From contig NZ_JBBOOM010000001.1 in NCBI RefSeq assembly GCF_038003085.1, positions 1,116,001-1,180,000 of the forward strand: 64,000 bases of DNA, written 5' to 3'. The notes under the pieces were generated by a model. That model made no database searches, had not been told where the DNA came from, and worked only from the letters and a program-made list of their open reading frames with translations. How positions within the stretch are numbered: the stretch's first letter is position 1; each line of letters starts with the position of its first letter. This DNA comes from Psychrobacillus sp. FSL K6-2836 (GTDB lineage: Bacteria > Bacillota > Bacilli > Bacillales_A > Planococcaceae). Of the stretch, positions 1 through 64,000 are shown piece by piece. Both the position numbers and the translations under genes were made by a program.

Positions 1-926
1 ATCATGTCGATTAGGTGAGTAGTTGCGAGTTTCCCCAATTCATAAATTGGTTGTTCAATCGTACTAATTTCAGGGTCCACCATTTGAGTTAGTTGAATTC
101 CATCAAATCCAATAATCGCTATTTCTTCTGGCACTTGAATATTCATTTGCTTTAACGTTTTTAGTCCACCGATTGCCATAAGATCGTTTCCGAAAAAAAT
201 ACCATCACAATCTCTATGATCATTCAATAACTGTTTTATGAGCTTTTGACCACTTTCTAAAGAGAAATCACCTTCATAAATGCATTCTTCCTGAAAAGGA
301 AGATATCGTTTCATCGCTTCTCGGTAGCCTTTCAGCCTCTCTGAGGAAGAAGGATAAGAGCTTGGTCCACTTATATGGGCAATTTTCTTACAACCTACCT
401 CGATTAAATGCTCCACTGCGAGTTTAGCCCCTTCGCTGTTATCCACGCCGAAGGAATTATTTTCATCATCACCTACCGCACGGTCAATACGAACAAAAGG
501 TAGATTCATATTCTCCATCCCTTTTAATACCTCTCCAGTGAATTGAAAGGACCCCAAAATCAAACCATCGATAAATCGACTTTCAAGACTTCTCCAAAAA
601 CCGTTTGAATGAAGCAGCTCTTCTGGTGTATTTATTAAAAATAAGCTATAGCCTCTTGTTCTTGCAACGCCTTCAATGGCGACTACTAATTCGGGAAAGA
701 ATGGATTCGTGATATCTGGTATAATTAGTGCAATCGTATTCGTTTTTCCAATAGATAGACTCCTTGCTACTTCATTTGGCTTATAATCTAGTCGTTCCAT
801 TACTTCTTTAATTTTTTTCTCTGATTGCTCACTTAAATAGCCTTTGCCGTTTAGATATCTTGAAACAGTAGCGATGGATAAACCCGATTCTTTTGCTACA
901 TCTCTAATCGTTACATTTTTTTTCAC
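1..926 (-). CDS. LacI-family transcriptional regulator (3' end cut by the window edge)
   Basis: Transcription factor with an N-terminal LacI helix-turn-helix (VTIRDVAKESGLSIATVSRY, about residues 5-24) and a periplasmic-binding-protein-like sugar-sensing domain. The usual landmarks are present: ITNPFFPELV near residue 70, GVDNSEGAKLAVEHL in the middle, and GIFFGNDLMAIGGL and IIGFDGIQLTQM towards the end. About 308 codons are present; LacI proteins usually have 330-340, so roughly 25 residues are missing. The start is a GTG preceded by GGGAG at 11 bp; no ATG fits. It lies immediately downstream, on the same strand, of the ADP-ribosylglycohydrolase/ABC operon, and the likely promoter of that operon at 10409-10437 carries two palindromic LacI-type operators. 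Control of that operon by this protein is inferred from position. The effector is unknown. Confidence 0.9.
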   Translation of the reverse strand, partial: MKKNVTIRDVAKESGLSIATVSRYLNGKGYLSEQSEKKIKEVMERLDYKPNEVARSLSIGKTNTIALIIPDITNPFFPELVVAIEGVARTRGYSLFLINTPEELLHSNGFWRSLESRFIDGLILGSFQFTGEVLKGMENMNLPFVRIDRAVGDDENNSFGVDNSEGAKLAVEHLIEVGCKKIAHISGPSSYPSSSERLKGYREAMKRYLPFQEECIYEGDFSLESGQKLIKQLLNDHRDCDGIFFGNDLMAIGGLKTLKQMNIQVPEEIAIIGFDGIQLTQMVDPEISTIEQPIYELGKLATTHLIDM

Positions 927-959
927 GAAAGCTCAAACTCCCTGCCGAATTATGGTAAG

Positions 960-982
960 AAAACCAGGCAAAAAATGCCCGG
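960..982 (-). terminator. candidate intrinsic terminator of the 1104-10278 operon
   Basis: On the minus strand CCGGGCA and TGCCTGG pair (7 bp including one G-U) around a five-base T loop, followed by TTTTCTT. It lies about 120 bp beyond the stop of the 1104-3200 gene and just before the LacI gene. It could end the operon or only attenuate read-through into the regulator. Confidence 0.45.
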
Positions 983-1103
983 TATTTTAAGGTCAAAACC
1001 TGTTTTTAGCGTTTCCGAAGTGCTTTGGACAGACGTTTTGCTATAGAATCACCGAGTAAATTTTTAGTGAGTATCGGTTCCTATAGCGGTTGCCTGATCG
1101 TAC

Positions 1104-3200
1104 TCATCCTACTTCCTTCACTTTAAATGATGAGATATCTAGTTCTCCCTTATCTAAACATCCAATTCCAATCATTCCAGAAGTGATTTTGTCATCTTCA
1201 TATTCCAAAATAATTTCATCATCGATAGAAAACCGAATATTTTTCCCTTTATATTGAACCTGGAAACGATACTTTTCACCAATTCCCCAAATAAAGGGTA
1301 CGGTGATTAAACGTTCGTAACCAAAATCATTTAAGATCAAGGATACTTTGTCTACTCCATCAAATCCTACAAGATAATGTCGTTGAATTCCTTGCGCTCT
1401 AAAGATCATTTTGTGGCTATCACCGCTAACTGGATGAACGTCGAATTCTATAATTGCGTCTTTTGTATAGTAATTTCCTGTATAACTCGAACAATTCCCT
1501 TCAGATAAACATGTCATCTTGTCTCCATTTAACGACCACTTACCATTATGATGTGCAAATGGAGTAATACTAAGAAATTCAACAGCTTGCTTTGAAAAGT
1601 CTATAGTATATTCAGAGTTCCCAAAGATATGGAAATTTTTCAAATAGATTGCGCCAAATGCACGTTCGAGCGAAGTAGATGGACTCTCCAGAATATATCC
1701 AATTTCATCTATCAATGCTCCACTCGTATCTGGAATTGTAAATTGTACACTAATCCATCGATGATTCTCGAGTTCAATTTTTTCGAATATCATACATTCC
1801 TTTGTAAAGGTATTACGAATATATGGTCTGATAAAAATACCGGAGCCTTGCCATTTATCTAAATACATATCAACCGCCACTTGCTGACCGCTATATGCTT
1901 TAGGAGCGAAAGTTGGTTTATATTTTTCATCATTGAATTCTTCTCTTCGATAGAAAGGCTTATAAAATATTTTACTTTGACTATCCCCATACATCCGGTC
2001 AAAAATGACCTCCAACGATCCCTGTCCGACTTTATCGCTATGCTGAATAAATGCTTTAAAAGGATTGTCTGATTTGAACCCATGTGTAGATCCTTGAAGC
2101 TCAAAATCGAAGAAAACCTCTCCATTTTTCACTTTGTTTTGAAGGTTATCAGGCGGAGTTTCGCCGGCCATCTTATACCCTAATAGCGCGAGCTCTGCTG
2201 AAAACGTTGGAATATCCACAATATTTAAGTAGCCTGAGACACTGGAAGCAACGATACAATCGTTTACTGGTTTTCTATAATGGAGAGGAATACCCCGAGT
2301 ACCGCCGTATACACCAGTAATTGTCCCCACATTTCCAGCATTACAATCTGTATCCCATGCACACATTGTGGCAATTTCAATAGTTCTTGCAAAATCTCCA
2401 TTTCCATAAAGTAATGCTAAAATACATACCCCTGCATTCGGGATAATATGACATATTCCAGGATACTTATCATACCCCCATTCAGCTTCTAAATAATTGC
2501 GACATTCACGAAAGTCCTCTGGTTTCTGAAGATGAAATTCTAGAACTGCATTCACTACACTTGCATAAACTGACTCCTTGGGAATCACTGATAATCCTGC
2601 GTCTATTATTTCAGAAATGGAAGTTGCTGTGAAAGCTTTAGATATACATGCAGCCATAAATCTTGCACCGTAAAGACCTTCTTTATCATGAGAAACACTG
2701 GCAGCTATCTCCGCAAAATGAGCAGCTTTTTCAACATTTTGTGGGTATATTAACCCCCAGCTATCAATAAGAATTTGACCGCCTATTTGTTCTGCCAACA
2801 CAATTCCATTTTGCTCAACAGATCCTGATTTAGGAGCCTGGATCCCATTTTTTAAATTGAGGTAGGCGTTATGCTCTGTACTTATACCTTCTCCACCCCA
2901 CCAAATCATTCCAATGCCTTCCCGACAATAGTTCAACCATGCCTTCCCTACATCTTCTGCCCGAACTTCTCTATCCTTCGCATCATCATAGAGAGCTCGT
3001 ATAAAGAATAGAGGCCCGTTTGCATCATCGTCTGCAGAAAACATATTATAATCTTTAACGTATCCTTTAATGTCTCCATGGACTTGTAATATTCTTTCGA
3101 ATGTCCATTCTGTTGGTTCTAACGGTGCACCTAGTCTAATTCCAACGTTCATTCCCAAGAATCCCGCATACACCTTTTCCAAATAATTTTCATGTAACAC
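1104..3200 (-). CDS. ADP-ribosylglycohydrolase-fold protein with C-terminal beta-sandwich domains
   Basis: The N-terminal ~340 residues have the ARH/DraG fold signature: an acidic metal motif SADDDANGP near residue 57 and CAWDTDCNAGNVG near 285-297, matching the two Asp-rich motifs that hold the binuclear Mg site. The remaining ~340 residues look all-beta; the last part (SYTGNYYTKDAIIEFDV to the end) resembles LamG/DUF1080-type sugar-binding sandwiches. At 698 aa it is about twice a stand-alone ARH. There is no signal peptide, so it should act in the cytoplasm. A GTG start at 3200 is chosen because GGAG sits 8 bp upstream; an earlier in-frame GTG at 3209 would overlap that site. It follows a second ARH protein after 19 bp and shares an operon with an ABC importer and a ribokinase-like kinase, so it probably cleaves an imported glycoside rather than ADP-ribosyl-protein. 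The substrate is not known. Confidence 0.8.
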   Translation of the reverse strand: MLHENYLEKVYAGFLGMNVGIRLGAPLEPTEWTFERILQVHGDIKGYVKDYNMFSADDDANGPLFFIRALYDDAKDREVRAEDVGKAWLNYCREGIGMIWWGGEGISTEHNAYLNLKNGIQAPKSGSVEQNGIVLAEQIGGQILIDSWGLIYPQNVEKAAHFAEIAASVSHDKEGLYGARFMAACISKAFTATSISEIIDAGLSVIPKESVYASVVNAVLEFHLQKPEDFRECRNYLEAEWGYDKYPGICHIIPNAGVCILALLYGNGDFARTIEIATMCAWDTDCNAGNVGTITGVYGGTRGIPLHYRKPVNDCIVASSVSGYLNIVDIPTFSAELALLGYKMAGETPPDNLQNKVKNGEVFFDFELQGSTHGFKSDNPFKAFIQHSDKVGQGSLEVIFDRMYGDSQSKIFYKPFYRREEFNDEKYKPTFAPKAYSGQQVAVDMYLDKWQGSGIFIRPYIRNTFTKECMIFEKIELENHRWISVQFTIPDTSGALIDEIGYILESPSTSLERAFGAIYLKNFHIFGNSEYTIDFSKQAVEFLSITPFAHHNGKWSLNGDKMTCLSEGNCSSYTGNYYTKDAIIEFDVHPVSGDSHKMIFRAQGIQRHYLVGFDGVDKVSLILNDFGYERLITVPFIWGIGEKYRFQVQYKGKNIRFSIDDEIILEYEDDKITSGMIGIGCLDKGELDISSFKVKEVG

Positions 3201-3219
3201 GTGATTCACTCCAATTCAT

Positions 3220-4377
3220 TTATTCCGAGTCAAATAGACTGTTTCTCCTTTGATTTAGCGCAAGATCCTCTTTTATTATCATTTCTGCTACTTTAGTAAA
3301 TTGCTCTGCTAGAAGAGTGAAATTCGTTTTATTTGTTTCTTCCAATAGTTTTATATCTTCTTTCTTTATAACGCCAACACCTTGCATAGCTCCTAAAATA
3401 ACACCAGTCATCACACCGATGGAATCTGTATCTCTTCCAGAGTTTACACCGTCATAAATAGAAGTATAGAAGTCACCATCATTTAATACGATAAAGGCAA
3501 GTGCCATCGGAAGCTCTTCAATAGAAAATAACCTACTTGGTGTATAGTGGTTCGATGGAATACCAAGTTTCTCAAATTTTCGATGCACATCATCCTTCAT
3601 AGGTGAATACTTTTCCATCTTCTTCTGAAGGACTTGTATTACTTCATCCATGTCAGCATTTTTCGTTCGTAACTCTTTAGCTGCAGTTGTTAAATCTTGT
3701 ATTGCTTCCTTCGTTCCATCTTTAGCAAAGAATATCGCGGTTTCAATTATTTCACCGATTGTGATATTCGGTTCAAACGCTTTAGCAACACAGGCGGCTA
3801 ATACTCCAGCCGCCTCCAGTCCATAACTACTTTGATGACCCATCGCAAACAAAATCGCTTCATCATATGCAGCTTTTGGGTTACCTGCATTGACTATGCC
3901 AATAGGTGCAATATACATAGCTGCTCCACAGTTGACCATATTCCCTATGCCGCCTTCTCTTGGCTCACAGTTTGCTAACACATGTCTTATAAAAATATTT
4001 TTTTCCGGATAAAACAAACGATCAATAATCATTGCTTCTTTTCCAAACTCCGGAATGTATTGCTTTTTATACGCAATCTCTTTAATGAATTCATCGCCCA
4101 TGTCATACGCATCGAGATGTCTTTTCTTTGTCATATACACCTGTATCAATGCGTTTGTCATTAATGTATCATCTGTAATTATTCCATTCCCACGCATCCT
4201 CCCTAATCTGTCTTCTTCCGGGATATCTGCCTTATACCACTTTGTTTCTAGCGATTCTACACGGCCATATTGTTTTTTGATTTCTTGATAACTTAATTTT
4301 TCAATTGTTGCTCCCATTGCATCACCAAGTGCTGTTGATAGAAGAACTCCCTTTACTCGATCTTGAAAAGAAACCAT
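3220..4377 (-). CDS. ADP-ribosylglycohydrolase family protein
   Basis: A compact 385-residue ARH/DraG-family hydrolase. Visible landmarks are GVLLSTALGDAMGATIE at the N-terminus, the metal motif ITDDTLMTNAL near residue 67, GHQSSYGLEAAGVLAA near 185 and the second metal motif GVNSGRDTDSIGVMTG near 310. Family members hydrolyse N- or O-ribosyl bonds and use two Mg ions. Its start has GGGG 8 bp upstream. It lies 12 bp after the binding-protein gene and 19 bp before the larger ARH gene. In E. coli, yegU (ARH) sits beside yegT (a nucleoside-type transporter) and yegV (a PfkB kinase), a similar grouping and the main reason to suggest riboside catabolism here. Two ARH enzymes in one operon could act on different anomers or different substrates. 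Confidence 0.85.
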   Translation of the reverse strand: MVSFQDRVKGVLLSTALGDAMGATIEKLSYQEIKKQYGRVESLETKWYKADIPEEDRLGRMRGNGIITDDTLMTNALIQVYMTKKRHLDAYDMGDEFIKEIAYKKQYIPEFGKEAMIIDRLFYPEKNIFIRHVLANCEPREGGIGNMVNCGAAMYIAPIGIVNAGNPKAAYDEAILFAMGHQSSYGLEAAGVLAACVAKAFEPNITIGEIIETAIFFAKDGTKEAIQDLTTAAKELRTKNADMDEVIQVLQKKMEKYSPMKDDVHRKFEKLGIPSNHYTPSRLFSIEELPMALAFIVLNDGDFYTSIYDGVNSGRDTDSIGVMTGVILGAMQGVGVIKKEDIKLLEETNKTNFTLLAEQFTKVAEMIIKEDLALNQRRNSLFDSE

Positions 4378-4389
4378 TTATCTTACCCC

Positions 4390-5850
4390 TTACTTAATTG
4401 TTTCGTTAGCATATTCCGTAATTTCTGCTCCACCAGCCTCATTCCACTCTTTTACATAATCATCGAACTCGCTAACTGGTCGTTTTCCTGTAATAACATC
4501 TGCAGAGAAGTCTTTATAAATATTTTCCATCGCATCCCACTTGGAAACAAACTCCTCAGGGATTATGAAACTGTTATCAGGATTATAGAATTCATTTGCA
4601 AGGTCTCTTGAATTTTGTGCAGGTTCGCTTAATAATGGCGTAACAAGTGGTTTTTCAAGTTCAAAAGCCTCTGGTTCCCAAAATCTTGAGTACCATTCAT
4701 TGTAGTATTTTTCCGTTAACTCAGTTCCAGAATCTGTAATATTAAAATGTTCACCTTCAAAGCCAAGACGATCTAGTACTTGCCCCTCTGGACTAGCTAA
4801 ATAATCCAACACCTCAAAAGCCACGTCTTTGCTCTTAGATTGAGAAGATATCGCTAATCCACGAGATTCTTTCGTAATATCTGTAGCTATAAACCCTTGG
4901 TACTCCCCTTTTGCGGGTGGAAGTACGACAAGCTCAGCGTCCGCACCATTTACTTGTGTCATTTTCCCGTTATAAATGTCAATAACCTTCCCGTTTGTAC
5001 CGGTAATCACAGCTGCGTCGCCATCATAGAAGGCTTCTTCCTTTGTATCCCATTGCTTCGTTAAATACTGTGGATCCAATAATCCTTCTTCATATAATTG
5101 ATTGTAGAAAGTCAATTTCGCTTTCTCTTGCTCAGAAACTTTAGAATTTATATAACTTCCATCCTGTTCTAGCCAAGTTTGGTTCAAGCCAAAAGCCATT
5201 TTGAAAATAGTATCTAGTTCGGCAATATCTCCAGCTACCGTTACTGCATAAGATGGCTTACCACCGTCTGCATTTTGTACAACTTCTTTAAAGAATGTAT
5301 GATAGTTTTCAACTGTTGGGTCTACCATTAATGCATCTGAACTAGCAGCATTTTCGAACCAGTCTTTACGAATAACTGGTGTTTTCGAATCCAATGGTTT
5401 TATCCAAAGTAGGTATGGATAGTTTTTAATTCTTTCTTCGTTATGTGGTAGCATAATATCTTTGATATACTCGGATTTTTCAATATAAGGAGTTAGATCT
5501 TCTAGTAAATCCTGATTAGCTATTTGCTGATCTCCACCTTGGAAATATATTAAATCTGGAATATCCCCACTCATTAATAGTAGATTTAACTTTTCTGCAT
5601 AGTTACCTTGTGGCATTTCTACTAATTCAAACTTAACATTCAAATCTTTATCTTCCTTTAAAGCCTTTTCTAAGTTGGCAAAGTACTTAACCGCCACTGG
5701 ATTGGATGGGCCTTCATCTTTAAATACAACTTTTAGTGTAACTACCCCATCTTTATCGACTGTTGCATCACTCGCATCGTCTGAATCATTAGAGCAAGCT
5801 GCTGCAAAAATCATAACAAAAGCTAAAACCAATAAAAGCATCTTCTTCAT
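4390..5850 (-). CDS. CUT1-type ABC transporter solute-binding lipoprotein
   Basis: An extracellular sugar-binding protein of the LplA-like family (486 aa). The first 20 residues form a lipoprotein signal (MKKMLLLVLAFVMIFAAACS) with the lipobox AAAC, followed by an acidic linker and a solute-binding domain with YFQGGDQQIANQDLLEDLTP and a C-terminal WEPEAFELEKPLVTPLL segment. The start has GGGGG 7 bp upstream. Two permease genes lie directly upstream in the operon (5900-7696). No ATP-binding subunit is encoded nearby, which is normal for Bacillus LplABC-type systems that share an MsmX-like ATPase. The ligand is probably a glycoside that the neighbouring ARH enzymes then open. Confidence 0.9.
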   Translation of the reverse strand: MKKMLLLVLAFVMIFAAACSNDSDDASDATVDKDGVVTLKVVFKDEGPSNPVAVKYFANLEKALKEDKDLNVKFELVEMPQGNYAEKLNLLLMSGDIPDLIYFQGGDQQIANQDLLEDLTPYIEKSEYIKDIMLPHNEERIKNYPYLLWIKPLDSKTPVIRKDWFENAASSDALMVDPTVENYHTFFKEVVQNADGGKPSYAVTVAGDIAELDTIFKMAFGLNQTWLEQDGSYINSKVSEQEKAKLTFYNQLYEEGLLDPQYLTKQWDTKEEAFYDGDAAVITGTNGKVIDIYNGKMTQVNGADAELVVLPPAKGEYQGFIATDITKESRGLAISSQSKSKDVAFEVLDYLASPEGQVLDRLGFEGEHFNITDSGTELTEKYYNEWYSRFWEPEAFELEKPLVTPLLSEPAQNSRDLANEFYNPDNSFIIPEEFVSKWDAMENIYKDFSADVITGKRPVSEFDDYVKEWNEAGGAEITEYANETIK

Positions 5851-5899
5851 TTCATTTCCCCCTTTAGTTTGGTGTTACAATTCAACCTGAACTTACGAC

Positions 5900-6793
5900 T
5901 TAATCCTTTACCCCTCCTTCTAGTGTTCCTTTCGCATAATATTTAAGAATAAAAGGATAGAAAACAAGCAATGGAACGATGGAAATAATAATTGTTCCCG
6001 CTTGTAAAGAACCAAAATCTAGTGCTTGGACTTGCTCATAAGAAAGGACATTCTGTGCTCCTAAGAGAGTAGTATTGTCTCTTTCTACTACAAATTGCCG
6101 AAGAACTACTTGCAATGGCCATTTATTTGGGTCTGTTAAGTAAATCGTTGCGCGGAAATATTCGTTCCAATGATAGACTCCATAAAATAGTCCCAATGTA
6201 GCCAAACCTGGTTTGGATAGTGGTAACATAATTCGAGTAAAAATTCGAAAATGTCCTGCTCCATCGATTCTTGCTGCTTCCAAAATACCATCTGGTACTT
6301 CTTCAAAAAATCGCATTAGGATAAACAAATAAAAAATATTAATCGTTTTATATAGTAATAGAGAAGCATAAGTGTCAAGTAACCCTAAGTCTTTAACTAG
6401 AAGATATTCCGGGATGAGACCTGGCTCAAAAACCATAATCACTATTAAAAAGACAACAACAACTCGTTTACCTACAAATTCTGTCTTCGCTAAAACATAA
6501 GCAGCTAAAGCAGTCAGAAACAGATTTAAAGCAGTCCCGACAATTGTAAGAAAAAGGCTATTGAAAATACTTCTAACTATAAGTGGATTTGAAAATAACA
6601 CCTCATAATTGATAAATGAAAAACCTTTTGGAATAATATCCAACCCACTAAGTTTATGGACCTGTAAAGGGTCTGAGAAGGACATTGCTAAAAGATTCAA
6701 GATAGGAATTAGAATCATAAATGACAGGATTAACAAAATTGTAGAAATGATAAAGTGAGACCAAGTAAAGCGCTTAAAAAAACGTCGCATCAT
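5900..6793 (-). CDS. ABC transporter permease, LplC/YtcP type
   Basis: Carbohydrate ABC importer inner-membrane subunit (297 aa) with about six hydrophobic segments. The EAA loop, which contacts the ATPase, reads ILEAARIDGAGHFRIFTRIM near residue 190. PLQVVLRQFVVERDN in the last third is typical of LplC/YtcP proteins, as is the ending YYAKGTLEGGVKD. The ATG follows the stop of the preceding permease directly, with GGAG 8 bp upstream, so the two are translationally linked. It acts with the 6794-7696 permease and the 4390-5850 binding protein. Confidence 0.92.
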   Translation of the reverse strand: MMRRFFKRFTWSHFIISTILLILSFMILIPILNLLAMSFSDPLQVHKLSGLDIIPKGFSFINYEVLFSNPLIVRSIFNSLFLTIVGTALNLFLTALAAYVLAKTEFVGKRVVVVFLIVIMVFEPGLIPEYLLVKDLGLLDTYASLLLYKTINIFYLFILMRFFEEVPDGILEAARIDGAGHFRIFTRIMLPLSKPGLATLGLFYGVYHWNEYFRATIYLTDPNKWPLQVVLRQFVVERDNTTLLGAQNVLSYEQVQALDFGSLQAGTIIISIVPLLVFYPFILKYYAKGTLEGGVKD

Positions 6794-7696
6794 TTACCAT
6801 ACTCCTTTCCCCGTCAGCCTTTTCGATATAAAATGTGTGCTCAGTATTAAAACAACACCAATTACACCTTTAAAAAGACTGGCTGCCGTTGCATAAGCGT
6901 ATTGTCCATTGAGAATTCCGATACGGTAGACATATGTATCGAGAATATCGATTTTACTAATCGTAGAATCGTTAATCATATTGAATACTTGGTCAAACCC
7001 TGCATTCAAGAAGAAACCTAAATTTAGTATGAAAACGACTACGACTGTACTTAACAGTTGTGGAAACGTGATAAAACGCATTTGTTGTAAAGTAGAAGCT
7101 CCGTCTATACGTGCTGCTTCATACAAAGAAGGACTAATTTTCATAATAGCTGCAAGATAAATGATGGAATCCCATCCAGCACTTCTCCACATTTCCGAAA
7201 ATACTAGCACCCATCTGATATGATCTTTACTTGTCATATAATCTAGAGTTGGTAGTTGAAAAAAATTTCTGATGACATTTACGCCACCGCTATCAGGACT
7301 AAGTAAGCTAATCCATACTCCTGCAATAACTACCCATGAAAGGAAATGAGGTAAATAAATCACAGATTGTACGTATTTTCTAAATGGCCCATTTCTAAGT
7401 TCATTGATCATCAATGAAAGTATAATCGGGATTGGAAAAAAGAAAATTATCTTCATCGAACTAATAATAATCGTATTTTGTAATACATCAAAAAAAGCTG
7501 GAGAATCGAATAGTACTTTAAAATGCTTCAAACCGACCCAGATATTATCCCCAATAACACGGTAATCCTGAAAAGCGAGCTTCATGCCGATAATAGGGAT
7601 CACATTAAAAATGACAAAATATAATATGGCCGGAAAGAGCATCAAGTAAATGACCCAGTCTTTTTTAATTCTTTGGAATATCCCCTTCTGTGTCAT
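6794..7696 (-). CDS. ABC transporter permease, LplB type
   Basis: First membrane subunit of the importer (300 aa), with a cytoplasmic start, about six membrane segments (first near residues 15-38) and an EAA loop SLYEAARIDGASTLQQMRFI near 190. The motif YLPHFLSWVVIAGVW near 120 is characteristic of LplB-type permeases. Its start lies inside the end of the upstream kinase gene (32 bp overlap), pointing to coupled expression with the kinase. It is the expected partner of the 5900-6793 permease. Confidence 0.92.
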   Translation of the reverse strand: MTQKGIFQRIKKDWVIYLMLFPAILYFVIFNVIPIIGMKLAFQDYRVIGDNIWVGLKHFKVLFDSPAFFDVLQNTIIISSMKIIFFFPIPIILSLMINELRNGPFRKYVQSVIYLPHFLSWVVIAGVWISLLSPDSGGVNVIRNFFQLPTLDYMTSKDHIRWVLVFSEMWRSAGWDSIIYLAAIMKISPSLYEAARIDGASTLQQMRFITFPQLLSTVVVVFILNLGFFLNAGFDQVFNMINDSTISKIDILDTYVYRIGILNGQYAYATAASLFKGVIGVVLILSTHFISKRLTGKGVW

Positions 7697-8594
7697 GGAT
7701 TAGCTCCTTTTTAAAAATTTGATCTAAGTCTTTTCTATACGGCATGCCCGCTTGTGCACCCTTCTTCTGTACGGACAAGGCTGCAGCAATATTTCCAAAG
7801 CGGATACATTCGCTCAAATCCTTCCCTTCAGCTAGTGCAACAGCAAAGGCACCACAAAAAGTATCTCCAGCACCAGTTGTATCTACTGCTTGAACTGTTC
7901 GGGCTGGAACATTAACTATGCGACTCCCATCAAAAAATTTAACCCCTTCTTGACCGCATGTTATTACGAGCTTATTAGGAAATTTGCTCAATGCATCCTC
8001 CATCTTACTGTCTGACTGATCGAGAACCAAATGGTATTCATGTTCATTTGGAGTTAAATAAGTAATTTTCTCTAGAATGTCTTGTTTTATATGTTGAGAT
8101 GGGGCTGGATTCACAATAATTATCTTTTGGTTCTCATAGAGAATTGGTATAAGGTATTCAATCGTTTCCATTGGTATCTCCAGCTGGAAAATAAAAATAT
8201 CATGCTTCAAAATCTGTTCTAAGTGACTTTTTACATACTTCTCATTTGTATGGCTATTAGCTCCCGGAATTACAATGATTCGGTTTTCAGAATTACTAAT
8301 TTCAACGAAGGCTGCTCCTGTATGTGCGTTATTCACAGCGTTAAGAAAAGAAGTTTCTACGTTTTCCAGAAGAAAAGAATCCTTTGCAAAATTCCCATTG
8401 TCGTCATTACCGACAGAGCCAAAAAACGTGACCTGTGCTCCTAAACGAGAGGCAGCTACAGCCTGATTTGCACCCTTTCCTCCGAGTGCTCTAAAAAAGT
8501 TGTTTCCTAGTATTGTCTCACCTGTCTTAGGAAGCACATCTGCCTCCACAAAATAATCACTATTTATACTGCCGACCACTGCTATTTTTTTCAT
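7665..8594 (-). CDS. PfkB/ribokinase-family sugar kinase
   Basis: ATP-dependent sugar or nucleoside kinase (309 aa). The N-terminal PfkB motif is RALGGKGANQAVAASRLGA (residues ~35-53) and the C-terminal motif is DTTGAGDTFCGAFAVALAEG (~240-259), which holds the anion hole and catalytic Asp. GGKGANQAVA and NPAPSQ are ribokinase-like, so ribose is a fair first guess. The start has GGGTG 8 bp upstream. It lies 12 bp after the DUF4387 gene and overlaps the next permease gene by 32 bp. Together with two ARH-fold hydrolases it suggests import of a riboside, cleavage, then phosphorylation of the freed sugar. A nucleoside or another pentose as substrate cannot be excluded. Confidence 0.85.
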   Translation of the reverse strand: MKKIAVVGSINSDYFVEADVLPKTGETILGNNFFRALGGKGANQAVAASRLGAQVTFFGSVGNDDNGNFAKDSFLLENVETSFLNAVNNAHTGAAFVEISNSENRIIVIPGANSHTNEKYVKSHLEQILKHDIFIFQLEIPMETIEYLIPILYENQKIIIVNPAPSQHIKQDILEKITYLTPNEHEYHLVLDQSDSKMEDALSKFPNKLVITCGQEGVKFFDGSRIVNVPARTVQAVDTTGAGDTFCGAFAVALAEGKDLSECIRFGNIAAALSVQKKGAQAGMPYRKDLDQIFKKELIHDTEGDIPKN

Positions 8595-8606
8595 ATGTCT
8601 AACACC

Positions 8607-8918
8607 CTAATCTATTAGTATGTTCATCAATGGAGCATGCTGCTGTGCGCCATATACATCTCTATCTCCAATAGTTCCTGAAGAAACTTCCCTTAGAATT
8701 GTTATCTTTATGCCCATTGCAGGATCAAAAAACACAATATGACGGATATCACTTTCTGGAATGTTATAAAGACTACAGATCATCTCGGTTGTAATTTTAT
8801 TTGAATTTTTAACCCGCTGATATTTTTCAGCACTATCAAATAAAATATCCATTGTCAGTTCAAATGGTCCTGAATTTTTACTTCTTAATACCTTTGCGAT
8901 ATCAAATAACTTTTCCAT
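8607..8918 (-). CDS. DUF4387-family small protein
   Basis: A 103-residue protein of the DUF4387 type. It has an N-terminal KLFDIAKVLRSKNSGPFELT and a middle block ESDIRHIVFFDPAMGIKITI that I recognise as the family core. In other genomes DUF4387 is encoded beside, or fused to, AtuA-like DUF1446 proteins, and here it follows one after 10 bp. The ATG at 8918 is chosen because AGGAGGGGG precedes it; a TTG 24 bp further upstream lies before that ribosome site. Its biochemical role is not established; the pairing suggests it is a small subunit of the AtuA-like protein. Confidence 0.75.
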   Translation of the reverse strand: MEKLFDIAKVLRSKNSGPFELTMDILFDSAEKYQRVKNSNKITTEMICSLYNIPESDIRHIVFFDPAMGIKITILREVSSGTIGDRDVYGAQQHAPLMNILID

Positions 8919-8928
8919 TTTCCCCCTC

Positions 8929-10278
8929 CTATCTATACTCAATTCGGAACGGATTATCTTCTATTTCCATTAAGTGATATACGGAAAACTCATATACTGG
9001 TCCGAACTCAATATCACTTGGCGCAAAAGGAAAAGCAAGGTTTCCTGCTGTGGACTTTCTTTTTTCGTGAGCAAAGTGTAAAAAGGTAGATCTTGCAGTT
9101 GCACAAATACTATTTGCAAGCTCCTGGTCCTTTGCAATTACTTCTATTACAACGCCGATTTCATGTCCTCTGAAGACTTCTTTTTCTTTATCGCCAAGGA
9201 CTGCATTCATCCCGTAATTGTAAAAATTCACTTTGTAATCATTGCTTGGAATTTCATCATAGTAATCACTTACCTGTTGCTTCACACGTTTTTCTATATC
9301 CTCTACGTTTTCCAATAAAATCGGATCTCTTATACCAGCCAATACAAATGTACGATAAGCAACTTTCCGAGCTCCCTCCAGCTTTATGAAATGCTGCTCC
9401 GCGGGAATATACTTGCTATTAGAAACTTCCACAACTCCATCTGCTAATTCTTTAAACTCGCATTGCTCTAGGTTCAAAGTGAATCCTGGCCCATGAAGAA
9501 TATATGGATGCTCTTTCTCATAAAAAGTGTGTGCAGCCACGCTTATCGATGTACAGCTACGTTTCGGGTTTAAAGACTTCACTTTGAAAGAGGTTTCACC
9601 GATGATACCTAAAATACTATCCTTCGTCGTTCCCGGCTCTGCGCAAAGAGCGCCGCATTCCAATATCTTTCCAAGATGATAAGAAAGCCCAGGATCTTTT
9701 CCATGAAAAATTCCGATTGCCGCAAAAGGGGAAGGGTCATATGCTCTTCCACAAACAATAATATCTGCCTTTTTTTGTAGAGCCTCCAAAATCGGTTCAT
9801 GCCCCATTTGCGCTACAATTCCATTTGTCTCAAGAATAACCTCCTCATTTAAAGAAGGTATATTAGGACTTAAGGGTTTTATTCTTCCTTGTTGATTTGC
9901 TTCCATTACTAAATCATTTGGAATATCCGCCCACACAATAGCTATTTTTGCTCGAAGACCCATTTCCTCCAAAACTTCTTCGATAATGTCCATAGTCCAA
10001 TCTACATGCACCTGTGCTCCTGCTCCGCCAGCTGAGCCAATGATAATTGGTATTTTCTTTGGAATTCCATTTTCCAATATAATGGTTAAATCCTTTTTTG
10101 CAGCGCGCCTACTAACAATTGAAACACCGGCTCCGAGTTTATGAGGCCCCGCATCTGTCGATCCTGCATCCACTACAATCCCATGGGGTTCCTCTTTCAT
10201 TCCTCGTAAGAATGATTCCTCTGGAAACCCATATCCCAACATTCCACAGGGAGATAAAATCTTAATCTCATTACCCAT
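8929..10278 (-). CDS. AtuA-like DUF1446 family protein
   Basis: A 449-residue protein of the acyclic-terpene-utilisation AtuA/DUF1446 family. Visible features are VDAGSTDAGPHKLGAG near residue 36, GSAGGAGAQVHVDW near 81, DIIVCGRAYDPSPFAA near 170 and CTSISVAAHTFYEKEHPY near 240. Family members are named for terpene degradation in Pseudomonas, but their reaction is not firmly known. As the first gene after the promoter with two LacI-type operators, it leads the operon; GGAG lies 7 bp before the ATG. The DUF4387 gene follows at once. It may act on the aglycone or on a carboxylate formed from the glycoside; this is inference. Confidence 0.8.
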   Translation of the reverse strand: MGNEIKILSPCGMLGYGFPEESFLRGMKEEPHGIVVDAGSTDAGPHKLGAGVSIVSRRAAKKDLTIILENGIPKKIPIIIGSAGGAGAQVHVDWTMDIIEEVLEEMGLRAKIAIVWADIPNDLVMEANQQGRIKPLSPNIPSLNEEVILETNGIVAQMGHEPILEALQKKADIIVCGRAYDPSPFAAIGIFHGKDPGLSYHLGKILECGALCAEPGTTKDSILGIIGETSFKVKSLNPKRSCTSISVAAHTFYEKEHPYILHGPGFTLNLEQCEFKELADGVVEVSNSKYIPAEQHFIKLEGARKVAYRTFVLAGIRDPILLENVEDIEKRVKQQVSDYYDEIPSNDYKVNFYNYGMNAVLGDKEKEVFRGHEIGVVIEVIAKDQELANSICATARSTFLHFAHEKRKSTAGNLAFPFAPSDIEFGPVYEFSVYHLMEIEDNPFRIEYR

Positions 10279-10334
10279 TTGGCCACTCCTCTTTATTTAC
10301 TTATAAATCATATATTCAATAGGATAATATCAAT

Positions 10335-10350
10335 TGTGAAACCGGTTACA
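10335..10350. promoter_or_regulatory. second LacI-type operator (O2)
   Basis: TGTGAAACCGGTTACA, an imperfect copy of the palindrome at 10392-10405, centred on CCGG. It lies about 60 bp downstream of the promoter -10 box and 57 bp before the AtuA-like start codon. The centres of the two sites are 55 bp apart, close to five helical turns. Confidence 0.7.
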
Positions 10351-10391
10351 TATTTCATCAAAAAAATATTAGGATGCAATCCTCCATTTTA

Positions 10392-10405
10392 TGTAACCGG
10401 TTACA
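10392..10405. promoter_or_regulatory. LacI-type operator (O1) over the transcription start
   Basis: A perfect 14 bp palindrome, TGTAACCGGTTACA, with the central CG typical of LacI/GalR operators. It begins 4 bp after the -10 box, so a bound repressor would block initiation. The partial LacI protein at 1-926 is the obvious candidate binder. Confidence 0.8.
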
Positions 10406-10408
10406 AGT

Positions 10409-10437
10409 ATGATAATTCAGAACTCTTAAACAGTCAA
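10409..10437 (-). promoter_or_regulatory. sigma-A promoter of the AtuA/ARH/ABC operon
   Basis: On the minus strand, -35 TTGACT (10432-10437), a 17 bp spacer and -10 TATCAT (10409-10414). It is the only strong promoter seen upstream of the 10278 start codon and is followed directly by the perfect LacI-type palindrome. Confidence 0.75.
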
Positions 10438-10473
10438 CAAAATTTTTGAACAAATTAGGAATTGTTTTCAGAC

Positions 10474-10500
10474 AAAAAAAGTCCCATCAAGTAGGGACCT
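10474..10500 (-). terminator. short intrinsic terminator
   Basis: On the minus strand GTCCC and GGGAC pair around an eight-base loop, followed by a run of seven T. It lies downstream of the stronger hairpin at 10601-10646 and upstream of the next promoter, so it probably catches read-through from the KdgR operon. The 10279-10810 gap otherwise holds the promoter and operators listed and no convincing gene. Confidence 0.55.
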
Positions 10501-10600
10501 TTATTCTTAGATATTCCGTAAAATACCAATTTTGACGCTATAATAGAATTTAATAAATTCAACCATAAGGAAGGAGAAATAAAGTACGTGTTAGAACAAT

Positions 10601-10646
10601 AAAAACCGCCCTATTCGATAATTTTAACGAGTAGGGCGGTTTTTTT
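10601..10646 (-). terminator. intrinsic terminator of the KdgR/L-galactonate operon (works in both directions)
   Basis: ACCGCCCTA (10605-10613) and TAGGGCGGT (10632-10640) form a 9 bp GC-rich stem with A-rich and T-rich flanks on either side. It lies about 165 bp beyond the eda stop codon on the minus strand. The plus strand also shows a T run, so it can act bidirectionally. Confidence 0.8.
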
Positions 10647-10810
10647 AGGATTTTACTAAGTATTTCAATAGGATTTGAAATTCTTGAATGAAAAATCGCG
10701 AGTGAAAAATAAAAGAATTTTCTTCGATTACTCTATTGACGGTAAGATTAGGTGGCTTTTCGCATTCTGGACCGGATTAGCCTTCTTACCAACGTTTGTG
10801 GATTTTACTA

Positions 10811-11440
10811 CTAATTTCTAGCAAGTTGAAATGCAGATACAAATGCTTTTGCCGCATTCGTAATTTCAGCATTTGTTTCATATTGATAAATTGCACTTCC
10901 AACACCAACACAAATAGCTCCATTTTTCACATAGTCCCCTAAATTACTTAATGTAATGCCACCTGTTGGCATGAGTGGAATAGATCTTAATGGACCTTTT
11001 ACATTTTTAAAATAGGATGCCCCCATTGCATCCGCTGGAAAAACTTTTACTAAATCAGCACCCGCCATATGTGCTTCAAAAATTTCAGTTGGAGTCAAAG
11101 CACCACATGCTATAAAACGTTCTGCCTTATTGGCTAGGGCTATTACCTCTTTACTAACAATAGGCGTGACTATAAAGTCTGCTCCCGCCTCAATAGCAGA
11201 TTGGGCCTGAGCCTCTGATAAAACAGTCCCTGCACCAATACATAACGCATCTCCGTAATGAGATTTTGCAGCTCTAATTGCTTCAAGTCCACCTTTTTGT
11301 TCGATAGTAATTTCTACTGTATTTAGTCCGCCATCACGTAAAGCTTCTATAATGCTTACAATACTCTCTGGATTCATATTGCGCATAACAGGTATAATAC
11401 CCGAATTTGACAATTGTTTTAAAACATTATCTTTATTCAT
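10811..11440 (-). CDS. eda: KDPG aldolase (2-dehydro-3-deoxy-6-phosphogluconate aldolase)
   Basis: Class I aldolase (209 aa) that splits KDPG into pyruvate and glyceraldehyde-3-phosphate. Motifs fit the family: Arg in GIIPVMRNM (near residue 20), Glu in TVEITIEQ (near 43), CIGAGTVL, and the Schiff-base Lys in ADLVKVFPADAMG (near 132), plus MPTGGI for phosphate binding. GAGGTG precedes the ATG. As the last gene of the kdgR operon, 12 bp after the dehydrogenase gene, it completes the route to central metabolism. A 4-hydroxy-2-oxoglutarate side activity is common in this family. Confidence 0.92.
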   Translation of the reverse strand: MNKDNVLKQLSNSGIIPVMRNMNPESIVSIIEALRDGGLNTVEITIEQKGGLEAIRAAKSHYGDALCIGAGTVLSEAQAQSAIEAGADFIVTPIVSKEVIALANKAERFIACGALTPTEIFEAHMAGADLVKVFPADAMGASYFKNVKGPLRSIPLMPTGGITLSNLGDYVKNGAICVGVGSAIYQYETNAEITNAAKAFVSAFQLARN

Positions 11441-11452
11441 TTTTTCACCTCA

Positions 11453-12463
11453 TTATTCTCCGAAACGAAGGAGTGTCTTGTTAAAATTAAAATCACCGTT
11501 ATTAAAAAGAGGAATTATTTCTTCAAACTCAATAACTCTTGAAACATAGTTTTCATTTATTTCCCCTGCATTCATACACTGAATAACATATTCAAAATCT
11601 TCTTTAGTAGCATTTCTGCTAGCTAAAAGCGTTAATTCTTTCGAATGAAAGTCAGGATTAAAGAAGCTAATCGTATCTTTAACTAATCCAACATATACTA
11701 ACCTACCACCGTGACAAACAAAATCGAATGCCTTCATCATGGAATGTTTATTACCAGTAGCATCAAATACAATTGAAGGTAATTTGTTATTATTAATATG
11801 TAAAATATCTGCTTCCGTAGTGTCGGAACCAACTATAATATAATCACAATTTGTCCATTCTTTCGCAAACTTTAAGCGCTCTGGGCTAATATCCATTATA
11901 ATTGTTCGAGCACCTTGTAGCTTCGCAAATTTGGCAACACCAAGTCCAATTGGACCGGCACCAATTACTAGAACAGTTTCACCTTTTTGAATAGTTGATC
12001 TTCTAACCGCATGGGCACCAATACTTAGGGGTTCCACCATAGCTGCCATTTCAGATGACAATTGATTAACGGGAAAAACATGAGAAGACGGGACCACTAT
12101 AGATTCTGCCATTCCTCCATCCATATGTACACCTAATACCTTCATTTCCGTACAACAATTAGTTTTACCATTTTGACAAGATCCACAAATTCCACAATGC
12201 ATATAAGGAATAACTGTTACTAAATCTCCGGTTTGGATATCCAATACATTAGAACCAACACTTTCTACAATTCCAGATAACTCATGACCTAGTACTCGAG
12301 GATATGTAAAAAATGGTTGATTCCCTCCGAACGCATGTATATCTGTTCCACATATTCCAACTCGTTTAATCGAAATTTTCACATCTGATTTATTCACTAA
12401 TACTGGAGATTCTCTTTGTTCTATTATTAGTGATTTTGGTTCTGTACAAACAATTGTTTTCAT
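11453..12463 (-). CDS. lgoD: LgoD-like L-galactonate 5-dehydrogenase (zinc MDR family)
   Basis: Medium-chain zinc dehydrogenase (336 aa) predicted to oxidise L-galactonate to D-tagaturonate with NAD(P). From memory it shares with E. coli LgoD/YjjN the blocks VGICGTDIHA, GGNQPFF, YPRVLGHE, an N-C-C-containing structural zinc lobe, DATGNKHSMM and SRNATKEDF. Cys and His of the catalytic zinc site are in CGTDIH and GHE, and the structural zinc Cys cluster lies near residues 91-107. The Rossmann motif is VIGAGPIGLG near 168. It sits between uxaB and eda in the operon. A closely related hexonate could also be the substrate. Confidence 0.75.
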   Translation of the reverse strand: MKTIVCTEPKSLIIEQRESPVLVNKSDVKISIKRVGICGTDIHAFGGNQPFFTYPRVLGHELSGIVESVGSNVLDIQTGDLVTVIPYMHCGICGSCQNGKTNCCTEMKVLGVHMDGGMAESIVVPSSHVFPVNQLSSEMAAMVEPLSIGAHAVRRSTIQKGETVLVIGAGPIGLGVAKFAKLQGARTIIMDISPERLKFAKEWTNCDYIIVGSDTTEADILHINNNKLPSIVFDATGNKHSMMKAFDFVCHGGRLVYVGLVKDTISFFNPDFHSKELTLLASRNATKEDFEYVIQCMNAGEINENYVSRVIEFEEIIPLFNNGDFNFNKTLLRFGE

Positions 12464-12472
12464 AGATTCCCC

Positions 12473-13927
12473 TCATTTCAACTGTAATGCTAATGCTTTT
12501 TCCATTCCTTCATTTAAGATGATACTAATACTTTGTACAAGTTCTTGAGCAACATCGCTTATTTCTGAAGTGTCCATACCCCATGAAAGTAAAATTTTCT
12601 CTTCAATAAATTTCTGCAAAACACTTTGGTTCGTAAAATTACTACTATATAATTCAGCAAACATTGAAACTACTTCTTCATTATCTTTAATTCCTTCACG
12701 GTTATAAAAGAAAGTAATTAATGCAGCTAAGGAAAATAATAATTTTTTTCGGTAACCCTTATCCGATTCCCTAACAATTGGCCATAAACGAACATAAAAT
12801 TTAGAATAACTATTAAGACTAATATCTTTTAATAGATGGTGTAAATAAGGGTTTGAAAAACGATCTATAACTTCTGATATATATTCGTTAATTTTTTTAT
12901 CTTCACTCTTTGGCAAGGTTAAAGCTATCTCTTTCCTCATAACATTCTGTATAAAATTACCCAGCAAGGGATGTTCCAAGGCCTCTTTTACTGTTTCCAC
13001 TTCTAGCTGTAGTCCTATAACAGACATAATGGAATGTGGACCATTTAATAGCCTTACTTTAAGGTTACGATAAAACTCAATAGGCTCGAATTTTACGTTT
13101 AATCCTGCTTCTACAAAAGGAAGTTTACCACTCAATTGTTTGGGTCCTTCTATTACAAATAAATGATAAGGCTCAGCCATTGTCAAAAGCTCATCAGAAT
13201 AACCTAATCTTTCAAACCAGTTATCTGCTTCTTTATCTGGATAACCTGGGACAATACGATCTACTAATGTATTACAAAATGTGCAGCTTTCATCAATCCA
13301 TTTAGAGAATAAAATAGGTAATTTCCAGTCTTTGATAATTTGCTGACAAATACTTTTTAATACATCCCCATTATTTTCAACTAGTTCACAAGGAATAATA
13401 ATCCATCCTTTGTCCTTTGCACCGTTATAGTATTGATATCGGTGAAAAAGTAATGCAACTACTTTTCCAGGAAAGGATAAAGGTGAGACAGATTCTTGAT
13501 ATGCTTCATTTTCATAAACAAGTCCTGCCTCGGTTGTATTGGAAAAGAGAAATTCAATATATTCTGAAGTTGCTACTGTTAAAGCTTCACCCCAGTCCGA
13601 ATATGGATTTATTCCCCTAGTGATCGAACTAATGATTTCAATTTTTTCTACAGGTTTTCCATATTCAATCCCACGTCGAACAAGAGTATACAAGCCATCT
13701 TGTCGATTTAACTTTGGTATGATTTTACCTCTAGGCGTTGGCTGAATTGTAACTACGCTTCCTTGGAAATTAGTTTTGTTATTCATCTCAAAAACCATCC
13801 AATCAATGAAGCCTCGCATAAAATTACCTTCACCTATTTGTAAAACACGTTCAGGAAAAATATTATTTTGGTGAGATATGTCTTTATCTTTCAAATGCTC
13901 TAAATTTAATTGGGTAGGTAAATTCAC
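12473..13927 (-). CDS. uxaB: tagaturonate reductase (altronate oxidoreductase)
   Basis: Long-chain mannitol-dehydrogenase-family enzyme (484 aa) that reduces D-tagaturonate to D-altronate with NADH. The N-terminal Rossmann motif is VLQIGEGNFMRGFIDWMV (residues ~28-45), which is UxaB-like, and the C-terminal helical domain has NLKVRLLNGPHSIMSVIG near 290, where K, N and H are the usual catalytic residues. The start is GTG with GGAGG 7 bp upstream. It follows uxaA after 12 bp. A fructuronate reductase is the main alternative, but the adjacent altronate dehydratase argues for tagaturonate. Confidence 0.88.
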   Translation of the reverse strand: MNLPTQLNLEHLKDKDISHQNNIFPERVLQIGEGNFMRGFIDWMVFEMNNKTNFQGSVVTIQPTPRGKIIPKLNRQDGLYTLVRRGIEYGKPVEKIEIISSITRGINPYSDWGEALTVATSEYIEFLFSNTTEAGLVYENEAYQESVSPLSFPGKVVALLFHRYQYYNGAKDKGWIIIPCELVENNGDVLKSICQQIIKDWKLPILFSKWIDESCTFCNTLVDRIVPGYPDKEADNWFERLGYSDELLTMAEPYHLFVIEGPKQLSGKLPFVEAGLNVKFEPIEFYRNLKVRLLNGPHSIMSVIGLQLEVETVKEALEHPLLGNFIQNVMRKEIALTLPKSEDKKINEYISEVIDRFSNPYLHHLLKDISLNSYSKFYVRLWPIVRESDKGYRKKLLFSLAALITFFYNREGIKDNEEVVSMFAELYSSNFTNQSVLQKFIEEKILLSWGMDTSEISDVAQELVQSISIILNEGMEKALALQLK

Positions 13928-13939
13928 ACTGCCTCCTCC

Positions 13940-15448
13940 TTACATAGTTACTCCGTCTTTAAAAATTGCTATTTCTTTAAATCCGAAAACTTCATTATTA
14001 GTAAGTTTAGTTCCAGAAGCCACATCTAAAATATAATTGAAAAACTCATTTGTTACTTGGCTCATACTTTGCCCCTCAACAATTGTTCCAGCATTAAAGT
14101 CCATCCAATTTTTTTTGCGTTCAAATAATGGTGTATTAGTAGAAATCTTCACAGTAGGAGTAGGTCCTCCAAATGGAGTTCCTCTACCTGTTGTAAATAG
14201 TACAATCTGGCATCCGGAAGCTGCCATAACTGTTGTTGAAACTAAATCATTCCCAGGACCTTGTAATAGGGTCAATCCATTTTTTCTGAGCTTACTACCA
14301 TAAGGAATTACGTCGTTCACAGGTGCAAAACCACCTTTTTGAACACATCCCAGAGATTTTTCTTCGAGTGTTGTAATTCCACCTTCTTTATTTCCAGGAG
14401 ATGGATTCTCATATACTGGTTGGTTGTATTTTATAAAATATTGTTTAAAATCATTTACTAGATTTACAATATCGCCAAATATTTCTTCATCTTTTGCTCT
14501 TTCCATTAATATCGTTTCTGCTCCAAACATCTCTGGAACTTCCGTTAATACAGTCGCACCATGATAACCAATTAATTTGTCAGAGAATGATCCTACAAGA
14601 GGATTCGCAGTGATACCTGACAACCCATCACTTCCTCCACATTTCAAGCCAATTTTCAATGCTGAAACAGGTACTTCCTCTCGATGAAAAGAGGTTACAT
14701 ATTGAAAGAGATTTGTTATTAACTCCATGCCTTCTTCCATTTCATCGTCTACTTCTTGTACACTTAAAAATTTCACACGATCTGGGTTATATGCGCCTAT
14801 TTCATTTTTAAATAAATCAATATAATTATTTTCGCAGCCTAGCCCTAAAACAACTACACCGCCTGCATTAGGATGATGAACCAAATTAGAAAGTATTTTT
14901 TGCGTGTAAACTAAGTCATCACCTAATTGAGAGCATCCATATGGATGTGAAAAGGACTGGACCCCATCAAAATTATCTGCATCAAATATTTTATTTGCCA
15001 TTTTAGCTAAATTCTCTGAAACTTTATTGATGCATCCTACTGTGTTAATAATCCAAATCTCATTTCGAACTCCTACATCTCCATTTTCTCGTTTGTATCC
15101 TTGAAATGTAGGAAGATTAATTTCTTCATTTGTACTAATGCTTTTCTTTGGTGGTTGATACGTATAACTTAGTTCACCATCTAAATTTGTTTTTAAATTA
15201 TGTGAATGGATTAGCGTACCAACTTCAATCTCTTGAATAGCTTTTCCAATCGGAAAACCATACTTCACAACATTTTCTCCAAATGAAATAGGTTTAATAG
15301 CAATTTTGTGACCCCTCATAATATCCTCTCTTAATAGAACTGTTAGCCCACCCTGTTCAATAGACTGACCTTTTTTAAAATCTTCTAAAGCTATCCAAAC
15401 ATTATCGGATGGATGAATTTGAATTAGTGATTGTTTAGTTGCCATCAT
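13940..15448 (-). CDS. uxaA: altronate dehydratase
   Basis: Iron-dependent UxaA/GarD-family dehydratase (502 aa) that converts D-altronate to 2-keto-3-deoxygluconate. Residues 10-95 form the SAF domain found at the UxaA N-terminus, and the rest is the catalytic domain. Landmarks are GVRNEIWIINTVGCINK near 125, FSHPYGCSQLGDD near 168, VVLGLGCENN near 200, LKIGLKCGGSDGLSGITANP near 267 and FTTGRGTPFG near 430. GGAG lies about 10 bp before the ATG. It follows the TRAP large-permease gene after 18 bp. Confidence 0.92.
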   Translation of the reverse strand: MMATKQSLIQIHPSDNVWIALEDFKKGQSIEQGGLTVLLREDIMRGHKIAIKPISFGENVVKYGFPIGKAIQEIEVGTLIHSHNLKTNLDGELSYTYQPPKKSISTNEEINLPTFQGYKRENGDVGVRNEIWIINTVGCINKVSENLAKMANKIFDADNFDGVQSFSHPYGCSQLGDDLVYTQKILSNLVHHPNAGGVVVLGLGCENNYIDLFKNEIGAYNPDRVKFLSVQEVDDEMEEGMELITNLFQYVTSFHREEVPVSALKIGLKCGGSDGLSGITANPLVGSFSDKLIGYHGATVLTEVPEMFGAETILMERAKDEEIFGDIVNLVNDFKQYFIKYNQPVYENPSPGNKEGGITTLEEKSLGCVQKGGFAPVNDVIPYGSKLRKNGLTLLQGPGNDLVSTTVMAASGCQIVLFTTGRGTPFGGPTPTVKISTNTPLFERKKNWMDFNAGTIVEGQSMSQVTNEFFNYILDVASGTKLTNNEVFGFKEIAIFKDGVTM

Positions 15449-15466
15449 TTCTTCAACTCTCCTCGA

Positions 15467-16750
15467 TTAAAATAATAGATTTGGTAAGAACATCGAAATT
15501 GCCGGTATAAAAGCAAATAGTATTGCCGCAATAACAAGTAAAATCCAAAATGGCGTTATATGTTTGATAAAGTCTTCAATTTTTGTTCCAGTAATCGCAC
15601 AAGTTGTGAACATTATTGTTCCTAGAGGAGGTGTTAACGTCCCAATACTCAAACAAACAATAAAGAAAATACCAAAATGGACTGGGTCTATTCCATAAGT
15701 CATTAACATTGGCATAAATAATGGAGTTAAAATAACCAACGCCACATTCCCTTCAATGAACATACCTACAACTAATAAGAAGATAAGTACAACAATAAAG
15801 AACATTAATGGTGATGATATAAATCCTGTCATAAACTCTGTCATTTTCTGAGGAACTTGCTCTAAAGTAAGTACCCAAGCGAATGCTGACCCTGCAGCAA
15901 TAATGATTAAAATAGATGCTGAAGTATGTACTGTTTCAACTAATGCACTGACTAATTGTTTGAAATTCATTTCTCTATAAACTACAAGACCAAGAACAAG
16001 TGCATATAATACCGCTATAGCTCCTGCTTCTGTAGCACTAAAAATTCCTAAACGTATTCCTCCAATAATTATTAAAGGCAATAAAAGTGCCAAGATTGCA
16101 TCTTTTAATGCAAAAAGGAATTCTTTTAATGTAATCTTCTTTTTATTCTCAGTTTCTAAGTTGTTCTTTTTAGCGTATATATGAACATAAACCATCATCA
16201 TGATACATAATGCTAATCCTGGGATTACTCCAGCTAAAAATAGCTTTCCAATTGAAACGTTTCCAATATATCCATACATGATTAATGCAATGCCTGGAGG
16301 AATGATTGGTGTTATTAAAGATGTAGCAGCTGTTAGTGCAGTAGAAAAGCCTTTACTATATCCTTTTTGCACCATTTCTGGTACAAGAACTTTTGCTTGC
16401 ATCGCTGCATCAGCAATATTAGATCCAGATAATCCACCCATCATGGTACTTAGTACAACATTTACTTGAGCCAGTCCACCAGGTAGTGGACGTGTAATAA
16501 TTTCTGCAAACCGCAACATACGCATAGTAATGCCTGTATAGTTCATAAGAATTCCAGCAGTGATAAAGAAAATGATTGCCAAAAGTGGTATAGATTCTAT
16601 CCCACCAATCATCCGCTGAATAATAATTGTAGTTGAAAAATTATTTTGGAAGATAAAATAAGTTGCTGTACTAATAACGAGAGCAAAGGCAATTGGTACA
16701 TTTAGAAAAAATAATATTAATAAGACTGCAAGAACTATCATCATTTCCAT
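15467..16750 (-). CDS. TRAP transporter large permease (DctM type)
   Basis: Main membrane subunit (427 aa, about 12 hydrophobic segments) of a tripartite ATP-independent periplasmic transporter, which imports organic or sugar acids driven by a sodium or proton gradient. Family blocks visible are GGLSGSNIADAAMQAKVLVP near residue 112, ITPIIPPGIALIMYGYIG near 146 and GTLTPPLGTIMFTT near 372. It follows the small-permease gene closely. Given the enzymes of the operon, the cargo is probably L-galactonate or a similar hexonate. Confidence 0.93.
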   Translation of the reverse strand: MEMMIVLAVLLILFFLNVPIAFALVISTATYFIFQNNFSTTIIIQRMIGGIESIPLLAIIFFITAGILMNYTGITMRMLRFAEIITRPLPGGLAQVNVVLSTMMGGLSGSNIADAAMQAKVLVPEMVQKGYSKGFSTALTAATSLITPIIPPGIALIMYGYIGNVSIGKLFLAGVIPGLALCIMMMVYVHIYAKKNNLETENKKKITLKEFLFALKDAILALLLPLIIIGGIRLGIFSATEAGAIAVLYALVLGLVVYREMNFKQLVSALVETVHTSASILIIIAAGSAFAWVLTLEQVPQKMTEFMTGFISSPLMFFIVVLIFLLVVGMFIEGNVALVILTPLFMPMLMTYGIDPVHFGIFFIVCLSIGTLTPPLGTIMFTTCAITGTKIEDFIKHITPFWILLVIAAILFAFIPAISMFLPNLLF

Positions 16751-16753
16751 GTA

Positions 16754-17236
16754 CTATACACTCTCCTTCTGAGTAGATGTTTGTCGGAAAGTTTTTAATA
16801 AAACCCTCGAGAATTGATAAGCAGTTAAAAGTCCTCCAAGGGGAACAGCCAAATCGATCCATTGATAGCTTATGCCTAGAACTGGTGTGATTTTAGCTGA
16901 AGCTTGAGCCATTAAATCATATCCAAGATAGATAAAACCGTATATCAGCACAAAATAAATGGCTGCAGCTCGAATAATAATTGCACCTAATTTTAGACCT
17001 TTTGGTAGTTTTTCTACAAAATAATCAATACCTACATGTCCTCCACGCTTCATAGATGAACTTATACCAATGAAAACAACCCAGACAAATAATCCTAATG
17101 TAAGTTCTTCTGCCCAAGCAAAAGGACTTTCTAATATAAATCGATAAAAAACGTTTACAATAGTGATAGTTAAAACACCCGTTAATGCAATTGTGGCAAG
17201 AATATCATCGATTTGATTAATCCATTTCTTAATCAT
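16754..17236 (-). CDS. TRAP transporter small permease (DctQ type)
   Basis: Small membrane subunit (160 aa, four hydrophobic segments) that pairs with DctM-type permeases. The family signature is WAEELTLGLFVWVVFIGISS followed by KRGGHVGIDYF. The ATG at 17236 is chosen because GGAGG lies 8 bp upstream; a TTG 15 bp earlier would overlap that site. It lies between the binding-protein and large-permease genes, the usual DctPQM order. Confidence 0.9.
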   Translation of the reverse strand: MIKKWINQIDDILATIALTGVLTITIVNVFYRFILESPFAWAEELTLGLFVWVVFIGISSSMKRGGHVGIDYFVEKLPKGLKLGAIIIRAAAIYFVLIYGFIYLGYDLMAQASAKITPVLGISYQWIDLAVPLGGLLTAYQFSRVLLKTFRQTSTQKESV

Positions 17237-17282
17237 ATAATGCACCTCCAAATAAAAGCCCTTGTTACAGGGCTCCAGCTTC

Positions 17283-18308
17283 TTATTTCTTTTCTTCTAT
17301 TAATTGTTGGATAGTTTCATATAAATTTGGAGTCCAATCTGGGAATGAAGTATATACACTTTTAGCTGCTTCCTTGAAAGGTTTTAAATCTACTTCATGA
17401 ATCTCTATACCTTCTGCTTCAAATTCTGCTAATACAGTTTCAGACTCTTGGTCAGTAATTGCTTTAGCATACTCTCCTGCTTCGTCTCCTGATTCTTTTA
17501 AGATCTTCACTAAATCTTCAGGAAGTGATTCCATAAAGGCTGTTCCAGCAATCCAAGGACTCATGATTTTTGTATGCTCTGTAAGAGATAAGTGTTTTGC
17601 TATTTCGTTCATCTTCGAACCTTTCAAAACTGGTAATGGATTCTCAGCACCATCGATTAGACCTTGTTGTAAAGCAGTATATAGGTCTGCCAATGGCATT
17701 GGTGTCGGTACTGCACCTAGAGCCTCGAATGATTTGATGTACATCTGATTATTAGGAACTCTAATTTTCATACCTTTTAAATCATTTGGAGTCAATACAG
17801 GCTCAGTTGTCATTAGTTGACGTTTACCATAGATAGTATTTGTAGTGACGATATCAATACCTTCTGTGTTTAGTTTCTCAGTTTGTTCTTTAAACCAATC
17901 TGTTGTTGTTAAATATAAAAGGTCATCAAAATCTTCCGTTAAATATGGTGCAGTTAAAATCCCTACATCTGGAACATAGTCCATCAAAAAGTCATAACCT
18001 GTAAAAATAACTACATTATTTCCCATGATTGCTTGTTCAACTACATCCTTTTCTGAACCTAATTGTGAACTAGGATATAAAACTAATTCTAATTTACCTT
18101 CGCTTTTTTCTTCAGCTAGCTCTTTCCATTTTTTTGCAAGTTGATCAATTGGTTCCCCCGGTTGATTACCATATGCAACGTTTATTACTACTTTCTCATC
18201 ACCTTTTACTTCTCCATCTTTAGAAGAATCTTTTTCAGAACAGGCAGAAACCAATAAAGCTAAAATCGTAAGTAGTGTAAATAATGTCCATTTGTTTAAC
18301 TTTTTCAT
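17283..18308 (-). CDS. TRAP transporter solute-binding lipoprotein (DctP type)
   Basis: Extracellular binding protein (341 aa) with a lipoprotein signal whose lipobox is LVSAC near residue 23. Family blocks are GEPIDQLAKKWKELAEEKSE, VVEQAIMGNNVVIFTG near 100, the carboxylate-binding MKIRVPNNQMYIKSFEALGA (near 185; its first Arg is the residue that pairs with the acid in TRAP proteins) and GLIDGAENPL. The carboxylate Arg supports a sugar-acid ligand. It follows kdgK after 49 bp. Confidence 0.9.
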   Translation of the reverse strand: MKKLNKWTLFTLLTILALLVSACSEKDSSKDGEVKGDEKVVINVAYGNQPGEPIDQLAKKWKELAEEKSEGKLELVLYPSSQLGSEKDVVEQAIMGNNVVIFTGYDFLMDYVPDVGILTAPYLTEDFDDLLYLTTTDWFKEQTEKLNTEGIDIVTTNTIYGKRQLMTTEPVLTPNDLKGMKIRVPNNQMYIKSFEALGAVPTPMPLADLYTALQQGLIDGAENPLPVLKGSKMNEIAKHLSLTEHTKIMSPWIAGTAFMESLPEDLVKILKESGDEAGEYAKAITDQESETVLAEFEAEGIEIHEVDLKPFKEAAKSVYTSFPDWTPNLYETIQQLIEEKK

Positions 18309-18357
18309 TTGTTTAATCCCCTTTGAATAATTTTTTGTATTAACAATTTAATGTTAT

Positions 18358-19314
18358 TTATCTACTGATACTTTCTTTCCCATCAATAAATAACTTTACA
18401 TCCTCTAAATATGGTAACCCCTCATTATCTCCTAAAACTGTTGTCACCAAAGCACCTACTCCATTTGCAAACTTAAGTGAGTCTGAAGGTGTACATCCTA
18501 ATAAGTAACTATATACATATCCGACATCAAATCCGTCACCCGCACCGACCGTATCTACTGGGTTCACATTAAAGGCAGGGGCAGTTAACCATATACCATC
18601 CCGATATAGCCGTGAACCATTGCCACCATCTTTAATAACTAGGTGTTGGATATTATGATGATTTGCGAAGTTTACTAGTTCTTCCTCAGAGTCTGTACCG
18701 AGAATCATTCGTATTTCCTCTAAACCTGTTAAAAGGATGTCAACGTATGGGAAAACTTTTTCAAATGTTGTAACCGCTTTCTCAATCGTCCAAAGTTTTA
18801 ATCGAATATTTGGATCAAATGCAACTGGAATATTACGTTTTTTTGCTAATTTCAATAAATGTTCTGCAATTTCAAGATTCTTTTCATCAATTGCTAAATA
18901 TACTCCAGATAAATGAATTAAATTTACACCTTCTAGTAACTCTTCATGGATGTCGTCTTTACTAAGCGTTAGAATAGGAGAATCATATCTATAATAAAAT
19001 GTTTTCCCAGCTCCAGATTCCTGTATCTCTTTGAAGTTCACTGAAGTAGGACATCCATTAACAAATTGAACCTCCGAAACATCTACACCTTCTCCGCGGG
19101 CAAAATTATAAATAACCCGACCAAATTCATCATTTCCTAAGCGACTTATCCACTTAGACTTTAAGCCTAAGCGAGCGCAGCCAACCGCGAAATTAAGTTC
19201 AGCTCCTCCCACTTTTCTTTCAAATTGAGTAACATATCTTAGCGGACCTGTTGTAATCGGATTCATTGTAATCATTGCATCTCCGATAGTTAAAACTTGT
19301 AATTCAGATGACAT
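18358..19314 (-). CDS. kdgK: 2-keto-3-deoxygluconate kinase (PfkB family)
   Basis: Sugar kinase (318 aa) expected to phosphorylate KDG to KDPG with ATP. PfkB motifs are KVGGAELNFAVGCARLGL near residue 32 and NPVDTVGAGDGFDVGYVYSY near 246, with the catalytic Asp in GAGD. YYRYDSPILTLS near 100 is typical of KDG kinases. GGAG lies 8 bp before the ATG. Its place between kdgR and the TRAP genes, with uxaA and eda downstream, fixes the role; motifs alone would also allow a fructokinase. Confidence 0.85.
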   Translation of the reverse strand: MSSELQVLTIGDAMITMNPITTGPLRYVTQFERKVGGAELNFAVGCARLGLKSKWISRLGNDEFGRVIYNFARGEGVDVSEVQFVNGCPTSVNFKEIQESGAGKTFYYRYDSPILTLSKDDIHEELLEGVNLIHLSGVYLAIDEKNLEIAEHLLKLAKKRNIPVAFDPNIRLKLWTIEKAVTTFEKVFPYVDILLTGLEEIRMILGTDSEEELVNFANHHNIQHLVIKDGGNGSRLYRDGIWLTAPAFNVNPVDTVGAGDGFDVGYVYSYLLGCTPSDSLKFANGVGALVTTVLGDNEGLPYLEDVKLFIDGKESISR

Positions 19315-19332
19315 GTGACATTCTCCTTGTAA

Positions 19333-20337
19333 CTATATGGATTGACGCTCGATGAGAGTCGGTACATACCTGATAATTTCATACGATTCTTCTAATACGT
19401 TTTCTTTTAATAATTTAAGTAGCTGTTTTGCTGCATCTTTACCCATCTCAAATGTAGGTTGCTTGATAACAGTAATTGGTGGTGAAGATATCTCTAAAAA
19501 TGGAGAATCATCTATAGAGACAATGCTTACATCTTCTGGAACTTTAATATCAGTTTCTTTTATGAATCTCAGCAGTTCAATGAGTGATAAATCATTTGAA
19601 GCAAAAAATGCTTTTGGTCGCTCTTCAGATGCCCAAATATTATCCAGTCTTTCACGAATCTTTGAACGATCTTCTGCAATTAGCCAGTTTTCATTCGGTT
19701 TTATACCTCGTTCAATTAGAGCTTCTCTGAAACCCTGCAACCGCTCTACCCGTGGTGTAACATTTTGGATAATCGAGGTAGTGATAATTGACATTTCATT
19801 TCTTGATGCTTTTAAGATAATTTCCACAGCCATTGAAGAAGCTTCTTTGTTATCTAGTAATAGCGTTGGATACATTGGTTCCTGTATTTTCCTATCAACG
19901 AATACAATCGGGAAATTTGCTTGTTTAAGTTTTATATATAAATCCATATTTCCATTTGTCGGAAATATTATTAAGCCATCTACTTGTTTAGCTACTAGCA
20001 TCTCGATATAATCTCTTTCCTTTTTCGGATCGTCATCAGCATTACAGACAAAAAGGTGAAAGTTATTCGTTTCACATTCATCCTCAATAGCGCGAATAAT
20101 CTCTGTTGAAAAAGTGTGAAGAATATTTGCTACAATAACACCAATCGTAGAAGATTTCTTTTGTTTAAGACTCTTAGCAACAAAGTTTGGAATATAACCA
20201 AGTTCTGCAATTGCCTCGCGAATTCTAATCTGTGTTGTCTCCGCCATATATTCGAATCGATTATTAATATATTGAGAAACAGTACTTTTAGAAACCCCTG
20301 CCTTCTGTGCAACATCAACCATTGTTACTTTATTCAT
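19333..20337 (-). CDS. kdgR: LacI-family regulator, KdgR type
   Basis: Regulator (334 aa) with an N-terminal LacI helix-turn-helix (VTMVDVAQKAGVSKSTVSQY) and a sugar-binding-protein-like effector domain (IGVIVANILHTFSTEIIRA, VDGLIIFPTNG, VPEDVSIVSIDDSPFLEIS). The ATG at 20337 is preferred: AGGGG lies 7 bp upstream. The longest frame would begin at 20364, inside the operator palindrome, with no ribosome site. It is the first gene of the operon, so it controls itself. KDG or KDPG is the likely effector by analogy with Bacillus KdgR. Confidence 0.85.
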   Translation of the reverse strand: MNKVTMVDVAQKAGVSKSTVSQYINNRFEYMAETTQIRIREAIAELGYIPNFVAKSLKQKKSSTIGVIVANILHTFSTEIIRAIEDECETNNFHLFVCNADDDPKKERDYIEMLVAKQVDGLIIFPTNGNMDLYIKLKQANFPIVFVDRKIQEPMYPTLLLDNKEASSMAVEIILKASRNEMSIITTSIIQNVTPRVERLQGFREALIERGIKPNENWLIAEDRSKIRERLDNIWASEERPKAFFASNDLSLIELLRFIKETDIKVPEDVSIVSIDDSPFLEISSPPITVIKQPTFEMGKDAAKQLLKLLKENVLEESYEIIRYVPTLIERQSI

Positions 20338-20362
20338 TTCCATGCCCCTTCTTACCAAATTC

Positions 20363-20389
20363 ACTAAACCGGTTTAGTAAATCGGTTTA
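20363..20389. promoter_or_regulatory. tandem KdgR (LacI-type) operators
   Basis: A perfect 16 bp palindrome ACTAAACCGGTTTAGT (20363-20378) is followed by a near-palindrome TAAATCGGTTTA (20378-20389), with centres 13 bp apart. They lie between the -10 box (20395-20400) and the kdgR start codon, where binding would block transcription. Confidence 0.82.
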
Positions 20390-20394
20390 GGTAA

Positions 20395-20423
20395 AGTATA
20401 AAAGAAAGCCTTTTCAAAATCAA
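20395..20423 (-). promoter_or_regulatory. sigma-A promoter of the kdgR operon
   Basis: On the minus strand, -35 TTGATT (20418-20423), a 17 bp spacer and -10 TATACT (20395-20400), directly followed by the tandem KdgR operators. Confidence 0.72.
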
Positions 20424-20686
20424 TACATTTTTTAGAATATTTAACCTAAAAAATAATTTCTTTTATTGTATGACATTTCCAACCTATCATAATAAAACTT
20501 GTTCAAATCATATAATATCCAATAATTACAAAAAATGATGAATAGTATAAATACCTCTATTTGAACCACTCAAAAAGATTAATTTAGTTGTTTAAATTTT
20601 AAATTGAGTGTGTTAATAACTAGTAACACTACTTCAGTTTTTGATTATTTTAAATAGATTTCAGTATAGGATATTCCCAAGTTATT

Positions 20687-21165
20687 ATGTTTTGGTTGGA
20701 GTTTACGTGGTGGTTAGAGTAATTTAAGTGGTAGTTGGAACCGGTTATGTGGTGGTTAATCCAAGTTATGTGGTAGTTGGGAGTTTATGTGATGGTTAGA
20801 GTAATTTAAGTGGTGGTTGGAACTGGTTATGTGGTGGTTAATCGAAGTTATGTGGTGGTTAATCGAAGTTATGTGGTGGTTAATCGAAGTTATGTGATAG
20901 TTGGGAGTTTATGTGGTGGTTAGAGTAATTTATGTGGTAGTTGGAACTGGTTATGTGGTGGTTAATAGAAGTTATGTGGTAGTTAGGAGTTTATGTGGTG
21001 GTTGGAGTAATTTATGTGGTAGTTGGAACCGCTTATGTGGTGGTTAATCGAAGTTATGTGGTAGTTTAGAGTTTATGGAGTGGTTTATGTGGTAGTTGCA
21101 AACTATTATGTGGTATTCGGAACTGGTTATGTGGTGGTTAATCAAAGTTATATGGCGGATAATTT
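20687..21165. repeat. family-1 minisatellite array, 82 bp higher-order unit
   Basis: Monomers of about 19-22 bp share the core TTATGTGGTRGTT. Four variants recur in order (roughly TTTATGTGGTGGTTAGAG, AATTTAAGTGGTAGTTGGA, ACCGGTTATGTGGTGGTTA, GAAGTTATGTGGTAGTTGG), giving an 82 bp unit: GGAAC marks fall at 20738, 20820, 20944 and 21026, with two extra monomers (42 bp) in the third interval. No open frame runs through it. It lies between the terminator of the rare-sugar operon and the kdgR promoter. Confidence 0.9.
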
Positions 21166-21193
21166 CTAAAGATTTTTAGATAACTTTCTAAAG

Positions 21194-21236
21194 CAAAAAA
21201 AGCCGCTAGAAGTGATTGAATCACCTCTAACAGCTT
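21194..21236 (-). terminator. intrinsic terminator after the rare-sugar operon
   Basis: On the minus strand AGAGGTGATT and AATCACTTCT pair, with outer GC pairs, then GGC and a run of seven T. It lies 60-100 bp beyond the HAD gene stop. It is nearly identical to the terminator at 45478-45517. Confidence 0.85.
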
Positions 21237-21294
21237 GAACTATTTCATTCTGGCTACGGCAGTTCAATAGTTGCTAAGAATTCTTTGAAACATT

Positions 21295-21915
21295 TTAAAG
21301 GAACAGATCTATTAAATCAAAAGGCTTTTGGATTAAGTATTCATAGCTGTCTGGATTGCCAAAGCCGTAATTAGCAAATACAAATGGAACACCGGCAAAT
21401 TTGGCTGCATCACAGTCACCTTGTGTATCACCCACGTACACTGCGGATGAGACATTATTGCGTTCCATCAGTAGTTTAATATTTTCTCCTTTAGTTAGAC
21501 CGGTTCTGCCTGGGTTTTCAAAATCGAGAAAGTATTTTTCAAGTCCATGATACGCATAAAATGATTCAATATACCCTTCCTGGCAATTGCTGACGATGAA
21601 TAAGCGGTAGCGAGAAGATAATTTTTGAAGTACTTCCTCTAAATCCGGATACAAAACTCCACCTTCACGTCTCAAGTCTACCTGCTCTCTTTCACAGCAT
21701 TTAAGAATGAGTTCCATTTGTTTAGCTTCATCCAAATAGTCAAATAAGCGGGCAGCGATGTCTTTGACTTGTAGTCCCATAGTTTTTTTCAGGTCATCCT
21801 CAGTAACTTCACCCCGACCATACTTTACTTCTTGAACAACTTTGGACCAGGATTTGGATACTGTTCTTCTAGAATCCCAGAGTGTTCCATCGAGATCAAA
21901 AATGATGCTGTCCAT
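21295..21915 (-). CDS. HAD-superfamily phosphatase
   Basis: Haloacid-dehalogenase-type hydrolase (206 aa). Motif I is IIFDLDGTLWDS (nucleophile Asp near residue 8), motif II is FIVSNCQEGYI, motif III is Lys in GLTKGENIKLL, and motif IV is VYVGDTQGDCDAAKFAG. It resembles phosphoglycolate- or sugar-phosphate phosphatases. The ATG at 21915 is chosen; a GTG 18 bp earlier lies inside the GGGAGG ribosome site. It is the last gene of the acid branch. A strong hairpin separates it from the aldolase gene, so it may be expressed less than its neighbours. Confidence 0.85.
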   Translation of the reverse strand: MDSIIFDLDGTLWDSRRTVSKSWSKVVQEVKYGRGEVTEDDLKKTMGLQVKDIAARLFDYLDEAKQMELILKCCEREQVDLRREGGVLYPDLEEVLQKLSSRYRLFIVSNCQEGYIESFYAYHGLEKYFLDFENPGRTGLTKGENIKLLMERNNVSSAVYVGDTQGDCDAAKFAGVPFVFANYGFGNPDSYEYLIQKPFDLIDLFL

Positions 21916-21940
21916 AATGCATTTACCTCCCACTTGAAAA

Positions 21941-21980
21941 GAAAGACACGAAATCCTCTGATTAAGAATTCGTGTCTTTT
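21941..21980. terminator. hairpin, bidirectional terminator-like
   Basis: A perfect 11 bp stem, AAAGACACGAA (21942-21952) with TTCGTGTCTTT (21969-21979), with T-rich tails on both strands. It lies between the KDPG-aldolase-like gene and the HAD gene and could partly terminate the operon there. Confidence 0.6.
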
Positions 21981-21986
21981 CAGTTT

Positions 21987-22625
21987 TTATTTTTGGCGTG
22001 CCTGTTGGATTTGTTCTATAAAGCGTTTAGCTGTTTCTGTAATTTGTTCGTAACCGTCTACTTCCGGCTTACCGATTAGACTTCCACCAGCACCGACTGC
22101 CACTGCTCCAGCACTAATCCACTCACTAACATTGTCCACACTGACACCGCCTGTAGGCATAAGATTAGCTTGAGGAATCGGTCCTTTTATCGCTTTGATT
22201 ACTTTAGGTCCCATTAGTTCCCCAGGAAAAACTTTCAAAATATCTGCGCCGCTTTCCAACGCTTTCACAACGCCTTCAATTGTCATAACACCGGGCATAT
22301 ATGGTATTTGATATCGATTGCAAAGAGTCGCTGTAGCTTCACTGAAATAAGGGCTTACCACATATTGAGATCCTGCCAAAATGGCTATGCGAGCAGTTTC
22401 AGCGTCTAGTACTGTACCGGCACCGATGAGGATGTCCTCTTTGAACTCTTCTGCTAATTCTCGGATGACTTCTGTAGCTCCAGGAATTGTATAAGTAATT
22501 TCTATTGCAGAAACACCACCCTTCAAAGCAGCTTCCGTAATTCTTTTAGCCTGTTCTGTATTATCAGCCCGTACAACCGCAACAAGTCCAGAGTCTGTTA
22601 TTTTGGAGATTACTTGATGCTTCAT
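21987..22625 (-). CDS. KDPG/KHG aldolase family protein (second copy)
   Basis: Class I aldolase of the Eda family (212 aa) for a 2-keto-3-deoxy (phospho) sugar acid. Conserved Arg in GLVAVVRADN, Glu in SAIEITYTIPG, LIGAGTVLDA, Schiff-base Lys in ADILKVFPGELMGP (near residue 130) and MPTGGV for phosphate are present. AAGGA lies 7 bp before the ATG at 22625; an ATG 6 bp earlier would sit against that site. It is clearly different from the eda at 10811. Its neighbours suggest it splits a product of the lactonase/dehydrogenase branch into pyruvate and an aldehyde. Confidence 0.85.
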   Translation of the reverse strand: MKHQVISKITDSGLVAVVRADNTEQAKRITEAALKGGVSAIEITYTIPGATEVIRELAEEFKEDILIGAGTVLDAETARIAILAGSQYVVSPYFSEATATLCNRYQIPYMPGVMTIEGVVKALESGADILKVFPGELMGPKVIKAIKGPIPQANLMPTGGVSVDNVSEWISAGAVAVGAGGSLIGKPEVDGYEQITETAKRFIEQIQQARQK

Positions 22626-22646
22626 CAACATATCCTTTTCAGCTCC

Positions 22647-23222
22647 TTAAGCCCATTTTGGGTTATCTATGACTTCCGTATTACCATCTTTTTCTACAAC
22701 TAGTTTACGATATCCTTTTGTTTCAATTGTTCCATAGTCATGACCTGCATCTGCACGGAAAGAAAAGAAAGTGACTAGAGGTTGATCTCCTGTGTTGATG
22801 CTTCTATGAGCGTAACGAGGCGGTACATATACCGCTTGACCTGGTGCAAATTTTTCAATTTGCCAGTCGCCTTCTGGATTTTCCATTAGCATATAACCAT
22901 TGCCGCTTAGACAGTAATATACTTCACCTGTTTCTAAAATCGTATGGAAATGACCTTTCGTCATGTAATATTCATTACCCACTTTACCTGGATACACAAT
23001 GCTTGTACCAAACAAGATGTCACCTTCTGTTTGAGGTACTTCAAGCTCATAGAATTCATAGATAAGCGGATCATTTTCTTTAGCAACTTTTTCGTCAAAA
23101 GCCTGTTCATCGTAGTACATCCCTTTCATGCGGGATAATTGTCTCTTCGTTGATTCTCTTGTAGTTGACAGTCCTGTGGCTAAGTTAAAATCGATATTTA
23201 ATGCTTTTACTGGTTCTATCAT
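22647..23222 (-). CDS. cupin-type glucose-6-phosphate isomerase family protein
   Basis: A single-domain cupin (191 aa) matching the archaeal-type phosphoglucose isomerase family. The metal motif is TKGHFHTILETGEVYYCLSG (His, His, Glu near residues 90-100), and the second cupin motif is VPPRYAHRSINTGD near 140. Known members interconvert glucose- and fructose-6-phosphate with a bound metal. In a sugar-acid operon it may instead isomerise another phosphorylated or free aldose/ketose. GAGGG precedes the ATG. Confidence 0.82.
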   Translation of the reverse strand: MIEPVKALNIDFNLATGLSTTRESTKRQLSRMKGMYYDEQAFDEKVAKENDPLIYEFYELEVPQTEGDILFGTSIVYPGKVGNEYYMTKGHFHTILETGEVYYCLSGNGYMLMENPEGDWQIEKFAPGQAVYVPPRYAHRSINTGDQPLVTFFSFRADAGHDYGTIETKGYRKLVVEKDGNTEVIDNPKWA

Positions 23223-23251
23223 TTAAATGTCCCTCTTTCTACTAATAATTA

Positions 23252-24193
23252 TTATGATTGATTTGAAATTTCTTCAATCTGCTGGAATGTTTCTCCTTCA
23301 ATCGGAAGATGGAACACTTCTGCGATGACCTGAGTCCAACCGTGCAAGAAGTAAATCCAGCCATCTTCCACTTGAAGCTGGCTTCTTTCCTCTTGAGCAA
23401 TTGCTTGATGCATAAAATCTCGATCTCCACGATAGTTAAGCTCCCAGACAAAGCTGCTAGAAGGAAACTGTGCAGAATCGGACAGTGGTGATCCAGGTCT
23501 GTCTTTCCCAAGTCCAGTCGCATTAATGATGAGTGAGTTGTCTGCTAAGGATTGAAGTAGCCCATCATTTTCTTCAACACTTGAAATGAGATGATATTCT
23601 ACATTCGCATCCTGATTAACTTCAGTTAAAATATGCATAATCTCTTCTAGCCGTTTTTCGTTCATGTCAGTAATGACCAGCCGTTTCGGTATTTCTTCAC
23701 CTTTTTCACGGTTCATTAAATAAGAAGAAATCGCAATCGCGCTTCCACCAGCACCGAGAAGTAGTGTCTCACCTTCGTTATTGCTCCAATAGTTTTTTGG
23801 TATAAACCGTTCAAGTGCCATTCCGCTACTGATTGGATCCTTAGCATGTCCACGAAGTTTGCCGTCCTTTTTAGAGATACAAGACAGTTCTCCAAACATT
23901 TTTGCATAGGGGTCCATTTCATCAAATAAGTCTTTGGCTGCCTCATACAAATCAATTTTATGTGTAGTTACAAGAGCACCAAGAGAATGTTCATCGTTTT
24001 TAATAAATTCTACAACTTTCCGGTAATCAGAAGGATCTGCATGAATCTCCAAATCAATTCCTTTGAGAACAGCATTAGGAAATCCAAGTATCTTTGCCCA
24101 TTTCGGAAATAACGTCATGATAGACGATTTTGTCGTTGTTACACCTATAAAATACATTGTTGGGACTGTTGCCTGTTCAGGTAGTTGTACCAT
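23252..24193 (-). CDS. AroE-fold (shikimate dehydrogenase family) oxidoreductase
   Basis: NAD(P)-dependent dehydrogenase of the shikimate/quinate dehydrogenase family (313 aa). The substrate-lobe motif is LVTTHKIDLYEAA (near residue 72; AroE has VT-P-HK), the dinucleotide motif is LLGAGGSAIAISSYL near 140, and INATGLGKDRPGSPL near 225 corresponds to NATP.G. The Lys in THK matches the catalytic Lys. The ATG at 24193 is chosen for its GGGTGA at 7 bp; the longer frame would run into the upstream gene. Nothing else nearby belongs to aromatic synthesis, so a polyol or sugar-acid substrate is more likely than shikimate. Confidence 0.72.
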   Translation of the reverse strand: MVQLPEQATVPTMYFIGVTTTKSSIMTLFPKWAKILGFPNAVLKGIDLEIHADPSDYRKVVEFIKNDEHSLGALVTTHKIDLYEAAKDLFDEMDPYAKMFGELSCISKKDGKLRGHAKDPISSGMALERFIPKNYWSNNEGETLLLGAGGSAIAISSYLMNREKGEEIPKRLVITDMNEKRLEEIMHILTEVNQDANVEYHLISSVEENDGLLQSLADNSLIINATGLGKDRPGSPLSDSAQFPSSSFVWELNYRGDRDFMHQAIAQEERSQLQVEDGWIYFLHGWTQVIAEVFHLPIEGETFQQIEEISNQS

Positions 24194-24210
24194 GCAATTA
24201 TCACCCTTTC

Positions 24211-25173
24211 TTATCGTTTTGCAAAAGCTTTGGCGGGGTTGCACACTAGCATTTTTTGTATGATTTTTTCTGTCACACCTGCTTGTTTCAGCATGGGTAT
24301 GAAATGAGCTAATAGATGATCCATGCCAAAACTTCCACCATCGTAAAATTTCATACGCTTTCTTGTTGTATCAAGGCTAAGCAGAATTTGATCCTCATGA
24401 CCAGCATCAAGAAGACGAAGGATTAGTTCTACCTCTTCTTCATCAGAATGATAATGGAAGCGGCCAATTGTATCGAGTTCCAAAAACACACCAGTAGAAG
24501 CTACATGAAGCATATAGTCCGCATTTTCCATTTTCCTATCGAGATGACATATGATTAACCTGTAGGCGGGAACCCCTAGACTTTCGTATAATGAAATTTG
24601 TTCAAGTGCGTGATAACCAAGTTCGGTATGACTCATTATAGGTGAACCAGTAGCGACTGCAGCTTTTGCAGCAGAGCGGAACAATTCAAAATATCTTCCT
24701 GCTGTACCCTGCATATCAGCGGCTGTCTTGATCAATCCCGCACGCGCAGGAAGTTGCTCCGACGGCCAACTGTCCTCTCCATCTGCGAACATGCCCACTG
24801 TCAATTCTTTTATAAAAAGTTCAGCGAGTTGCTCTGAGTCTTTTGTGTGAATCCAGTGATCTTCAGGGTAAAAGGATAGTTTATGAAACCCAGTAGAAGC
24901 AAGAATATTTAGGCCAGTTTGTTCAGCTACTTTAGCAAGCCACCGAGCATGACGTCCTGATCCCACAGGCTGGGCATCTATTATAGTCTGTACACCGAGA
25001 AGTTGGATTTCCTTCAGTTCCTGCATTGTCTGTTCAAAATCATCAATACGAAGTGCCGGATCTTGCTTCGCAGGCTGTCCAGCCTTGATAAATAAATGTT
25101 CATGAGCATGTGTGATACCCATTTCTTCTTGACTGATATCACCACTTACAGTAGTGACTATACGTTCTCTCAT
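24211..25173 (-). CDS. phosphotriesterase-like lactonase
   Basis: Amidohydrolase-superfamily protein of the PTE/Php group (320 aa). Metal-binding residues are visible in ITHAHEHLF (near residue 24), MSHTELGYHALEQ, IICHLDRKMENADY and LLSLDTTRKRM (near 265). Related proteins from Listeria and Bacillus (Lmo2620, Bh0225) were reported to hydrolyse phosphorylated pentonolactones, so a sugar-lactone substrate is the best guess. AGGAG lies 8 bp before the ATG at 25173. Two MDR dehydrogenases upstream could supply the lactone. Confidence 0.78.
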   Translation of the reverse strand: MRERIVTTVSGDISQEEMGITHAHEHLFIKAGQPAKQDPALRIDDFEQTMQELKEIQLLGVQTIIDAQPVGSGRHARWLAKVAEQTGLNILASTGFHKLSFYPEDHWIHTKDSEQLAELFIKELTVGMFADGEDSWPSEQLPARAGLIKTAADMQGTAGRYFELFRSAAKAAVATGSPIMSHTELGYHALEQISLYESLGVPAYRLIICHLDRKMENADYMLHVASTGVFLELDTIGRFHYHSDEEEVELILRLLDAGHEDQILLSLDTTRKRMKFYDGGSFGMDHLLAHFIPMLKQAGVTEKIIQKMLVCNPAKAFAKR

Positions 25174-25184
25174 TTGGATCACTC

Positions 25185-26123
25185 CTATGCATTCAGCATT
25201 TCGAGGAGGTTACGTGTTGAAACGACAGCCATCCGTTCTATAGCTTCATTTGTATATGCACCAATATGTGGTGTAAGTATAAAATTAGGTAGTTGCACGA
25301 GTGAATCTCCTTTAGAAGGTGGCTCTTGTGAATAGACATCCTGTGCTGCAACTGCAATCGAACCATTATTTAGTGCCTCAAAAAGGGCTTTTTCGTCAAC
25401 AAGTTCTCCACGTGCTGTATTGATTAAAATTGCGCTTGGTTTCATCTGCTTCAATATATTTTCGTTAATGAGATGTGTGGTATCTTCAGTAACCGGCAGA
25501 TGAAGAGTGAGGATATCGGCCTGTCTTACAGCATCTAAAAGTTCCACTGTTCTTGTGACTCCGTATGTATCTAGAAACTCTTGATCATTAAAATATGGAT
25601 CATAAATTGTAACGTTCATTTCTAGACCACGTGCCCGCTTAGCCACTTCTTTACCAATCTGACCTCCACCGAAGATCGATAAATTCTTGTTTGTCAGTTC
25701 CGTACCAATCGTGCGCTCCCAGCTGAACTTCTTTACTTCATTAATCGTAGAAGAAAGTCTACGGCTAGATTCGAACATTAGACCGATAGCAAGTTCAGCA
25801 ACTGAGATGTTATTCGTGCCGATTGCATTTCTTACTGAAATACCCATTTCTTTTGCTTTTCCTAAATGGATATTATCCATCCCTACCCCATATTTCGAAA
25901 TAGCCTTCAACCCTTTGAACGCTTCAAGAACTTGAGTAGAAAGTGGATCAACACCGACAATTATTCCAATAATGTCGTCAGTAGCAAGTTCAAGTAACTG
26001 ATCCTCTGAAAAGGTTTTTCCTGTCGTATTTTCAATTATTTCATAGCCTGCTGCCTGCAACATTTCAAAAGGCTTCTGCTTATACTTTTGGAATGATTTT
26101 GGAGTGACAAGTATTTTTGCCAT
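25185..26123 (-). CDS. D-isomer-specific 2-hydroxyacid dehydrogenase
   Basis: NAD-dependent dehydrogenase of the phosphoglycerate dehydrogenase type (312 aa). The Rossmann motif is IFGGGQIGKEVAKRARG near residue 145, with NTARGELVDEKAL near 230 and the catalytic His in ILTPHIGAYTNEA near 282. It lacks the ACT regulatory domain of SerA. GGAGGG lies 7 bp before the ATG at 26123. It probably oxidises or reduces a hydroxy-/keto-sugar acid of this branch. It opens the third gene group, separated from the MDR genes by 156 bp holding a stem-loop and an operator-like motif. Confidence 0.85.
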   Translation of the reverse strand: MAKILVTPKSFQKYKQKPFEMLQAAGYEIIENTTGKTFSEDQLLELATDDIIGIIVGVDPLSTQVLEAFKGLKAISKYGVGMDNIHLGKAKEMGISVRNAIGTNNISVAELAIGLMFESSRRLSSTINEVKKFSWERTIGTELTNKNLSIFGGGQIGKEVAKRARGLEMNVTIYDPYFNDQEFLDTYGVTRTVELLDAVRQADILTLHLPVTEDTTHLINENILKQMKPSAILINTARGELVDEKALFEALNNGSIAVAAQDVYSQEPPSKGDSLVQLPNFILTPHIGAYTNEAIERMAVVSTRNLLEMLNA

Positions 26124-26165
26124 CAATTTTCCCTCCAACTCTCTGTTTGTGTGTATAACATTACT

Positions 26166-26175
26166 ATGTCACTAC
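26166..26175. promoter_or_regulatory. candidate GntR operator motif (copy 1 of 3)
   Basis: ATGTCACTAC, a variant of ATGTCAYTAY that also occurs in the intergenic regions at 32071-32080 and 39730-39739 of the same locus. Here it lies about 45 bp before the hydroxyacid dehydrogenase start codon. Confidence 0.4.
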
Positions 26176-26204
26176 ATTAGTAGTTACAATTAAATACTTC
26201 GTCG

Positions 26205-26238
26205 CATCCTCATCTAGAAATACTTCTAGATAAGGATG
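26205..26238 (-). other. intercistronic stem-loop
   Basis: CATCCT and AGGATG plus ATCTAGAA and TTCTAGAT pair to give a 14 bp stem with one mismatch and a 4-base loop. No T run follows on the minus strand, so it is more likely an mRNA-processing or stability element than a terminator. It lies between the MDR genes and the acid-branch genes. Confidence 0.6.
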
Positions 26239-26279
26239 TAATGAAAGGAAAGCACCTAGTACATTAGTGGCACTCCTTC

Positions 26280-27299
26280 TTAGTTCATGTCTATCATAAC
26301 CTTCATCACTTTGTCTTTGTTGACTTCGATAATTTCGTAAGCTTTTAAATAATCTTCAAATGGGAATCTATCTGTAATTAGTTCAGTCAGTTTGACCTTG
26401 CCTTGAAGGATCAGTTCAACCGCTTGGTCGAAATCAATAGATTGGTACATAGCACTTCCGAGTATAGTAAGCTCATGATCTTGCACATACCCCATATTCA
26501 CTTTAGTAAGATCAGATACAACACCTACCACGACAACTGTACTTCCTTTGCGTGCTACTTCAATTGCTTGTGCAACTGTAAAGCTCGAACCAACGCATTC
26601 AAATATGACATCTGATTTTGCCTCTCCGAATTGACGCAGGATACCCTCGTCTAACTGCTCCTCATTGCTATTAATCGTTTCAATACCACATCTTTCAGCC
26701 ATCTGAAGTCTAGTCGTACTCAACTCTGCTATAACCACTTTTTTAGCTCCCAGTGCTTTTGCAGTCTGAGCAACTAAGTTTCCGATTGGTCCTCCGCCAA
26801 TGACGAGCACATTTTTCTCTTCAACAGAAGGAACACGTTTAACCGCATGTACAGCTACTGCAAGTGGCTCAATCATAGCACCTTCATCCCAGCCAATTGA
26901 GTCTGGGAGAATAGTTAGCTTATCTTCATCTACAACGAAATAGTCGGAGGCCATTCCAGTTGTTTGGAAGCCCATAACCTTTAGTTCCTCACAAACATGA
27001 TACATCCCATTTTGACATGGGAAGCACGCACCACAAACTACTTGAGGTTGAACAGTAACTTTCTCGCCTTTTTTTACTTCTGTAACTTCTGAACCCAATT
27101 CCACGACTTCACCAGAAACTTCATGTCCTTGCACTACCGGGAAAGTTGTGTAGGGGTGTTTACCATGAAATACATGAATGTCAGATCCACATACACCAAT
27201 TCTTTGCATTTTCAGTTTTACTTGTTTTGGACCGATTTCTGGCACGTCTACTTCCTGGAAAATAATTTTTGCCGGTTCTGTCATTAAGGCTTGTTTCAT
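26280..27299 (-). CDS. zinc-type alcohol/polyol dehydrogenase (MDR family)
   Basis: Medium-chain dehydrogenase (339 aa) of the sorbitol/threonine dehydrogenase type. Catalytic zinc ligands lie in RIGVCGSDIHVF and VVQGHEVSGE, the four structural-zinc cysteines lie in CGACFPCQNGMYHVC, and the NAD motif is VIGGGPIGNLVAQ near residue 165. The ATG at 27299 begins MKQALMTEPAKIIF; a TTG 27 bp upstream would precede the GAGGG ribosome site. It is tail-to-head with the next MDR gene. Substrate unknown; a polyol or sugar acid fits the locus. Confidence 0.85.
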   Translation of the reverse strand: MKQALMTEPAKIIFQEVDVPEIGPKQVKLKMQRIGVCGSDIHVFHGKHPYTTFPVVQGHEVSGEVVELGSEVTEVKKGEKVTVQPQVVCGACFPCQNGMYHVCEELKVMGFQTTGMASDYFVVDEDKLTILPDSIGWDEGAMIEPLAVAVHAVKRVPSVEEKNVLVIGGGPIGNLVAQTAKALGAKKVVIAELSTTRLQMAERCGIETINSNEEQLDEGILRQFGEAKSDVIFECVGSSFTVAQAIEVARKGSTVVVVGVVSDLTKVNMGYVQDHELTILGSAMYQSIDFDQAVELILQGKVKLTELITDRFPFEDYLKAYEIIEVNKDKVMKVMIDMN

Positions 27300-27322
27300 T
27301 TTCAACTGTAGTCCCTCATTTC

Positions 27323-28354
27323 TCAATAAGTGATAATGATTTTCTTATTTGTCTTGCCTGTAAGGTAATCTTCGAACGCTTCCGTAATCCGTTCAAAGGG
27401 ATAAGTAGCAAAAATAAAATCCGAGAGTACAATCTTTCCTTCCTCTACCCACTGGATGATTTGTTCGTGACAAGCACCTTCTTCTTCTTTCCTAGGCATC
27501 TGCTGAAAATTAATATTCCAATTATAAGGAGCATCTTCTAGATTAAGTTTCAAAGCAGTCGATTTAGGTACCCCGTAGCAGAGCACTTCACCACGGTCTT
27601 TTAGTAGTGACAGTCCTTCGTTGATTATTGCTTCAGACCCAACAGCATCCAAAACAAAGTCTACTCCCTGGGAATTCCTCTTTAGCAATTGTGTCTTCAC
27701 CGAACCTACAGAACTATCGATTACGACTTCAGCGCCGAACTTACTAAGTAGCTTTCCTTTTTCCTCACTTCTGACAACTGCAGTGATATTCTCTATTCCG
27801 AGCAACCGCATTAGTTTAACAAACGTAATGGCTACCGTCCCACTGCCATAGACTACTATCGATTGTCCTTTCTGAATCCCAAAGTGCTGAATCGCACTAT
27901 ACACTTCCCGCAATGTAACTAAAACAGGTGCCTCTTTTACTGAAATCCATGAAGGTAATTTCTTTTGGGCATATGCTGTTTCAGGAATCTCTTCGATAGA
28001 TTTATAGCTTTGAACATCATCTACAACTCCATATTCACTAAATGCTCCCCAGCCTGAGCTAAATGGATTGTTGCCAGCAATTGCTGGAGTAAATGGAAGC
28101 ATAACTATATCGCCTATTTGAAAACTTGTAACTTCAGAACCGATTTTTACTACTTCCCCGACTGCCTCATGACCAAGCATCATTGGGTAATCAGATATAT
28201 GAAATCCTTTAAAAGACTGTTCGATAATCGTTGCATCAGTACCACAAATTCCACAGGCAAGTGTTTTTACAAGTGCCTGTTTCGATGTAATTTCTGGAAC
28301 TGGGACTTCTTCAATAGAAAATTGGTTCGAGCTGTGTACTACAAATGTCTTCAT
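27323..28354 (-). CDS. MDR dehydrogenase, glucose-dehydrogenase-like
   Basis: Medium-chain dehydrogenase (343 aa). Catalytic zinc residues appear in ACGICGTDATII and MLGHEAVGEVV, and the NAD(P) motif is VYGSGTVAITFVKL near residue 175. Unlike its neighbour it has no four-cysteine structural zinc lobe: the corresponding loop reads LPFTPAIAGNNPF. This resembles aldose 1-dehydrogenases, which form lactones, and would fit the lactonase gene downstream. GGAG lies 8 bp before the ATG. It follows the ABC permease gene after 28 bp. Confidence 0.75.
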   Translation of the reverse strand: MKTFVVHSSNQFSIEEVPVPEITSKQALVKTLACGICGTDATIIEQSFKGFHISDYPMMLGHEAVGEVVKIGSEVTSFQIGDIVMLPFTPAIAGNNPFSSGWGAFSEYGVVDDVQSYKSIEEIPETAYAQKKLPSWISVKEAPVLVTLREVYSAIQHFGIQKGQSIVVYGSGTVAITFVKLMRLLGIENITAVVRSEEKGKLLSKFGAEVVIDSSVGSVKTQLLKRNSQGVDFVLDAVGSEAIINEGLSLLKDRGEVLCYGVPKSTALKLNLEDAPYNWNINFQQMPRKEEEGACHEQIIQWVEEGKIVLSDFIFATYPFERITEAFEDYLTGKTNKKIIITY

Positions 28355-28382
28355 TGAAGTCTCTCCTTTTTAATAGAGATGT

Positions 28383-29342
28383 TTAAACTGTTCGTTCTTT
28401 TTTACTCGTAGCAATCTGAAGTAGCACTGCCGCAATAATAATAGCCCCTTTAATAATGTCTTGTGGATAAGAAGGAACAGCCATTAGATTCATGATATTC
28501 CCTATTAATCCAAGAATCAGTGCACCTGCAACGGTATTAAGAACAAAACCGCGTCCCCCCATAAGACTAGCACCACCGATTACTACTGCTGCAATAGCAT
28601 CCAGTTCCTGACCCATACCTACAGTCGCACTTCCTGTTGAAGAACGAGCAGCTATGAATACACCAGCAAGTGCAGCAAGTGCACCCGAAATCGCGTAAGT
28701 AGACATTACGTATAGCTTTGTACGGACACCAGCTAGTTTTACAGCAGTCTCGTTACTTCCGATTGCAACAATCTTACGACCAAATCCTGTATAACGCTGG
28801 ACGATTGTGAAAATAATAATAAGAAGAACTGTAATGAAAATAATTGGGTACATTAAATCTTTGCTAACTAGTAAATCAATTGTGTTCGATTCAACACGAA
28901 CCGGTCGCCCCTCAGTAATAACAAATGCGACACCTCGGGCAATCGTCATTGTTGCCAATGTAGCGACGAATCCTTGAATGCCTGTATAAGCAACTAAGAA
29001 CCCTGAAAATATCCCAAATAGCAGGCCAACTAAAACGGCAATACCAATTGAAACTGAAAAGTGTAATCCGATATCAGTTATTAATAGTGCAGAAACAGTT
29101 GCTCCAAGTGCCATCAAGGAACCGACGGACAAGTCTATGCCACCAGCCAAAATGACATACAGAAGTCCAATTGCTACTAAAATTGGACCAGCCTGTTGAA
29201 GAAGAATGTTGCGCAAATTCATCGGTGTTAAGAAAGTGTCTGATAACATAGCACTGATAATAATCAGCAGTAGAAGAATCAAAAATGTATTGTTGTTAAT
29301 AATAAACTCTTTCCAATTGAATTTCTTTGCAGAAGATGACAT
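28383..29342 (-). CDS. RbsC-type sugar ABC transporter permease
   Basis: Membrane subunit (319 aa, 8-10 hydrophobic segments) of a CUT2-type importer. Blocks typical of RbsC are LAGGIDLSVGSLMALGATVS near residue 65, TGFGRKIVAIGSNETAVKLAGV near 185 and LDAIAAVVIGGASLMGGRG near 245. It starts 5 bp after the ATPase stop with GGGGG upstream. The cargo is probably a free monosaccharide or polyol. Confidence 0.93.
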   Translation of the reverse strand: MSSSAKKFNWKEFIINNNTFLILLLLIIISAMLSDTFLTPMNLRNILLQQAGPILVAIGLLYVILAGGIDLSVGSLMALGATVSALLITDIGLHFSVSIGIAVLVGLLFGIFSGFLVAYTGIQGFVATLATMTIARGVAFVITEGRPVRVESNTIDLLVSKDLMYPIIFITVLLIIIFTIVQRYTGFGRKIVAIGSNETAVKLAGVRTKLYVMSTYAISGALAALAGVFIAARSSTGSATVGMGQELDAIAAVVIGGASLMGGRGFVLNTVAGALILGLIGNIMNLMAVPSYPQDIIKGAIIIAAVLLQIATSKKERTV

Positions 29343-29347
29343 GAGTT

Positions 29348-30829
29348 TTAAACCCCCATTGCTAGTTTAATTAAGTTATTTTCTGTGAGCTCTTCCTTTT
29401 TGACTTCTCCCTTGATTTCACCTTCACGCATGACAAGTGCACGGTCACACATTCCGATAATTTCGGACATCTCTGAAGAAACAATAATTATAGCTACACC
29501 CTTATCCGCGAGATCATTGATGATTTTATAAATTTCAGTTTTAGCTCCGACATCCACGCCTCGTGTTGGCTCATCAAGGATAATAAGCTTTGTATCGATT
29601 GCAAGCCATTTGGCAAGTGCCACCTTTTGCTGGTTACCTCCGCTTAGACTATCGGCTGGATCTTCAGTAGAACCATATTTTGTTGAAATACGAGCCAATA
29701 ATTGCAGGACATCATCTTTTTCCTGACGATGTGAAATCCAACCGTTTGTTTGTTTTGAAACCATTGTGGTGTTTATCCGGATAGACTGACTTAACAGTAA
29801 ACCTTGTTTTTTTCGATCTTCGGGTAATAATCCAATACCTAGTTTAATAGCTTGTTTCGGATTTTTGATATCTATTTCTTTGCCAAGATAATAGGTCAAA
29901 CCCGACTCTTTCCTGTCAGCACCAAAAATAGCTCTCATAATTTCTGTTCTTCCGGAACCTACAAGCCCACTGAACCCTACTACTTCACCGGCACGAACTG
30001 AGAACGAGGCATTTTTCACATGATTACCTACATTAAGTTTCTCGACTCTGAGGACTTCTTCTCTAATTTCTGCATGACGTTCAGGGAAAAGCGTTGAGAT
30101 TTCACGACCTACCATCATGGTGACAAGTTGATCTTTTGTTATAGAATTCGTATCAACAGTGCCTACATACTTACCGTCTTTTAATACAGTAATTCGGTCG
30201 CTTATAGCGAAAAGTTCTTCCAAACGATGTGATATGTATACAATTGTTACACCAGAATCTTTCAGTCTGACAATTAGTTCTAATAACTTTTGAGTTTCGG
30301 AATGAGTAAGTACTGCTGTTGGTTCGTCGAAAACTAGAACTTTCGAATTTTTTGCAAGACATTTACAGATTTCAACGATTTGCTGATAAGCAACACTCAG
30401 TTCCCCCACTTTTTGATTTGGATCGATGTGGCCAAAACCAATTTTTTCGAGTTCCTGTTTCGCATTCTTTCGAAGTTTTTTCCAGTTGATAAATAATCCG
30501 CCACTGCTTAACTTATCAATATATATATTTTCAGCTACTGATAAATCTGGTGCTAACATGAATTCTTGGTAAATGACAGAAACGCCGAGATCAATCATTG
30601 CCTTTGGACTTGAAACCGTAGCCTCTTTTCCATCGATAATGATATTCCCACCGTCCTTTTCATAAGCTCCTGCAAGGATTTTCATTAATGTCGATTTTCC
30701 GGCGCCATTTTCACCAATAAGTGCGTGAATTTCGCCTTTTTTGACTTTCATATGCACATCTTCTAGCGCCTTAACGCCTCCAAAGTGCTTTGAAATATGG
30801 TTCATTTCAACAATATAGTTTGAAGCCAC
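29348..30829 (-). CDS. RbsA-type sugar ABC transporter ATPase (two nucleotide-binding domains)
   Basis: ATPase (493 aa) with two ABC domains. The first has Walker A GENGAGKSTLMKILAG near residue 35, signature VGELSVAYQQIVEICKCL and Walker B VLVFDEPT. The second has the degenerate P-loop GLVGSGRTEIMRAIFG, signature LSGGNQQKVALAKWL and LIILDEPTRGVDVG. The GTG at 30829 is chosen because GGGGG lies 7 bp upstream; the longer frame would run through the ribosome site. It pairs with the permease downstream and the binding protein upstream. Confidence 0.93.
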   Translation of the reverse strand: MASNYIVEMNHISKHFGGVKALEDVHMKVKKGEIHALIGENGAGKSTLMKILAGAYEKDGGNIIIDGKEATVSSPKAMIDLGVSVIYQEFMLAPDLSVAENIYIDKLSSGGLFINWKKLRKNAKQELEKIGFGHIDPNQKVGELSVAYQQIVEICKCLAKNSKVLVFDEPTAVLTHSETQKLLELIVRLKDSGVTIVYISHRLEELFAISDRITVLKDGKYVGTVDTNSITKDQLVTMMVGREISTLFPERHAEIREEVLRVEKLNVGNHVKNASFSVRAGEVVGFSGLVGSGRTEIMRAIFGADRKESGLTYYLGKEIDIKNPKQAIKLGIGLLPEDRKKQGLLLSQSIRINTTMVSKQTNGWISHRQEKDDVLQLLARISTKYGSTEDPADSLSGGNQQKVALAKWLAIDTKLIILDEPTRGVDVGAKTEIYKIINDLADKGVAIIIVSSEMSEIIGMCDRALVMREGEIKGEVKKEELTENNLIKLAMGV

Positions 30830-30888
30830 AATGAGTCCCCCTTTCAAATCGTCGCTCAAATTAATATGAAAATATTTCTTTTATGTAT

Positions 30889-30920
30889 AAGAATCCTCCC
30901 AAAAAAAGAGGAGGATTCTT
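30889..30920 (-). other. intercistronic stem-loop between binding-protein and ATPase genes
   Basis: A perfect 11 bp stem, AAGAATCCTCC (30889-30899) with GGAGGATTCTT (30910-30920), and a 10-base loop. The minus-strand 3' side has no T run, so it probably protects the binding-protein mRNA from decay or causes partial termination, a common way to express the binding protein more than the membrane subunits. Confidence 0.7.
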
Positions 30921-30947
30921 AGATAAGCTGTGTTACCTTATAACTAA

Positions 30948-32021
30948 TTAGAATCCGAAATCGTAATAATCATCTACATTATCTTTTGTAACTGCTGCTG
31001 GTTCAGTTAATGTTACTTCTTCGTAGCTTTCAGGATCTTTTCCATCAACAATAATTTCTTTTGCGATTTCAACTCCAAGTTTTGCAACTTTATATGGACT
31101 ATTTTCTCCTGTTGCAAAGTATTGACCTTCTTTGATAAGATCATATGCTTCAAGTGCTCCATCAGCCGCTGCTACAATATCTACGTTGTCAATTCCTGCA
31201 TTTTTTAGGGCAGTCATTGCACCTAATAACATTTGATCATTTTCTCCAAGTACAGTTGTCAGGTTTGGATTTGCAGTGATTAAATCTTCTGCCGCTACAA
31301 GACCATCTTCACGAGTCCATGCACCCCAACCTTGTCCAACTACAGAGAATTTAGCTTCTGCATTAGAAGCTTTACCTGATGATGCAAGTTGAGAATCTAA
31401 TTCATCTGCTAGTTTCCAAGCTTCATCTTCAGAAACACCTAATTTACCTTCTAAAATGCCTGCGAATAATCCTGTACGACGCTCTGTTCCTGCAACGTTT
31501 CCTTTTGCACCACTAAGTGTAATTGATACGATTTCTTCGTCACCCATTTTTTCTGCATAAGCAAGACCAACCAAACGACCATTTTGCTTATTATCAGAAT
31601 AAACAGTTGTAATATCATCAGCATCTTCATTAACACCGCTGTCTAGGTTAATAACACCAATGCCTGCTTCAGCAGCTTTATTGATGGCTGGAACTACTGC
31701 ATCTGGTTCAACTGCATCCAGGAAAATCATGTCCATTCCTTGAGCAATAAATGTTTCCATATTCTCTGCTTCTTTTGTTGTGTCCCCATTTGCATCTAAA
31801 ACTGTTATTTTCCATCCTTCAGCTTCCGCATACTCTTCTACTGCATCTACAAGTGAAACAAAATAAGGTGAATCCTGTGTTTTAATGGCAAAACCGACTT
31901 TAATCTGTTCATCTCCTCCACCAGATTTTCCATTTGCTTCATTTGAATCAGAACTACATGCTGCAACTACTAACATCATCAGAAGTAGAGTTGTAAAAAG
32001 AAATAATTTATTTGCTTTCAA
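30948..32021 (-). CDS. RbsB-type sugar-binding lipoprotein
   Basis: Extracellular CUT2-type binding protein (357 aa). The signal peptide ends in the lipobox VVAAC near residue 22. The periplasmic-binding-protein domain has VGFAIKTQDSPYFVSLVDAV near 42, FLDAVEPDAVVPAINKAAEA near 105, VINLDSGVNEDADD and VLGENDQMLLGAMTALKNAG near 235. The start is TTG with GGGGG 8 bp upstream. It opens its own transcript, with a promoter and perfect cre site at 32104-32132. Ligand unknown; rare ketohexoses or hexitols fit the enzymes around it. Confidence 0.92.
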   Translation of the reverse strand: MKANKLFLFTTLLLMMLVVAACSSDSNEANGKSGGGDEQIKVGFAIKTQDSPYFVSLVDAVEEYAEAEGWKITVLDANGDTTKEAENMETFIAQGMDMIFLDAVEPDAVVPAINKAAEAGIGVINLDSGVNEDADDITTVYSDNKQNGRLVGLAYAEKMGDEEIVSITLSGAKGNVAGTERRTGLFAGILEGKLGVSEDEAWKLADELDSQLASSGKASNAEAKFSVVGQGWGAWTREDGLVAAEDLITANPNLTTVLGENDQMLLGAMTALKNAGIDNVDIVAAADGALEAYDLIKEGQYFATGENSPYKVAKLGVEIAKEIIVDGKDPESYEEVTLTEPAAVTKDNVDDYYDFGF

Positions 32022-32067
32022 TGCTGTTTCCCCCTATAAATTATTTGTTAATTACATAACTGCATAG

Positions 32068-32080
32068 TAATGTCATTACA
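32068..32080. promoter_or_regulatory. candidate GntR operator, palindromic (copy 2 of 3)
   Basis: GTAATGTCATTAC, a perfect palindrome around a central T, about 24-36 bp downstream of the -10 box of the rbsB-type promoter. It shares ATGTCAYTAY with 26166-26175 and 39730-39739. Confidence 0.55.
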
Positions 32081-32103
32081 ATACAATGTTGTAATATGCT
32101 TAT

Positions 32104-32132
32104 ACTATACAACTTATTGATAGCGTTTTCAA
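32104..32132 (-). promoter_or_regulatory. sigma-A promoter of the sugar ABC transporter genes
   Basis: On the minus strand, -35 TTGAAA (32127-32132), a 17 bp spacer and -10 TATAGT (32104-32109). It overlaps the cre site at 32117-32132. Confidence 0.72.
32117..32132 (-). promoter_or_regulatory. CcpA catabolite-repression site (cre)
   Basis: TTGAAAACGCTATCAA matches every position of the Bacillus cre consensus WTGNAARCGNWWWCAW. It overlaps the -35 box of the transporter promoter, where CcpA binding would repress uptake when preferred sugars are present. Confidence 0.85.
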
Positions 32133-32196
32133 GAATATATTTAATTATTCAGTATTATTTATTTATATTAATCTTTCAAAAAGCTTATATATTCAA

Positions 32197-32973
32197 TTAA
32201 ATGATGGTAAATCCTCCATCTATAACGAACTCGCTTCCTGTCACAAAAGATGCAGAGTCAGATAACAAATAAATTACTGCACCAGCAAGCTCCTCTGGTT
32301 TACCAAGTCGTTTCATCGGAGTTAAATCTGCCCATTGTTTTCTCCAGTCTTCCCTTACAAAAGAAGTAAGTTCCGTAAAGATATATCCGGGACTAATACA
32401 GTTGACGCGAATTCCTTGTTCAGCCCACTCATAAGCTAATGACTTTGTCAGTTGAGTGACCCCTGCTTTTGACGTATTATATGATGCTTGTAACTGTGGG
32501 TAGTTGACAATGATGCCTGACATAGAAGCAGTATTGACAATCGAACCTTTAATACCGTTCTCTATAAGATATTTTCCGAATAATTGAGCAACATAAAAAA
32601 CACCATTTAAATTGACATCAATGACCTTTAGCCATTCTTCTGGGCTTGCTTCAATTACAGGTTTTTGTATGACGATACCTGCATTGTTGAAAAGAAGTTC
32701 AATTGACCCCATTTGTTTAACCGAGTCTTCCAAGGCCTTTTTCACTGCATCATAATCCGTTACATCTACTTGCAATGAGAAAGTCTTACAGCCATAGTTT
32801 TGCGCAATCTCTTCTGCTGTTTGTGCAGCAGACTCCCCGTTAACATCGAAAATAACGACATTTGCACCTACTGCCGCCAGATGTTCTCCGACTGTTTTAC
32901 CGATTCCACGCGCTCCTCCTGTAATTAAAACAGTTTTATTTTTTAATGAAAATAATTTCTCAAGCATTTCCAT
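32197..32973 (-). CDS. short-chain dehydrogenase/reductase (polyol/ketose type)
   Basis: Classical SDR (258 aa). The cofactor motif is VLITGGARGIGKTVGEHL near residue 15, NNAGIVIQKP follows near 90, and the catalytic Ser and Tyr-Lys lie in VNTASMSGIIV and ASYNTSKAGVTQL near 150-165. The C-terminal end SFVTGSEFVIDGGFTI is typical. Members of this type interconvert polyols and ketoses such as sorbitol, arabinitol or sorbose. It is the last gene of the kinase/aldolase group, 5 bp after the PfkB-type kinase gene. The start could be either of two ATGs 6 bp apart. Confidence 0.88.
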   Translation of the reverse strand: MEMLEKLFSLKNKTVLITGGARGIGKTVGEHLAAVGANVVIFDVNGESAAQTAEEIAQNYGCKTFSLQVDVTDYDAVKKALEDSVKQMGSIELLFNNAGIVIQKPVIEASPEEWLKVIDVNLNGVFYVAQLFGKYLIENGIKGSIVNTASMSGIIVNYPQLQASYNTSKAGVTQLTKSLAYEWAEQGIRVNCISPGYIFTELTSFVREDWRKQWADLTPMKRLGKPEELAGAVIYLLSDSASFVTGSEFVIDGGFTII

Positions 32974-32977
32974 ATCC

Positions 32978-33913
32978 TCATCCCCTCTCCATATTTTTTA
33001 CTGCTACTTGCGGAAGAATCTGTTCAACCAATTCAGTTGAAATATCACCTGTTTTTTCTGAGAGCGTATTCGCAGCCGATACTGCAATTGCTAACTGAAG
33101 CTTCAGCTCGTCTTCATGACTATCTATCATAGAACAAGCTATAGCCGCCACCATTGAATCACCAGATCCAACTGTATTTATTATGTCTAGCTTTGGTGGA
33201 GTAGCGCGAAGGACGCCTTTTTTACTGATGAAGAGTGCCCCTTTCTCTCCAAGGGATACAATCACATTTTTGATGCCATTATCTAATAACTTGTTTCCAA
33301 AAGTGATTACCTGTTCTTCTGTTTCCAATTTTGTACCAAATAATTGCTCCAATTCATGAATATTAGGTTTGATAACGAATGGAGCAGCCTCCAAGCCCTT
33401 CGCCAGATATTCTCCACTAGTGTCAAGTACAACAGGGATATTCCTCTTGCTACACATACCAATTAGCTGCGCATAAATATCAACTGGCATCCCTTTCATA
33501 ACACTTCCAGACATTGTGACAAGTGATGCTTCTCCAAGAACTTCTTCGAAATCCTGGATGAAACGACTAATAACTTCGGGACTGATTTCTTCACCTTTTC
33601 CTAACACTTCAGTCGATATACTATTTTCATCCACAATGTTAATACATTCTCTCGTTTCCACACCCGTATCCGTAAAGCGATGTGGTATCTGATCTCGATC
33701 TAATAGTTCAACGACCCTCTGCCCTGTATGACCACCAGTGAGACCGACAGCCAGCACTGGAAAGCCGAGTTGACGTATTACCCTTGCCACATTGAGTCCT
33801 TTACCACCAGCTGACGAAATGTTCTTCGCTGCACGGTGCACGTCACCTTTGGTAAAGGCAGGAACATGATAATACTGATCGAGCGCTACATTCAGCGTAA
33901 GTGTGACAATCAT
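32978..33913 (-). CDS. 1-phosphofructokinase/tagatose-6-phosphate kinase family (PfkB)
   Basis: Sugar-phosphate kinase (311 aa) of the FruK/LacC group. Motifs are SSAGGKGLNVARVIRQLG near residue 34 and INTVGSGDSMVAAIACSM near 242; the GSGD form with Met after Ser is usual in this group. The start at 33913 has GAGGAG 7 bp upstream; an earlier in-frame GTG lies inside that site. With a GatD-like dehydrogenase upstream and a class II aldolase in the same operon, phosphorylation of tagatose-6-phosphate (or an isomer) to a bisphosphate is likely. Confidence 0.85.
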   Translation of the reverse strand: MIVTLTLNVALDQYYHVPAFTKGDVHRAAKNISSAGGKGLNVARVIRQLGFPVLAVGLTGGHTGQRVVELLDRDQIPHRFTDTGVETRECINIVDENSISTEVLGKGEEISPEVISRFIQDFEEVLGEASLVTMSGSVMKGMPVDIYAQLIGMCSKRNIPVVLDTSGEYLAKGLEAAPFVIKPNIHELEQLFGTKLETEEQVITFGNKLLDNGIKNVIVSLGEKGALFISKKGVLRATPPKLDIINTVGSGDSMVAAIACSMIDSHEDELKLQLAIAVSAANTLSEKTGDISTELVEQILPQVAVKNMERG

Positions 33914-33924
33914 GTTATATCTCC

Positions 33925-34962
33925 TCACTTTTCACTATCGATTAGTATTTTTCCTTTTACCGTTCCAGGTGTTTTAAACATCTCAAATGCAGATACAATT
34001 TCACTTAATGGAATTTTCTTAAAAAGCAGTGACTCATCAATTTTAATGTCACCAGAGCGAATATATTTCGCTGTTTCTATCCACTCTTCACCAGGAAAAT
34101 CCTTGCTGTATGACATCCAAGAACCTGTCAAGAAAAATTCTTTACGGTTAAGATGTTCCCATTCATGAACGGAGAATGTCAGCTCTTTTGTCGGCGTTCC
34201 AATCAGACAGACAGATCCTTTCTTTTTAACTAATTCAAATGTAAGTTTAATCGTTGCCGTGTTCCCTGCAGTTTCCAATACATAGTCGAAACGGCGACCA
34301 TCTAATTGCTCAAGGAAAGTTGGATCTGAAGAATTGATGCATTCGTCTGCACCAAATCTTTTAGCAAGTTCAAGTCGTTCTTCACTAATATCGAATACCG
34401 TCACATGTCCTGCACCTAATATTTTCAGCCACTGTAGTGTAAAAAATCCTATATTCCCAATGCCGAGTAGTGCTACAGATTTTCCTGATTGAAAATCTAG
34501 TCGGCGGATGCCGTGGAGCGCAACCGTAATCGGTTCAAAAAAAGCCCCTTGTTCAAAGGAAATGGAAGTATCGAAGCGAATGGCATTTTTTTCAGGCACC
34601 ACTACATATTCTGCAAAACTCCCTGATCGTCTGGAACCGATGAAGCTATAGGTTTCACAAAGTGCGTAATCACCATTCCTGCAGTATTGGCAATCCATAC
34701 ATGGTAATAACGGAGCACCGGCAACACGATCTCCAACTGACAATGATTTCACATTTTCACCGATTTCAACGACTTCCCCTGAAAACTCATGTCCAAGAAT
34801 AATCGGGTATGAATGGGCTGCATCACCATTAACTCTCGGAATATCAGAACCACAAATCCCCGTGAATTTTACTTTGATAAGAACATCACCCGAACCAGGT
34901 ACTGGTGTTTCAACGTCCTCATAAATTAGTTTCTCCCTTGCGTTCAGTACACCTGCTTTCAT
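33925..34962 (-). CDS. GatD-like galactitol-1-phosphate 5-dehydrogenase family
   Basis: Zinc MDR dehydrogenase (345 aa). FTGICGSDIPRVNGDAAHSY near residue 32 is characteristic of GatD, and ILGHEFSGEVV and CMDCQYCRNGDYALC give the catalytic and structural zinc sites. The NAD motif is LLGIGNIGFFTLQWL near 165. GatD turns galactitol-1-phosphate into tagatose-6-phosphate. GGAGG lies 8 bp before the ATG. No galactitol PTS is encoded here, so the phosphorylated polyol would have to come from one of the FGGY kinases. Oxidation of an unphosphorylated polyol is the alternative. Confidence 0.78.
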   Translation of the reverse strand: MKAGVLNAREKLIYEDVETPVPGSGDVLIKVKFTGICGSDIPRVNGDAAHSYPIILGHEFSGEVVEIGENVKSLSVGDRVAGAPLLPCMDCQYCRNGDYALCETYSFIGSRRSGSFAEYVVVPEKNAIRFDTSISFEQGAFFEPITVALHGIRRLDFQSGKSVALLGIGNIGFFTLQWLKILGAGHVTVFDISEERLELAKRFGADECINSSDPTFLEQLDGRRFDYVLETAGNTATIKLTFELVKKKGSVCLIGTPTKELTFSVHEWEHLNRKEFFLTGSWMSYSKDFPGEEWIETAKYIRSGDIKIDESLLFKKIPLSEIVSAFEMFKTPGTVKGKILIDSEK

Positions 34963-34974
34963 CTCTTTTACCTC

Positions 34975-36459
34975 CTAGTTGTATATCTGTTTATTCATAA
35001 CGCTTGATAGCTTGAGATACTGATCCATTGCTTGCTTATAAACTTCTGTATTTGCAATATTTGGCTGATGCTCCCTACGTATGTTAACAGTTTGCTCGAC
35101 GACCTCTTCAAAGCTTTCATACATACCAACTCCAACCCCTGCAAGAAGAGCGGCTCCAAATGTTGTGGCCGTATCGGAACTAGGTACTCGAATCTGACAT
35201 CCTGTTACATCCGCATATATCTGAATCCAAAGTTCGCTGTTAGCTGCCCCGCCCATCGCATGAATATCTAGTTCTTGAATTGGAACTCCAGCTTCTTCTG
35301 CTACAAGTAGATTGTGATAAACCGAGAACACGACCCCCTCCAATACTGCACGCACCAAATGTCCTTTCGTTTTGTCAAAGCTCAGCCCATAAAAAAGCCC
35401 TTTTGCTTTCGGATTCCATATAGGACTGCGTTCCCCTGAAAGGTAAGGAAGAAATAACATACCATCTGCGCCTGGATCTATCTTTTCCGCAAGCTGTGTC
35501 AATTCATTAAAACTTTCACTTTCGCCAAACTCTTGCTTGAACCACCGAAGAGCACCCCCTCCACCCACAGTTCCTCCCTGCAGAAGCCATCTTTTTGGGA
35601 TAACATGTGGTGAAAAAATTAGTTGCGGATGTGTTTTAGGTTCATCTAGACAAATACTAACACCACCTGCCTGACCTCCTTGAAGTTGGGTTTGATTTAC
35701 AGTAACTACTCCAGCTCCAAGTGTTCCACATGCTGCATCAAGACCTCCTGCGACAACAGGTGTTCCAACACACAGACCTGTCAATTTAGCAGCTTGTTCC
35801 GTTACAGTTCCAATTACTTCATGACATTCATAAATTGGTGGAAACTTTTCAAGTGGGAGACCCAGCTTTTCGGCCATTTGTTCGTTATAGGTATATGTAA
35901 CGGGATCATAGAAATGGAGACCATAATTCTGACAGCGATCTGATGAAAAAACGCCAGTCAATTTTAGAGCAATATAGCTGTTGCTCTGAAGGAATTTATA
36001 GGTCTTTTCAAACAATTCCGGCTCGTTTTTTTTATACCAAAGAAGTTTTGGTGTTGTATAAGATGCTGACCAAGCATTACCTGACAACTCAAAAATCTCT
36101 TCTTCAGTCACTTGTGATTCATATTCTTTCATGACTTCCCTAGCCCGTATATCCAGCCAAATTGGAGTCTTACGCAGACTATTTCCATCTCGATCTACTG
36201 GAATGGCAGACCAACCTTGTCCCGCAATACCAATACCAGCTATTTCATCTGATTTAACCTCTGAATGTTCGAGGCAGTAGCGTATAGAAATGGTAATAGC
36301 TTTCCACCATTCATCTGAATCCTGTTCAACCCAACCTACCTCAGGATAATAAAGTGGATAGTCAGCAGAGTGCTGGATAACTACCTTCCCTTCAATGTCA
36401 AAAATAGCGACTTTACAGGAAGATGTTCCAATATCAATACCGAGTAAATACTTTTTCAC
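34975..36459 (-). CDS. FGGY-family carbohydrate kinase (xylulokinase-like)
   Basis: Sugar or polyol kinase (494 aa) with the FGGY two-domain fold. The N-terminal phosphate motif is LLGIDIGTSSCKVAIFD, the substrate loop is GIAGQGWSAIPVD near residue 75, VVAGGLDAACGTLGAG lies near 245 and the C-terminal motif MGGAANSELWIQIYADVTG near 400. The GTG at 36459 is chosen: it overlaps the aldolase stop codon as GTGA and has GGTGG 8 bp upstream, so translation is coupled. An ATG 15 bp earlier would lie in the ribosome site. Substrate unknown. Confidence 0.88.
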   Translation of the reverse strand: MKKYLLGIDIGTSSCKVAIFDIEGKVVIQHSADYPLYYPEVGWVEQDSDEWWKAITISIRYCLEHSEVKSDEIAGIGIAGQGWSAIPVDRDGNSLRKTPIWLDIRAREVMKEYESQVTEEEIFELSGNAWSASYTTPKLLWYKKNEPELFEKTYKFLQSNSYIALKLTGVFSSDRCQNYGLHFYDPVTYTYNEQMAEKLGLPLEKFPPIYECHEVIGTVTEQAAKLTGLCVGTPVVAGGLDAACGTLGAGVVTVNQTQLQGGQAGGVSICLDEPKTHPQLIFSPHVIPKRWLLQGGTVGGGGALRWFKQEFGESESFNELTQLAEKIDPGADGMLFLPYLSGERSPIWNPKAKGLFYGLSFDKTKGHLVRAVLEGVVFSVYHNLLVAEEAGVPIQELDIHAMGGAANSELWIQIYADVTGCQIRVPSSDTATTFGAALLAGVGVGMYESFEEVVEQTVNIRREHQPNIANTEVYKQAMDQYLKLSSVMNKQIYN

Positions 36460-37331
36460 TGTGAATTCCACCATGTCGTTTGTTTAACTTGGTCACTACT
36501 GCCGCATAAGTGCATTTTTTCTTTTACTACTTGTTTAACAGTTTCACGTGCGTGCTTTGTAAATAACTTAGGGTCAATAATATTGTCATGTGAAGTAACA
36601 TACTCTTTTACTGCATCTGAGAATGCAATACGCAGTTCAGTTGCATAATTTATTTTGCTTATACCGAACTCAACACAATCCTTTACATCTTGCTCGGAAA
36701 GTCCTGAAGCACCGTGTAACACAAGTGGTACATTTACATTACTGCGTAGATTTTTCAGTAATTCAAGATCCAAATTCGGCTCACCTTTATAGACTCCGTG
36801 GACGGTACCAATGGCTACTGCCAACGAAGTAACACCAGTGCGCTCGACAAATTCGATTGCTTCCTCCACTTTTGTATAACCATCGGCACCATATTCAATA
36901 TCTCCTGGCTTTCCGCCAACCGTACCTAATTCCGATTCAACTGATACGCCAATTGGTTTACAAATTTCAACTACCTCTGCTGTTTGACGGATGTTATCCT
37001 CAAACGGTTGTTTAGAGGCGTCAATCATTACGGATGTATAGCCTGCTCGGACAGCCTTTAAAGCAAGATTGCGACTGTCTCCATGGTCTAGATGTAGCGC
37101 TACTGGAACGGGACTATTCTCCACTGCCGCATGTACCATTGCATAAAACATAGCCATAGAAGCATATTTCACCGTGTTGGCAGAAGTCTGGATAATAACC
37201 GGAGATTTTTTCTCCTCAGCTGCTTCTATAACCGCCTGCACCATTTCCATATTTTCTATATTAAATGCACATACAGCATAACCGTTTTCCTGTGCATGTC
37301 TTAAAATCACATCACCTGAAACTAATGGCAT
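36456..37331 (-). CDS. class II fructose-bisphosphate/tagatose-bisphosphate aldolase family
   Basis: Zinc aldolase (291 aa) of the Fba/GatY/KbaY type that cleaves a ketose (bis)phosphate to dihydroxyacetone phosphate and an aldehyde. Visible residues are Asp82 and His83 in ALHLDHGDS, Glu134 in VESELGTVGG, His178 in GTVHGVYKG and His206 in VLHGASG. The N-terminus CAFNIENMEMVQAVIEAA is typical. GGAG lies before the ATG. With a LacC/FruK-type kinase in the operon, tagatose-1,6-bisphosphate is a reasonable substrate. Confidence 0.9.
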   Translation of the reverse strand: MPLVSGDVILRHAQENGYAVCAFNIENMEMVQAVIEAAEEKKSPVIIQTSANTVKYASMAMFYAMVHAAVENSPVPVALHLDHGDSRNLALKAVRAGYTSVMIDASKQPFEDNIRQTAEVVEICKPIGVSVESELGTVGGKPGDIEYGADGYTKVEEAIEFVERTGVTSLAVAIGTVHGVYKGEPNLDLELLKNLRSNVNVPLVLHGASGLSEQDVKDCVEFGISKINYATELRIAFSDAVKEYVTSHDNIIDPKLFTKHARETVKQVVKEKMHLCGSSDQVKQTTWWNSQ

Positions 37332-37332
37332 T

Positions 37333-38865
37333 TCACTTCACTCCTTCTACTTGATGTTTTTCATAAACGCTGTGGAGAGCAACATAGAAATCATCAAATT
37401 TTTCTTTTGCTTTTTTATACACTTCTTGCATTTCTGGATTATTCTCCTGGAAATTCTCAATACGGATAAAGCGATCGATGACTTCAAAGTTGTCATATAA
37501 TCCTGCTCCAACCCCTCCGATTATAGCTGCTCCCATGGACCCCGCTTCATCTAGATAATTCGGTACCTCTACAGGAACCTGGAAAACATCTGCAATAATC
37601 TGACGCCATACCTCACTCTTAGCACCACCTCCAATGATCATTAACCGGTCGATTTCAATATGCTCACTCAGGATATCGTAGATGATTCCCAAGTTGTAGG
37701 TAACGCCTTCTAACACACTTCGCTGCAATTCACCACGAGTGGTATCTGATTTAATACCTATATATGAACCTTTAGAAGCCGTATCCCAGCGTGGTGCCCT
37801 TTCGCCGAGTAAGTAAGGTAAAAATAATACTCCGTTTGATCCTGGTTCAGTTGCTTCAATCTGCTCATTAATTAGATCATAGACAGATTTACCGCTTTCC
37901 TTCGCTTGAATCTGCTCCGATGTAGCAATCGTTTCCTTCATCCAACTGAACGACCCACCTGCATATTGCATTGTGCCGTTCGGAGCATAATAGCCAGGAA
38001 TTGCATGTGCCCATGTTACAGTTCTCATATCTGGATCAAAAATCGGTTTCTTTGATGTCGTTGTCACCCATGCAGAAGTGCCTAGTGAGCAGTATGTTTT
38101 ACCTTCACTCACAGAACCCGCACCAATGTTGGCTGTTACACCATCACCAGCCCCAATCACTACTTTAGTTCCCGGTACGAGACCTGTTGCTGTAGCTGCT
38201 TGTTCAGTCACACCGCCTGCCATATATGTTGATGGTTTCAGTTCTGGCAATTTGTCTTTGTCAATGCCACTTGCTTCAATAATGCGGTCTGACCATTCCA
38301 ATTTCTCAAGGTCAAAGCACCCCATTCCATTACCATCCGAGTAATCTGTGAAGAACTGACCTGTCAATTTCAAGACAATATAGTCTTTCGCATTTAGTAC
38401 TTTGTACGTTTTTTCATAAATATTAGGTTCGTTATCGCGGAGCCACATCAATTTCTGAATACCGTATGAAGGTGTATTGCGGTGGCCAACAATATGATAA
38501 AATTCTTGTTGCGTTAGCTGCTTCTCCAACTCTTTTGTCTGGACAGTTGCGCGTTGATCTGCCCAAATAATGGATGGGCGAAGAGGGTTCCCTTGCTCAT
38601 CAACAACCAAACAACCCATCATTTGCCCGCTGAAACTAACAACAGCTATTTCAGTCGGATCAATCCCTGTATCCTCAATCAATTTCTTCGTTGAATCACA
38701 TACGGCATTCCACCAGTCATTTGGATTCTGCTCCACCCATTTTTCATTAAAGTAATGAGTAGAATACGGTGAAATACTGCTGCCTAACATCTTGCCTTCC
38801 ACACTGAATATCGTGGCTTTGTTACCTGAAGTCCCTAAATCATGAGCTAAAATATATGTAGCCAT
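37333..38865 (-). CDS. FGGY-family carbohydrate kinase (second)
   Basis: Second FGGY kinase of the operon (510 aa), distinct from 34975-36459. The N-terminal phosphate motif is ILAHDLGTSGNKATIFS, with the substrate loop VSFSGQMMGCLVVDEQ near residue 80, VIGAGDGVTANIGAGSV near 232 and MIIGGGAKSEVWRQIIAD near 412. GGGGG precedes the ATG. Leading the operon after the regulator, it may act on a different substrate from the other kinase, for example a polyol rather than a ketose. Confidence 0.88.
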   Translation of the reverse strand: MATYILAHDLGTSGNKATIFSVEGKMLGSSISPYSTHYFNEKWVEQNPNDWWNAVCDSTKKLIEDTGIDPTEIAVVSFSGQMMGCLVVDEQGNPLRPSIIWADQRATVQTKELEKQLTQQEFYHIVGHRNTPSYGIQKLMWLRDNEPNIYEKTYKVLNAKDYIVLKLTGQFFTDYSDGNGMGCFDLEKLEWSDRIIEASGIDKDKLPELKPSTYMAGGVTEQAATATGLVPGTKVVIGAGDGVTANIGAGSVSEGKTYCSLGTSAWVTTTSKKPIFDPDMRTVTWAHAIPGYYAPNGTMQYAGGSFSWMKETIATSEQIQAKESGKSVYDLINEQIEATEPGSNGVLFLPYLLGERAPRWDTASKGSYIGIKSDTTRGELQRSVLEGVTYNLGIIYDILSEHIEIDRLMIIGGGAKSEVWRQIIADVFQVPVEVPNYLDEAGSMGAAIIGGVGAGLYDNFEVIDRFIRIENFQENNPEMQEVYKKAKEKFDDFYVALHSVYEKHQVEGVK

Positions 38866-38877
38866 CTTATGTCCCCC

Positions 38878-39618
38878 TTATTTTGTGGCAGTAATGACAA
38901 TTTCAAATCTATTTTTATCTCCTCTATAACGTGCTAACGAATATTCAATCGGCTCATCTTTATAATTAAAACCAATGGAAATAAATTGTTGGATAGCTTT
39001 ACCTTTTGTCATATTTAAATTTTTTATATCATATTGCGTAGCTTCCACTGCTTCAATGAAGCGTCGGATTTTACAGATTTGGGTTTCATTTAACTCGCTC
39101 AATATGGGATATAGAGATTCCTTAACTAAGTCACGTTCTAACACAAACTCGCATTTGTCATAAGGTAAATACGTCTCCACCATCACGATAGGTTCACTGT
39201 CTGCAAAACGTCTGCGATGAATGTAAATGACTTTTTCACCTACAGCTAGTTTTAGATGCATAGCTACTTCATCAGGAACTTCGATTACTTTAAAATCGAG
39301 CACTTCTGTACTAGGTGTCATACCAAGTTCAAGTATCTGGTCATTAAATGATCCAAGTGCCTGAATAAAGCTTTGTTCAATTTTGGGAGCCCTTACAAAA
39401 GTACCTTTGCTCTTTACTCTGTATAGCCAACCTTCTTGAACAAGTTCAGTAATGGCTTGTCTAACTGTAGTACGGCTGATGTCATAAATTTCACTAAAAT
39501 CTTTTTCAGTAGGAATAGCATCTCCCACTTTATAAGACCCCTCTTTAATTTGTTGAAGAATTAATTCTTTTAACTGAAAATAAAGAGGAATCGGAACAGA
39601 TTTGTCCAATTTTGTCAT
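38878..39618 (-). CDS. GntR/UTRA-family transcriptional regulator
   Basis: Regulator (246 aa) with an N-terminal winged helix (PLYFQLKELILQQIKEGSYK, then SRTTVRQAITELVQEGWLYR) and a C-terminal UTRA ligand domain (VIYIHRRRFADSEPIVMVET). It is divergent from the epimerase gene and heads the kinase operon after 12 bp. The ATG at 39618 is preferred: GGAG lies 11 bp upstream, while a GTG 12 bp earlier touches it. The palindrome-like motif ATGTCAYTAY overlaps its own promoter and recurs in two other gaps of the locus. UTRA ligands are usually sugar phosphates, so a pathway intermediate is the likely inducer. Confidence 0.88.
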   Translation of the reverse strand: MTKLDKSVPIPLYFQLKELILQQIKEGSYKVGDAIPTEKDFSEIYDISRTTVRQAITELVQEGWLYRVKSKGTFVRAPKIEQSFIQALGSFNDQILELGMTPSTEVLDFKVIEVPDEVAMHLKLAVGEKVIYIHRRRFADSEPIVMVETYLPYDKCEFVLERDLVKESLYPILSELNETQICKIRRFIEAVEATQYDIKNLNMTKGKAIQQFISIGFNYKDEPIEYSLARYRGDKNRFEIVITATK

Positions 39619-39674
39619 TTTTATATTCACTCCACTTCAAATGTAAATGCTTTCACCTATTATAATATTCAGAC

Positions 39675-39704
39675 TTGACTAAAAGTTAAAGACTTATTTA
39701 TGAT
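39675..39704 (+). promoter_or_regulatory. promoter of the epimerase gene
   Basis: -35 TTGACT (39675-39680), an 18 bp spacer and -10 TATGAT (39699-39704) on the plus strand, about 73 bp before the ATG. Its -10 box nearly coincides with the minus-strand -10 box, so the two divergent promoters overlap. Confidence 0.6.
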
Positions 39705-39730
39705 TATATCATCAAGTCGTAATATCGCAA
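39703..39730 (-). promoter_or_regulatory. promoter of the GntR/kinase/aldolase operon
   Basis: On the minus strand, -35 TTGCGA (39725-39730), a 16 bp spacer and -10 TATAAT (39703-39708). A cre-like sequence with the central CG changed to TG (39641-39656) lies further downstream and is a weak candidate only. Confidence 0.55.
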
Positions 39731-39739
39731 TGTCATTAT
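39727..39739. promoter_or_regulatory. candidate GntR operator motif (copy 3 of 3)
   Basis: GCAATGTCATTAT, palindromic in AATGTCATT. It overlaps the -35 box of the regulator promoter and lies about 25 bp downstream of the -10 box of the epimerase promoter, so one site could control both directions. Confidence 0.5.
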
Positions 39740-39776
39740 CTAATAACATTAGAATTTTTTAAGGGGGAAATGGAAA

Positions 39777-40646
39777 ATGAAATACGGTGTATATTTTGCA
39801 TACTGGGAGAATGAATGGGAGACTGATTTCGAACGTTATATTGAAAAAGTAAAAAAACTAGGATTTGATATATTAGAAGTGGCTGCTCTTGGATTAATTC
39901 ACTTAAGTGATGGTGAGTTAACTCGTCTAAAAGATATTGCTAAAGCTGCTGATATCCGACTGACCGCGGGAATTGGTATCCCTAAAGATTTTGATGTAAG
40001 TTCTGAAAACCCGCTAATAAGAAATAATGGAGTTTCCTTCATGAAGCAAGTGCTCGATAAATGCCATAAAGCTGGAATTGACCGGATTGGAGGGACTATC
40101 TATTCCTACTGGCCAGCGGATTATTCCAAACTGATCAATAAACCAGAAATTCGCAAAAATTCTATTGAAAGTATAAGAGAACTGGCAGAATATGCGGCAC
40201 CACTGAACATTACACTACTAGCAGAAACATTAAACCGTTTTGAACAATTTTTATTAAACGATACGCAAGAAGCCATCGACTATGTAAAAGAAGTAGGAAA
40301 ACCTAATGTTAAAGTCATGCTTGATACATTCCATATGAATATCGAAGAAGATTCAATCCCAGACGCCATCCGCCTTGCTGGCAATTATCTTGGTCATCTA
40401 CATATTGGAGAAGGCAACCGGAAAGTTCCTGGCAAAGGTTCACTAGACTGGTCTGGTATCGGACAAGCACTTCAAGACATCAACTACTCAGACTATGTCG
40501 TGATGGAACCATTTGTAAAAATGGGTGGACAGGTTGGACAGGACATTAAAGTATGGCGTGATTTGAGCGATAACGCCAGCGAAGAACAACTGGATCAAGA
40601 ACTGGCAAAATCACTTAAATTTGTAAAAGAGCATTTTGAAAAATGA
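39777..40646 (+). CDS. D-psicose/D-tagatose 3-epimerase family enzyme
   Basis: Metal-dependent TIM-barrel ketose 3-epimerase (289 aa) that interconverts D-fructose with D-psicose (allulose) or D-tagatose with D-sorbose. As far as I recall the Agrobacterium psicose 3-epimerase, the key residues fall at the same numbers: Glu150 in LLAETLNRFE, Glu156, Asp183 and His186 in VMLDTFHMNIEED, His209 in LGHLHIGEG, Arg215, and Glu244 in VVMEPFVKMGG; Trp112 is also present. The start MKYGVYFAYWENEW matches the family N-terminus. GGGGG lies upstream of the ATG. It is the only plus-strand gene, divergent from the GntR regulator. Which ketose it uses in vivo cannot be told. Confidence 0.92.
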   Translation: MKYGVYFAYWENEWETDFERYIEKVKKLGFDILEVAALGLIHLSDGELTRLKDIAKAADIRLTAGIGIPKDFDVSSENPLIRNNGVSFMKQVLDKCHKAGIDRIGGTIYSYWPADYSKLINKPEIRKNSIESIRELAEYAAPLNITLLAETLNRFEQFLLNDTQEAIDYVKEVGKPNVKVMLDTFHMNIEEDSIPDAIRLAGNYLGHLHIGEGNRKVPGKGSLDWSGIGQALQDINYSDYVVMEPFVKMGGQVGQDIKVWRDLSDNASEEQLDQELAKSLKFVKEHFEK

Positions 40647-40673
40647 TTTAGCAAAAGCCGGCTTAGATTTTTG

Positions 40674-40723
40674 AACTACACCCCAATTGTTAGACACTAC
40701 TAACAACGGGGGTGTAGTTTTTT
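40674..40723 (+). terminator. intrinsic terminator of the epimerase gene
   Basis: AACTACACCCC (40674-40684) pairs with GGGGTGTAGTT (40709-40719), an inner GTTAG/CTAAC pair extends the stem, and TTTTTT follows. It lies 28 bp after the stop codon. Confidence 0.9.
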
Positions 40724-40798
40724 ATGAACAAATATAATTTAGAACAAGAATGAATGCCGCTCATAAATACTAAAAAAATTATGGAAGAATAAGACTAG

Positions 40799-41075
40799 GA
40801 GTTTATGTGGTGGTTAGCAGGAGTTATGTGGTAGTTAGAGTGGAATAAGTGGTAATTGGAACCGGTTATGTGGATGTTAATCTGGTTTATTTGGTAGTTG
40901 GGAGTTTATGTGGTAGTTAGAGTAATTTATGTGGTAGTTGGAACCGGTTATGTGGTGGTTAATCGAAGTTATGTGGTAGTTGGGAGTTTATGTGGTGGTT
41001 AGAACCGCTTATTAGATAAAAGTTTAAAATTAGGACTGGACATATTGTGTGGAGGTTAGTGAGTTATCCGGCAGG
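40799..41075. repeat. family-1 minisatellite array (short copy)
   Basis: The same TTATGTGGTRGTT monomers as at 20687-21165. GGAACC marks at 40859 and 40941 are 82 bp apart, and the next is three monomers (61 bp) on; the end beyond about 41015 is degenerate. The array lies between two converging terminators (40674-40723 plus, 41110-41150 minus), so it should be untranscribed. Nothing else is seen in the 40724-41108 gap. Confidence 0.88.
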
Positions 41076-41109
41076 TAGACTTTACTGATTAATTGTTTCT
41101 TGAATAGGA

Positions 41110-41150
41110 AAAACCGTTCCATTCGATAATTCTATCGATTAGAACGGTTC
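41110..41150 (-). terminator. intrinsic terminator of the subtilase gene
   Basis: AACCGTTC (41112-41119) and GAACGGTT (41142-41149) form the outer stem and TCGATA/TATCGA an inner one. On the minus strand a run of T follows. It lies about 10 bp after the stop codon. Confidence 0.85.
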
Positions 41151-41158
41151 AGTTATTA

Positions 41159-44100
41159 TTACTTGTTATTCCCTTTACCAGGTTTCACAACAGTCACATC
41201 AAACGTCAGCGTATGCTCACCATACGTTACAGTTACTGATGTTTCACCTTGGCCTTTGCCTTTTACAACGCCTGCTTTTACAGAAGCCACGTTATTATGC
41301 GCAACACTATATGTCGCAATTTTGGTAACGTCTGTTTCTGTAGTTTCGCCATCAACAGTCGTTACTTCTGTAATTTTAACTTTTACTTCTTTACCAGGTC
41401 TTGTTTCAACCTGAGCTTGGTCGATAGTTAGAGTTATTACTGGTTCTGCAACGATAGGCGCTTTAACTTTAACATTAACAGTTACCTCATTTTCACCATA
41501 TGAAACAGTAATTGTAGTTGTGCCTTCTCGAACCGCAGTTACTAAACCATTTGACACTGTTGCGATACTTTCATCAGCGACGACATACGTAGCGTCTGAA
41601 GTTACGTCCTCATTTGTTGCATCACCTTCTACAGGTGTAGATGTCTCTATAACAGTAAGTTGAGACGTCTCGCCAGCTGTTAAGTCTAGCTCAGTGGGAT
41701 TTACAGAAAGTGATAGAACCGGCTCTACCATTTCTTTTTCGTAAATTAATGCTTCGCCAACATTTCCTGCAGCATCATTAATAACGACCCTTACCTTATC
41801 TGTTTCAGTCGTTACTGGGAATGTAAAGCTTCCGTCTTGGTTCAATTCAAATGCTACTGGTGCAGTTGCTTCACCATTAACAGTAGTAATATATGATGCT
41901 TTTAATTTTTCATTTAAATTATAGTCTAATCCATACAAATATAATTCTTCATTATATTCGATATATTTGTCTGTTACTTGACCAGTCGCAACACCTTCAG
42001 CTACTGCTCCAGTAATTTTTGGACTAGTTGTCTTCACAACAATTGGTCCTACGTAGTCTGAAACTACTCCTGAAGCTGCAAGACCAGTGAAGTCAATTGT
42101 GTATAGACCATCTGGAATAGTTGTTGCTGGATCACTGCTCCATGGCTTATATTGTCCTGCAATATTCAGGTTATAAGATCCTGCACCTAGTGCTGAACCT
42201 GCGTGTAAATAACCAAGATAGCCATCTCCATATTCCCCGCCTTCAGGATTCATAATATCCCAAAGCTCGATATAGTTAGTTGTTACGTCGCCAGTTAATG
42301 TAAATGAAAGGACTGCAGAATCTTGAACTCCGTCACCATTAAATGATAAATCTGTTTCTGTGATCTTGTAGTCTTTCAGTTGTGTTGCTTCTGCTCCACC
42401 AAAATCTGCTGCAAATGGCAATGAAATATCCGTTTCTCCGCCTTGAACATGGATATATCCTAAAATCTCATCACCAGGCTTTGTAGTAGTTGCTGAAGCT
42501 GTTAATGTTAAGTTTAAAACTTGCTCACCAGCTAAATTGAATGTAGGCTGGTCAACCGTCACCTGTGCATCACCGAATGTTTTTGTGACATCAACTGTGA
42601 CATTATATTCGCCACCATTACCTTTAATATCTTTAACTTTAACTTGTTTTGTTACGGAAATATTTTCTTTTAATGATTGAGGACCAAAAGTAACTGTCCC
42701 TTTTATGTTATCCACTACTGCTCCAGTACCGTCTAACACTGCGCTATCTAATGCATACGCAAGAATTTCTGGATGTGCTGCTGCATATGCATTTACACGG
42801 CCAGCACCTTGTGAGAATACATCATACTTCGTTGTATTTAGGATTTTAGCTGTGTTGGAAATAGCTACTTTCACATCAAAGGCATTCCAAGAAGGATTAG
42901 CTTGTTTCACAAGTGCTACAATACCTGCGATATGTGGTGTAGCCATCGAAGTTCCTGTTTTGCGATCATATGCTTCATCGTAAACTGCTTCTGGAAAATC
43001 TGTTTTGTACTTAGGAATTGTGGACATAATATTTGTTCCAGGTGCGCTTACATCTGGTTTAATATCAAAGTTTGGTGTAGAAGGTCCACGTGAACTAGAA
43101 TCATTTACTTCATCTCCAAGTGTACTCGTAGAAGAAAAGTTACCGAAGCTCACTTTTCCTGTTCCCCCTACCAATGCAGCACGTATTGCCTCGCCATCTG
43201 TTAGAGACATATCAAACGTTGGTAGGAAAGCAAATGAATCACCAAGGAATGTACCCGATGCGTTCGGTGCACCTGTACCACCTGCAAAGTTATGAATAAT
43301 TGTTGCTACAGCTCCATTTGCTTTTGCGTTCGCAATTTTATCGACAAAAGCGATACTACCTCGAGATATCAATGCCACTTTTCCTTCTACATTAATTCCT
43401 TCAAAATCTTTTACTTCTCCGTTTCCAGGAATAGCAACTAGGTCGAATTCACCTTGAAGCTGTGTTGCTAAATCTTTTCCAAAAGTTGAACCCATTAATT
43501 GCAACTGCTTAGTTAAGTTGTAGTCACCAACTGTAATATTTACTTGTCCGTTGTGCATTGTTTCCGGATTTGTTGTGTTTCCAACCGCAATTCCTAAACG
43601 TGCAGTAGCCGGAGTTCCCATAGTTCCACGGTTTGGACCTGAGTTACCAGTAGCAATTACCCCGATTGTCCCAGCAATCATTGCATTATTAATCGCAAAT
43701 GACCCTGCATCTGTTTCGGAGTTTGCTCCTCCACCTAGTGATAGATTGATAACATCCATTTCTTCTAATACTGCTGTTTCAATTGCTTTGACAATACCCG
43801 ATGTTGCTCCACTTCCGTATGCTCCAAGTACCCGGTAAGCATATAGATCTACTCTAGGTGCAATCCCTTTAATACCGTATTCATTCGCACCAATTGCTGC
43901 AATAGTACCTGCTACGTGCGTACCATGTGAAGTATAGAAAGAACTTCCATTTGCATTAAATTCAGGTGTTCCCGCAGGTCGTTCTGAAGGTAACGTTTCC
44001 GAAGCATCATCATCTGCTCGTGTTTTTGTATACGTAGACGAGTTTGGAATGAAGTTCTTCCCACCTTTATAAATTCCAGCGAACTCAGGATGATCAGCAT

Positions 44101-44785
44101 CAATACCTGTATCAAGTACAGCTACTTTAACCCCTTGTCCTTCTATTCCTTCGTCCCAAAGTTGTTCAATTCCTAGGAATGAAATACTTGTATTCATTTG
44201 TGCCTCTATTGTTTCATCTTTTATAAGTTCTGATGATTTAGTCGTATTTTCTTCTGATGCATAAACAGTTGCATCCGGTTCGATTAATGTAATTCCATCA
44301 ACCGTTAGTAATTTCGGAATGTCACTCGCTTTAACCGTTGCTGCAAATCCGTTTAATACAGTATCAAATGTATATCCTTGCTTTATTTGAACCTGTTTAG
44401 CAGTTAGCTCTTTTTTAACTTTTGCTTGTTGTGCTTTTACATTCGCACGAACTTGATTTGCTCGAGCATTAGAGAATTTCTTGCCTTTAACTTGGCTAAT
44501 CCCTTGTTCAAGTGCTACAGGCTTCTCGGATAAATGAATGATTACTGCAACATCTTGATTGCCTGAGACATTTTGTAAACTTTCGTGAAGGGTTGGACCA
44601 TCTTTGGACAAGCTCAATTGTTCCGCAATAGCCGCCTTCAGTTGAATCGTACTTTCACTTTGACCATTCTGTTTAAATGGCTTCGTTTCTTCAGCACTAA
44701 CACTGGAGAATGGAACCAATAAAGAAAGCACCATAATCACAGCTAGAATACTACTAAAGAACTTAGTAAACTTAAAATTTTTCAA
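41159..44785 (-). CDS. secreted multidomain subtilisin-like serine protease (S8)
   Basis: Extracellular protease (1208 aa). Residues 1-31 are a signal peptide ending SSVSA. An I9-type propeptide follows (about 78-175; VAVIIHLSEKPV, YTFDTVLNGFAATV). The catalytic domain has Asp225 in VAVLDTGIDADHPEF, His290 in SHGTHVAGTIAA, oxyanion Asn381 in ATGNSGPN and Ser613 in GTSMATPHIAGI. A PA domain is inserted between His and Ser (about 420-545). After it come an Fn3-like region, a calcium-type segment (LSFNGDGVQDSAVLSFTL) and two bacterial Ig-like Big_2 domains near 1025-1110 and 1115-1200. No sortase motif or S-layer domain is seen. The start is TTG with AGGGG 9 bp upstream. It resembles Vpr-type proteases and is flanked on both sides by family-1 repeat arrays. 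Confidence 0.93.
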   Translation of the reverse strand: MKNFKFTKFFSSILAVIMVLSLLVPFSSVSAEETKPFKQNGQSESTIQLKAAIAEQLSLSKDGPTLHESLQNVSGNQDVAVIIHLSEKPVALEQGISQVKGKKFSNARANQVRANVKAQQAKVKKELTAKQVQIKQGYTFDTVLNGFAATVKASDIPKLLTVDGITLIEPDATVYASEENTTKSSELIKDETIEAQMNTSISFLGIEQLWDEGIEGQGVKVAVLDTGIDADHPEFAGIYKGGKNFIPNSSTYTKTRADDDASETLPSERPAGTPEFNANGSSFYTSHGTHVAGTIAAIGANEYGIKGIAPRVDLYAYRVLGAYGSGATSGIVKAIETAVLEEMDVINLSLGGGANSETDAGSFAINNAMIAGTIGVIATGNSGPNRGTMGTPATARLGIAVGNTTNPETMHNGQVNITVGDYNLTKQLQLMGSTFGKDLATQLQGEFDLVAIPGNGEVKDFEGINVEGKVALISRGSIAFVDKIANAKANGAVATIIHNFAGGTGAPNASGTFLGDSFAFLPTFDMSLTDGEAIRAALVGGTGKVSFGNFSSTSTLGDEVNDSSSRGPSTPNFDIKPDVSAPGTNIMSTIPKYKTDFPEAVYDEAYDRKTGTSMATPHIAGIVALVKQANPSWNAFDVKVAISNTAKILNTTKYDVFSQGAGRVNAYAAAHPEILAYALDSAVLDGTGAVVDNIKGTVTFGPQSLKENISVTKQVKVKDIKGNGGEYNVTVDVTKTFGDAQVTVDQPTFNLAGEQVLNLTLTASATTTKPGDEILGYIHVQGGETDISLPFAADFGGAEATQLKDYKITETDLSFNGDGVQDSAVLSFTLTGDVTTNYIELWDIMNPEGGEYGDGYLGYLHAGSALGAGSYNLNIAGQYKPWSSDPATTIPDGLYTIDFTGLAASGVVSDYVGPIVVKTTSPKITGAVAEGVATGQVTDKYIEYNEELYLYGLDYNLNEKLKASYITTVNGEATAPVAFELNQDGSFTFPVTTETDKVRVVINDAAGNVGEALIYEKEMVEPVLSLSVNPTELDLTAGETSQLTVIETSTPVEGDATNEDVTSDATYVVADESIATVSNGLVTAVREGTTTITVSYGENEVTVNVKVKAPIVAEPVITLTIDQAQVETRPGKEVKVKITEVTTVDGETTETDVTKIATYSVAHNNVASVKAGVVKGKGQGETSVTVTYGEHTLTFDVTVVKPGKGNNK

Positions 44786-45065
44786 AACTCATTTCCCCTT
44801 TGGCTATAATTTCACACTTACCAATATTGTGTGACATTACCAACTTATCACAAGTAAACTAGTACGAATATCGAAATTTCGGATTATTCCGAAAGATTGA
44901 TAAATAGTATTAGTTTTATAAAAAAACTCGTATCTTTTGAACCGTTCTCAACAAATCATTTTAGTAGTTTATACTTTCAATTTAAGTTAATTAGTACCCT
45001 TTAATACTACTTTAGTTTCAGATATTTTTAATAGATTTCAGAATAAGAAATTCCCAGGTTACGGT

Positions 45066-45453
45066 TAGGAGTTTATGTGGTGGTTGGCAGAAGTTATGTG
45101 TAAGTTAGAGAAGTTTATGTGGTGGTTGGAACCGGTTATGTGGTGGTTAATCGAAGTTATGTGGTAGTTTTAAGTTTATGCGGTGGATAAAGCAATTTAT
45201 GTGGTAATTGGAACCGGTTATGTCGTGGTTAGAGGAGTTTATGTGGTAGTTTGGCGTTTATTTGGTAGTTTGGAGTTTATGTGGTAGTTAAAGCAATTTA
45301 AGTGGTAGTTGGAACCGGTTATGTGGTGGTTAGAGGAGTTTATTTGGTAGTTCGGCGTTTATGTGGTGGTTAGTGTAATTTATGTGGTAGTTAATCGAAG
45401 TTATGTGGTAGTTAGTCCAAGTTATGTGGTAGTTAATCCAAGTTATGTGGCGA
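45066..45453. repeat. family-1 minisatellite array
   Basis: TTATGTGGTRGTT monomers in the same four-variant order, with GGAACC marks at 45129 and 45211 (82 bp apart) and 45312. It lies between the terminator of the 45522-51105 operon and the subtilase start. In the remaining 44786-45065 stretch I see only AT-rich DNA and no clear promoter. Confidence 0.9.
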
Positions 45454-45477
45454 ATTATTTCTAATAACTTTTAAGGC

Positions 45478-45517
45478 AAAAAAAGGCCGCTAGAAGTGAT
45501 TGAATCACCTCTAATGG
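45478..45517 (-). terminator. intrinsic terminator of the NRAMP/DapA/Gfo operon
   Basis: AGAAGTGATT (45492-45501) and AATCACCTCT (45503-45512) pair with outer GCC/GGC, and on the minus strand a run of six T follows. It lies within 10-45 bp of the Gfo/Idh/MocA stop codon and matches the terminator at 21194-21236. Confidence 0.88.
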
Positions 45518-45521
45518 CACA

Positions 45522-46388
45522 TTATTCATTATTTAATAGATTAATCTTTTCAATTAATTCAACTATCCGCTCCGTTTCTTCAATCGCTACGGGGGATACT
45601 CCAGTTTCAAAAAATTGCACGACTTGCTCAATCAGCCCAGCGTAATAAGGTTTATCTTCTTCCCATAAGCGGAGGGAATGAACACTTTCCTTGGAATGTA
45701 GGATTGCTCCAAAACGATTATGCCACTCCTTTTCTCCTCGAAGGATTGCATGTTTTCCATTAGTAAAGGTCATATGAATTTGTTCACAATCCGAAAATGT
45801 CTCTATGCTCATTTTTTCCACTTCTGTGCCAAAAATAGTGACGACCATTTCAAGTAAGTGGATTCCATACCAAAAGTATCCTGGCATTTGTTCCTGACGA
45901 GGGGTCGGTCCGAAAAAGTAGCCACTTTTTATTTCTGTGTTATTCGCTACTGCTACAACTGATTCTGAAAACCTTAAGGAGGATGAGCTCATGACGGGTG
46001 TGTTATGCAACTTACTAAGATCGATCAGTTCTCGCATTTCCGCGCTACTCATGACAACTGGTTTATCGATGAAAATTGGTTTACTATAGCCAACTACTTT
46101 CTTAAACCAATCTAAATGGTTTCTTCCATCAACTGTCCCAATGATTACTGCATCGACAGCAGTCATAAACTCTTCGACGTCTTCTACTGGAGTAACCCCA
46201 TATTTCTTTGTAACTATTTCATAGTAATTTAGGAAACGCTCACGGCTAATCGGTAAATCCTCTGAATATGTTGGGATAGCATGCGTTATTTGTGCGCCTG
46301 TTACATGATGCGGAGCCCCAGAATCGTTTAATAATTTCGTGAAAATTTCACAATGTGATGTGTCCAAACCTATTAAACCTATTTTCAT
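45522..46388 (-). CDS. Gfo/Idh/MocA-family oxidoreductase
   Basis: NAD(P)-dependent sugar or sugar-acid dehydrogenase (288 aa). The N-terminal Rossmann motif is KIGLIGLDTSHCEIF (a less usual form of GxGxxG), followed by AVDAVIIGTVDGRNHLDW near residue 90 and the cofactor/active-site Lys block PIFIDKPVVMSSAEM near 118. At 288 aa it is shorter than typical members (~340), mainly in the C-terminal half. Its ATG overlaps the regulator stop by 4 bp (ATGA). Last gene of the operon. Confidence 0.82.
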   Translation of the reverse strand: MKIGLIGLDTSHCEIFTKLLNDSGAPHHVTGAQITHAIPTYSEDLPISRERFLNYYEIVTKKYGVTPVEDVEEFMTAVDAVIIGTVDGRNHLDWFKKVVGYSKPIFIDKPVVMSSAEMRELIDLSKLHNTPVMSSSSLRFSESVVAVANNTEIKSGYFFGPTPRQEQMPGYFWYGIHLLEMVVTIFGTEVEKMSIETFSDCEQIHMTFTNGKHAILRGEKEWHNRFGAILHSKESVHSLRLWEEDKPYYAGLIEQVVQFFETGVSPVAIEETERIVELIEKINLLNNE

Positions 46389-47707
46389 ATACTATTCTCC
46401 TCACTATTTAGTAGTCTGAAAACTTGCCGTGGTCTGCCTCTTCTCGATATTTTCTCTGTCCCAATCACCTCGATTAAAGAAGCATCTAACCAAGATTGAA
46501 CAATTCTGTGCGCACTCCTAGGTGTAATTCCTAAAACCGAAGCAAGCTCATGGGCCGTAAATTCATTTTTCTTTTTTCTTCGGATTAGGGCCATCGTCTT
46601 TTCTATGTTCGCTGCATTCATACCAACTGCCGCTGATTGTTGTATTAATAATTGATCTGTCACCGCAAGTGGGTATTTCATAGGTGCCGTTATATCAATT
46701 GGTCCAAATACACTTCTATCCTCATTAACGATATAGCAGCTATCCCCTCCATTTTCTTGCGCTTGAATAAGTGCTACTCTCGCATGAGAGCCTGCTTCTA
46801 ATGCCGAAAATCCGAAGCCTATCCCAATGGATAAGGTTACACCTAATTTTTTCTTTAATTCGTCTACAATCGGCAATACTTTATAACCTTCTGTAATCCT
46901 TTCAAATATTCCACGATTTGTGACAAATAAGTATTCTGTGCTACTTAATGCAGTCAAATAGCCGCTCATTTGCTCAGCAAAATGGAGTAGCATTCGATAT
47001 GTAGAGTTATTTCTTTTTTGAATTTGCTGCTCTGTCATAAAATCAGGATTTAGCGTAGTTGTGTTTTCTATAAAAACTCTTCCTATGATAATTTGCATTT
47101 CTTTTTGTTTTCGTTGGTTAGTTCCTAATAACATTCGTTCTATTGCCACAATAATATCTTCTTCTGGAGGCTTCAACCATTCATTCACAATATTATTATT
47201 TGCCAATAATTCACTTACTAATTTTATGCTTGTAATGACAACGGTATTAGGTGCTTTTGCCACGTTCTCTATATGAAAATTAACTATATCTTCCACATTT
47301 TCAAGTGAAACTAAATCATTGTAGTTGTCGTAACTAAACGTTTCTTCTAAATTTTTTTTTACAATTTCAATATAATCATTTTGAATTCCATCAAAACTTA
47401 CTTGTGTGAAATTCATTTTATTTTTCATTTTATAGAGTGCCTGGTATAGTCCTGCACCTTTTAAAGGTATATAGAATGCAGGAACTTCCATTGGCACATC
47501 TTCTTTAGAGACCAAGTATGGAATTCGTCCCGAATAAAACAAACAATCCACTTTATCTTTAAGCTCCACTGTGAATTCTTTTGCTTTATCCATTTCATCA
47601 GACAAACGGAATATCGGTTGTATGGTAGGAAAAAGGTTAAAGCACCGGACAATTGTGTCATAAATCCATAGTGGACCAATTACTCCTACCTTTATATGAG
47701 ATTTCAT
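46385..47707 (-). CDS. unusual transcriptional regulator: sensor region, cyclase-fold-like domain, C-terminal HTH
   Basis: I read three parts in these 440 residues. The N-terminal ~160 (VGVIGPLWIYDTIVRCFNLF) looks like a small-molecule receiver domain. The middle (about 215-365) ends in LSIGIGFGFSALEAGSHARV and ENGGDSCYIVNED, resembling the nucleotidyl-cyclase/GTP cyclohydrolase III fold but without a clear GGDEF motif. The C-terminus has a winged HTH (TAHELASVLGITPRSAHRIV) and a basic tail RRGRPRQVFR. The ATG at 47707 has AAAGGAAG upstream. It probably controls its own operon. The effector is unknown. Confidence 0.65.
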   Translation of the reverse strand: MKSHIKVGVIGPLWIYDTIVRCFNLFPTIQPIFRLSDEMDKAKEFTVELKDKVDCLFYSGRIPYLVSKEDVPMEVPAFYIPLKGAGLYQALYKMKNKMNFTQVSFDGIQNDYIEIVKKNLEETFSYDNYNDLVSLENVEDIVNFHIENVAKAPNTVVITSIKLVSELLANNNIVNEWLKPPEEDIIVAIERMLLGTNQRKQKEMQIIIGRVFIENTTTLNPDFMTEQQIQKRNNSTYRMLLHFAEQMSGYLTALSSTEYLFVTNRGIFERITEGYKVLPIVDELKKKLGVTLSIGIGFGFSALEAGSHARVALIQAQENGGDSCYIVNEDRSVFGPIDITAPMKYPLAVTDQLLIQQSAAVGMNAANIEKTMALIRRKKKNEFTAHELASVLGITPRSAHRIVQSWLDASLIEVIGTEKISRRGRPRQVFRLLNSEENSI

Positions 47708-47766
47708 ACCATCTTCCTTTCCAGCACGAAAAGACACATGGTTGCAAATGTGTCCCTTCTCGCTTC

Positions 47767-48825
47767 TTATTGCTCTTTATCATTACGAAGAAAAGCCTGT
47801 ACGAATGCATCATCATTTAACTTTGGATAGGTTGCATAAACACGATCGATTTCCTCTGCTTGACCTGGACTCAGCACTTCATGATCGGTTAAACACCAAT
47901 TTCCCTGCAGAAGCCCCTGTCTTCTTAACACTTCATTAATTCCCGCGATACTTCCTTTGAAGACGTTTTTAGAATCAAAGAAGGCAGAGTTTGCATCTGT
48001 CACATTTTGCGCAATGGAAAACCACTGCTTATCGAGTTCATTATGAAGTCGAGCTTGTTTTATTTGTTCAAAAAGGTTTACAGCTTCGTGCGTCCATACC
48101 GACCAATGACCTAAAAGACCACCGACTATATTTTTGCTTTCCATTTGACCTTGGACTTCAAATTCATACGTTGTAAATAAATCCATAACAATATTATCGT
48201 CATTTCCAGTATAGAGTGCAATTTCATCTCTTCTTGGAGAGGCACAAACAGCTCTTATCACGTCTAATGTTAAGTACCTATCAAAAGGTGCCATTTTAAT
48301 ACCTACTACGTTTTGGATACTAGCAAATTCCTCCCAAAATTCGTAGCTAAAAACTCTCCCCCCAACAGCTGGCTGTAAATAAAAGCCGAAGACTGGTAAT
48401 TCTTCCGCAACTGCTTTCGTCCGTTCAATTAGTTCCTTTTCAGAATAATCCTTTAACCCACCATTACTTAAAAGCACCATATCATAGCCTAGTGCTTTAG
48501 CTATTTTTGTCTCTTTTAATGCCTGCTCTGTTCCTCCACAGACACCTGCTATTTTGAGGAAAGGACGTTGCAATTTAGCTTTTTCAACTTCCTCCATCGC
48601 CAAACGTAAAACAATTTCGTACAGATTAAACTCAGGGTCTCTTATTTCAAATTGAGTCGTATGGACCCCCACTGCAATCCCGCCTACTCCAGCTTCTATA
48701 TAGTATCTAGTCAATCTTCTTTGGGCATATTCATCTAATTGTTTATCACTTGTCAATGCTAACGGATGAGCTGGGATAAAGGCACCCTCATATAAATGCT
48801 TCTGTAGTTCCTGTGATAGAGCCAT
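47767..48825 (-). CDS. dihydrodipicolinate synthase/N-acetylneuraminate lyase (DapA) family protein
   Basis: Class I TIM-barrel lyase/aldolase (352 aa, longer than the usual ~300). Features are EAGVGGIAVGVHTTQF near residue 45, KIAGVCGGTEQALKE near 91, FYLQPAVGGRVFSYEFWEEF near 147 and the likely Schiff-base Lys in VVGIKMAPFDRYL near 175. The family condenses or cleaves pyruvate-type keto acids; a catabolic keto-acid aldolase or dehydratase is more likely here than lysine synthesis. Its ATG follows the epimerase stop directly. A 7 bp hairpin (47733-47754) lies between it and the regulator gene. Confidence 0.82.
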   Translation of the reverse strand: MALSQELQKHLYEGAFIPAHPLALTSDKQLDEYAQRRLTRYYIEAGVGGIAVGVHTTQFEIRDPEFNLYEIVLRLAMEEVEKAKLQRPFLKIAGVCGGTEQALKETKIAKALGYDMVLLSNGGLKDYSEKELIERTKAVAEELPVFGFYLQPAVGGRVFSYEFWEEFASIQNVVGIKMAPFDRYLTLDVIRAVCASPRRDEIALYTGNDDNIVMDLFTTYEFEVQGQMESKNIVGGLLGHWSVWTHEAVNLFEQIKQARLHNELDKQWFSIAQNVTDANSAFFDSKNVFKGSIAGINEVLRRQGLLQGNWCLTDHEVLSPGQAEEIDRVYATYPKLNDDAFVQAFLRNDKEQ

Positions 48826-49842
48826 TTAGAATTGCCCCTTCCGTTCCTGAAAGTGAGTTGGTTTATTAATCGTTTCTCCATCATTTGCTACCCAGTCCGC
48901 TGTCCATTCAATCATTTCTCGTATAGAGACACGCGGATATCCAAATAGCTTATGTGCCTTACTTGCATTATTTAATAATGCATTTTCCTTTTCGACTCCT
49001 TCAAATACCGGAGTTTTCCCTAGCAATTTACCAAACTCATTTGCAAGCCATCGAACTGGCAATGTTTCTGGACCTGTTACATTCAGAATTGTTGGAGGTG
49101 AGCTAGCGATTAATAACGACCTAATCGCATATTCATTTGCGTCTCCTTGCCAAATGACATTTACATGACCCATAGATAAATCTAAAGGAACCTCATTATA
49201 TACGGAACGAGCAATTTCGAGTAATACGCCATATCTCATATCAATCGCATAATTTAATCTGAAAACAGTTAGTGGCGTATTATCTTTATTGGAAAAATAA
49301 GTGAACACTCGCTCTCTCCCAAGAGAGGATTGACCATACTCACCAACTGGAGCAACCTCATGCAATTCATCACAGCCACCTAAAGTTAAAGGCACTAAAG
49401 GATATACATTCCCTGTTGAGAAAGCGACAATGTTGGAGCCTTTAAAGTGCTCTGCTACTCTTCCAGGCAGATACGTATTCATTGCCCAGGTGAAGTGTTC
49501 ATTGCCAGTTGTACCGAATTTATTGCCTGCCATATAAATGATATTTTTCTCTTTCGGAAGCAGTTTCAATTGTTCATCGTCTAATAAGTCTATGGAAATT
49601 GTTTCGATTCCGGCTTTTTCTAAATTCTCTTTTAATGTCCCATTTGAGAAGCGAGAAATCCCTATCACTTTCTTATCTAACCCTGCTTTATCTATAGCTC
49701 TTTTGGCCATGATTGCTAAGGTTGGCCCCATCTTACCTCCAATGCCTAATATCAAAATATTCCCATCTATTTTTCGCATATCCTCTACTAGTGCATCTGA
49801 TGGCTCGGTCATTAAATTTTCTAGTTCTTCAATTGTTTTCAA
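48826..49842 (-). CDS. NAD-dependent epimerase/dehydratase family protein
   Basis: Extended-SDR-type protein (338 aa). The cofactor motif is ILILGIGGKMGPTLAIMAKR near residue 30, with IIYMAGNKFGTTG near 99, FSTGNVYPLVPL near 140, and Tyr in GEYGQSSLGRERVF near 168, where the family catalytic Tyr is expected, although the following Lys is replaced. ILNVTGPETLPVRWLANEFG is typical of the C-terminal substrate domain. The start is TTG with GGAGG 8 bp upstream. Substrate unknown. Confidence 0.78.
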   Translation of the reverse strand: MKTIEELENLMTEPSDALVEDMRKIDGNILILGIGGKMGPTLAIMAKRAIDKAGLDKKVIGISRFSNGTLKENLEKAGIETISIDLLDDEQLKLLPKEKNIIYMAGNKFGTTGNEHFTWAMNTYLPGRVAEHFKGSNIVAFSTGNVYPLVPLTLGGCDELHEVAPVGEYGQSSLGRERVFTYFSNKDNTPLTVFRLNYAIDMRYGVLLEIARSVYNEVPLDLSMGHVNVIWQGDANEYAIRSLLIASSPPTILNVTGPETLPVRWLANEFGKLLGKTPVFEGVEKENALLNNASKAHKLFGYPRVSIREMIEWTADWVANDGETINKPTHFQERKGQF

Positions 49843-49860
49843 AAGAATTCCTCCTATTTC

Positions 49861-51105
49861 TTATGAGAAAAAGATATTTTTTATATTATTAAAAGCTAAA
49901 TAGATTAAAACGAGTAATCCTATAATCCCTAGAACATTGCTTAATAATTTATTTTTTAGCTCACCCATAATATTTTTATCATTAGCTACTACTAAAATAG
50001 CAATTGCGATGAACGGCACAACGAATATGGTAACGGCTTGCGCAAAAACAATTAGATTCAATGGCGCAGAGCCGAATACAATCCCAATAATGGAACCGAA
50101 AAGCATTACTAAAATAATAGGTAGCTTCACTTTTAAATTGGATAGGCTGCTACCTAATCCTAATCCGTCAGCTAGCAAAGAACCACCAATCGTTGCATTC
50201 CCCATCAGGGAAGAAAAAGATGCCCCAAACAACCCGAGCATAAAGACAAAAGTAGACCAGCTACCAAAAAGTGGTTCTAACGCTAAGCCCATTTCACTTG
50301 CATCATTCACAACAAGTCCCTGAGGCTTTAAAATAGTTGCAGCTGTAATCATTATTAGAAAGGATATAAAACCTAGAAGAAAGATTCCTAAAAACGATTC
50401 CTTACGACCACTTGTGGCATCCGTAATTTTCCAGCCCTTCTCTTTAACTAAATAAGATTGATATAAGGCACCTACGATGGAAAAACTTGTAGCAAATAAA
50501 GCAATAATTAACCCCATACTCCCCTCGGGCAATACCGGTATAAATCCTTTAAATATATCAACTATGGATGGTTGGACAACTATTACAGTGATTAAAAATG
50601 CTAGGAGCATAATCACTACTAATACAAGCATCATCTTTTCAAGAATTTGATAAAATTGTTTTGCAAATAACAATCCAATGGATAACAGGGTAAAGATAAT
50701 ACTCCAAATGGTTGGATCCATATCCGTAACTGCAGATATAGCAATCCCTGTACCAATTGCATTACCTGCCTGGAATGAGGCGGTAACTAAAAATGCCCCA
50801 ACTCCGATTAATATACCTGCGAACAATCCCCACTTTTTCTTAATCGTTTGGATGAAGCTATGCTTAGCAGCTAAACCAATCCGAGTACTCATTTCTGTAT
50901 AAACCATCATTAAAATAATGGCTAAAACAATAGTCCAAACTAATTGGGTTCCATATATTGCCCCAATCTTAGAAGAAAGCGTAACACTTCCCGGACCTAA
51001 TACTAAAGCAGAAGTGATTAATGCCGGTCCAAGATAATTAAATATATTCCTCTTTTTTACAACCTCATTACCCCTTGCTGATACTGAATCCCCCTTAACA
51101 TCCAA
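49861..51105 (-). CDS. NRAMP-fold transporter lacking the canonical metal motif
   Basis: Membrane protein (414 aa, about 11 hydrophobic segments) of the NRAMP/MntH superfamily. In true Mn/Fe transporters helix 1 carries DPGN; here the matching place is GPGS (residues 37-40, in ALVLGPGSVTLSSKIGA), so the metal-binding Asp and Asn are missing. The helix-6 MPH motif is also not seen; that region reads ALFATSFSIVGALYQ. It is therefore unlikely to be a standard manganese transporter. As first gene of an operon of sugar/keto-acid enzymes it may import their substrate. The start is TTG with GGAGGGG upstream; its promoter is at 51139-51167. Confidence 0.8.
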   Translation of the reverse strand: MDVKGDSVSARGNEVVKKRNIFNYLGPALITSALVLGPGSVTLSSKIGAIYGTQLVWTIVLAIILMMVYTEMSTRIGLAAKHSFIQTIKKKWGLFAGILIGVGAFLVTASFQAGNAIGTGIAISAVTDMDPTIWSIIFTLLSIGLLFAKQFYQILEKMMLVLVVIMLLAFLITVIVVQPSIVDIFKGFIPVLPEGSMGLIIALFATSFSIVGALYQSYLVKEKGWKITDATSGRKESFLGIFLLGFISFLIMITAATILKPQGLVVNDASEMGLALEPLFGSWSTFVFMLGLFGASFSSLMGNATIGGSLLADGLGLGSSLSNLKVKLPIILVMLFGSIIGIVFGSAPLNLIVFAQAVTIFVVPFIAIAILVVANDKNIMGELKNKLLSNVLGIIGLLVLIYLAFNNIKNIFFS

Positions 51106-51138
51106 TCCAACCCCTCCATCACTAATTATTCTGAATAC

Positions 51139-51167
51139 TCTATAATTATATTAACTTACCGTCTCAA
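51139..51167 (-). promoter_or_regulatory. candidate sigma-A promoter of the NRAMP-like operon
   Basis: On the minus strand, -35 TTGAGA (51162-51167), a 17 bp spacer and -10 TATAGA (51139-51144), about 34 bp before the start codon. Confidence 0.5.
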
Positions 51168-51307
51168 TTTATGACATGACTATAATACGTCTTTAATTGG
51201 TCGGGGGGTTTTTAAGGAAATGCAAGGTCCGCATCTATTCTATTGACCATTGGACAAACTAAGGCTAGATCATTATCAGGAACAAGTGCTTATATGCTTG
51301 TGACTGG

Positions 51308-52045
51308 TCGTTATACGCCCGAGACGTTAGCGAACGCTCGGCATTTTACTTTATGCCCCGGGATCTAGTCACATGCGCTCGAGACCAACCTCTATACGCT
51401 CGAGAAGTATGCGAACTCTCGGCGGTTTGCTCTATACGCCCGGGATCTAGTCCTATCCGCTCGGCCAGAACCTCTATCCGCTCGAGAAGTATGCGAACGC
51501 TCGGCGGTTTGCTCTATACGCTCGGAATCTAGTCCCATGCGCTCGAGACGAACCTCTATCCGCTCGAGAAGTATGCGAACGCTCAGCGGTTTGCTTTATA
51601 CGCCCGGGATCTAGTCCTATGCGCGCAAGACGAACCTCTATACGCTCGAGAAGTATGCGAACGCTCGACGTCTTGCTCTATGCGCCCGGGATCTAGTCCC
51701 ACGCGCTCGAGACTAACCTCTATCCGCTCGAGCAATAAGCGAACGCCCGGCGTTTTGCTCTATACACTCGGGATCTAGTCGCATGGCTCGAGACTAACCT
51801 CTATACGCTCGAGTAATAAGCGAACGCTCGGTGTTTTGCTCTATACGCTCGGGTTTTAGTCCCATGCGCTCGAGACTAACCTCTATCCGCTCGAGAAGTA
51901 TGCGAACGCTCGGCGGTTTGCTCTATACGCTCGGTATCTAGTCTCATGCGCTCGACCAGAACCTCTATCCGCTCGAGCAGTAAGCGTACACCCGACTTCT
52001 TACTCTATGCATCCGAAACGAGACCCTATACTACGCACCAGCGAA
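51308..52045. repeat. family-2 minisatellite array, 82 bp higher-order unit
   Basis: About nine units. Four ~20 bp monomers alternate (roughly CTCTATCCGCTCGAGAAGTA, TGCGAACGCTCGGCGGTTTG, CTCTATACGCCCGGGATCTA, TCCTATGCGCTCGAGACGAA) around a core TAT.CGCTCGAGA. The same mark recurs at 51404, 51486, 51568, 51650, 51732, 51813, 51895 and 51977, i.e. every 82 bp with one 81. It is much richer in GC than the surroundings. No gene runs through it. It lies between a terminator (52078-52112) and the NRAMP-like promoter. Confidence 0.92.
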
Positions 52046-52077
52046 AAGCGTCAGTATGATTTAACAACCTTATTTAA

Positions 52078-52112
52078 AAAATAGCCTATTCGCATGAGCG
52101 AACAGGCCACTT
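52078..52112 (-). terminator. intrinsic terminator of the second CUT1 importer operon
   Basis: GCCTATTCGC (52084-52093) and GCGAACAGGC (52098-52107) form a 10 bp stem with a 4-base loop, and a T run follows on the minus strand. It lies about 10 bp after the binding-protein stop codon. Confidence 0.9.
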
Positions 52113-52117
52113 ATTTA

Positions 52118-53746
52118 TTATTTCCATTCTCTTTCTGTGTAACCTTTTGCTTTGATCCCTTCATTTGTTTCTTTAATAATCGCTTCGCCGCCTTTTGCCA
52201 TATATTCCTCTACAAGAGCATCCCAATCAGATACTGGTCTTTGGCCTGCGATCATTTTAGATTGTTCGTTAATTAGGAATTGCATTAGGTCTGTGCCTTT
52301 TTCTTGATTGGTCGGTGACAATACACCATGAGAAGGGTCAATATACATTTGGTTCGATTCAAACATTTCCTGCAAGGTAACTGTCATTTCCTTTAACTCT
52401 GGTAAAGTGTAGCTATCAGCGTAGTTAATCGCTGCATCCTCTGGAACCTGCTCTCTGTTATCCAAGAAATAAGTGGATGGTGAAAGTCCTTCAGAAGAGA
52501 ATGTTGGAACTTGGACAGGTAATCCATTTTCCATATTATAACCAGTTCCTTCTTTACCTAAATAGAAGTCAAAGTCCGCATTTTGAGGATTTTTTTCCTC
52601 AGCCGGGAAATATGTTTTTCCGAAATCCACTAGCTCTAATGCGCGATAAATTTTTCCTTCATCTTCCGCAAGATTAGCATTTAAAGCAAGAATCCCTGAG
52701 TTACCTGAACCCATTGTGAATCCTTTAGATTTATCTGGTGCTTCAAATGGCGGAATTGCTACGAGCTCTGCGTCCGGGTTAATGGATAATAATCCTTCAA
52801 AGTATTCTTGAGACATACCTGAAACTCCACCAACGAAAATTCCGGCTTTGCCAGAATAAAATTCATTATTCGTACTTGCCCAATCTAAAACCGCAAAATC
52901 CTTCGTCATAGCCCCTTCTTTATAAAGGTTAGCAAAGAATTGAACTAAATCTTTTCTTCCATCAGAAATGATACCCGGGATAAAATCACCGTTATCATTT
53001 TGGTGATACCATGCGTTGAAGTCCCAATAAGTTCCCATATTGAAGTTTGGATTGATATTTTCTCCAATTGCTACACCATACGTATCAGCCTTACCATTAC
53101 CATCTGGATCTTCTTTAGTAAATGCAATGGCAATTTTCTCAAGCTCATCGTAACTCGTTGGAATTTCTAATCCTAATTTGTCCAACCAATCCTTCCGAAT
53201 AATCGGAGTTAAAGGATATGGTTGAGAATAACGCGGAATTCCATATATTTTGCCATTTACTTTAAAAGAATTGTAAATATAGTCTGGGATTTTACCTAAT
53301 GTTGCATAATGTGATAGATAATCATCTAAAGGTAGGAATGCCCCGTCCTCAGCCCATTGATAAAAACGTGTATCACCAGCTTGGAATCCTACTAAATCTG
53401 GCATTGAACCTGAAGCTACAATGGCAGATGATTTTTCCACATAGTCACCTTGAGGAATAATCTCTGGTTTATAATCTACATTAAAGCGCTCATTTATCAA
53501 ATCAAGACCAGGACTACTTAACGGTGGTGGATCACCAAAACGGAATGTCATCCCCGTGATTGTATGTTTTTCACTATGATCAAATGGATCAACCTGCGCA
53601 TCTGGAGCCTTTTCAGTTTCTCCTGCTGTTTCTGTTTCTTTTTCTTTGTCTGTTTCTTTCTCACCTGTGTTTTCATCCGTACAAGCTACCAGCATAAAAC
53701 TGAGAAAAAGAAGTAGCAAGCCAATTATTAAGTGCTTATTTTTCAC
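52118..53746 (-). CDS. CUT1-type solute-binding lipoprotein (second system)
   Basis: Extracellular binding protein of the LplA-like family (542 aa). The signal ends in the lipobox LVAC near residue 22, followed by a charged Glu/Lys/Thr linker to about residue 55. The binding domain has DYVEKSSAIVASGSMPDLVG near 103 and a C-terminal AKGGEAIIKETNEGIKAKGY. The start is GTG with GGAGGGG upstream. It is the last gene of the importer operon. The linked heparinase-type enzyme suggests an oligosaccharide, perhaps containing uronic acid. Confidence 0.9.
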   Translation of the reverse strand: MKNKHLIIGLLLLFLSFMLVACTDENTGEKETDKEKETETAGETEKAPDAQVDPFDHSEKHTITGMTFRFGDPPPLSSPGLDLINERFNVDYKPEIIPQGDYVEKSSAIVASGSMPDLVGFQAGDTRFYQWAEDGAFLPLDDYLSHYATLGKIPDYIYNSFKVNGKIYGIPRYSQPYPLTPIIRKDWLDKLGLEIPTSYDELEKIAIAFTKEDPDGNGKADTYGVAIGENINPNFNMGTYWDFNAWYHQNDNGDFIPGIISDGRKDLVQFFANLYKEGAMTKDFAVLDWASTNNEFYSGKAGIFVGGVSGMSQEYFEGLLSINPDAELVAIPPFEAPDKSKGFTMGSGNSGILALNANLAEDEGKIYRALELVDFGKTYFPAEEKNPQNADFDFYLGKEGTGYNMENGLPVQVPTFSSEGLSPSTYFLDNREQVPEDAAINYADSYTLPELKEMTVTLQEMFESNQMYIDPSHGVLSPTNQEKGTDLMQFLINEQSKMIAGQRPVSDWDALVEEYMAKGGEAIIKETNEGIKAKGYTEREWK

Positions 53747-53809
53747 ATTAACCCCTCCATTAATCTTTTTAGTAAGGCTTTGTTAAACAGTAGTACAGAC
53801 AAATTTCTA

Positions 53810-54685
53810 TTAACCTTTTACAGATCCAAGCATCACTCCTTTAGCAAAATGTTTTTGCAAGAATGGATAAACAATAAGTATTGGTAAGGTTGCCAACAAA
53901 ATAGCTGCCATTTGAACCGTTTCTGGAGGAGGTAATGCCTCTACCATTGCCGCATGACCTCCTAGTGCTGCATTGGGTTCATTCACAATGACAATTTGTC
54001 GTAAAATAACTTGAATCGGCCACTTTGCAGGGTCGTTCAAGTAGAGAACTCCTGAGAAATAGCTATTCCAATGACCCACTGCATAAAACAGACCAAATGC
54101 TGCCAAAGCGGGCTTTGATAACGGTAAAATCACTTTAGAAAAAATTTGAATATCATTTGCTCCATCAATAATTGCTGCCTCTGTAAGTTCCTCAGGAATC
54201 CCTTTAAAAAATTGAGTCATGATGATTAAGTTGAATGGACTGATTGCTACAGGTATGATCAATGCCCATAACGAATTCAATAAACCAGTTTCTTTTACAA
54301 TAATATAAGTTGGAATCATTCCAGCAGAAAATAGTATTGTAAATAATACTAAAAATAAGATTAACCTTTGCCCAATAATATTTCTTGTTAGTGAATAGGC
54401 CATTGTTGAAGTGAAAACTAGATTAACAAATGTTCCTACCACTGTGATATAAACTGTCACCCATAGGGAACGGATAAATTGATCGGACCCTAAAATATAC
54501 GTATAAGCATCTGTCACCCATTCCTTTGGCCATAAAAGGAAATCACTATTTAGTACATCACTTACACTTGAAAATGAAACGGAAAAAATGTATAAGAAGG
54601 GGAATAGCATTGTTACAGATATTAATAACAAAAGTATGTTATTAAAAATTTCCATTACCCTTTCGCCACCAGTAGCTTTGAACAT
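53810..54685 (-). CDS. ABC transporter permease, LplC/YtcP type (second system)
   Basis: Importer membrane subunit (291 aa) with about six hydrophobic segments, an EAA loop ELTEAAIIDGANDIQIFSKV near residue 180, PIQVILRQIVIVNE and the ending FAKGVMLGSVKG. The ATG at 54685 is chosen: GGGGG lies 7 bp upstream and the length fits the family. The longer frame up to 54778 runs through the intergenic repeat 54705-54820 and is not real coding sequence. It partners with the 54836-55819 permease. Confidence 0.92.
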   Translation of the reverse strand: MFKATGGERVMEIFNNILLLLISVTMLFPFLYIFSVSFSSVSDVLNSDFLLWPKEWVTDAYTYILGSDQFIRSLWVTVYITVVGTFVNLVFTSTMAYSLTRNIIGQRLILFLVLFTILFSAGMIPTYIIVKETGLLNSLWALIIPVAISPFNLIIMTQFFKGIPEELTEAAIIDGANDIQIFSKVILPLSKPALAAFGLFYAVGHWNSYFSGVLYLNDPAKWPIQVILRQIVIVNEPNAALGGHAAMVEALPPPETVQMAAILLATLPILIVYPFLQKHFAKGVMLGSVKG

Positions 54686-54704
54686 AATCTTACCCCCTAA
54701 CATA

Positions 54705-54820
54705 ATAAGAAAAGCGTAAGCGCCTTTGTCACAGTCTAAGTTCGCGACATCGTGTCGCAACGACTGTATGACCCACATCGTGTGGGCTTCCGACTAGCGC
54801 TGGAGCTAGACATAAAAATC
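54705..54820. repeat. GC-rich intergenic repeat with nested hairpins
   Basis: This element separates the two permease genes. It starts near AAAAGCGTAAGCGCC and ends near CGACTAGCGCTGGAGCTAGA, a pattern I remember as frequent between genes in Bacillales. Inside are two six-pair hairpins with the same TCG loop, GCGACA/TGTCGC (54744-54758) and CCCACA/TGTGGG (54772-54786), and an outer ACAGTC/GACTGT pair. It may lower permease-2 expression or stabilise part of the mRNA. Confidence 0.75.
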
Positions 54821-54835
54821 TATTAAGATGGTAAT

Positions 54836-55819
54836 CTAATATAAACCATCTTCCCCAAACTTTTTCGCAAGTCTATTGGCAAGAACGACGAGTACTAAAC
54901 CAATAACTCCTTTAAACAGCCCTACAGCTGTAGCAAAACTAAAATTAGCCTGCTGAATCCCCTTAAAATACACATAAGTGTCTAAGACGTTCCCTGTTTC
55001 CATATTGAAAGGATTCAACATTAGAAAGATTTGCTCGAAACCACTATCCATAACATTTCCTAAACGAAGGATTAATAAGATGACAATCGTACTCTTAAGT
55101 GCTGGTAAAGTAATATGCCACATCTGTCTCAATCTACTAGCTCCGTCAATTACAGCCGCTTCATATAAATGCGGGCTAACCCCAGACAATGCTGCTAAGA
55201 AAAGAATAGTGCCCCAACCTGATTCCTTCCAGATAACCTGGAAAATGACTATAGGCTTGAACAATGCCGGATCTGTTAAAAATGGGATTGGATTGATCTC
55301 CAAAAAATTCACAAAAACGCTGTTTATTAAACCTTCACTTCTAAGAAAAATAACGGTTATCCCAACAACTACTACCCAGGATAAAAAATGCGGTAAATAC
55401 ACAATAGATTGAAGAAATTTCTTATATACCTGATTTCTAATTTCATTAAGCATTAAGGCAAGTACAATGGATATTGGAAAAGCGAAAAATATTTGTAACA
55501 TTGAAATTTGTAGCGTGTTCCATATAACTTGAATAACTTCCGCATCTTCAAAGATTAATTTAAAGTATTTTAATCCTACCCACGGGCTCTCAGCAAATCC
55601 GCGAAATGGGCTATAATCCTTAAATGCTAGAAGAATTCCTGCCATTGGTATATAACGATATATTAGGAAATATAAAACCCCAGGTAAGATTAGAAGTAAT
55701 AAATAGCGATCTCGCCATAATTTCTTTTTTAATGAATTCTTTTTTCTTTTAGTCGGGATATTATTTGATACAGCTAATGTCGAATCCAGCGTCTCAATTT
55801 TTTTGTTTTTAGTTTCAAT
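54836..55819 (-). CDS. ABC transporter permease, LplB type, with no standard start codon
   Basis: Membrane subunit (327 aa) with EAA loop HLYEAAVIDGASRLRQMWHI and YLPHFLSWVVVVGIT, typical of LplB. The first in-frame ATG (55645) would drop the first membrane helix. Upstream the same frame continues with KKKLWRDRYLLLLILPGVLY, the usual LplB N-terminus, to an ATT codon (55817-55819) that has GGGGAG 7 bp upstream; no ATG, GTG or TTG lies in frame between. A TTG one base away (55816-55818) is out of frame but would rejoin by slippage on a run of seven A. Either the start is ATT, or there is a frameshift, or a sequence error. I give the ATT form. Confidence 0.8.
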   Translation of the reverse strand: METKNKKIETLDSTLAVSNNIPTKRKKNSLKKKLWRDRYLLLLILPGVLYFLIYRYIPMAGILLAFKDYSPFRGFAESPWVGLKYFKLIFEDAEVIQVIWNTLQISMLQIFFAFPISIVLALMLNEIRNQVYKKFLQSIVYLPHFLSWVVVVGITVIFLRSEGLINSVFVNFLEINPIPFLTDPALFKPIVIFQVIWKESGWGTILFLAALSGVSPHLYEAAVIDGASRLRQMWHITLPALKSTIVILLILRLGNVMDSGFEQIFLMLNPFNMETGNVLDTYVYFKGIQQANFSFATAVGLFKGVIGLVLVVLANRLAKKFGEDGLY

Positions 55820-55855
55820 AACTAATCTCCCCTTTCTCTATTAAACTCTTTTCGA

Positions 55856-55874
55856 TACATGTATATTACATGTA
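55856..55874. promoter_or_regulatory. tandem TACATGTA palindromes, candidate operator
   Basis: Two perfect 8 bp palindromes TACATGTA (55856-55863 and 55867-55874), centres 11 bp apart, one helical turn, in the gap before the LplB-type gene. The GntR-SBP regulator at 59259 is one possible binder. Confidence 0.45.
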
Positions 55875-55920
55875 TTTAATAGTAATTTAAATTTTACAAT
55901 AATTCAATATTTTTTTAAAA

Positions 55921-56562
55921 TTATATTCCTTTTTCTTCTTGATTTTCCTTTTTATTTTTTTCTAAGTTCGTAAACATTTTGTTAGCAATAACCATTACCA
56001 CTAGGCATATAAGGCTCCCACCGAAAAATGGAAGTAACCCTGGAATTTTAATCATCAGATAATAGGGGAAATAAAATCCTAAAACCATTAGAACTGAAAA
56101 CAAAGGATTTGATAGAACAATGAGTAAGCAGTTTCTAAAATATTGCTTTATAGTCAATTTATATTGAACATAAACTGGGAATGCATAAAGCAAAGCAACT
56201 ATATAAATAGCAGCGAGTATGAAAAAGAATAAAGAAACAATTAAAGCCCAAATAGTGGGTATACCACGGAAAAACTGTAGATCCACGTATATTATTATCC
56301 CTAGTACTGCCCATGAATAGCCATATTTGTTGGACTTTAGAAATTCCTTTTTATACTCATTTTTAAAATGAGTGAATACTTTTAGGTCCTCTTCTTGTGT
56401 CCACTTTCTAACTACAGAGAACATTGCTACGGTTGATGGAAAAAAACCCGCAATTCCAACACCAATGATTATTCCCGCTAACCAAAGAATATTTAGATAC
56501 GCAAGCTTTAAAGCCCAATCCATATAATGATATAGCGAACCTCTCCATCCAGTAAGTTCCAT
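55921..56562 (-). CDS. YesL-type DUF624 membrane protein
   Basis: Small membrane protein (213 aa, five or six hydrophobic segments). The start GWRGSLYHYMDWALKLAYLN and GFFPSTVAMFSVVRKW near residue 45 are typical of DUF624/YesL proteins, which are regularly encoded with LplABC-type importers. Its function is unknown; a helper role in transport is usually assumed. The ATG at 56562 has GAGGTG 6 bp upstream; a GTG 9 bp earlier lies in that site. It opens the importer operon. Confidence 0.85.
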   Translation of the reverse strand: MELTGWRGSLYHYMDWALKLAYLNILWLAGIIIGVGIAGFFPSTVAMFSVVRKWTQEEDLKVFTHFKNEYKKEFLKSNKYGYSWAVLGIIIYVDLQFFRGIPTIWALIVSLFFFILAAIYIVALLYAFPVYVQYKLTIKQYFRNCLLIVLSNPLFSVLMVLGFYFPYYLMIKIPGLLPFFGGSLICLVVMVIANKMFTNLEKNKKENQEEKGI

Positions 56563-56644
56563 GTGAATCACCTCTTTAAATACGTATTTTCATTGAAAAT
56601 TCAGTCACTTTAGGTTACATTTTCTTTATTTTAGATAGATGAGT

Positions 56645-56963
56645 CTATTTCATAAAGAAGTAATTAGTAATAAAATTCGAACAAAGTTAATTTCTGCTCC
56701 AGGCGGATGCTTTCCGCGGGCACGGAGGCGTTACCACACGATGTGGCGCTCTTAGCCTGTGTTCCTTGAAAGCTTTCCTGCAAGGCTTTCAGCTCGTGCA
56801 CCTGTCGCTACGCTATCGGTGCAGAAAACATTTGCTATTCCCACTGGAGTCGCCGCCTTGCGCTCCAATCAACGAAGTCCACTTTAAATAAACGGATAAT
56901 TGAGTATAATATCACATTAATATTCATGTATTAACTTAAAATAAGTAATTATGAAATTGACTC
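56645..56963. repeat. left inverted repeat of the four-gene cassette (GC-rich core)
   Basis: The reverse complement matches 63685-63945. The shared part includes the last 12 bases of the heparinase-like gene (GAGTCAAT..CATAA), then CATAATTACTTATT, ATGTGATATTATA, CAATTATCC, TTTATTTAAAGTGGACTTCG, the GC-rich core (GGAGCGCAAGGCGGCGACTCC ... GCGGAAAGC.TCCGCCTGGA) and CTACTAATTACTT-type sequence at the far end. This copy holds about 70 bp extra, including the hairpin CCACA-CGA-TGTGG (56734-56746). The 56563-56948 gap has nothing else. Confidence 0.85.
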
Positions 56964-59234
56964 AGATAACATAATTTCATATTTTCCAGGCTTTAAGTGT
57001 AGTTCAAGCATTCCCTCGTCAGTTTGATAGGTTATCAAATGTTCCTTATTATTAACTAATAAATCCATAGGCTGCGGAGTTTTAAACCAAACCTGAGTAG
57101 TTTTTAAAAGCTCAATGTGAATTTTCGCACCTCTACTATAAATGTGAGCTGAAATATTCATGTCTTCAGAAGATCGAAAAATCGTTTCCTCTTTTATCTT
57201 CAGACAGTTACCATTCACAACAGACAACTTACTTAGCTTGTTGCCGTTGTTCTGAATTGAAATCCATCCCTGTTCTCCTAGAAAACCAATTTCACCATTA
57301 GAGTTTTTTTGCCACACAGACTTCCTTTCCTCGTTTACAAGGATATGGTCTGTAATGCCTTGACGGCTAACCTCCATATGAAAAAGCGATCCATTTCTAA
57401 TTAGTGAATTAGCACAATCATTTTTGGAAGCTTCAGGAACAAGCATTGTTATCATATATTGCAGTTGTTGCTCTTCATCATGAGGCACTATCTGTAGATA
57501 AGCCCCATACTCTTCTGCTCCCTTATGCTGTTCAACACTTTTCTTTGTATCTTTTGGATAACAATTGTAAAGGGAAACCGAAGCTTTGTCTCCAGCGAAT
57601 CGGATATGCGTTTCTTCTGTCTTCTCCCCTGGCAGCATGTTTTTATCCCCTATATATATTTGTGCTGTCGTATGGAAAAGAAAGCTGATAACACTACCCG
57701 GATCCTCTTTAACTACCTTATCTATAATTAGATAGTAGCTATTATCGATATGTACTATTTTTCGTTCCCACTGTGAAATACTTTTGTCATAAGCACCAGC
57801 TGCTTCACCACAAACAAAAGAATAAGAATCAGACGTATACGAGTCTACAAATTTACTTTTCCCTAACTTGGATTGTCCCTTCCCATTAACAAGCATACTA
57901 TTATGTCCAATTGTCCCAATCGTAAAATCTCTCCTTGGACCTTTTACATAATCTTGGTACCCTGGATTGGTTATTAGCCACTCTCCAGCAACATGTAATA
58001 TAAAATTGTTTTGATCGAAATGATTATGATTCTTTGCTGATCCGCTTGAATTGAAGGCTATTAGGTGATCATGATCCTTCCAGCCACTTCTAAGAGAAGC
58101 CCAGCCTATCGTAGAAAATATATGGGAGCATCTATTTTCATAGTATATTTCCGGCTCTAAGGGCTTAGGTAGATTATTCGTGTGAAGTAATGCTTCCAAA
58201 TGACTTTCCGAGAATTTATGCACATACCAGCTTGCAACACGATTTTGGTTTTTAGATGCAAGTATTGCCATAAGATAGGAAATATCCAAACTATAAAATG
58301 AATCTGAAAAGTTTACAAAGCTCACCTTTCCACCTGTCCCTAAGGAGTACATGAAAAGATCAGGTAGAAAACGAAAGTATGGATGCTGGAGAAATTCGTC
58401 ATCTCCTGTCGAACGATGGTACGTATCCGCTGCCATTAAAATATGTCTCGCAGCGACATTTAAATACAATAGCCCCTCAATATCCGGATCCTTCATCCTA
58501 CTATCTAAATAATTGCTTATATAAGTACAGGAATTGAAGATGAATGGTTCCACCTCATCCTTACAATCACTATCTAAAATGGCAAGTGATCCGATAAGCA
58601 TCGCTACTTGCTTTGATGCAATTATATTATGGCTATCATGATTGTTAAAATCTATACGAAAGGGCTGTAAACCTTTTGTCAAAATAGCATTTTTAATCGT
58701 ATTTTTCTCCGAGCTGGATAATAGATGCATGATAGCATCGTATCCAATTGCTGCACCTAAAGTGAAATGAGCATTACTTAAATTCCCTTCCGCTCCCCTT
58801 AGCGGAAATTCAAACCATCTTGTGAACGAGGATAGACCAATGAGATACTCCTTTACTTTTTCAGCAAACCTTTTTTCTTCCGTTATACCATAAGCAAATG
58901 CTAAAATTTTGATTCTCTCCTCAACAGCTCGAGAATACATCGTCCAAAAAGGATATTCTATATATCCTGGTGGATCTCCAACTGGCTCAAGTTGTTTTAG
59001 TGGCAATGGAATATTCAGTTGGACCGAGTAGCTTGGATAAACCACCGTAAACTCTTTTTCATCTGCGTATGACTCTGCTAGTTCAAGCGTTTTATCCCAT
59101 CCATCGTTAAAATCAATCCCAATTTCGAATTTGTTATTTGCTAGTCTAGCTTTCATTTCTTTTAGTTCCTCGTCATTATATAAAATTCGAGGATTTGGTT
59201 TTAATTGCTTAAGCTTTTGAGCGAATTTCATCAC
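56949..59234 (-). CDS. heparinase II/III-family polysaccharide lyase-like protein
   Basis: A 761-residue protein with an N-terminal alpha/alpha-toroid region and a C-terminal beta-sandwich. The Hepar_II_III signature lies near residue 400: SAKNHNHFDQNNFILHVAGE followed by WLITNPGYQDYVKGP; the His/Asn cluster around NHNHFD fits the lyase active site. SNAHFTLGAAIGYDAIMHLL and FNNHDSHNIIASKQ near 150-210 belong to the toroid. There is no signal peptide, so it would act in the cytoplasm on imported oligosaccharides, as PL15/PL17/PL21-type oligo-lyases do. The exact uronide is unknown. Its last codons lie inside the inverted repeat. Confidence 0.82.
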   Translation of the reverse strand: MMKFAQKLKQLKPNPRILYNDEELKEMKARLANNKFEIGIDFNDGWDKTLELAESYADEKEFTVVYPSYSVQLNIPLPLKQLEPVGDPPGYIEYPFWTMYSRAVEERIKILAFAYGITEEKRFAEKVKEYLIGLSSFTRWFEFPLRGAEGNLSNAHFTLGAAIGYDAIMHLLSSSEKNTIKNAILTKGLQPFRIDFNNHDSHNIIASKQVAMLIGSLAILDSDCKDEVEPFIFNSCTYISNYLDSRMKDPDIEGLLYLNVAARHILMAADTYHRSTGDDEFLQHPYFRFLPDLFMYSLGTGGKVSFVNFSDSFYSLDISYLMAILASKNQNRVASWYVHKFSESHLEALLHTNNLPKPLEPEIYYENRCSHIFSTIGWASLRSGWKDHDHLIAFNSSGSAKNHNHFDQNNFILHVAGEWLITNPGYQDYVKGPRRDFTIGTIGHNSMLVNGKGQSKLGKSKFVDSYTSDSYSFVCGEAAGAYDKSISQWERKIVHIDNSYYLIIDKVVKEDPGSVISFLFHTTAQIYIGDKNMLPGEKTEETHIRFAGDKASVSLYNCYPKDTKKSVEQHKGAEEYGAYLQIVPHDEEQQLQYMITMLVPEASKNDCANSLIRNGSLFHMEVSRQGITDHILVNEERKSVWQKNSNGEIGFLGEQGWISIQNNGNKLSKLSVVNGNCLKIKEETIFRSSEDMNISAHIYSRGAKIHIELLKTTQVWFKTPQPMDLLVNNKEHLITYQTDEGMLELHLKPGKYEIMLSESIS

Positions 59235-59258
59235 AAGTTACACCCCTTAGATAGCGCT

Positions 59259-60689
59259 TTAACCGCTATACGTCGCTTGTTTTAAATTTAGAAGCTCTTC
59301 AATTCGTTTACATGTATCTTCTGCTTTTTCCATATTGGCCCAGAAAAATTGCATCTCTCGTTCAATTAGTTCAAATTCCTCGATTGTAAGATGAAGATCT
59401 CTAATCGTCTTGGAGGAGCCCATTACTTCTTTAAAAGCATTGTATTGTTCTGGATGAACACCAGGCTGTAGAAGATTATTATCCTCTGCAACTATGCGAA
59501 GCATCGGAATTGTACATCCATTTTGTTTGAGCAATGTTTGCGCTTCAGTACTTACCATAAAGCTTACAAGTGCTTGTGCTGCTTCTTTTATTTTACTATT
59601 TGCACTTATTCCTAAGGCACCACCTAAAAGAAGTGTTCCGGGTGCATCATTTTGAGGTGGCGGTAGAACGTCCCATTTAATCTTATGGTCTCTAAATTCA
59701 TTCATAAAATAATAGGTCGTCAAAATCATTGCTGCCCCTTCTCGCATAAAGAGATTTTCAGCTAGCTCATTGCTCCCATGAGAGAATATTGGCGAGACTT
59801 GATGCTTATACATTAAATCACCACAGTAATTCAGGGCTTCTATATTCTCTTTTCTATCCATAACTGATTTAGAGCGATCCTCTGCCATGAATGTACCTTT
59901 GTTCTGCAAAAGAAATACAGGCCAGCGATTCGTGGAAGATGAAAAACAAAAGCCGTATTCGTTTATCATACTATCGCTTTCCATTCCCTTCGTTGTCCGA
60001 GTAGACAACTCTAACAGGTCATCCCAGTTTTCCATTTTGAAGTCCTTCTGGATTCCCGCCTCTTCAAACATTCGTCGATTGTAGCAGATCATCACCGGTG
60101 AAAATACAAACGGCGTTACAGGAACTGCCTGATTATACGTGAACATATCAAACACTTGCTTATAGCTATCCTTTTCTGCGTCAATATGCTCCGGTAAGAA
60201 AGGATCTAGCATATCTAAAGAATTCGACTCCATTAGTTCCCTGAAGTGATAGTCAGATACGATAAATACATCGGGTCCGTTATCATGCTTTATAGATTGT
60301 GTCAGATTATATATATACTGACTATTAGGTAGTATTTGAAGATTTACTTTTGTGAATGGGTTGAGCTGTTCGAAACGTTTGATAATTTTCCTTATAATTT
60401 CTATCTCATATGAATTAGAAAACCAACCTAGTGTAATAGTCTGTTTTTGCGTATCGTTTGGAATTGTTACTCTATTTCCTTTTCCAGGGATTTTCTCAAT
60501 TAACCCTTCCTCAACAAGCTCTGCCAATGCCTTTCTAATGGAAACTCTACTTAACTCATACACTTTACTTAAAGTATTTTCCGGGAGGATGAATTCACCT
60601 GGTTTTATCTTTCCTGATATAATTTCTTCTTTTAATTCGTGCATAAACTTATTGTAGCGATTTTCAAATACACTTTTTCTTTTTAGCAA
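59259..60689 (-). CDS. GntR-type regulator fused to a solute-binding-protein domain
   Basis: A 476-residue protein. Residues 1-80 are a GntR winged helix (ELKEEIISGKIKPGEFILPE, then VSIRKALAELVEEGLIEKIP). From about 85 a complete family-1 ABC binding-protein domain follows (TLGWFSNSYEIEIIRKIIKR, GPDVFIVSDYHFRELMES, FVFSPVMICYNRRMFEEAG, LLLGGALGISANSKIKEAAQ). There is no signal peptide, so the binding domain must work inside the cell as a sensor. AraR-like proteins join GntR to a LacI-type domain; here the partner is an LplA/MalE-type domain. The start is TTG with GGGAG 10 bp upstream. It probably senses the imported oligosaccharide or its cleavage product. Confidence 0.88.
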   Translation of the reverse strand: MLKRKSVFENRYNKFMHELKEEIISGKIKPGEFILPENTLSKVYELSRVSIRKALAELVEEGLIEKIPGKGNRVTIPNDTQKQTITLGWFSNSYEIEIIRKIIKRFEQLNPFTKVNLQILPNSQYIYNLTQSIKHDNGPDVFIVSDYHFRELMESNSLDMLDPFLPEHIDAEKDSYKQVFDMFTYNQAVPVTPFVFSPVMICYNRRMFEEAGIQKDFKMENWDDLLELSTRTTKGMESDSMINEYGFCFSSSTNRWPVFLLQNKGTFMAEDRSKSVMDRKENIEALNYCGDLMYKHQVSPIFSHGSNELAENLFMREGAAMILTTYYFMNEFRDHKIKWDVLPPPQNDAPGTLLLGGALGISANSKIKEAAQALVSFMVSTEAQTLLKQNGCTIPMLRIVAEDNNLLQPGVHPEQYNAFKEVMGSSKTIRDLHLTIEEFELIEREMQFFWANMEKAEDTCKRIEELLNLKQATYSG

Positions 60690-60765
60690 TTTCTACAACT
60701 CCCTACTAATAATTGCCCTGCTTGTAATTAGAATAGCATATTTGCAATGAAAACTTGAAAGATCT

Positions 60766-61827
60766 TTAGCTCAACCATTTATCTAGAAAAGCATAGGAGA
60801 TTTGGCGAATTTCAGGCGGGAAATCATGACCTGTGTTTCCTATCAATGATGTAAATCGTTCTCCTTCTTCCATCCATTCGTATAAGGAGTTAAGTTCCGC
60901 TAATCCTTTTGCTGCTGGTTCCCAATGAGGAAAAATATGGTCATTTTGCCCCATCCACAAGAATAATGGAGTTGGAGCAACTAGTGCAGCTATTTCGGTG
61001 AACTCAAACGGTACTTTTCCTTCATTTATATAATCACTTATCTTAGGGATATGGCTGAACCACTCTCTTCTGCCCCAGCGATGCCTCTCAGGGTCTTGTG
61101 CAAAAGGTGAGAACCCACAGCTACAAACGACTGCTTTAATCCGACTGTCGACTCCTGCTAGAAAAAAGCTATTATAACCGCCTAAAGAATGTCCAATCGC
61201 ACCAATTTTGGAGTTGTCAACGATACTTAGTTCCTCCAATAAGCTTATCCCTTGCTGATGATCCACAATCATTTTAGCAACTGCCGACCACTCGGGATGA
61301 CTTTTATAAAATGCTGCTGTTTGAAATGGCTGCTCATTCTGTAATACTCTTTCGCCTGCGGTTATCGTATCTGGAGCTAAAACCACAAATCCTCTTTTTA
61401 CAAGCTCCAGACCGTATTGTCTATTCTTCCTACCCACTGTTGTACTTATGTCTTCTTTTCCATTTTCGCTCGTTGGATGGAGAGCAATCACTGCCCGAAA
61501 CCGCTTACTTTTAGCAGAGGACAATAAATGAAGTACATCACTTTCTGTAGTTAAATTTTCTTCTACAAGTCCTTTCGGAACTAAAAGGTTAGCAGGCACC
61601 CAGTCCGCGTAAACCGTGGAATAGCAAATGTTAATCTGGTAATAATCATCATGGATCTCCCAGGTGTTAATCTTCATACTCGGTTTAACTAGCGGAGGAA
61701 GACCACCTATACAATCTAACCAATTTTGGCTTATCGTAGATCTTTTTTCATGCCAATCTTCTATATCATTCACATTATGTAATAACGGTAGAGCTCCATC
61801 CTTCTCTAAAGCTATTAATGTATACAT
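60766..61827 (-). CDS. alpha/beta-hydrolase (dienelactone-hydrolase/acetyl-xylan-esterase-like)
   Basis: Serine hydrolase (353 aa). The nucleophile elbow is IGAIGHSLGGYNSFFLAG near residue 210, the acid is likely the Asp in FLWMGQNDHIFPHWEPAA near 295 and the His lies in GNTGHDFPPEIR near 337. The N-terminal ~60 residues are a cap of the kind seen in acetyl-xylan-type esterases. No signal peptide. The ATG at 61827 is chosen: GGGGGGAG lies just upstream and the longer frame overlaps the neighbour. It could remove acyl or methyl esters from imported oligosaccharides so that the lyase can act. Confidence 0.82.
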   Translation of the reverse strand: MYTLIALEKDGALPLLHNVNDIEDWHEKRSTISQNWLDCIGGLPPLVKPSMKINTWEIHDDYYQINICYSTVYADWVPANLLVPKGLVEENLTTESDVLHLLSSAKSKRFRAVIALHPTSENGKEDISTTVGRKNRQYGLELVKRGFVVLAPDTITAGERVLQNEQPFQTAAFYKSHPEWSAVAKMIVDHQQGISLLEELSIVDNSKIGAIGHSLGGYNSFFLAGVDSRIKAVVCSCGFSPFAQDPERHRWGRREWFSHIPKISDYINEGKVPFEFTEIAALVAPTPLFLWMGQNDHIFPHWEPAAKGLAELNSLYEWMEEGERFTSLIGNTGHDFPPEIRQISYAFLDKWLS

Positions 61828-61837
61828 TGTCTCCCCC

Positions 61838-63652
61838 CTAATCTTCTCCGATTTGAATACTGCATAAATGACTACCGCTACCATAGTAGATTCGACTATT
61901 TTTATGTACAATACCACTACTAGCACTCATCGGTAGCGTATGAACTACTTTCGGTTCTACACACTGTTCCACCTGTATCTCCATACTGAGCAATGTATGA
62001 CTAAGGAGACAATAAAGCGTATTAGTTGGCAAATCATAAGCAAAACCATTTCGAACAATTTGGCCCCAGTTGGATAAATCCTTCCGGAAAAGTATCTGTT
62101 CTGTAGTGGGATTGCATACAAAGTAAATGCTTTGTTCCGTAAGACAATGTACACGGTCATATTCGTCGATAAAGATTTGAGCAATTTCACGGGCACCTTC
62201 TATCGGAACAAAACTATTTTTCACCCTACGAGTCTCCCAATCTAATACATATAAATGAGCTTCTTTTTCTCGTGATCCTGCTCCACCAGGTGTTTCAATA
62301 CTCGTTCCACCAACGATATTACCAGAGCTCAACTCACCAAGGCTAATCGTACTTTGGTTTTCCACTACTTTTTCATGTGTCAGTAGATCGTTTTTCTCGG
62401 ATTCAATACAGTAGATTCCTAGAGATCCGCCGACCATTCCGTATCCGGGAAATCCTCCCCAAACTATATGTTTATGATTCTTTAAAGCAACGGCGCAACG
62501 AGGTCGATGAATACTTTCTTCCTGCAACACCAATTTTGGATTTTCGTTCTTTTTAAATTTCTTCGCCATATCAAATACATATAGCTTTCCACCCGCGTAT
62601 GCTGCTCCTATAAGTATATTTCCATTGGAAGCATAGGCTGCAATATTTCCCCCGCCACCTTTTTCAATAATCTCTCCACCAAAATTAGTTGTCTTATTCG
62701 TAGAAATATTAAATTGAAAAAACTGTAGCGGATGCATAGATGTTCCGTATAGATGATCATCTGGTCCGAGATAAATTGTAGATAATTTTGCTCCATCCGA
62801 AGTATAGTTAAAATGTATTTTTTTTGTCTTAGCTGTTTCTCTATGAACAAGTTCAATAAATCCTTCAGACAGGCTGTATCTCTCTATATGATAGCTTCCC
62901 TCTTGATACCGATGAATCCTTTGAAATGCTGTACCAGTATAAAAAGAGGGCGATAGTTTTTCTGTATCGATAGTTTCGAATTCTCCATTAGAGAATTTCA
63001 TCCATTGCGAAGAACTAGAAGCTCCCATATGTCCGTATACAAATCCATCTATACCTAAATAGATATATCCTGTTCCCTTTTCCCTTTGTTGCTCTTCGAT
63101 AAGGTCTTTCCTCAAACCTTTTTCTAGATGGAATGCAACTATATTCTTCTTTTCCGTTCCTATTCCTATATATGCCCACCCTGTGTGATCGACTGCCACA
63201 CTTCCAGGGTACTTTTCAGTTAGATCCATACTGCCATAGTCCATGATTTCTTTTGAGTGAGGCGAATAACAAAGTAAATGACAATGAGGATACGACGTGA
63301 AATAGATATTGCCTAATATATCCTCCGCAAAGCTAAAGCCTACAATTTCTTCCCCGTTTTCAATCACCTTATAATAAATAAATTTCTCTAAAAAAGGGTC
63401 CAATACCATCAACATATTTGCAGCACCGGTATAAAATAATCCATTGCTGCTATACGAGGAATAAGGATATTCATCGTTGTTTTCAGGAAAAAATACTTGT
63501 TTTATATGATCATTTTCAAGATTAACAATAATAACGAACCCTTTGGCCGCAATAACGAACCGATACTCACCTTCTGCATTCATACATATTGCAGCTGTTC
63601 TTTCTTCCTCCGCTGAAACGGGAATACCGTAGTCTGTAAACAGATTGTTCAC
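61838..63652 (-). CDS. beta-propeller protein of unknown function
   Basis: A 604-residue protein with many short beta-strand units containing Tyr-Ile-Gly/Gly-X-Y and GNI or GN-I turns (LGNIYFTSYPHCHLLCYSPH, GWAYIGIGTEKKNIVAFHLE, NGNILIGAAYAGGKLYVFD, SGNIVGGTSIETPGGAG), consistent with a six- to eight-bladed propeller of the PQQ/Kelch/SMP-30 type. No signal peptide and no obvious catalytic motif. The start is GTG with GGAGG 6 bp upstream. As first gene of the cassette it may be a cytoplasmic sugar-acid lyase, like propeller-type oligogalacturonate lyases, or a binding protein; no function can be assigned from motifs. Confidence 0.6.
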   Translation of the reverse strand: MNNLFTDYGIPVSAEEERTAAICMNAEGEYRFVIAAKGFVIIVNLENDHIKQVFFPENNDEYPYSSYSSNGLFYTGAANMLMVLDPFLEKFIYYKVIENGEEIVGFSFAEDILGNIYFTSYPHCHLLCYSPHSKEIMDYGSMDLTEKYPGSVAVDHTGWAYIGIGTEKKNIVAFHLEKGLRKDLIEEQQREKGTGYIYLGIDGFVYGHMGASSSSQWMKFSNGEFETIDTEKLSPSFYTGTAFQRIHRYQEGSYHIERYSLSEGFIELVHRETAKTKKIHFNYTSDGAKLSTIYLGPDDHLYGTSMHPLQFFQFNISTNKTTNFGGEIIEKGGGGNIAAYASNGNILIGAAYAGGKLYVFDMAKKFKKNENPKLVLQEESIHRPRCAVALKNHKHIVWGGFPGYGMVGGSLGIYCIESEKNDLLTHEKVVENQSTISLGELSSGNIVGGTSIETPGGAGSREKEAHLYVLDWETRRVKNSFVPIEGAREIAQIFIDEYDRVHCLTEQSIYFVCNPTTEQILFRKDLSNWGQIVRNGFAYDLPTNTLYCLLSHTLLSMEIQVEQCVEPKVVHTLPMSASSGIVHKNSRIYYGSGSHLCSIQIGED

Positions 63653-63684
63653 TGTGACCCTCCTTCCAGAAATATTTACTTAAT

Positions 63685-63945
63685 GAGTCAATCCCATAAT
63701 TACTTATTTCGGTTTAAAACAAGAATATTTATGTGATATTATATTCAATTATCCATTTATTTAAAGTGGACTTCGTTGATTGGAGCGCAAGGCGGCGACT
63801 CCAGCGGGAATAGCATGAGCTGAAAGCCCCGCAGGAACGCAGTGACGAGGAGATTGAAGCCATGCCCGCGGAAAGCGTCCGCCTGGAGCGGAAATCAACT
63901 TTGTTCGGATTTTACTACTAATTACTTTATTATGAATTAACTCTA
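63685..63945. repeat. right inverted repeat of the four-gene cassette
   Basis: Inverted copy of 56645-56963, starting GAGTCAATCCCATAATTACT 33 bp upstream of the propeller start codon and ending near ACTTTATTATGAATTAACTC. It contains the GC-rich core (GGAGCGCAAGGCGGCGACTC ... GCGGAAAGCGTCCGCCTGG) of the type widely scattered in Bacillales intergenic regions. Confidence 0.85.
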
Positions 63946-64000
63946 TTATAATAGGAAGAAACTTTATTGATTGCGACGATCATATCTTCTATATCTTGGT
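63930..64000 (-). CDS. C-terminal end of an unknown gene (cut by the window edge)
   Basis: The last 22 codons of a minus-strand frame ending in TAA at 63930-63932, reading QDIEDMIVAINKV and then SSYYNRVNS. The DIEDM-V-AI-KV pattern is like the last helix of DegT/DnrJ/EryC1-type aminotransferases, but it is too short to assign. Its stop lies inside the right inverted repeat. Confidence 0.4.
   Translation of the reverse strand, partial: QDIEDMIVAINKVSSYYNRVNS

Follow-up and report, generated by a model that had tools for sequence, protein, structure and literature searches.

Phased tandem arrays with a pitch near two helical turns in Psychrobacillus and related Bacilli: candidate iteron-like sites for a DNA-binding protein

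The genome of Psychrobacillus sp. FSL K6-2836 contains at least three families of tandem direct repeats that are built on an 82-bp unit, and within each unit a short core recurs at steps close to two helical turns. The arrays are intergenic, and related genomes carry other motifs at a constant spacing of about two turns, which suggests that something reads the geometry of the array. The explanation that we favor, while placing it somewhat below an even chance, is that these repeats are phased, iteron-like arrays of putative sites for a DNA-binding or DNA-wrapping protein, with rapid gain, loss and lengthening of arrays. Among the features that favor this model are the quantised step lengths, the occurrence of three core families with one design, and the near absence of such arrays outside one taxonomic family. 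Here, we document the cores, spacer lengths and pitch of the arrays, their spread through that family, a pooled constraint on the cores, and the turnover of arrays between species.

Two of the repeat families lie in the window, the 64,000-nucleotide stretch of this genome that was analysed. The family 2 (F2) array, at 51308..52010 on the plus strand, comprises about 8 units of 82 bp with the core TATNCGCYCG, the unit reading TATCCGCTCGAGAAGTATG / CGAACGCTCGGCGGTTTGCTC / TATACGCTCGGGATCTAGTCC / CATGCGCTCGAGACGAACCTC with steps of 19/21/21/21 bp. Family 1 (F1) is represented on the same strand by array 1 (20687..21165; core TATGTGGTRGTT, consensus unit 21/21/21/19), by array 2 (40799..41009, from which decayed monomers run on, by eye, to about 41085), and by array 3 (45066..45465), whose orthologous site in a relative, G007, is occupied by a shorter array that shares its left border. 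The initial annotation had assigned a repeat of 82 bp to both families, and this is borne out by Tandem Repeats Finder, which detects period 82 in the F2 array (51312-51986, 85% matches) and in parts of all three F1 arrays (within 20698-21085, 40803-41003 and 45239-45434); array 3 is less regular, and periods of 21, 42, 82, 101 and 183 each score there. The F2 repeat of about nine units described in that annotation comes to 8.3 copies, and its four monomers of about 20.5 bp give way to core-to-core steps that are mainly 21+21+21+19 in both families.

The distances between cores take a small set of values. Among successive TATNYG cores in 702 kb of the window genome, made up of the window, 20 evenly spaced stretches and 19 stretches picked around matches (about two-thirds of the total, the window and the evenly spaced stretches, being unselected), a distance of 21 bp was found 251 times and one of 19 bp 46 times, against a background of about 10 per distance, while 20 bp was found 6 times and 22 bp 13 times. 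Distances of 40 bp (38 times) and 42 bp (51 times) are raised as well, and 41 bp (8 times) is not. When one mismatch per core was allowed in stretches of the window genome and of Psychrobacillus, consecutive 19-bp steps were separated by three 21-bp steps in 30 cases, by two in 14, by one in 5, by none in 17, by four in 3 and by five in 3; three 21-bp steps per 19-bp step is the commonest arrangement, not an exclusive one. Units of 61 and 103 bp are also present within Psychrobacillus, and the consensus units of F1 array 3 and of a further array, L068, are 81 bp long and contain one 20-bp step. An F1 pattern set at 20-bp steps, used solely as a control, gave 0 matches.

Such arrays do not arise by chance, since chains of TATNYG cores numbered 0 in three mononucleotide shuffles and since three TATNYG cores at 21-bp steps were matched exactly 159 times in the whole genome against 5 times for the reversed pattern (330 against 43 with one mismatch). 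Five arrays (L007, L012, L017, L018 and L020) fall within 400 kb of unselected sequence, three having a period of 82 and two shorter ones a period of 21. Because the other tandem repeats in this sample have different periods, including 9, 18/36, 27 and 121, our claim is restricted to this class of arrays and does not extend to all repeats.

F1 and F2 had been presented as two independent sequences, without similarity, that share one design. The lack of similarity holds: local alignment of their 82-bp units gives a score of 6, which 433 of 500 shuffles equal or exceed, and the common part is TATNYG in register. The shared design also stands and extends to a third family, F3 (core TATACGAGAG), which has an 82-bp unit like those of F1 and F2 and whose triplets number 121 in the window genome against 10 for controls. 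Independence is doubtful, because TATNYG occupies the identical register in all three families; in F2 it is usually carried by just two of the four monomers, the remaining ones reading CATNCG or CGAACG.

The distribution of the arrays was followed in an order sample of 200 genomes, all within one taxonomic family, which we take to be the Planococcaceae of GTDB (at NCBI, Psychrobacillus is placed in the Bacillaceae), and TATNYG triplets at steps of 20, 21 and 22 bp were compared. At 21 bp, triplets occur in 127 genomes, with at least 10 in 52 (reversed control, at least 10 in 15); the other 73 have none, although some of these have 20-bp triplets. At 20 bp, they occur in 50 genomes, with at least 10 in 20 and a maximum of 206 (reversed control, at least 10 in 13), and the window genome has none at this step. 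At 22 bp, triplets occur in 56 genomes with a maximum of 4 in each (2 for the reversed control), and 43 of the roughly 69 matches listed represent one conserved, coding-like sequence. Within Psychrobacillus, 21-bp triplets are present in 17 of 19 genomes; four of the 17 have just one match each, as does the reversed control in three of these four. The F1 pattern matches Psychrobacillus soli among the named genomes, and a P. soli segment has 100% identity with G009, which belongs to Psychrobacillus. The proposal in the initial annotation that selection acts on geometry is supported by this comparison, in which steps of 20 and 21 bp, but not of 22 bp, recur often and with many different cores.

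The reversed control, GYNTAT, is itself frequent at 20- and 21-bp steps, for example in G066, G103, G108, G180 and G200. Its high counts at 20 and 21 bp, and not at 22 bp, suggest that arrays with other cores exist at the same pitch, and its recurrence at least 10 times in 15 of the 200 genomes at 21 bp and in 13 at 20 bp indicates that TATNYG is not the sole core. The lineage cores include TATCCGTCACTTT, TATGCGCGCTT, TATCCGCCAATTT, TATTCGACCGATT, TATCTGCGAATTT and TATCCGAGCAAG, and TATNYG appears in every one listed because it was built into the search pattern. A repeat of irregular long period (141-303 bp) in G006 (L084:16171-17583) has TACTTGCGG-like cores that by eye lie about 21 bp apart, and it is perhaps a further core family without TATNYG. 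Finally, in a class-wide sample, a four-core pattern matched 14 of the 28 genomes that belong to the family and 3 of the 271 that do not, two of these three being 7-bp microsatellites; this search was confined to TATNYG at 21-bp steps and would not reveal arrays outside the family that have another core or pitch.

Arrays from other genera that were picked by 21-bp matches have nearly all steps of 21 bp, and those picked by 20-bp matches have steps of 20 bp or of 20 and 21 bp mixed; one array of G113 mixes them, and L132, a mixed array, has a 41-bp period. One array in P. soli runs 21,21,20,21,21,21,20,21, with one short step in four, and a 246-bp period (3 x 82) in array L101 is the single hint of an 82-bp unit outside Psychrobacillus. 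The expectation that a four-monomer unit of 82 bp would be the general rule fails, since other genera step by 21, 20 or 20/21 bp and the genus itself has units of 61 and 103 bp; the 82-bp unit is one local solution, mainly confined to Psychrobacillus. There, the 21/21/21/19 pattern has a mean pitch of 20.5 bp. A mean pitch of 20-21 bp, about two helical turns, favors the idea of selected geometry, and tandem direct repeats at this spacing are what is seen in iteron arrays.

Comparison of neighbouring monomers separates a conserved part from a variable one. Over the first 10 bp, or 12 bp in F1, neighbours mostly agree, except at the N position and a few others, and the remainder is near random. 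In F3, mismatch between neighbours is 0.03-0.16 in the core (0.63 at the N position) and 0.42-0.87 in the spacer, and F1 and F2 resemble F3 bar a few variable core positions. Each monomer pairs a core that spans about 10 bp, or one helical turn, with a spacer that is 11 bp long three times and 9 bp once. Additionally, when 82-bp units were aligned in 19 arrays (16 from the window genome and 3 from relatives, two without an 82-bp consensus having been dropped and window array 2 left out), mismatches amounted to 167/3639 in cores and 306/3703 in spacers (odds ratio 0.53, p 1.5e-10). We grade the case for constraint on the core as good but not strong, because it is not seen in L078 (core 0.065, spacer 0.048) or L068 (0.106 and 0.097), because core positions 6-11 do not differ significantly from spacers in eight clean arrays (90/744 against 143/1008, p 0.23), and because the arrays show no significant shortage of small indels relative to orthologous DNA in the flanks (39 per 439 substitutions against 20 per 158, p 0.22).

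Species differ in whether a particular site bears an array. Two sites were traced through Psychrobacillus by their flanking genes, each matched in 10 of 19 genomes, with ten and nine loci compared. Within 670-750 bp beside the gene, the F2 site has an array only in the window genome and G008, and the F1 site only in the window genome and G007. F1 arrays 1 and 3 have both flanks in common, their left flanks (20465-20685 and 44826-45062) being 71% identical over 239 aligned bp, despite different flanking genes, the downstream ones being those for a LacI-type regulator and a subtilase. The arrays therefore seem able to move with their flanks or to exchange them. A GC-rich repeat (GCGACTCC..GCGGG ... 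GCGGAAAGCG) is found in the window at 63795-63880 and occupies the F2 site in G015 (L104), and seeming remnants of it, recognised by eye, border the F2, L078 and L130 arrays. This element was rejected as the source of F2, its motifs not being concentrated at arrays.

These patterns of turnover bear on a serious rival explanation, to which we assign an unlikely but substantial place: the arrays may be mostly neutral minisatellites, derived from an ancestral repeat of 20-21 bp whose pitch is kept by descent. New arrays would be copied from old ones and lengthened by unequal exchange, and the 82-bp unit would be an amplified founder effect. This explanation agrees with the way arrays are gained, lost and changed in length between close species, with the flanks common to arrays 1 and 3, with the arrays without core constraint, with the indel rate that is not clearly lowered, and with the 61- and 103-bp units found beside 82. 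Against it, the core is kept between neighbouring monomers and the spacers are unrelated, a contrast that uniform drift from one ancestor would not produce; the core is constrained in the pooled comparison (p 1.5e-10); and a pitch near two turns recurs across many lineages with different cores. Were the arrays neutral, they would be a clear instance of a tandem repeat that keeps its period, and not its sequence, across the history of a family.

The position of arrays relative to genes was determined for 32 arrays between called genes (three without a called gene on one side, one of them a duplicate, were dropped; L012 was missed by the detector and contig C4 was left out). The gap is tandem for 20 of them, convergent for 10 and divergent for 2, compared with 114, 29 and 31 of the 174 array-free gaps, and neither the convergent excess (p 0.08) nor the divergent deficit (p 0.12) is significant. 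Among the arrays in tandem gaps, 16 of 20 are nearer to a 3' than to a 5' gene end (p 0.012, uncorrected). Of 42 arrays in the window genome and G007, 26 have a terminator-like hairpin at most 200 bp from their right border, a count made without a control. In the window, an intrinsic-terminator-like hairpin at 52076..52109, which on the minus strand reads GCCTGTTCGC-TCAT-GCGAATAGGC-TATTTTTT, stands between the F2 array and the right-hand gene (52118-53746, minus strand) and belongs to that gene. A minus-strand hairpin with an A/T run, seen by eye and absent from the output of the hairpin scan, adjoins F1 array 1 (21193..21234), and a copy 95% identical to it adjoins F1 array 3 (45472..45514, minus strand), where the flanking genes differ. 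The window also holds two Bacillaceae-1 RNAs (RF01690) at gathering score, at 54721-54786 (plus strand) and 56714-56771 (minus strand).

A location near 3' ends, with 10 of 32 arrays in convergent gaps, would be expected of BIME-like recruitment sites for gyrase or another topoisomerase, in which flexible TA and YG steps every two turns would promote wrapping where the supercoils of transcription gather. The two dinucleotides conserved in TATNYG are each a pyrimidine-purine step, a flexible kind, and the mean pitch is 20-20.5 bp in some lineages. We nevertheless consider this explanation improbable: within a genome, conservation extends to the remainder of each core, which flexibility alone would not require, and gyrase is universal, yet 73 of the 200 family genomes lack a 21-bp triplet, though some have 20-bp ones.

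Orientation is fixed in one family of arrays. All 11 F1 arrays in tandem gaps are antisense to their flanking genes, and 15 of 16 F1 arrays have the same orientation relative to replication (p 0.0005), the origin having been set near 2.2 Mb from the change in GC skew. Of seven F3 arrays in tandem gaps, 4 have the same and 3 the opposite orientation, and the F2 arrays (four in number) have no fixed orientation; a single strand rule for all families was rejected, as it fits F1 alone. The orientation of F1 is what would be expected of an element acting at the level of transcription, in which C/A-rich, unstructured read-through RNA from the upstream gene (CCACAUAA repeats) would load Rho and back up an intrinsic terminator, and one F1 antisense unit indeed folds at 0 kcal/mol. 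This possibility is a distant one, given the variable orientation of F3 and F2 and given lineage cores such as TATGCGCGCTT, which are not C-rich and G-poor on either strand.

Several other identities were rejected. The arrays are not coding repeats, since none of the lengths 82, 41 and 20 is divisible by 3 and the ORFs across them look incidental. They are not RNA elements, 11 folds giving z values of -1.0 to +1.4 and no Rfam match being found at the window arrays, nor are they of plasmid origin, F1 array 1 and the F2 array being without a match in 72,556 plasmid records. In G044 (L102:5268-6170 and 6253-8672), an array of 43 cores lies directly beside a CRISPR-like array of period 66. CRISPR arrays have repeats of about 23-50 bp and unique spacers of about 20-70 bp. 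It is highly unlikely that a recombinational or RNA-guided system produced the present arrays or left them behind as remnants: a constant core with unrelated spacers of fixed length and the 66-bp-period neighbor recall CRISPR, but the core here is about 10 bp, the spacers, 9-11 bp in length, come back in blocks every 82 bp, no Rfam match covers the window arrays, and the one CRISPR-like neighbor was seen in passing.

Under the explanation that we favor, that of phased sites, each core of about one turn would be the putative site of a protein that binds DNA sequence-specifically. With a spacer adding about another turn, successive sites would come round every two turns to nearly one and the same side of the helix, permitting cooperative binding or wrapping of the DNA by the putative protein. 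TATNYG would be the more constant half-site, and the other half would vary by lineage and, within one genome, by family; such variation is expected of a reader (one protein or several paralogues) whose specificity shifts over time. The short 19-bp step would set the mean pitch of Psychrobacillus at 20.5 bp, 82 bp corresponding to 8 turns of 10.25 bp. Arrays may grow and shrink by tandem duplication of blocks of 61 to 103 bp and would persist where they are least harmful, mostly near gene 3' ends. A protein that binds them cooperatively or along one face, or that wraps them, could have a role in chromosome organisation, supercoiling or insulation. Phasing alone, at 10.5 bp per turn, leaves unexplained that 19 bp is used and 20 bp avoided in the window genome. 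By arithmetic, a helix of 10.25 bp per turn brings the 21/21/21/19 pattern back into phase after 82 bp, as would suit DNA that is wrapped. A broader proposal, rather speculative and on present evidence fairly improbable, is that, in a single family of Bacilli, the arrays form a class of chromosomal element defined less by sequence than by geometry. Two half-cores, one that changes slowly (often TATNYG) and one that changes fast, would be set at two turns (20, 21, 20/21 or 21/21/21/19), and a putative lineage-specific DNA-wrapping protein would change together with its sites, like satellite DNA and its binding protein.

A published description of such arrays was not found in literature searches, some terms of which were possibly too narrow. 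Subirana and Messeguer (2019; PMC6749651) surveyed satellites, non-coding tandem repeats as are the arrays here, in 119 bacterial and 142 archaeal species, and report transposed families of non-coding long repeats only in Leptospira interrogans and Methanocella conradii; we met with no family of the present kind in that survey, and the terms 'Lysinibacillus', 'Solibacillus', '21 bp' and 'helical' are absent from its main text. As far as the cited descriptions go, REPs are palindromes tied to a transposase (PMC2817692, PMC1525189); REP and BIME elements share with the arrays an extragenic position and many copies, whereas the arrays are direct repeats with no fold signal (z -1.0 to +1.4 in 11 folds). 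REP and BIME elements are also depleted from divergent gaps; of the present arrays, 2 of 32 lie in such gaps, against 31 of 174 array-free gaps, a difference that is not significant (p 0.12).

Eight proteins encoded at or near the window arrays were scanned. They are a LacI regulator, a HAD hydrolase, a xylose-isomerase-like TIM barrel protein, a subtilase, a GFO/IDH/MocA oxidoreductase, an Nramp transporter, a solute-binding protein and a permease, and no replication initiator, as would accompany iterons, is among them. All-against-all blastp of 114 flanking ORFs gave a few paralogous groups, together with orthologues, and no recurrent striking neighbor gene. In the ParR/parC and TubR/tubC centromeres, tandem direct repeats are wrapped into a superstructure by a small DNA-binding protein, with one site per plasmid beside the par genes; the arrays described here are many and scattered, and no such genes are among the eight. 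The iterons of plasmids and phages, such as P1 and R6K, are direct repeats of about 17-22 bp, or about two helical turns, each of which is a protein site. The present arrays are like iterons in being direct repeats at a spacing of about two turns. They differ in the lack of a replication gene among the eight window proteins, in being spread by the dozen over one chromosome, in having a core that differs by array and lineage with unrelated spacers, and in the 21/21/21/19 unit. If the pitch is selected, dozens of related species with different cores on one helical grid would constitute a natural experiment in which binding specificity, cooperativity along one face, and the joint change of protein and site become separable. 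The arrays would then be a bacterial example of satellite-like DNA that is organised in higher-order units, a design otherwise known mainly from eukaryotic centromeres.
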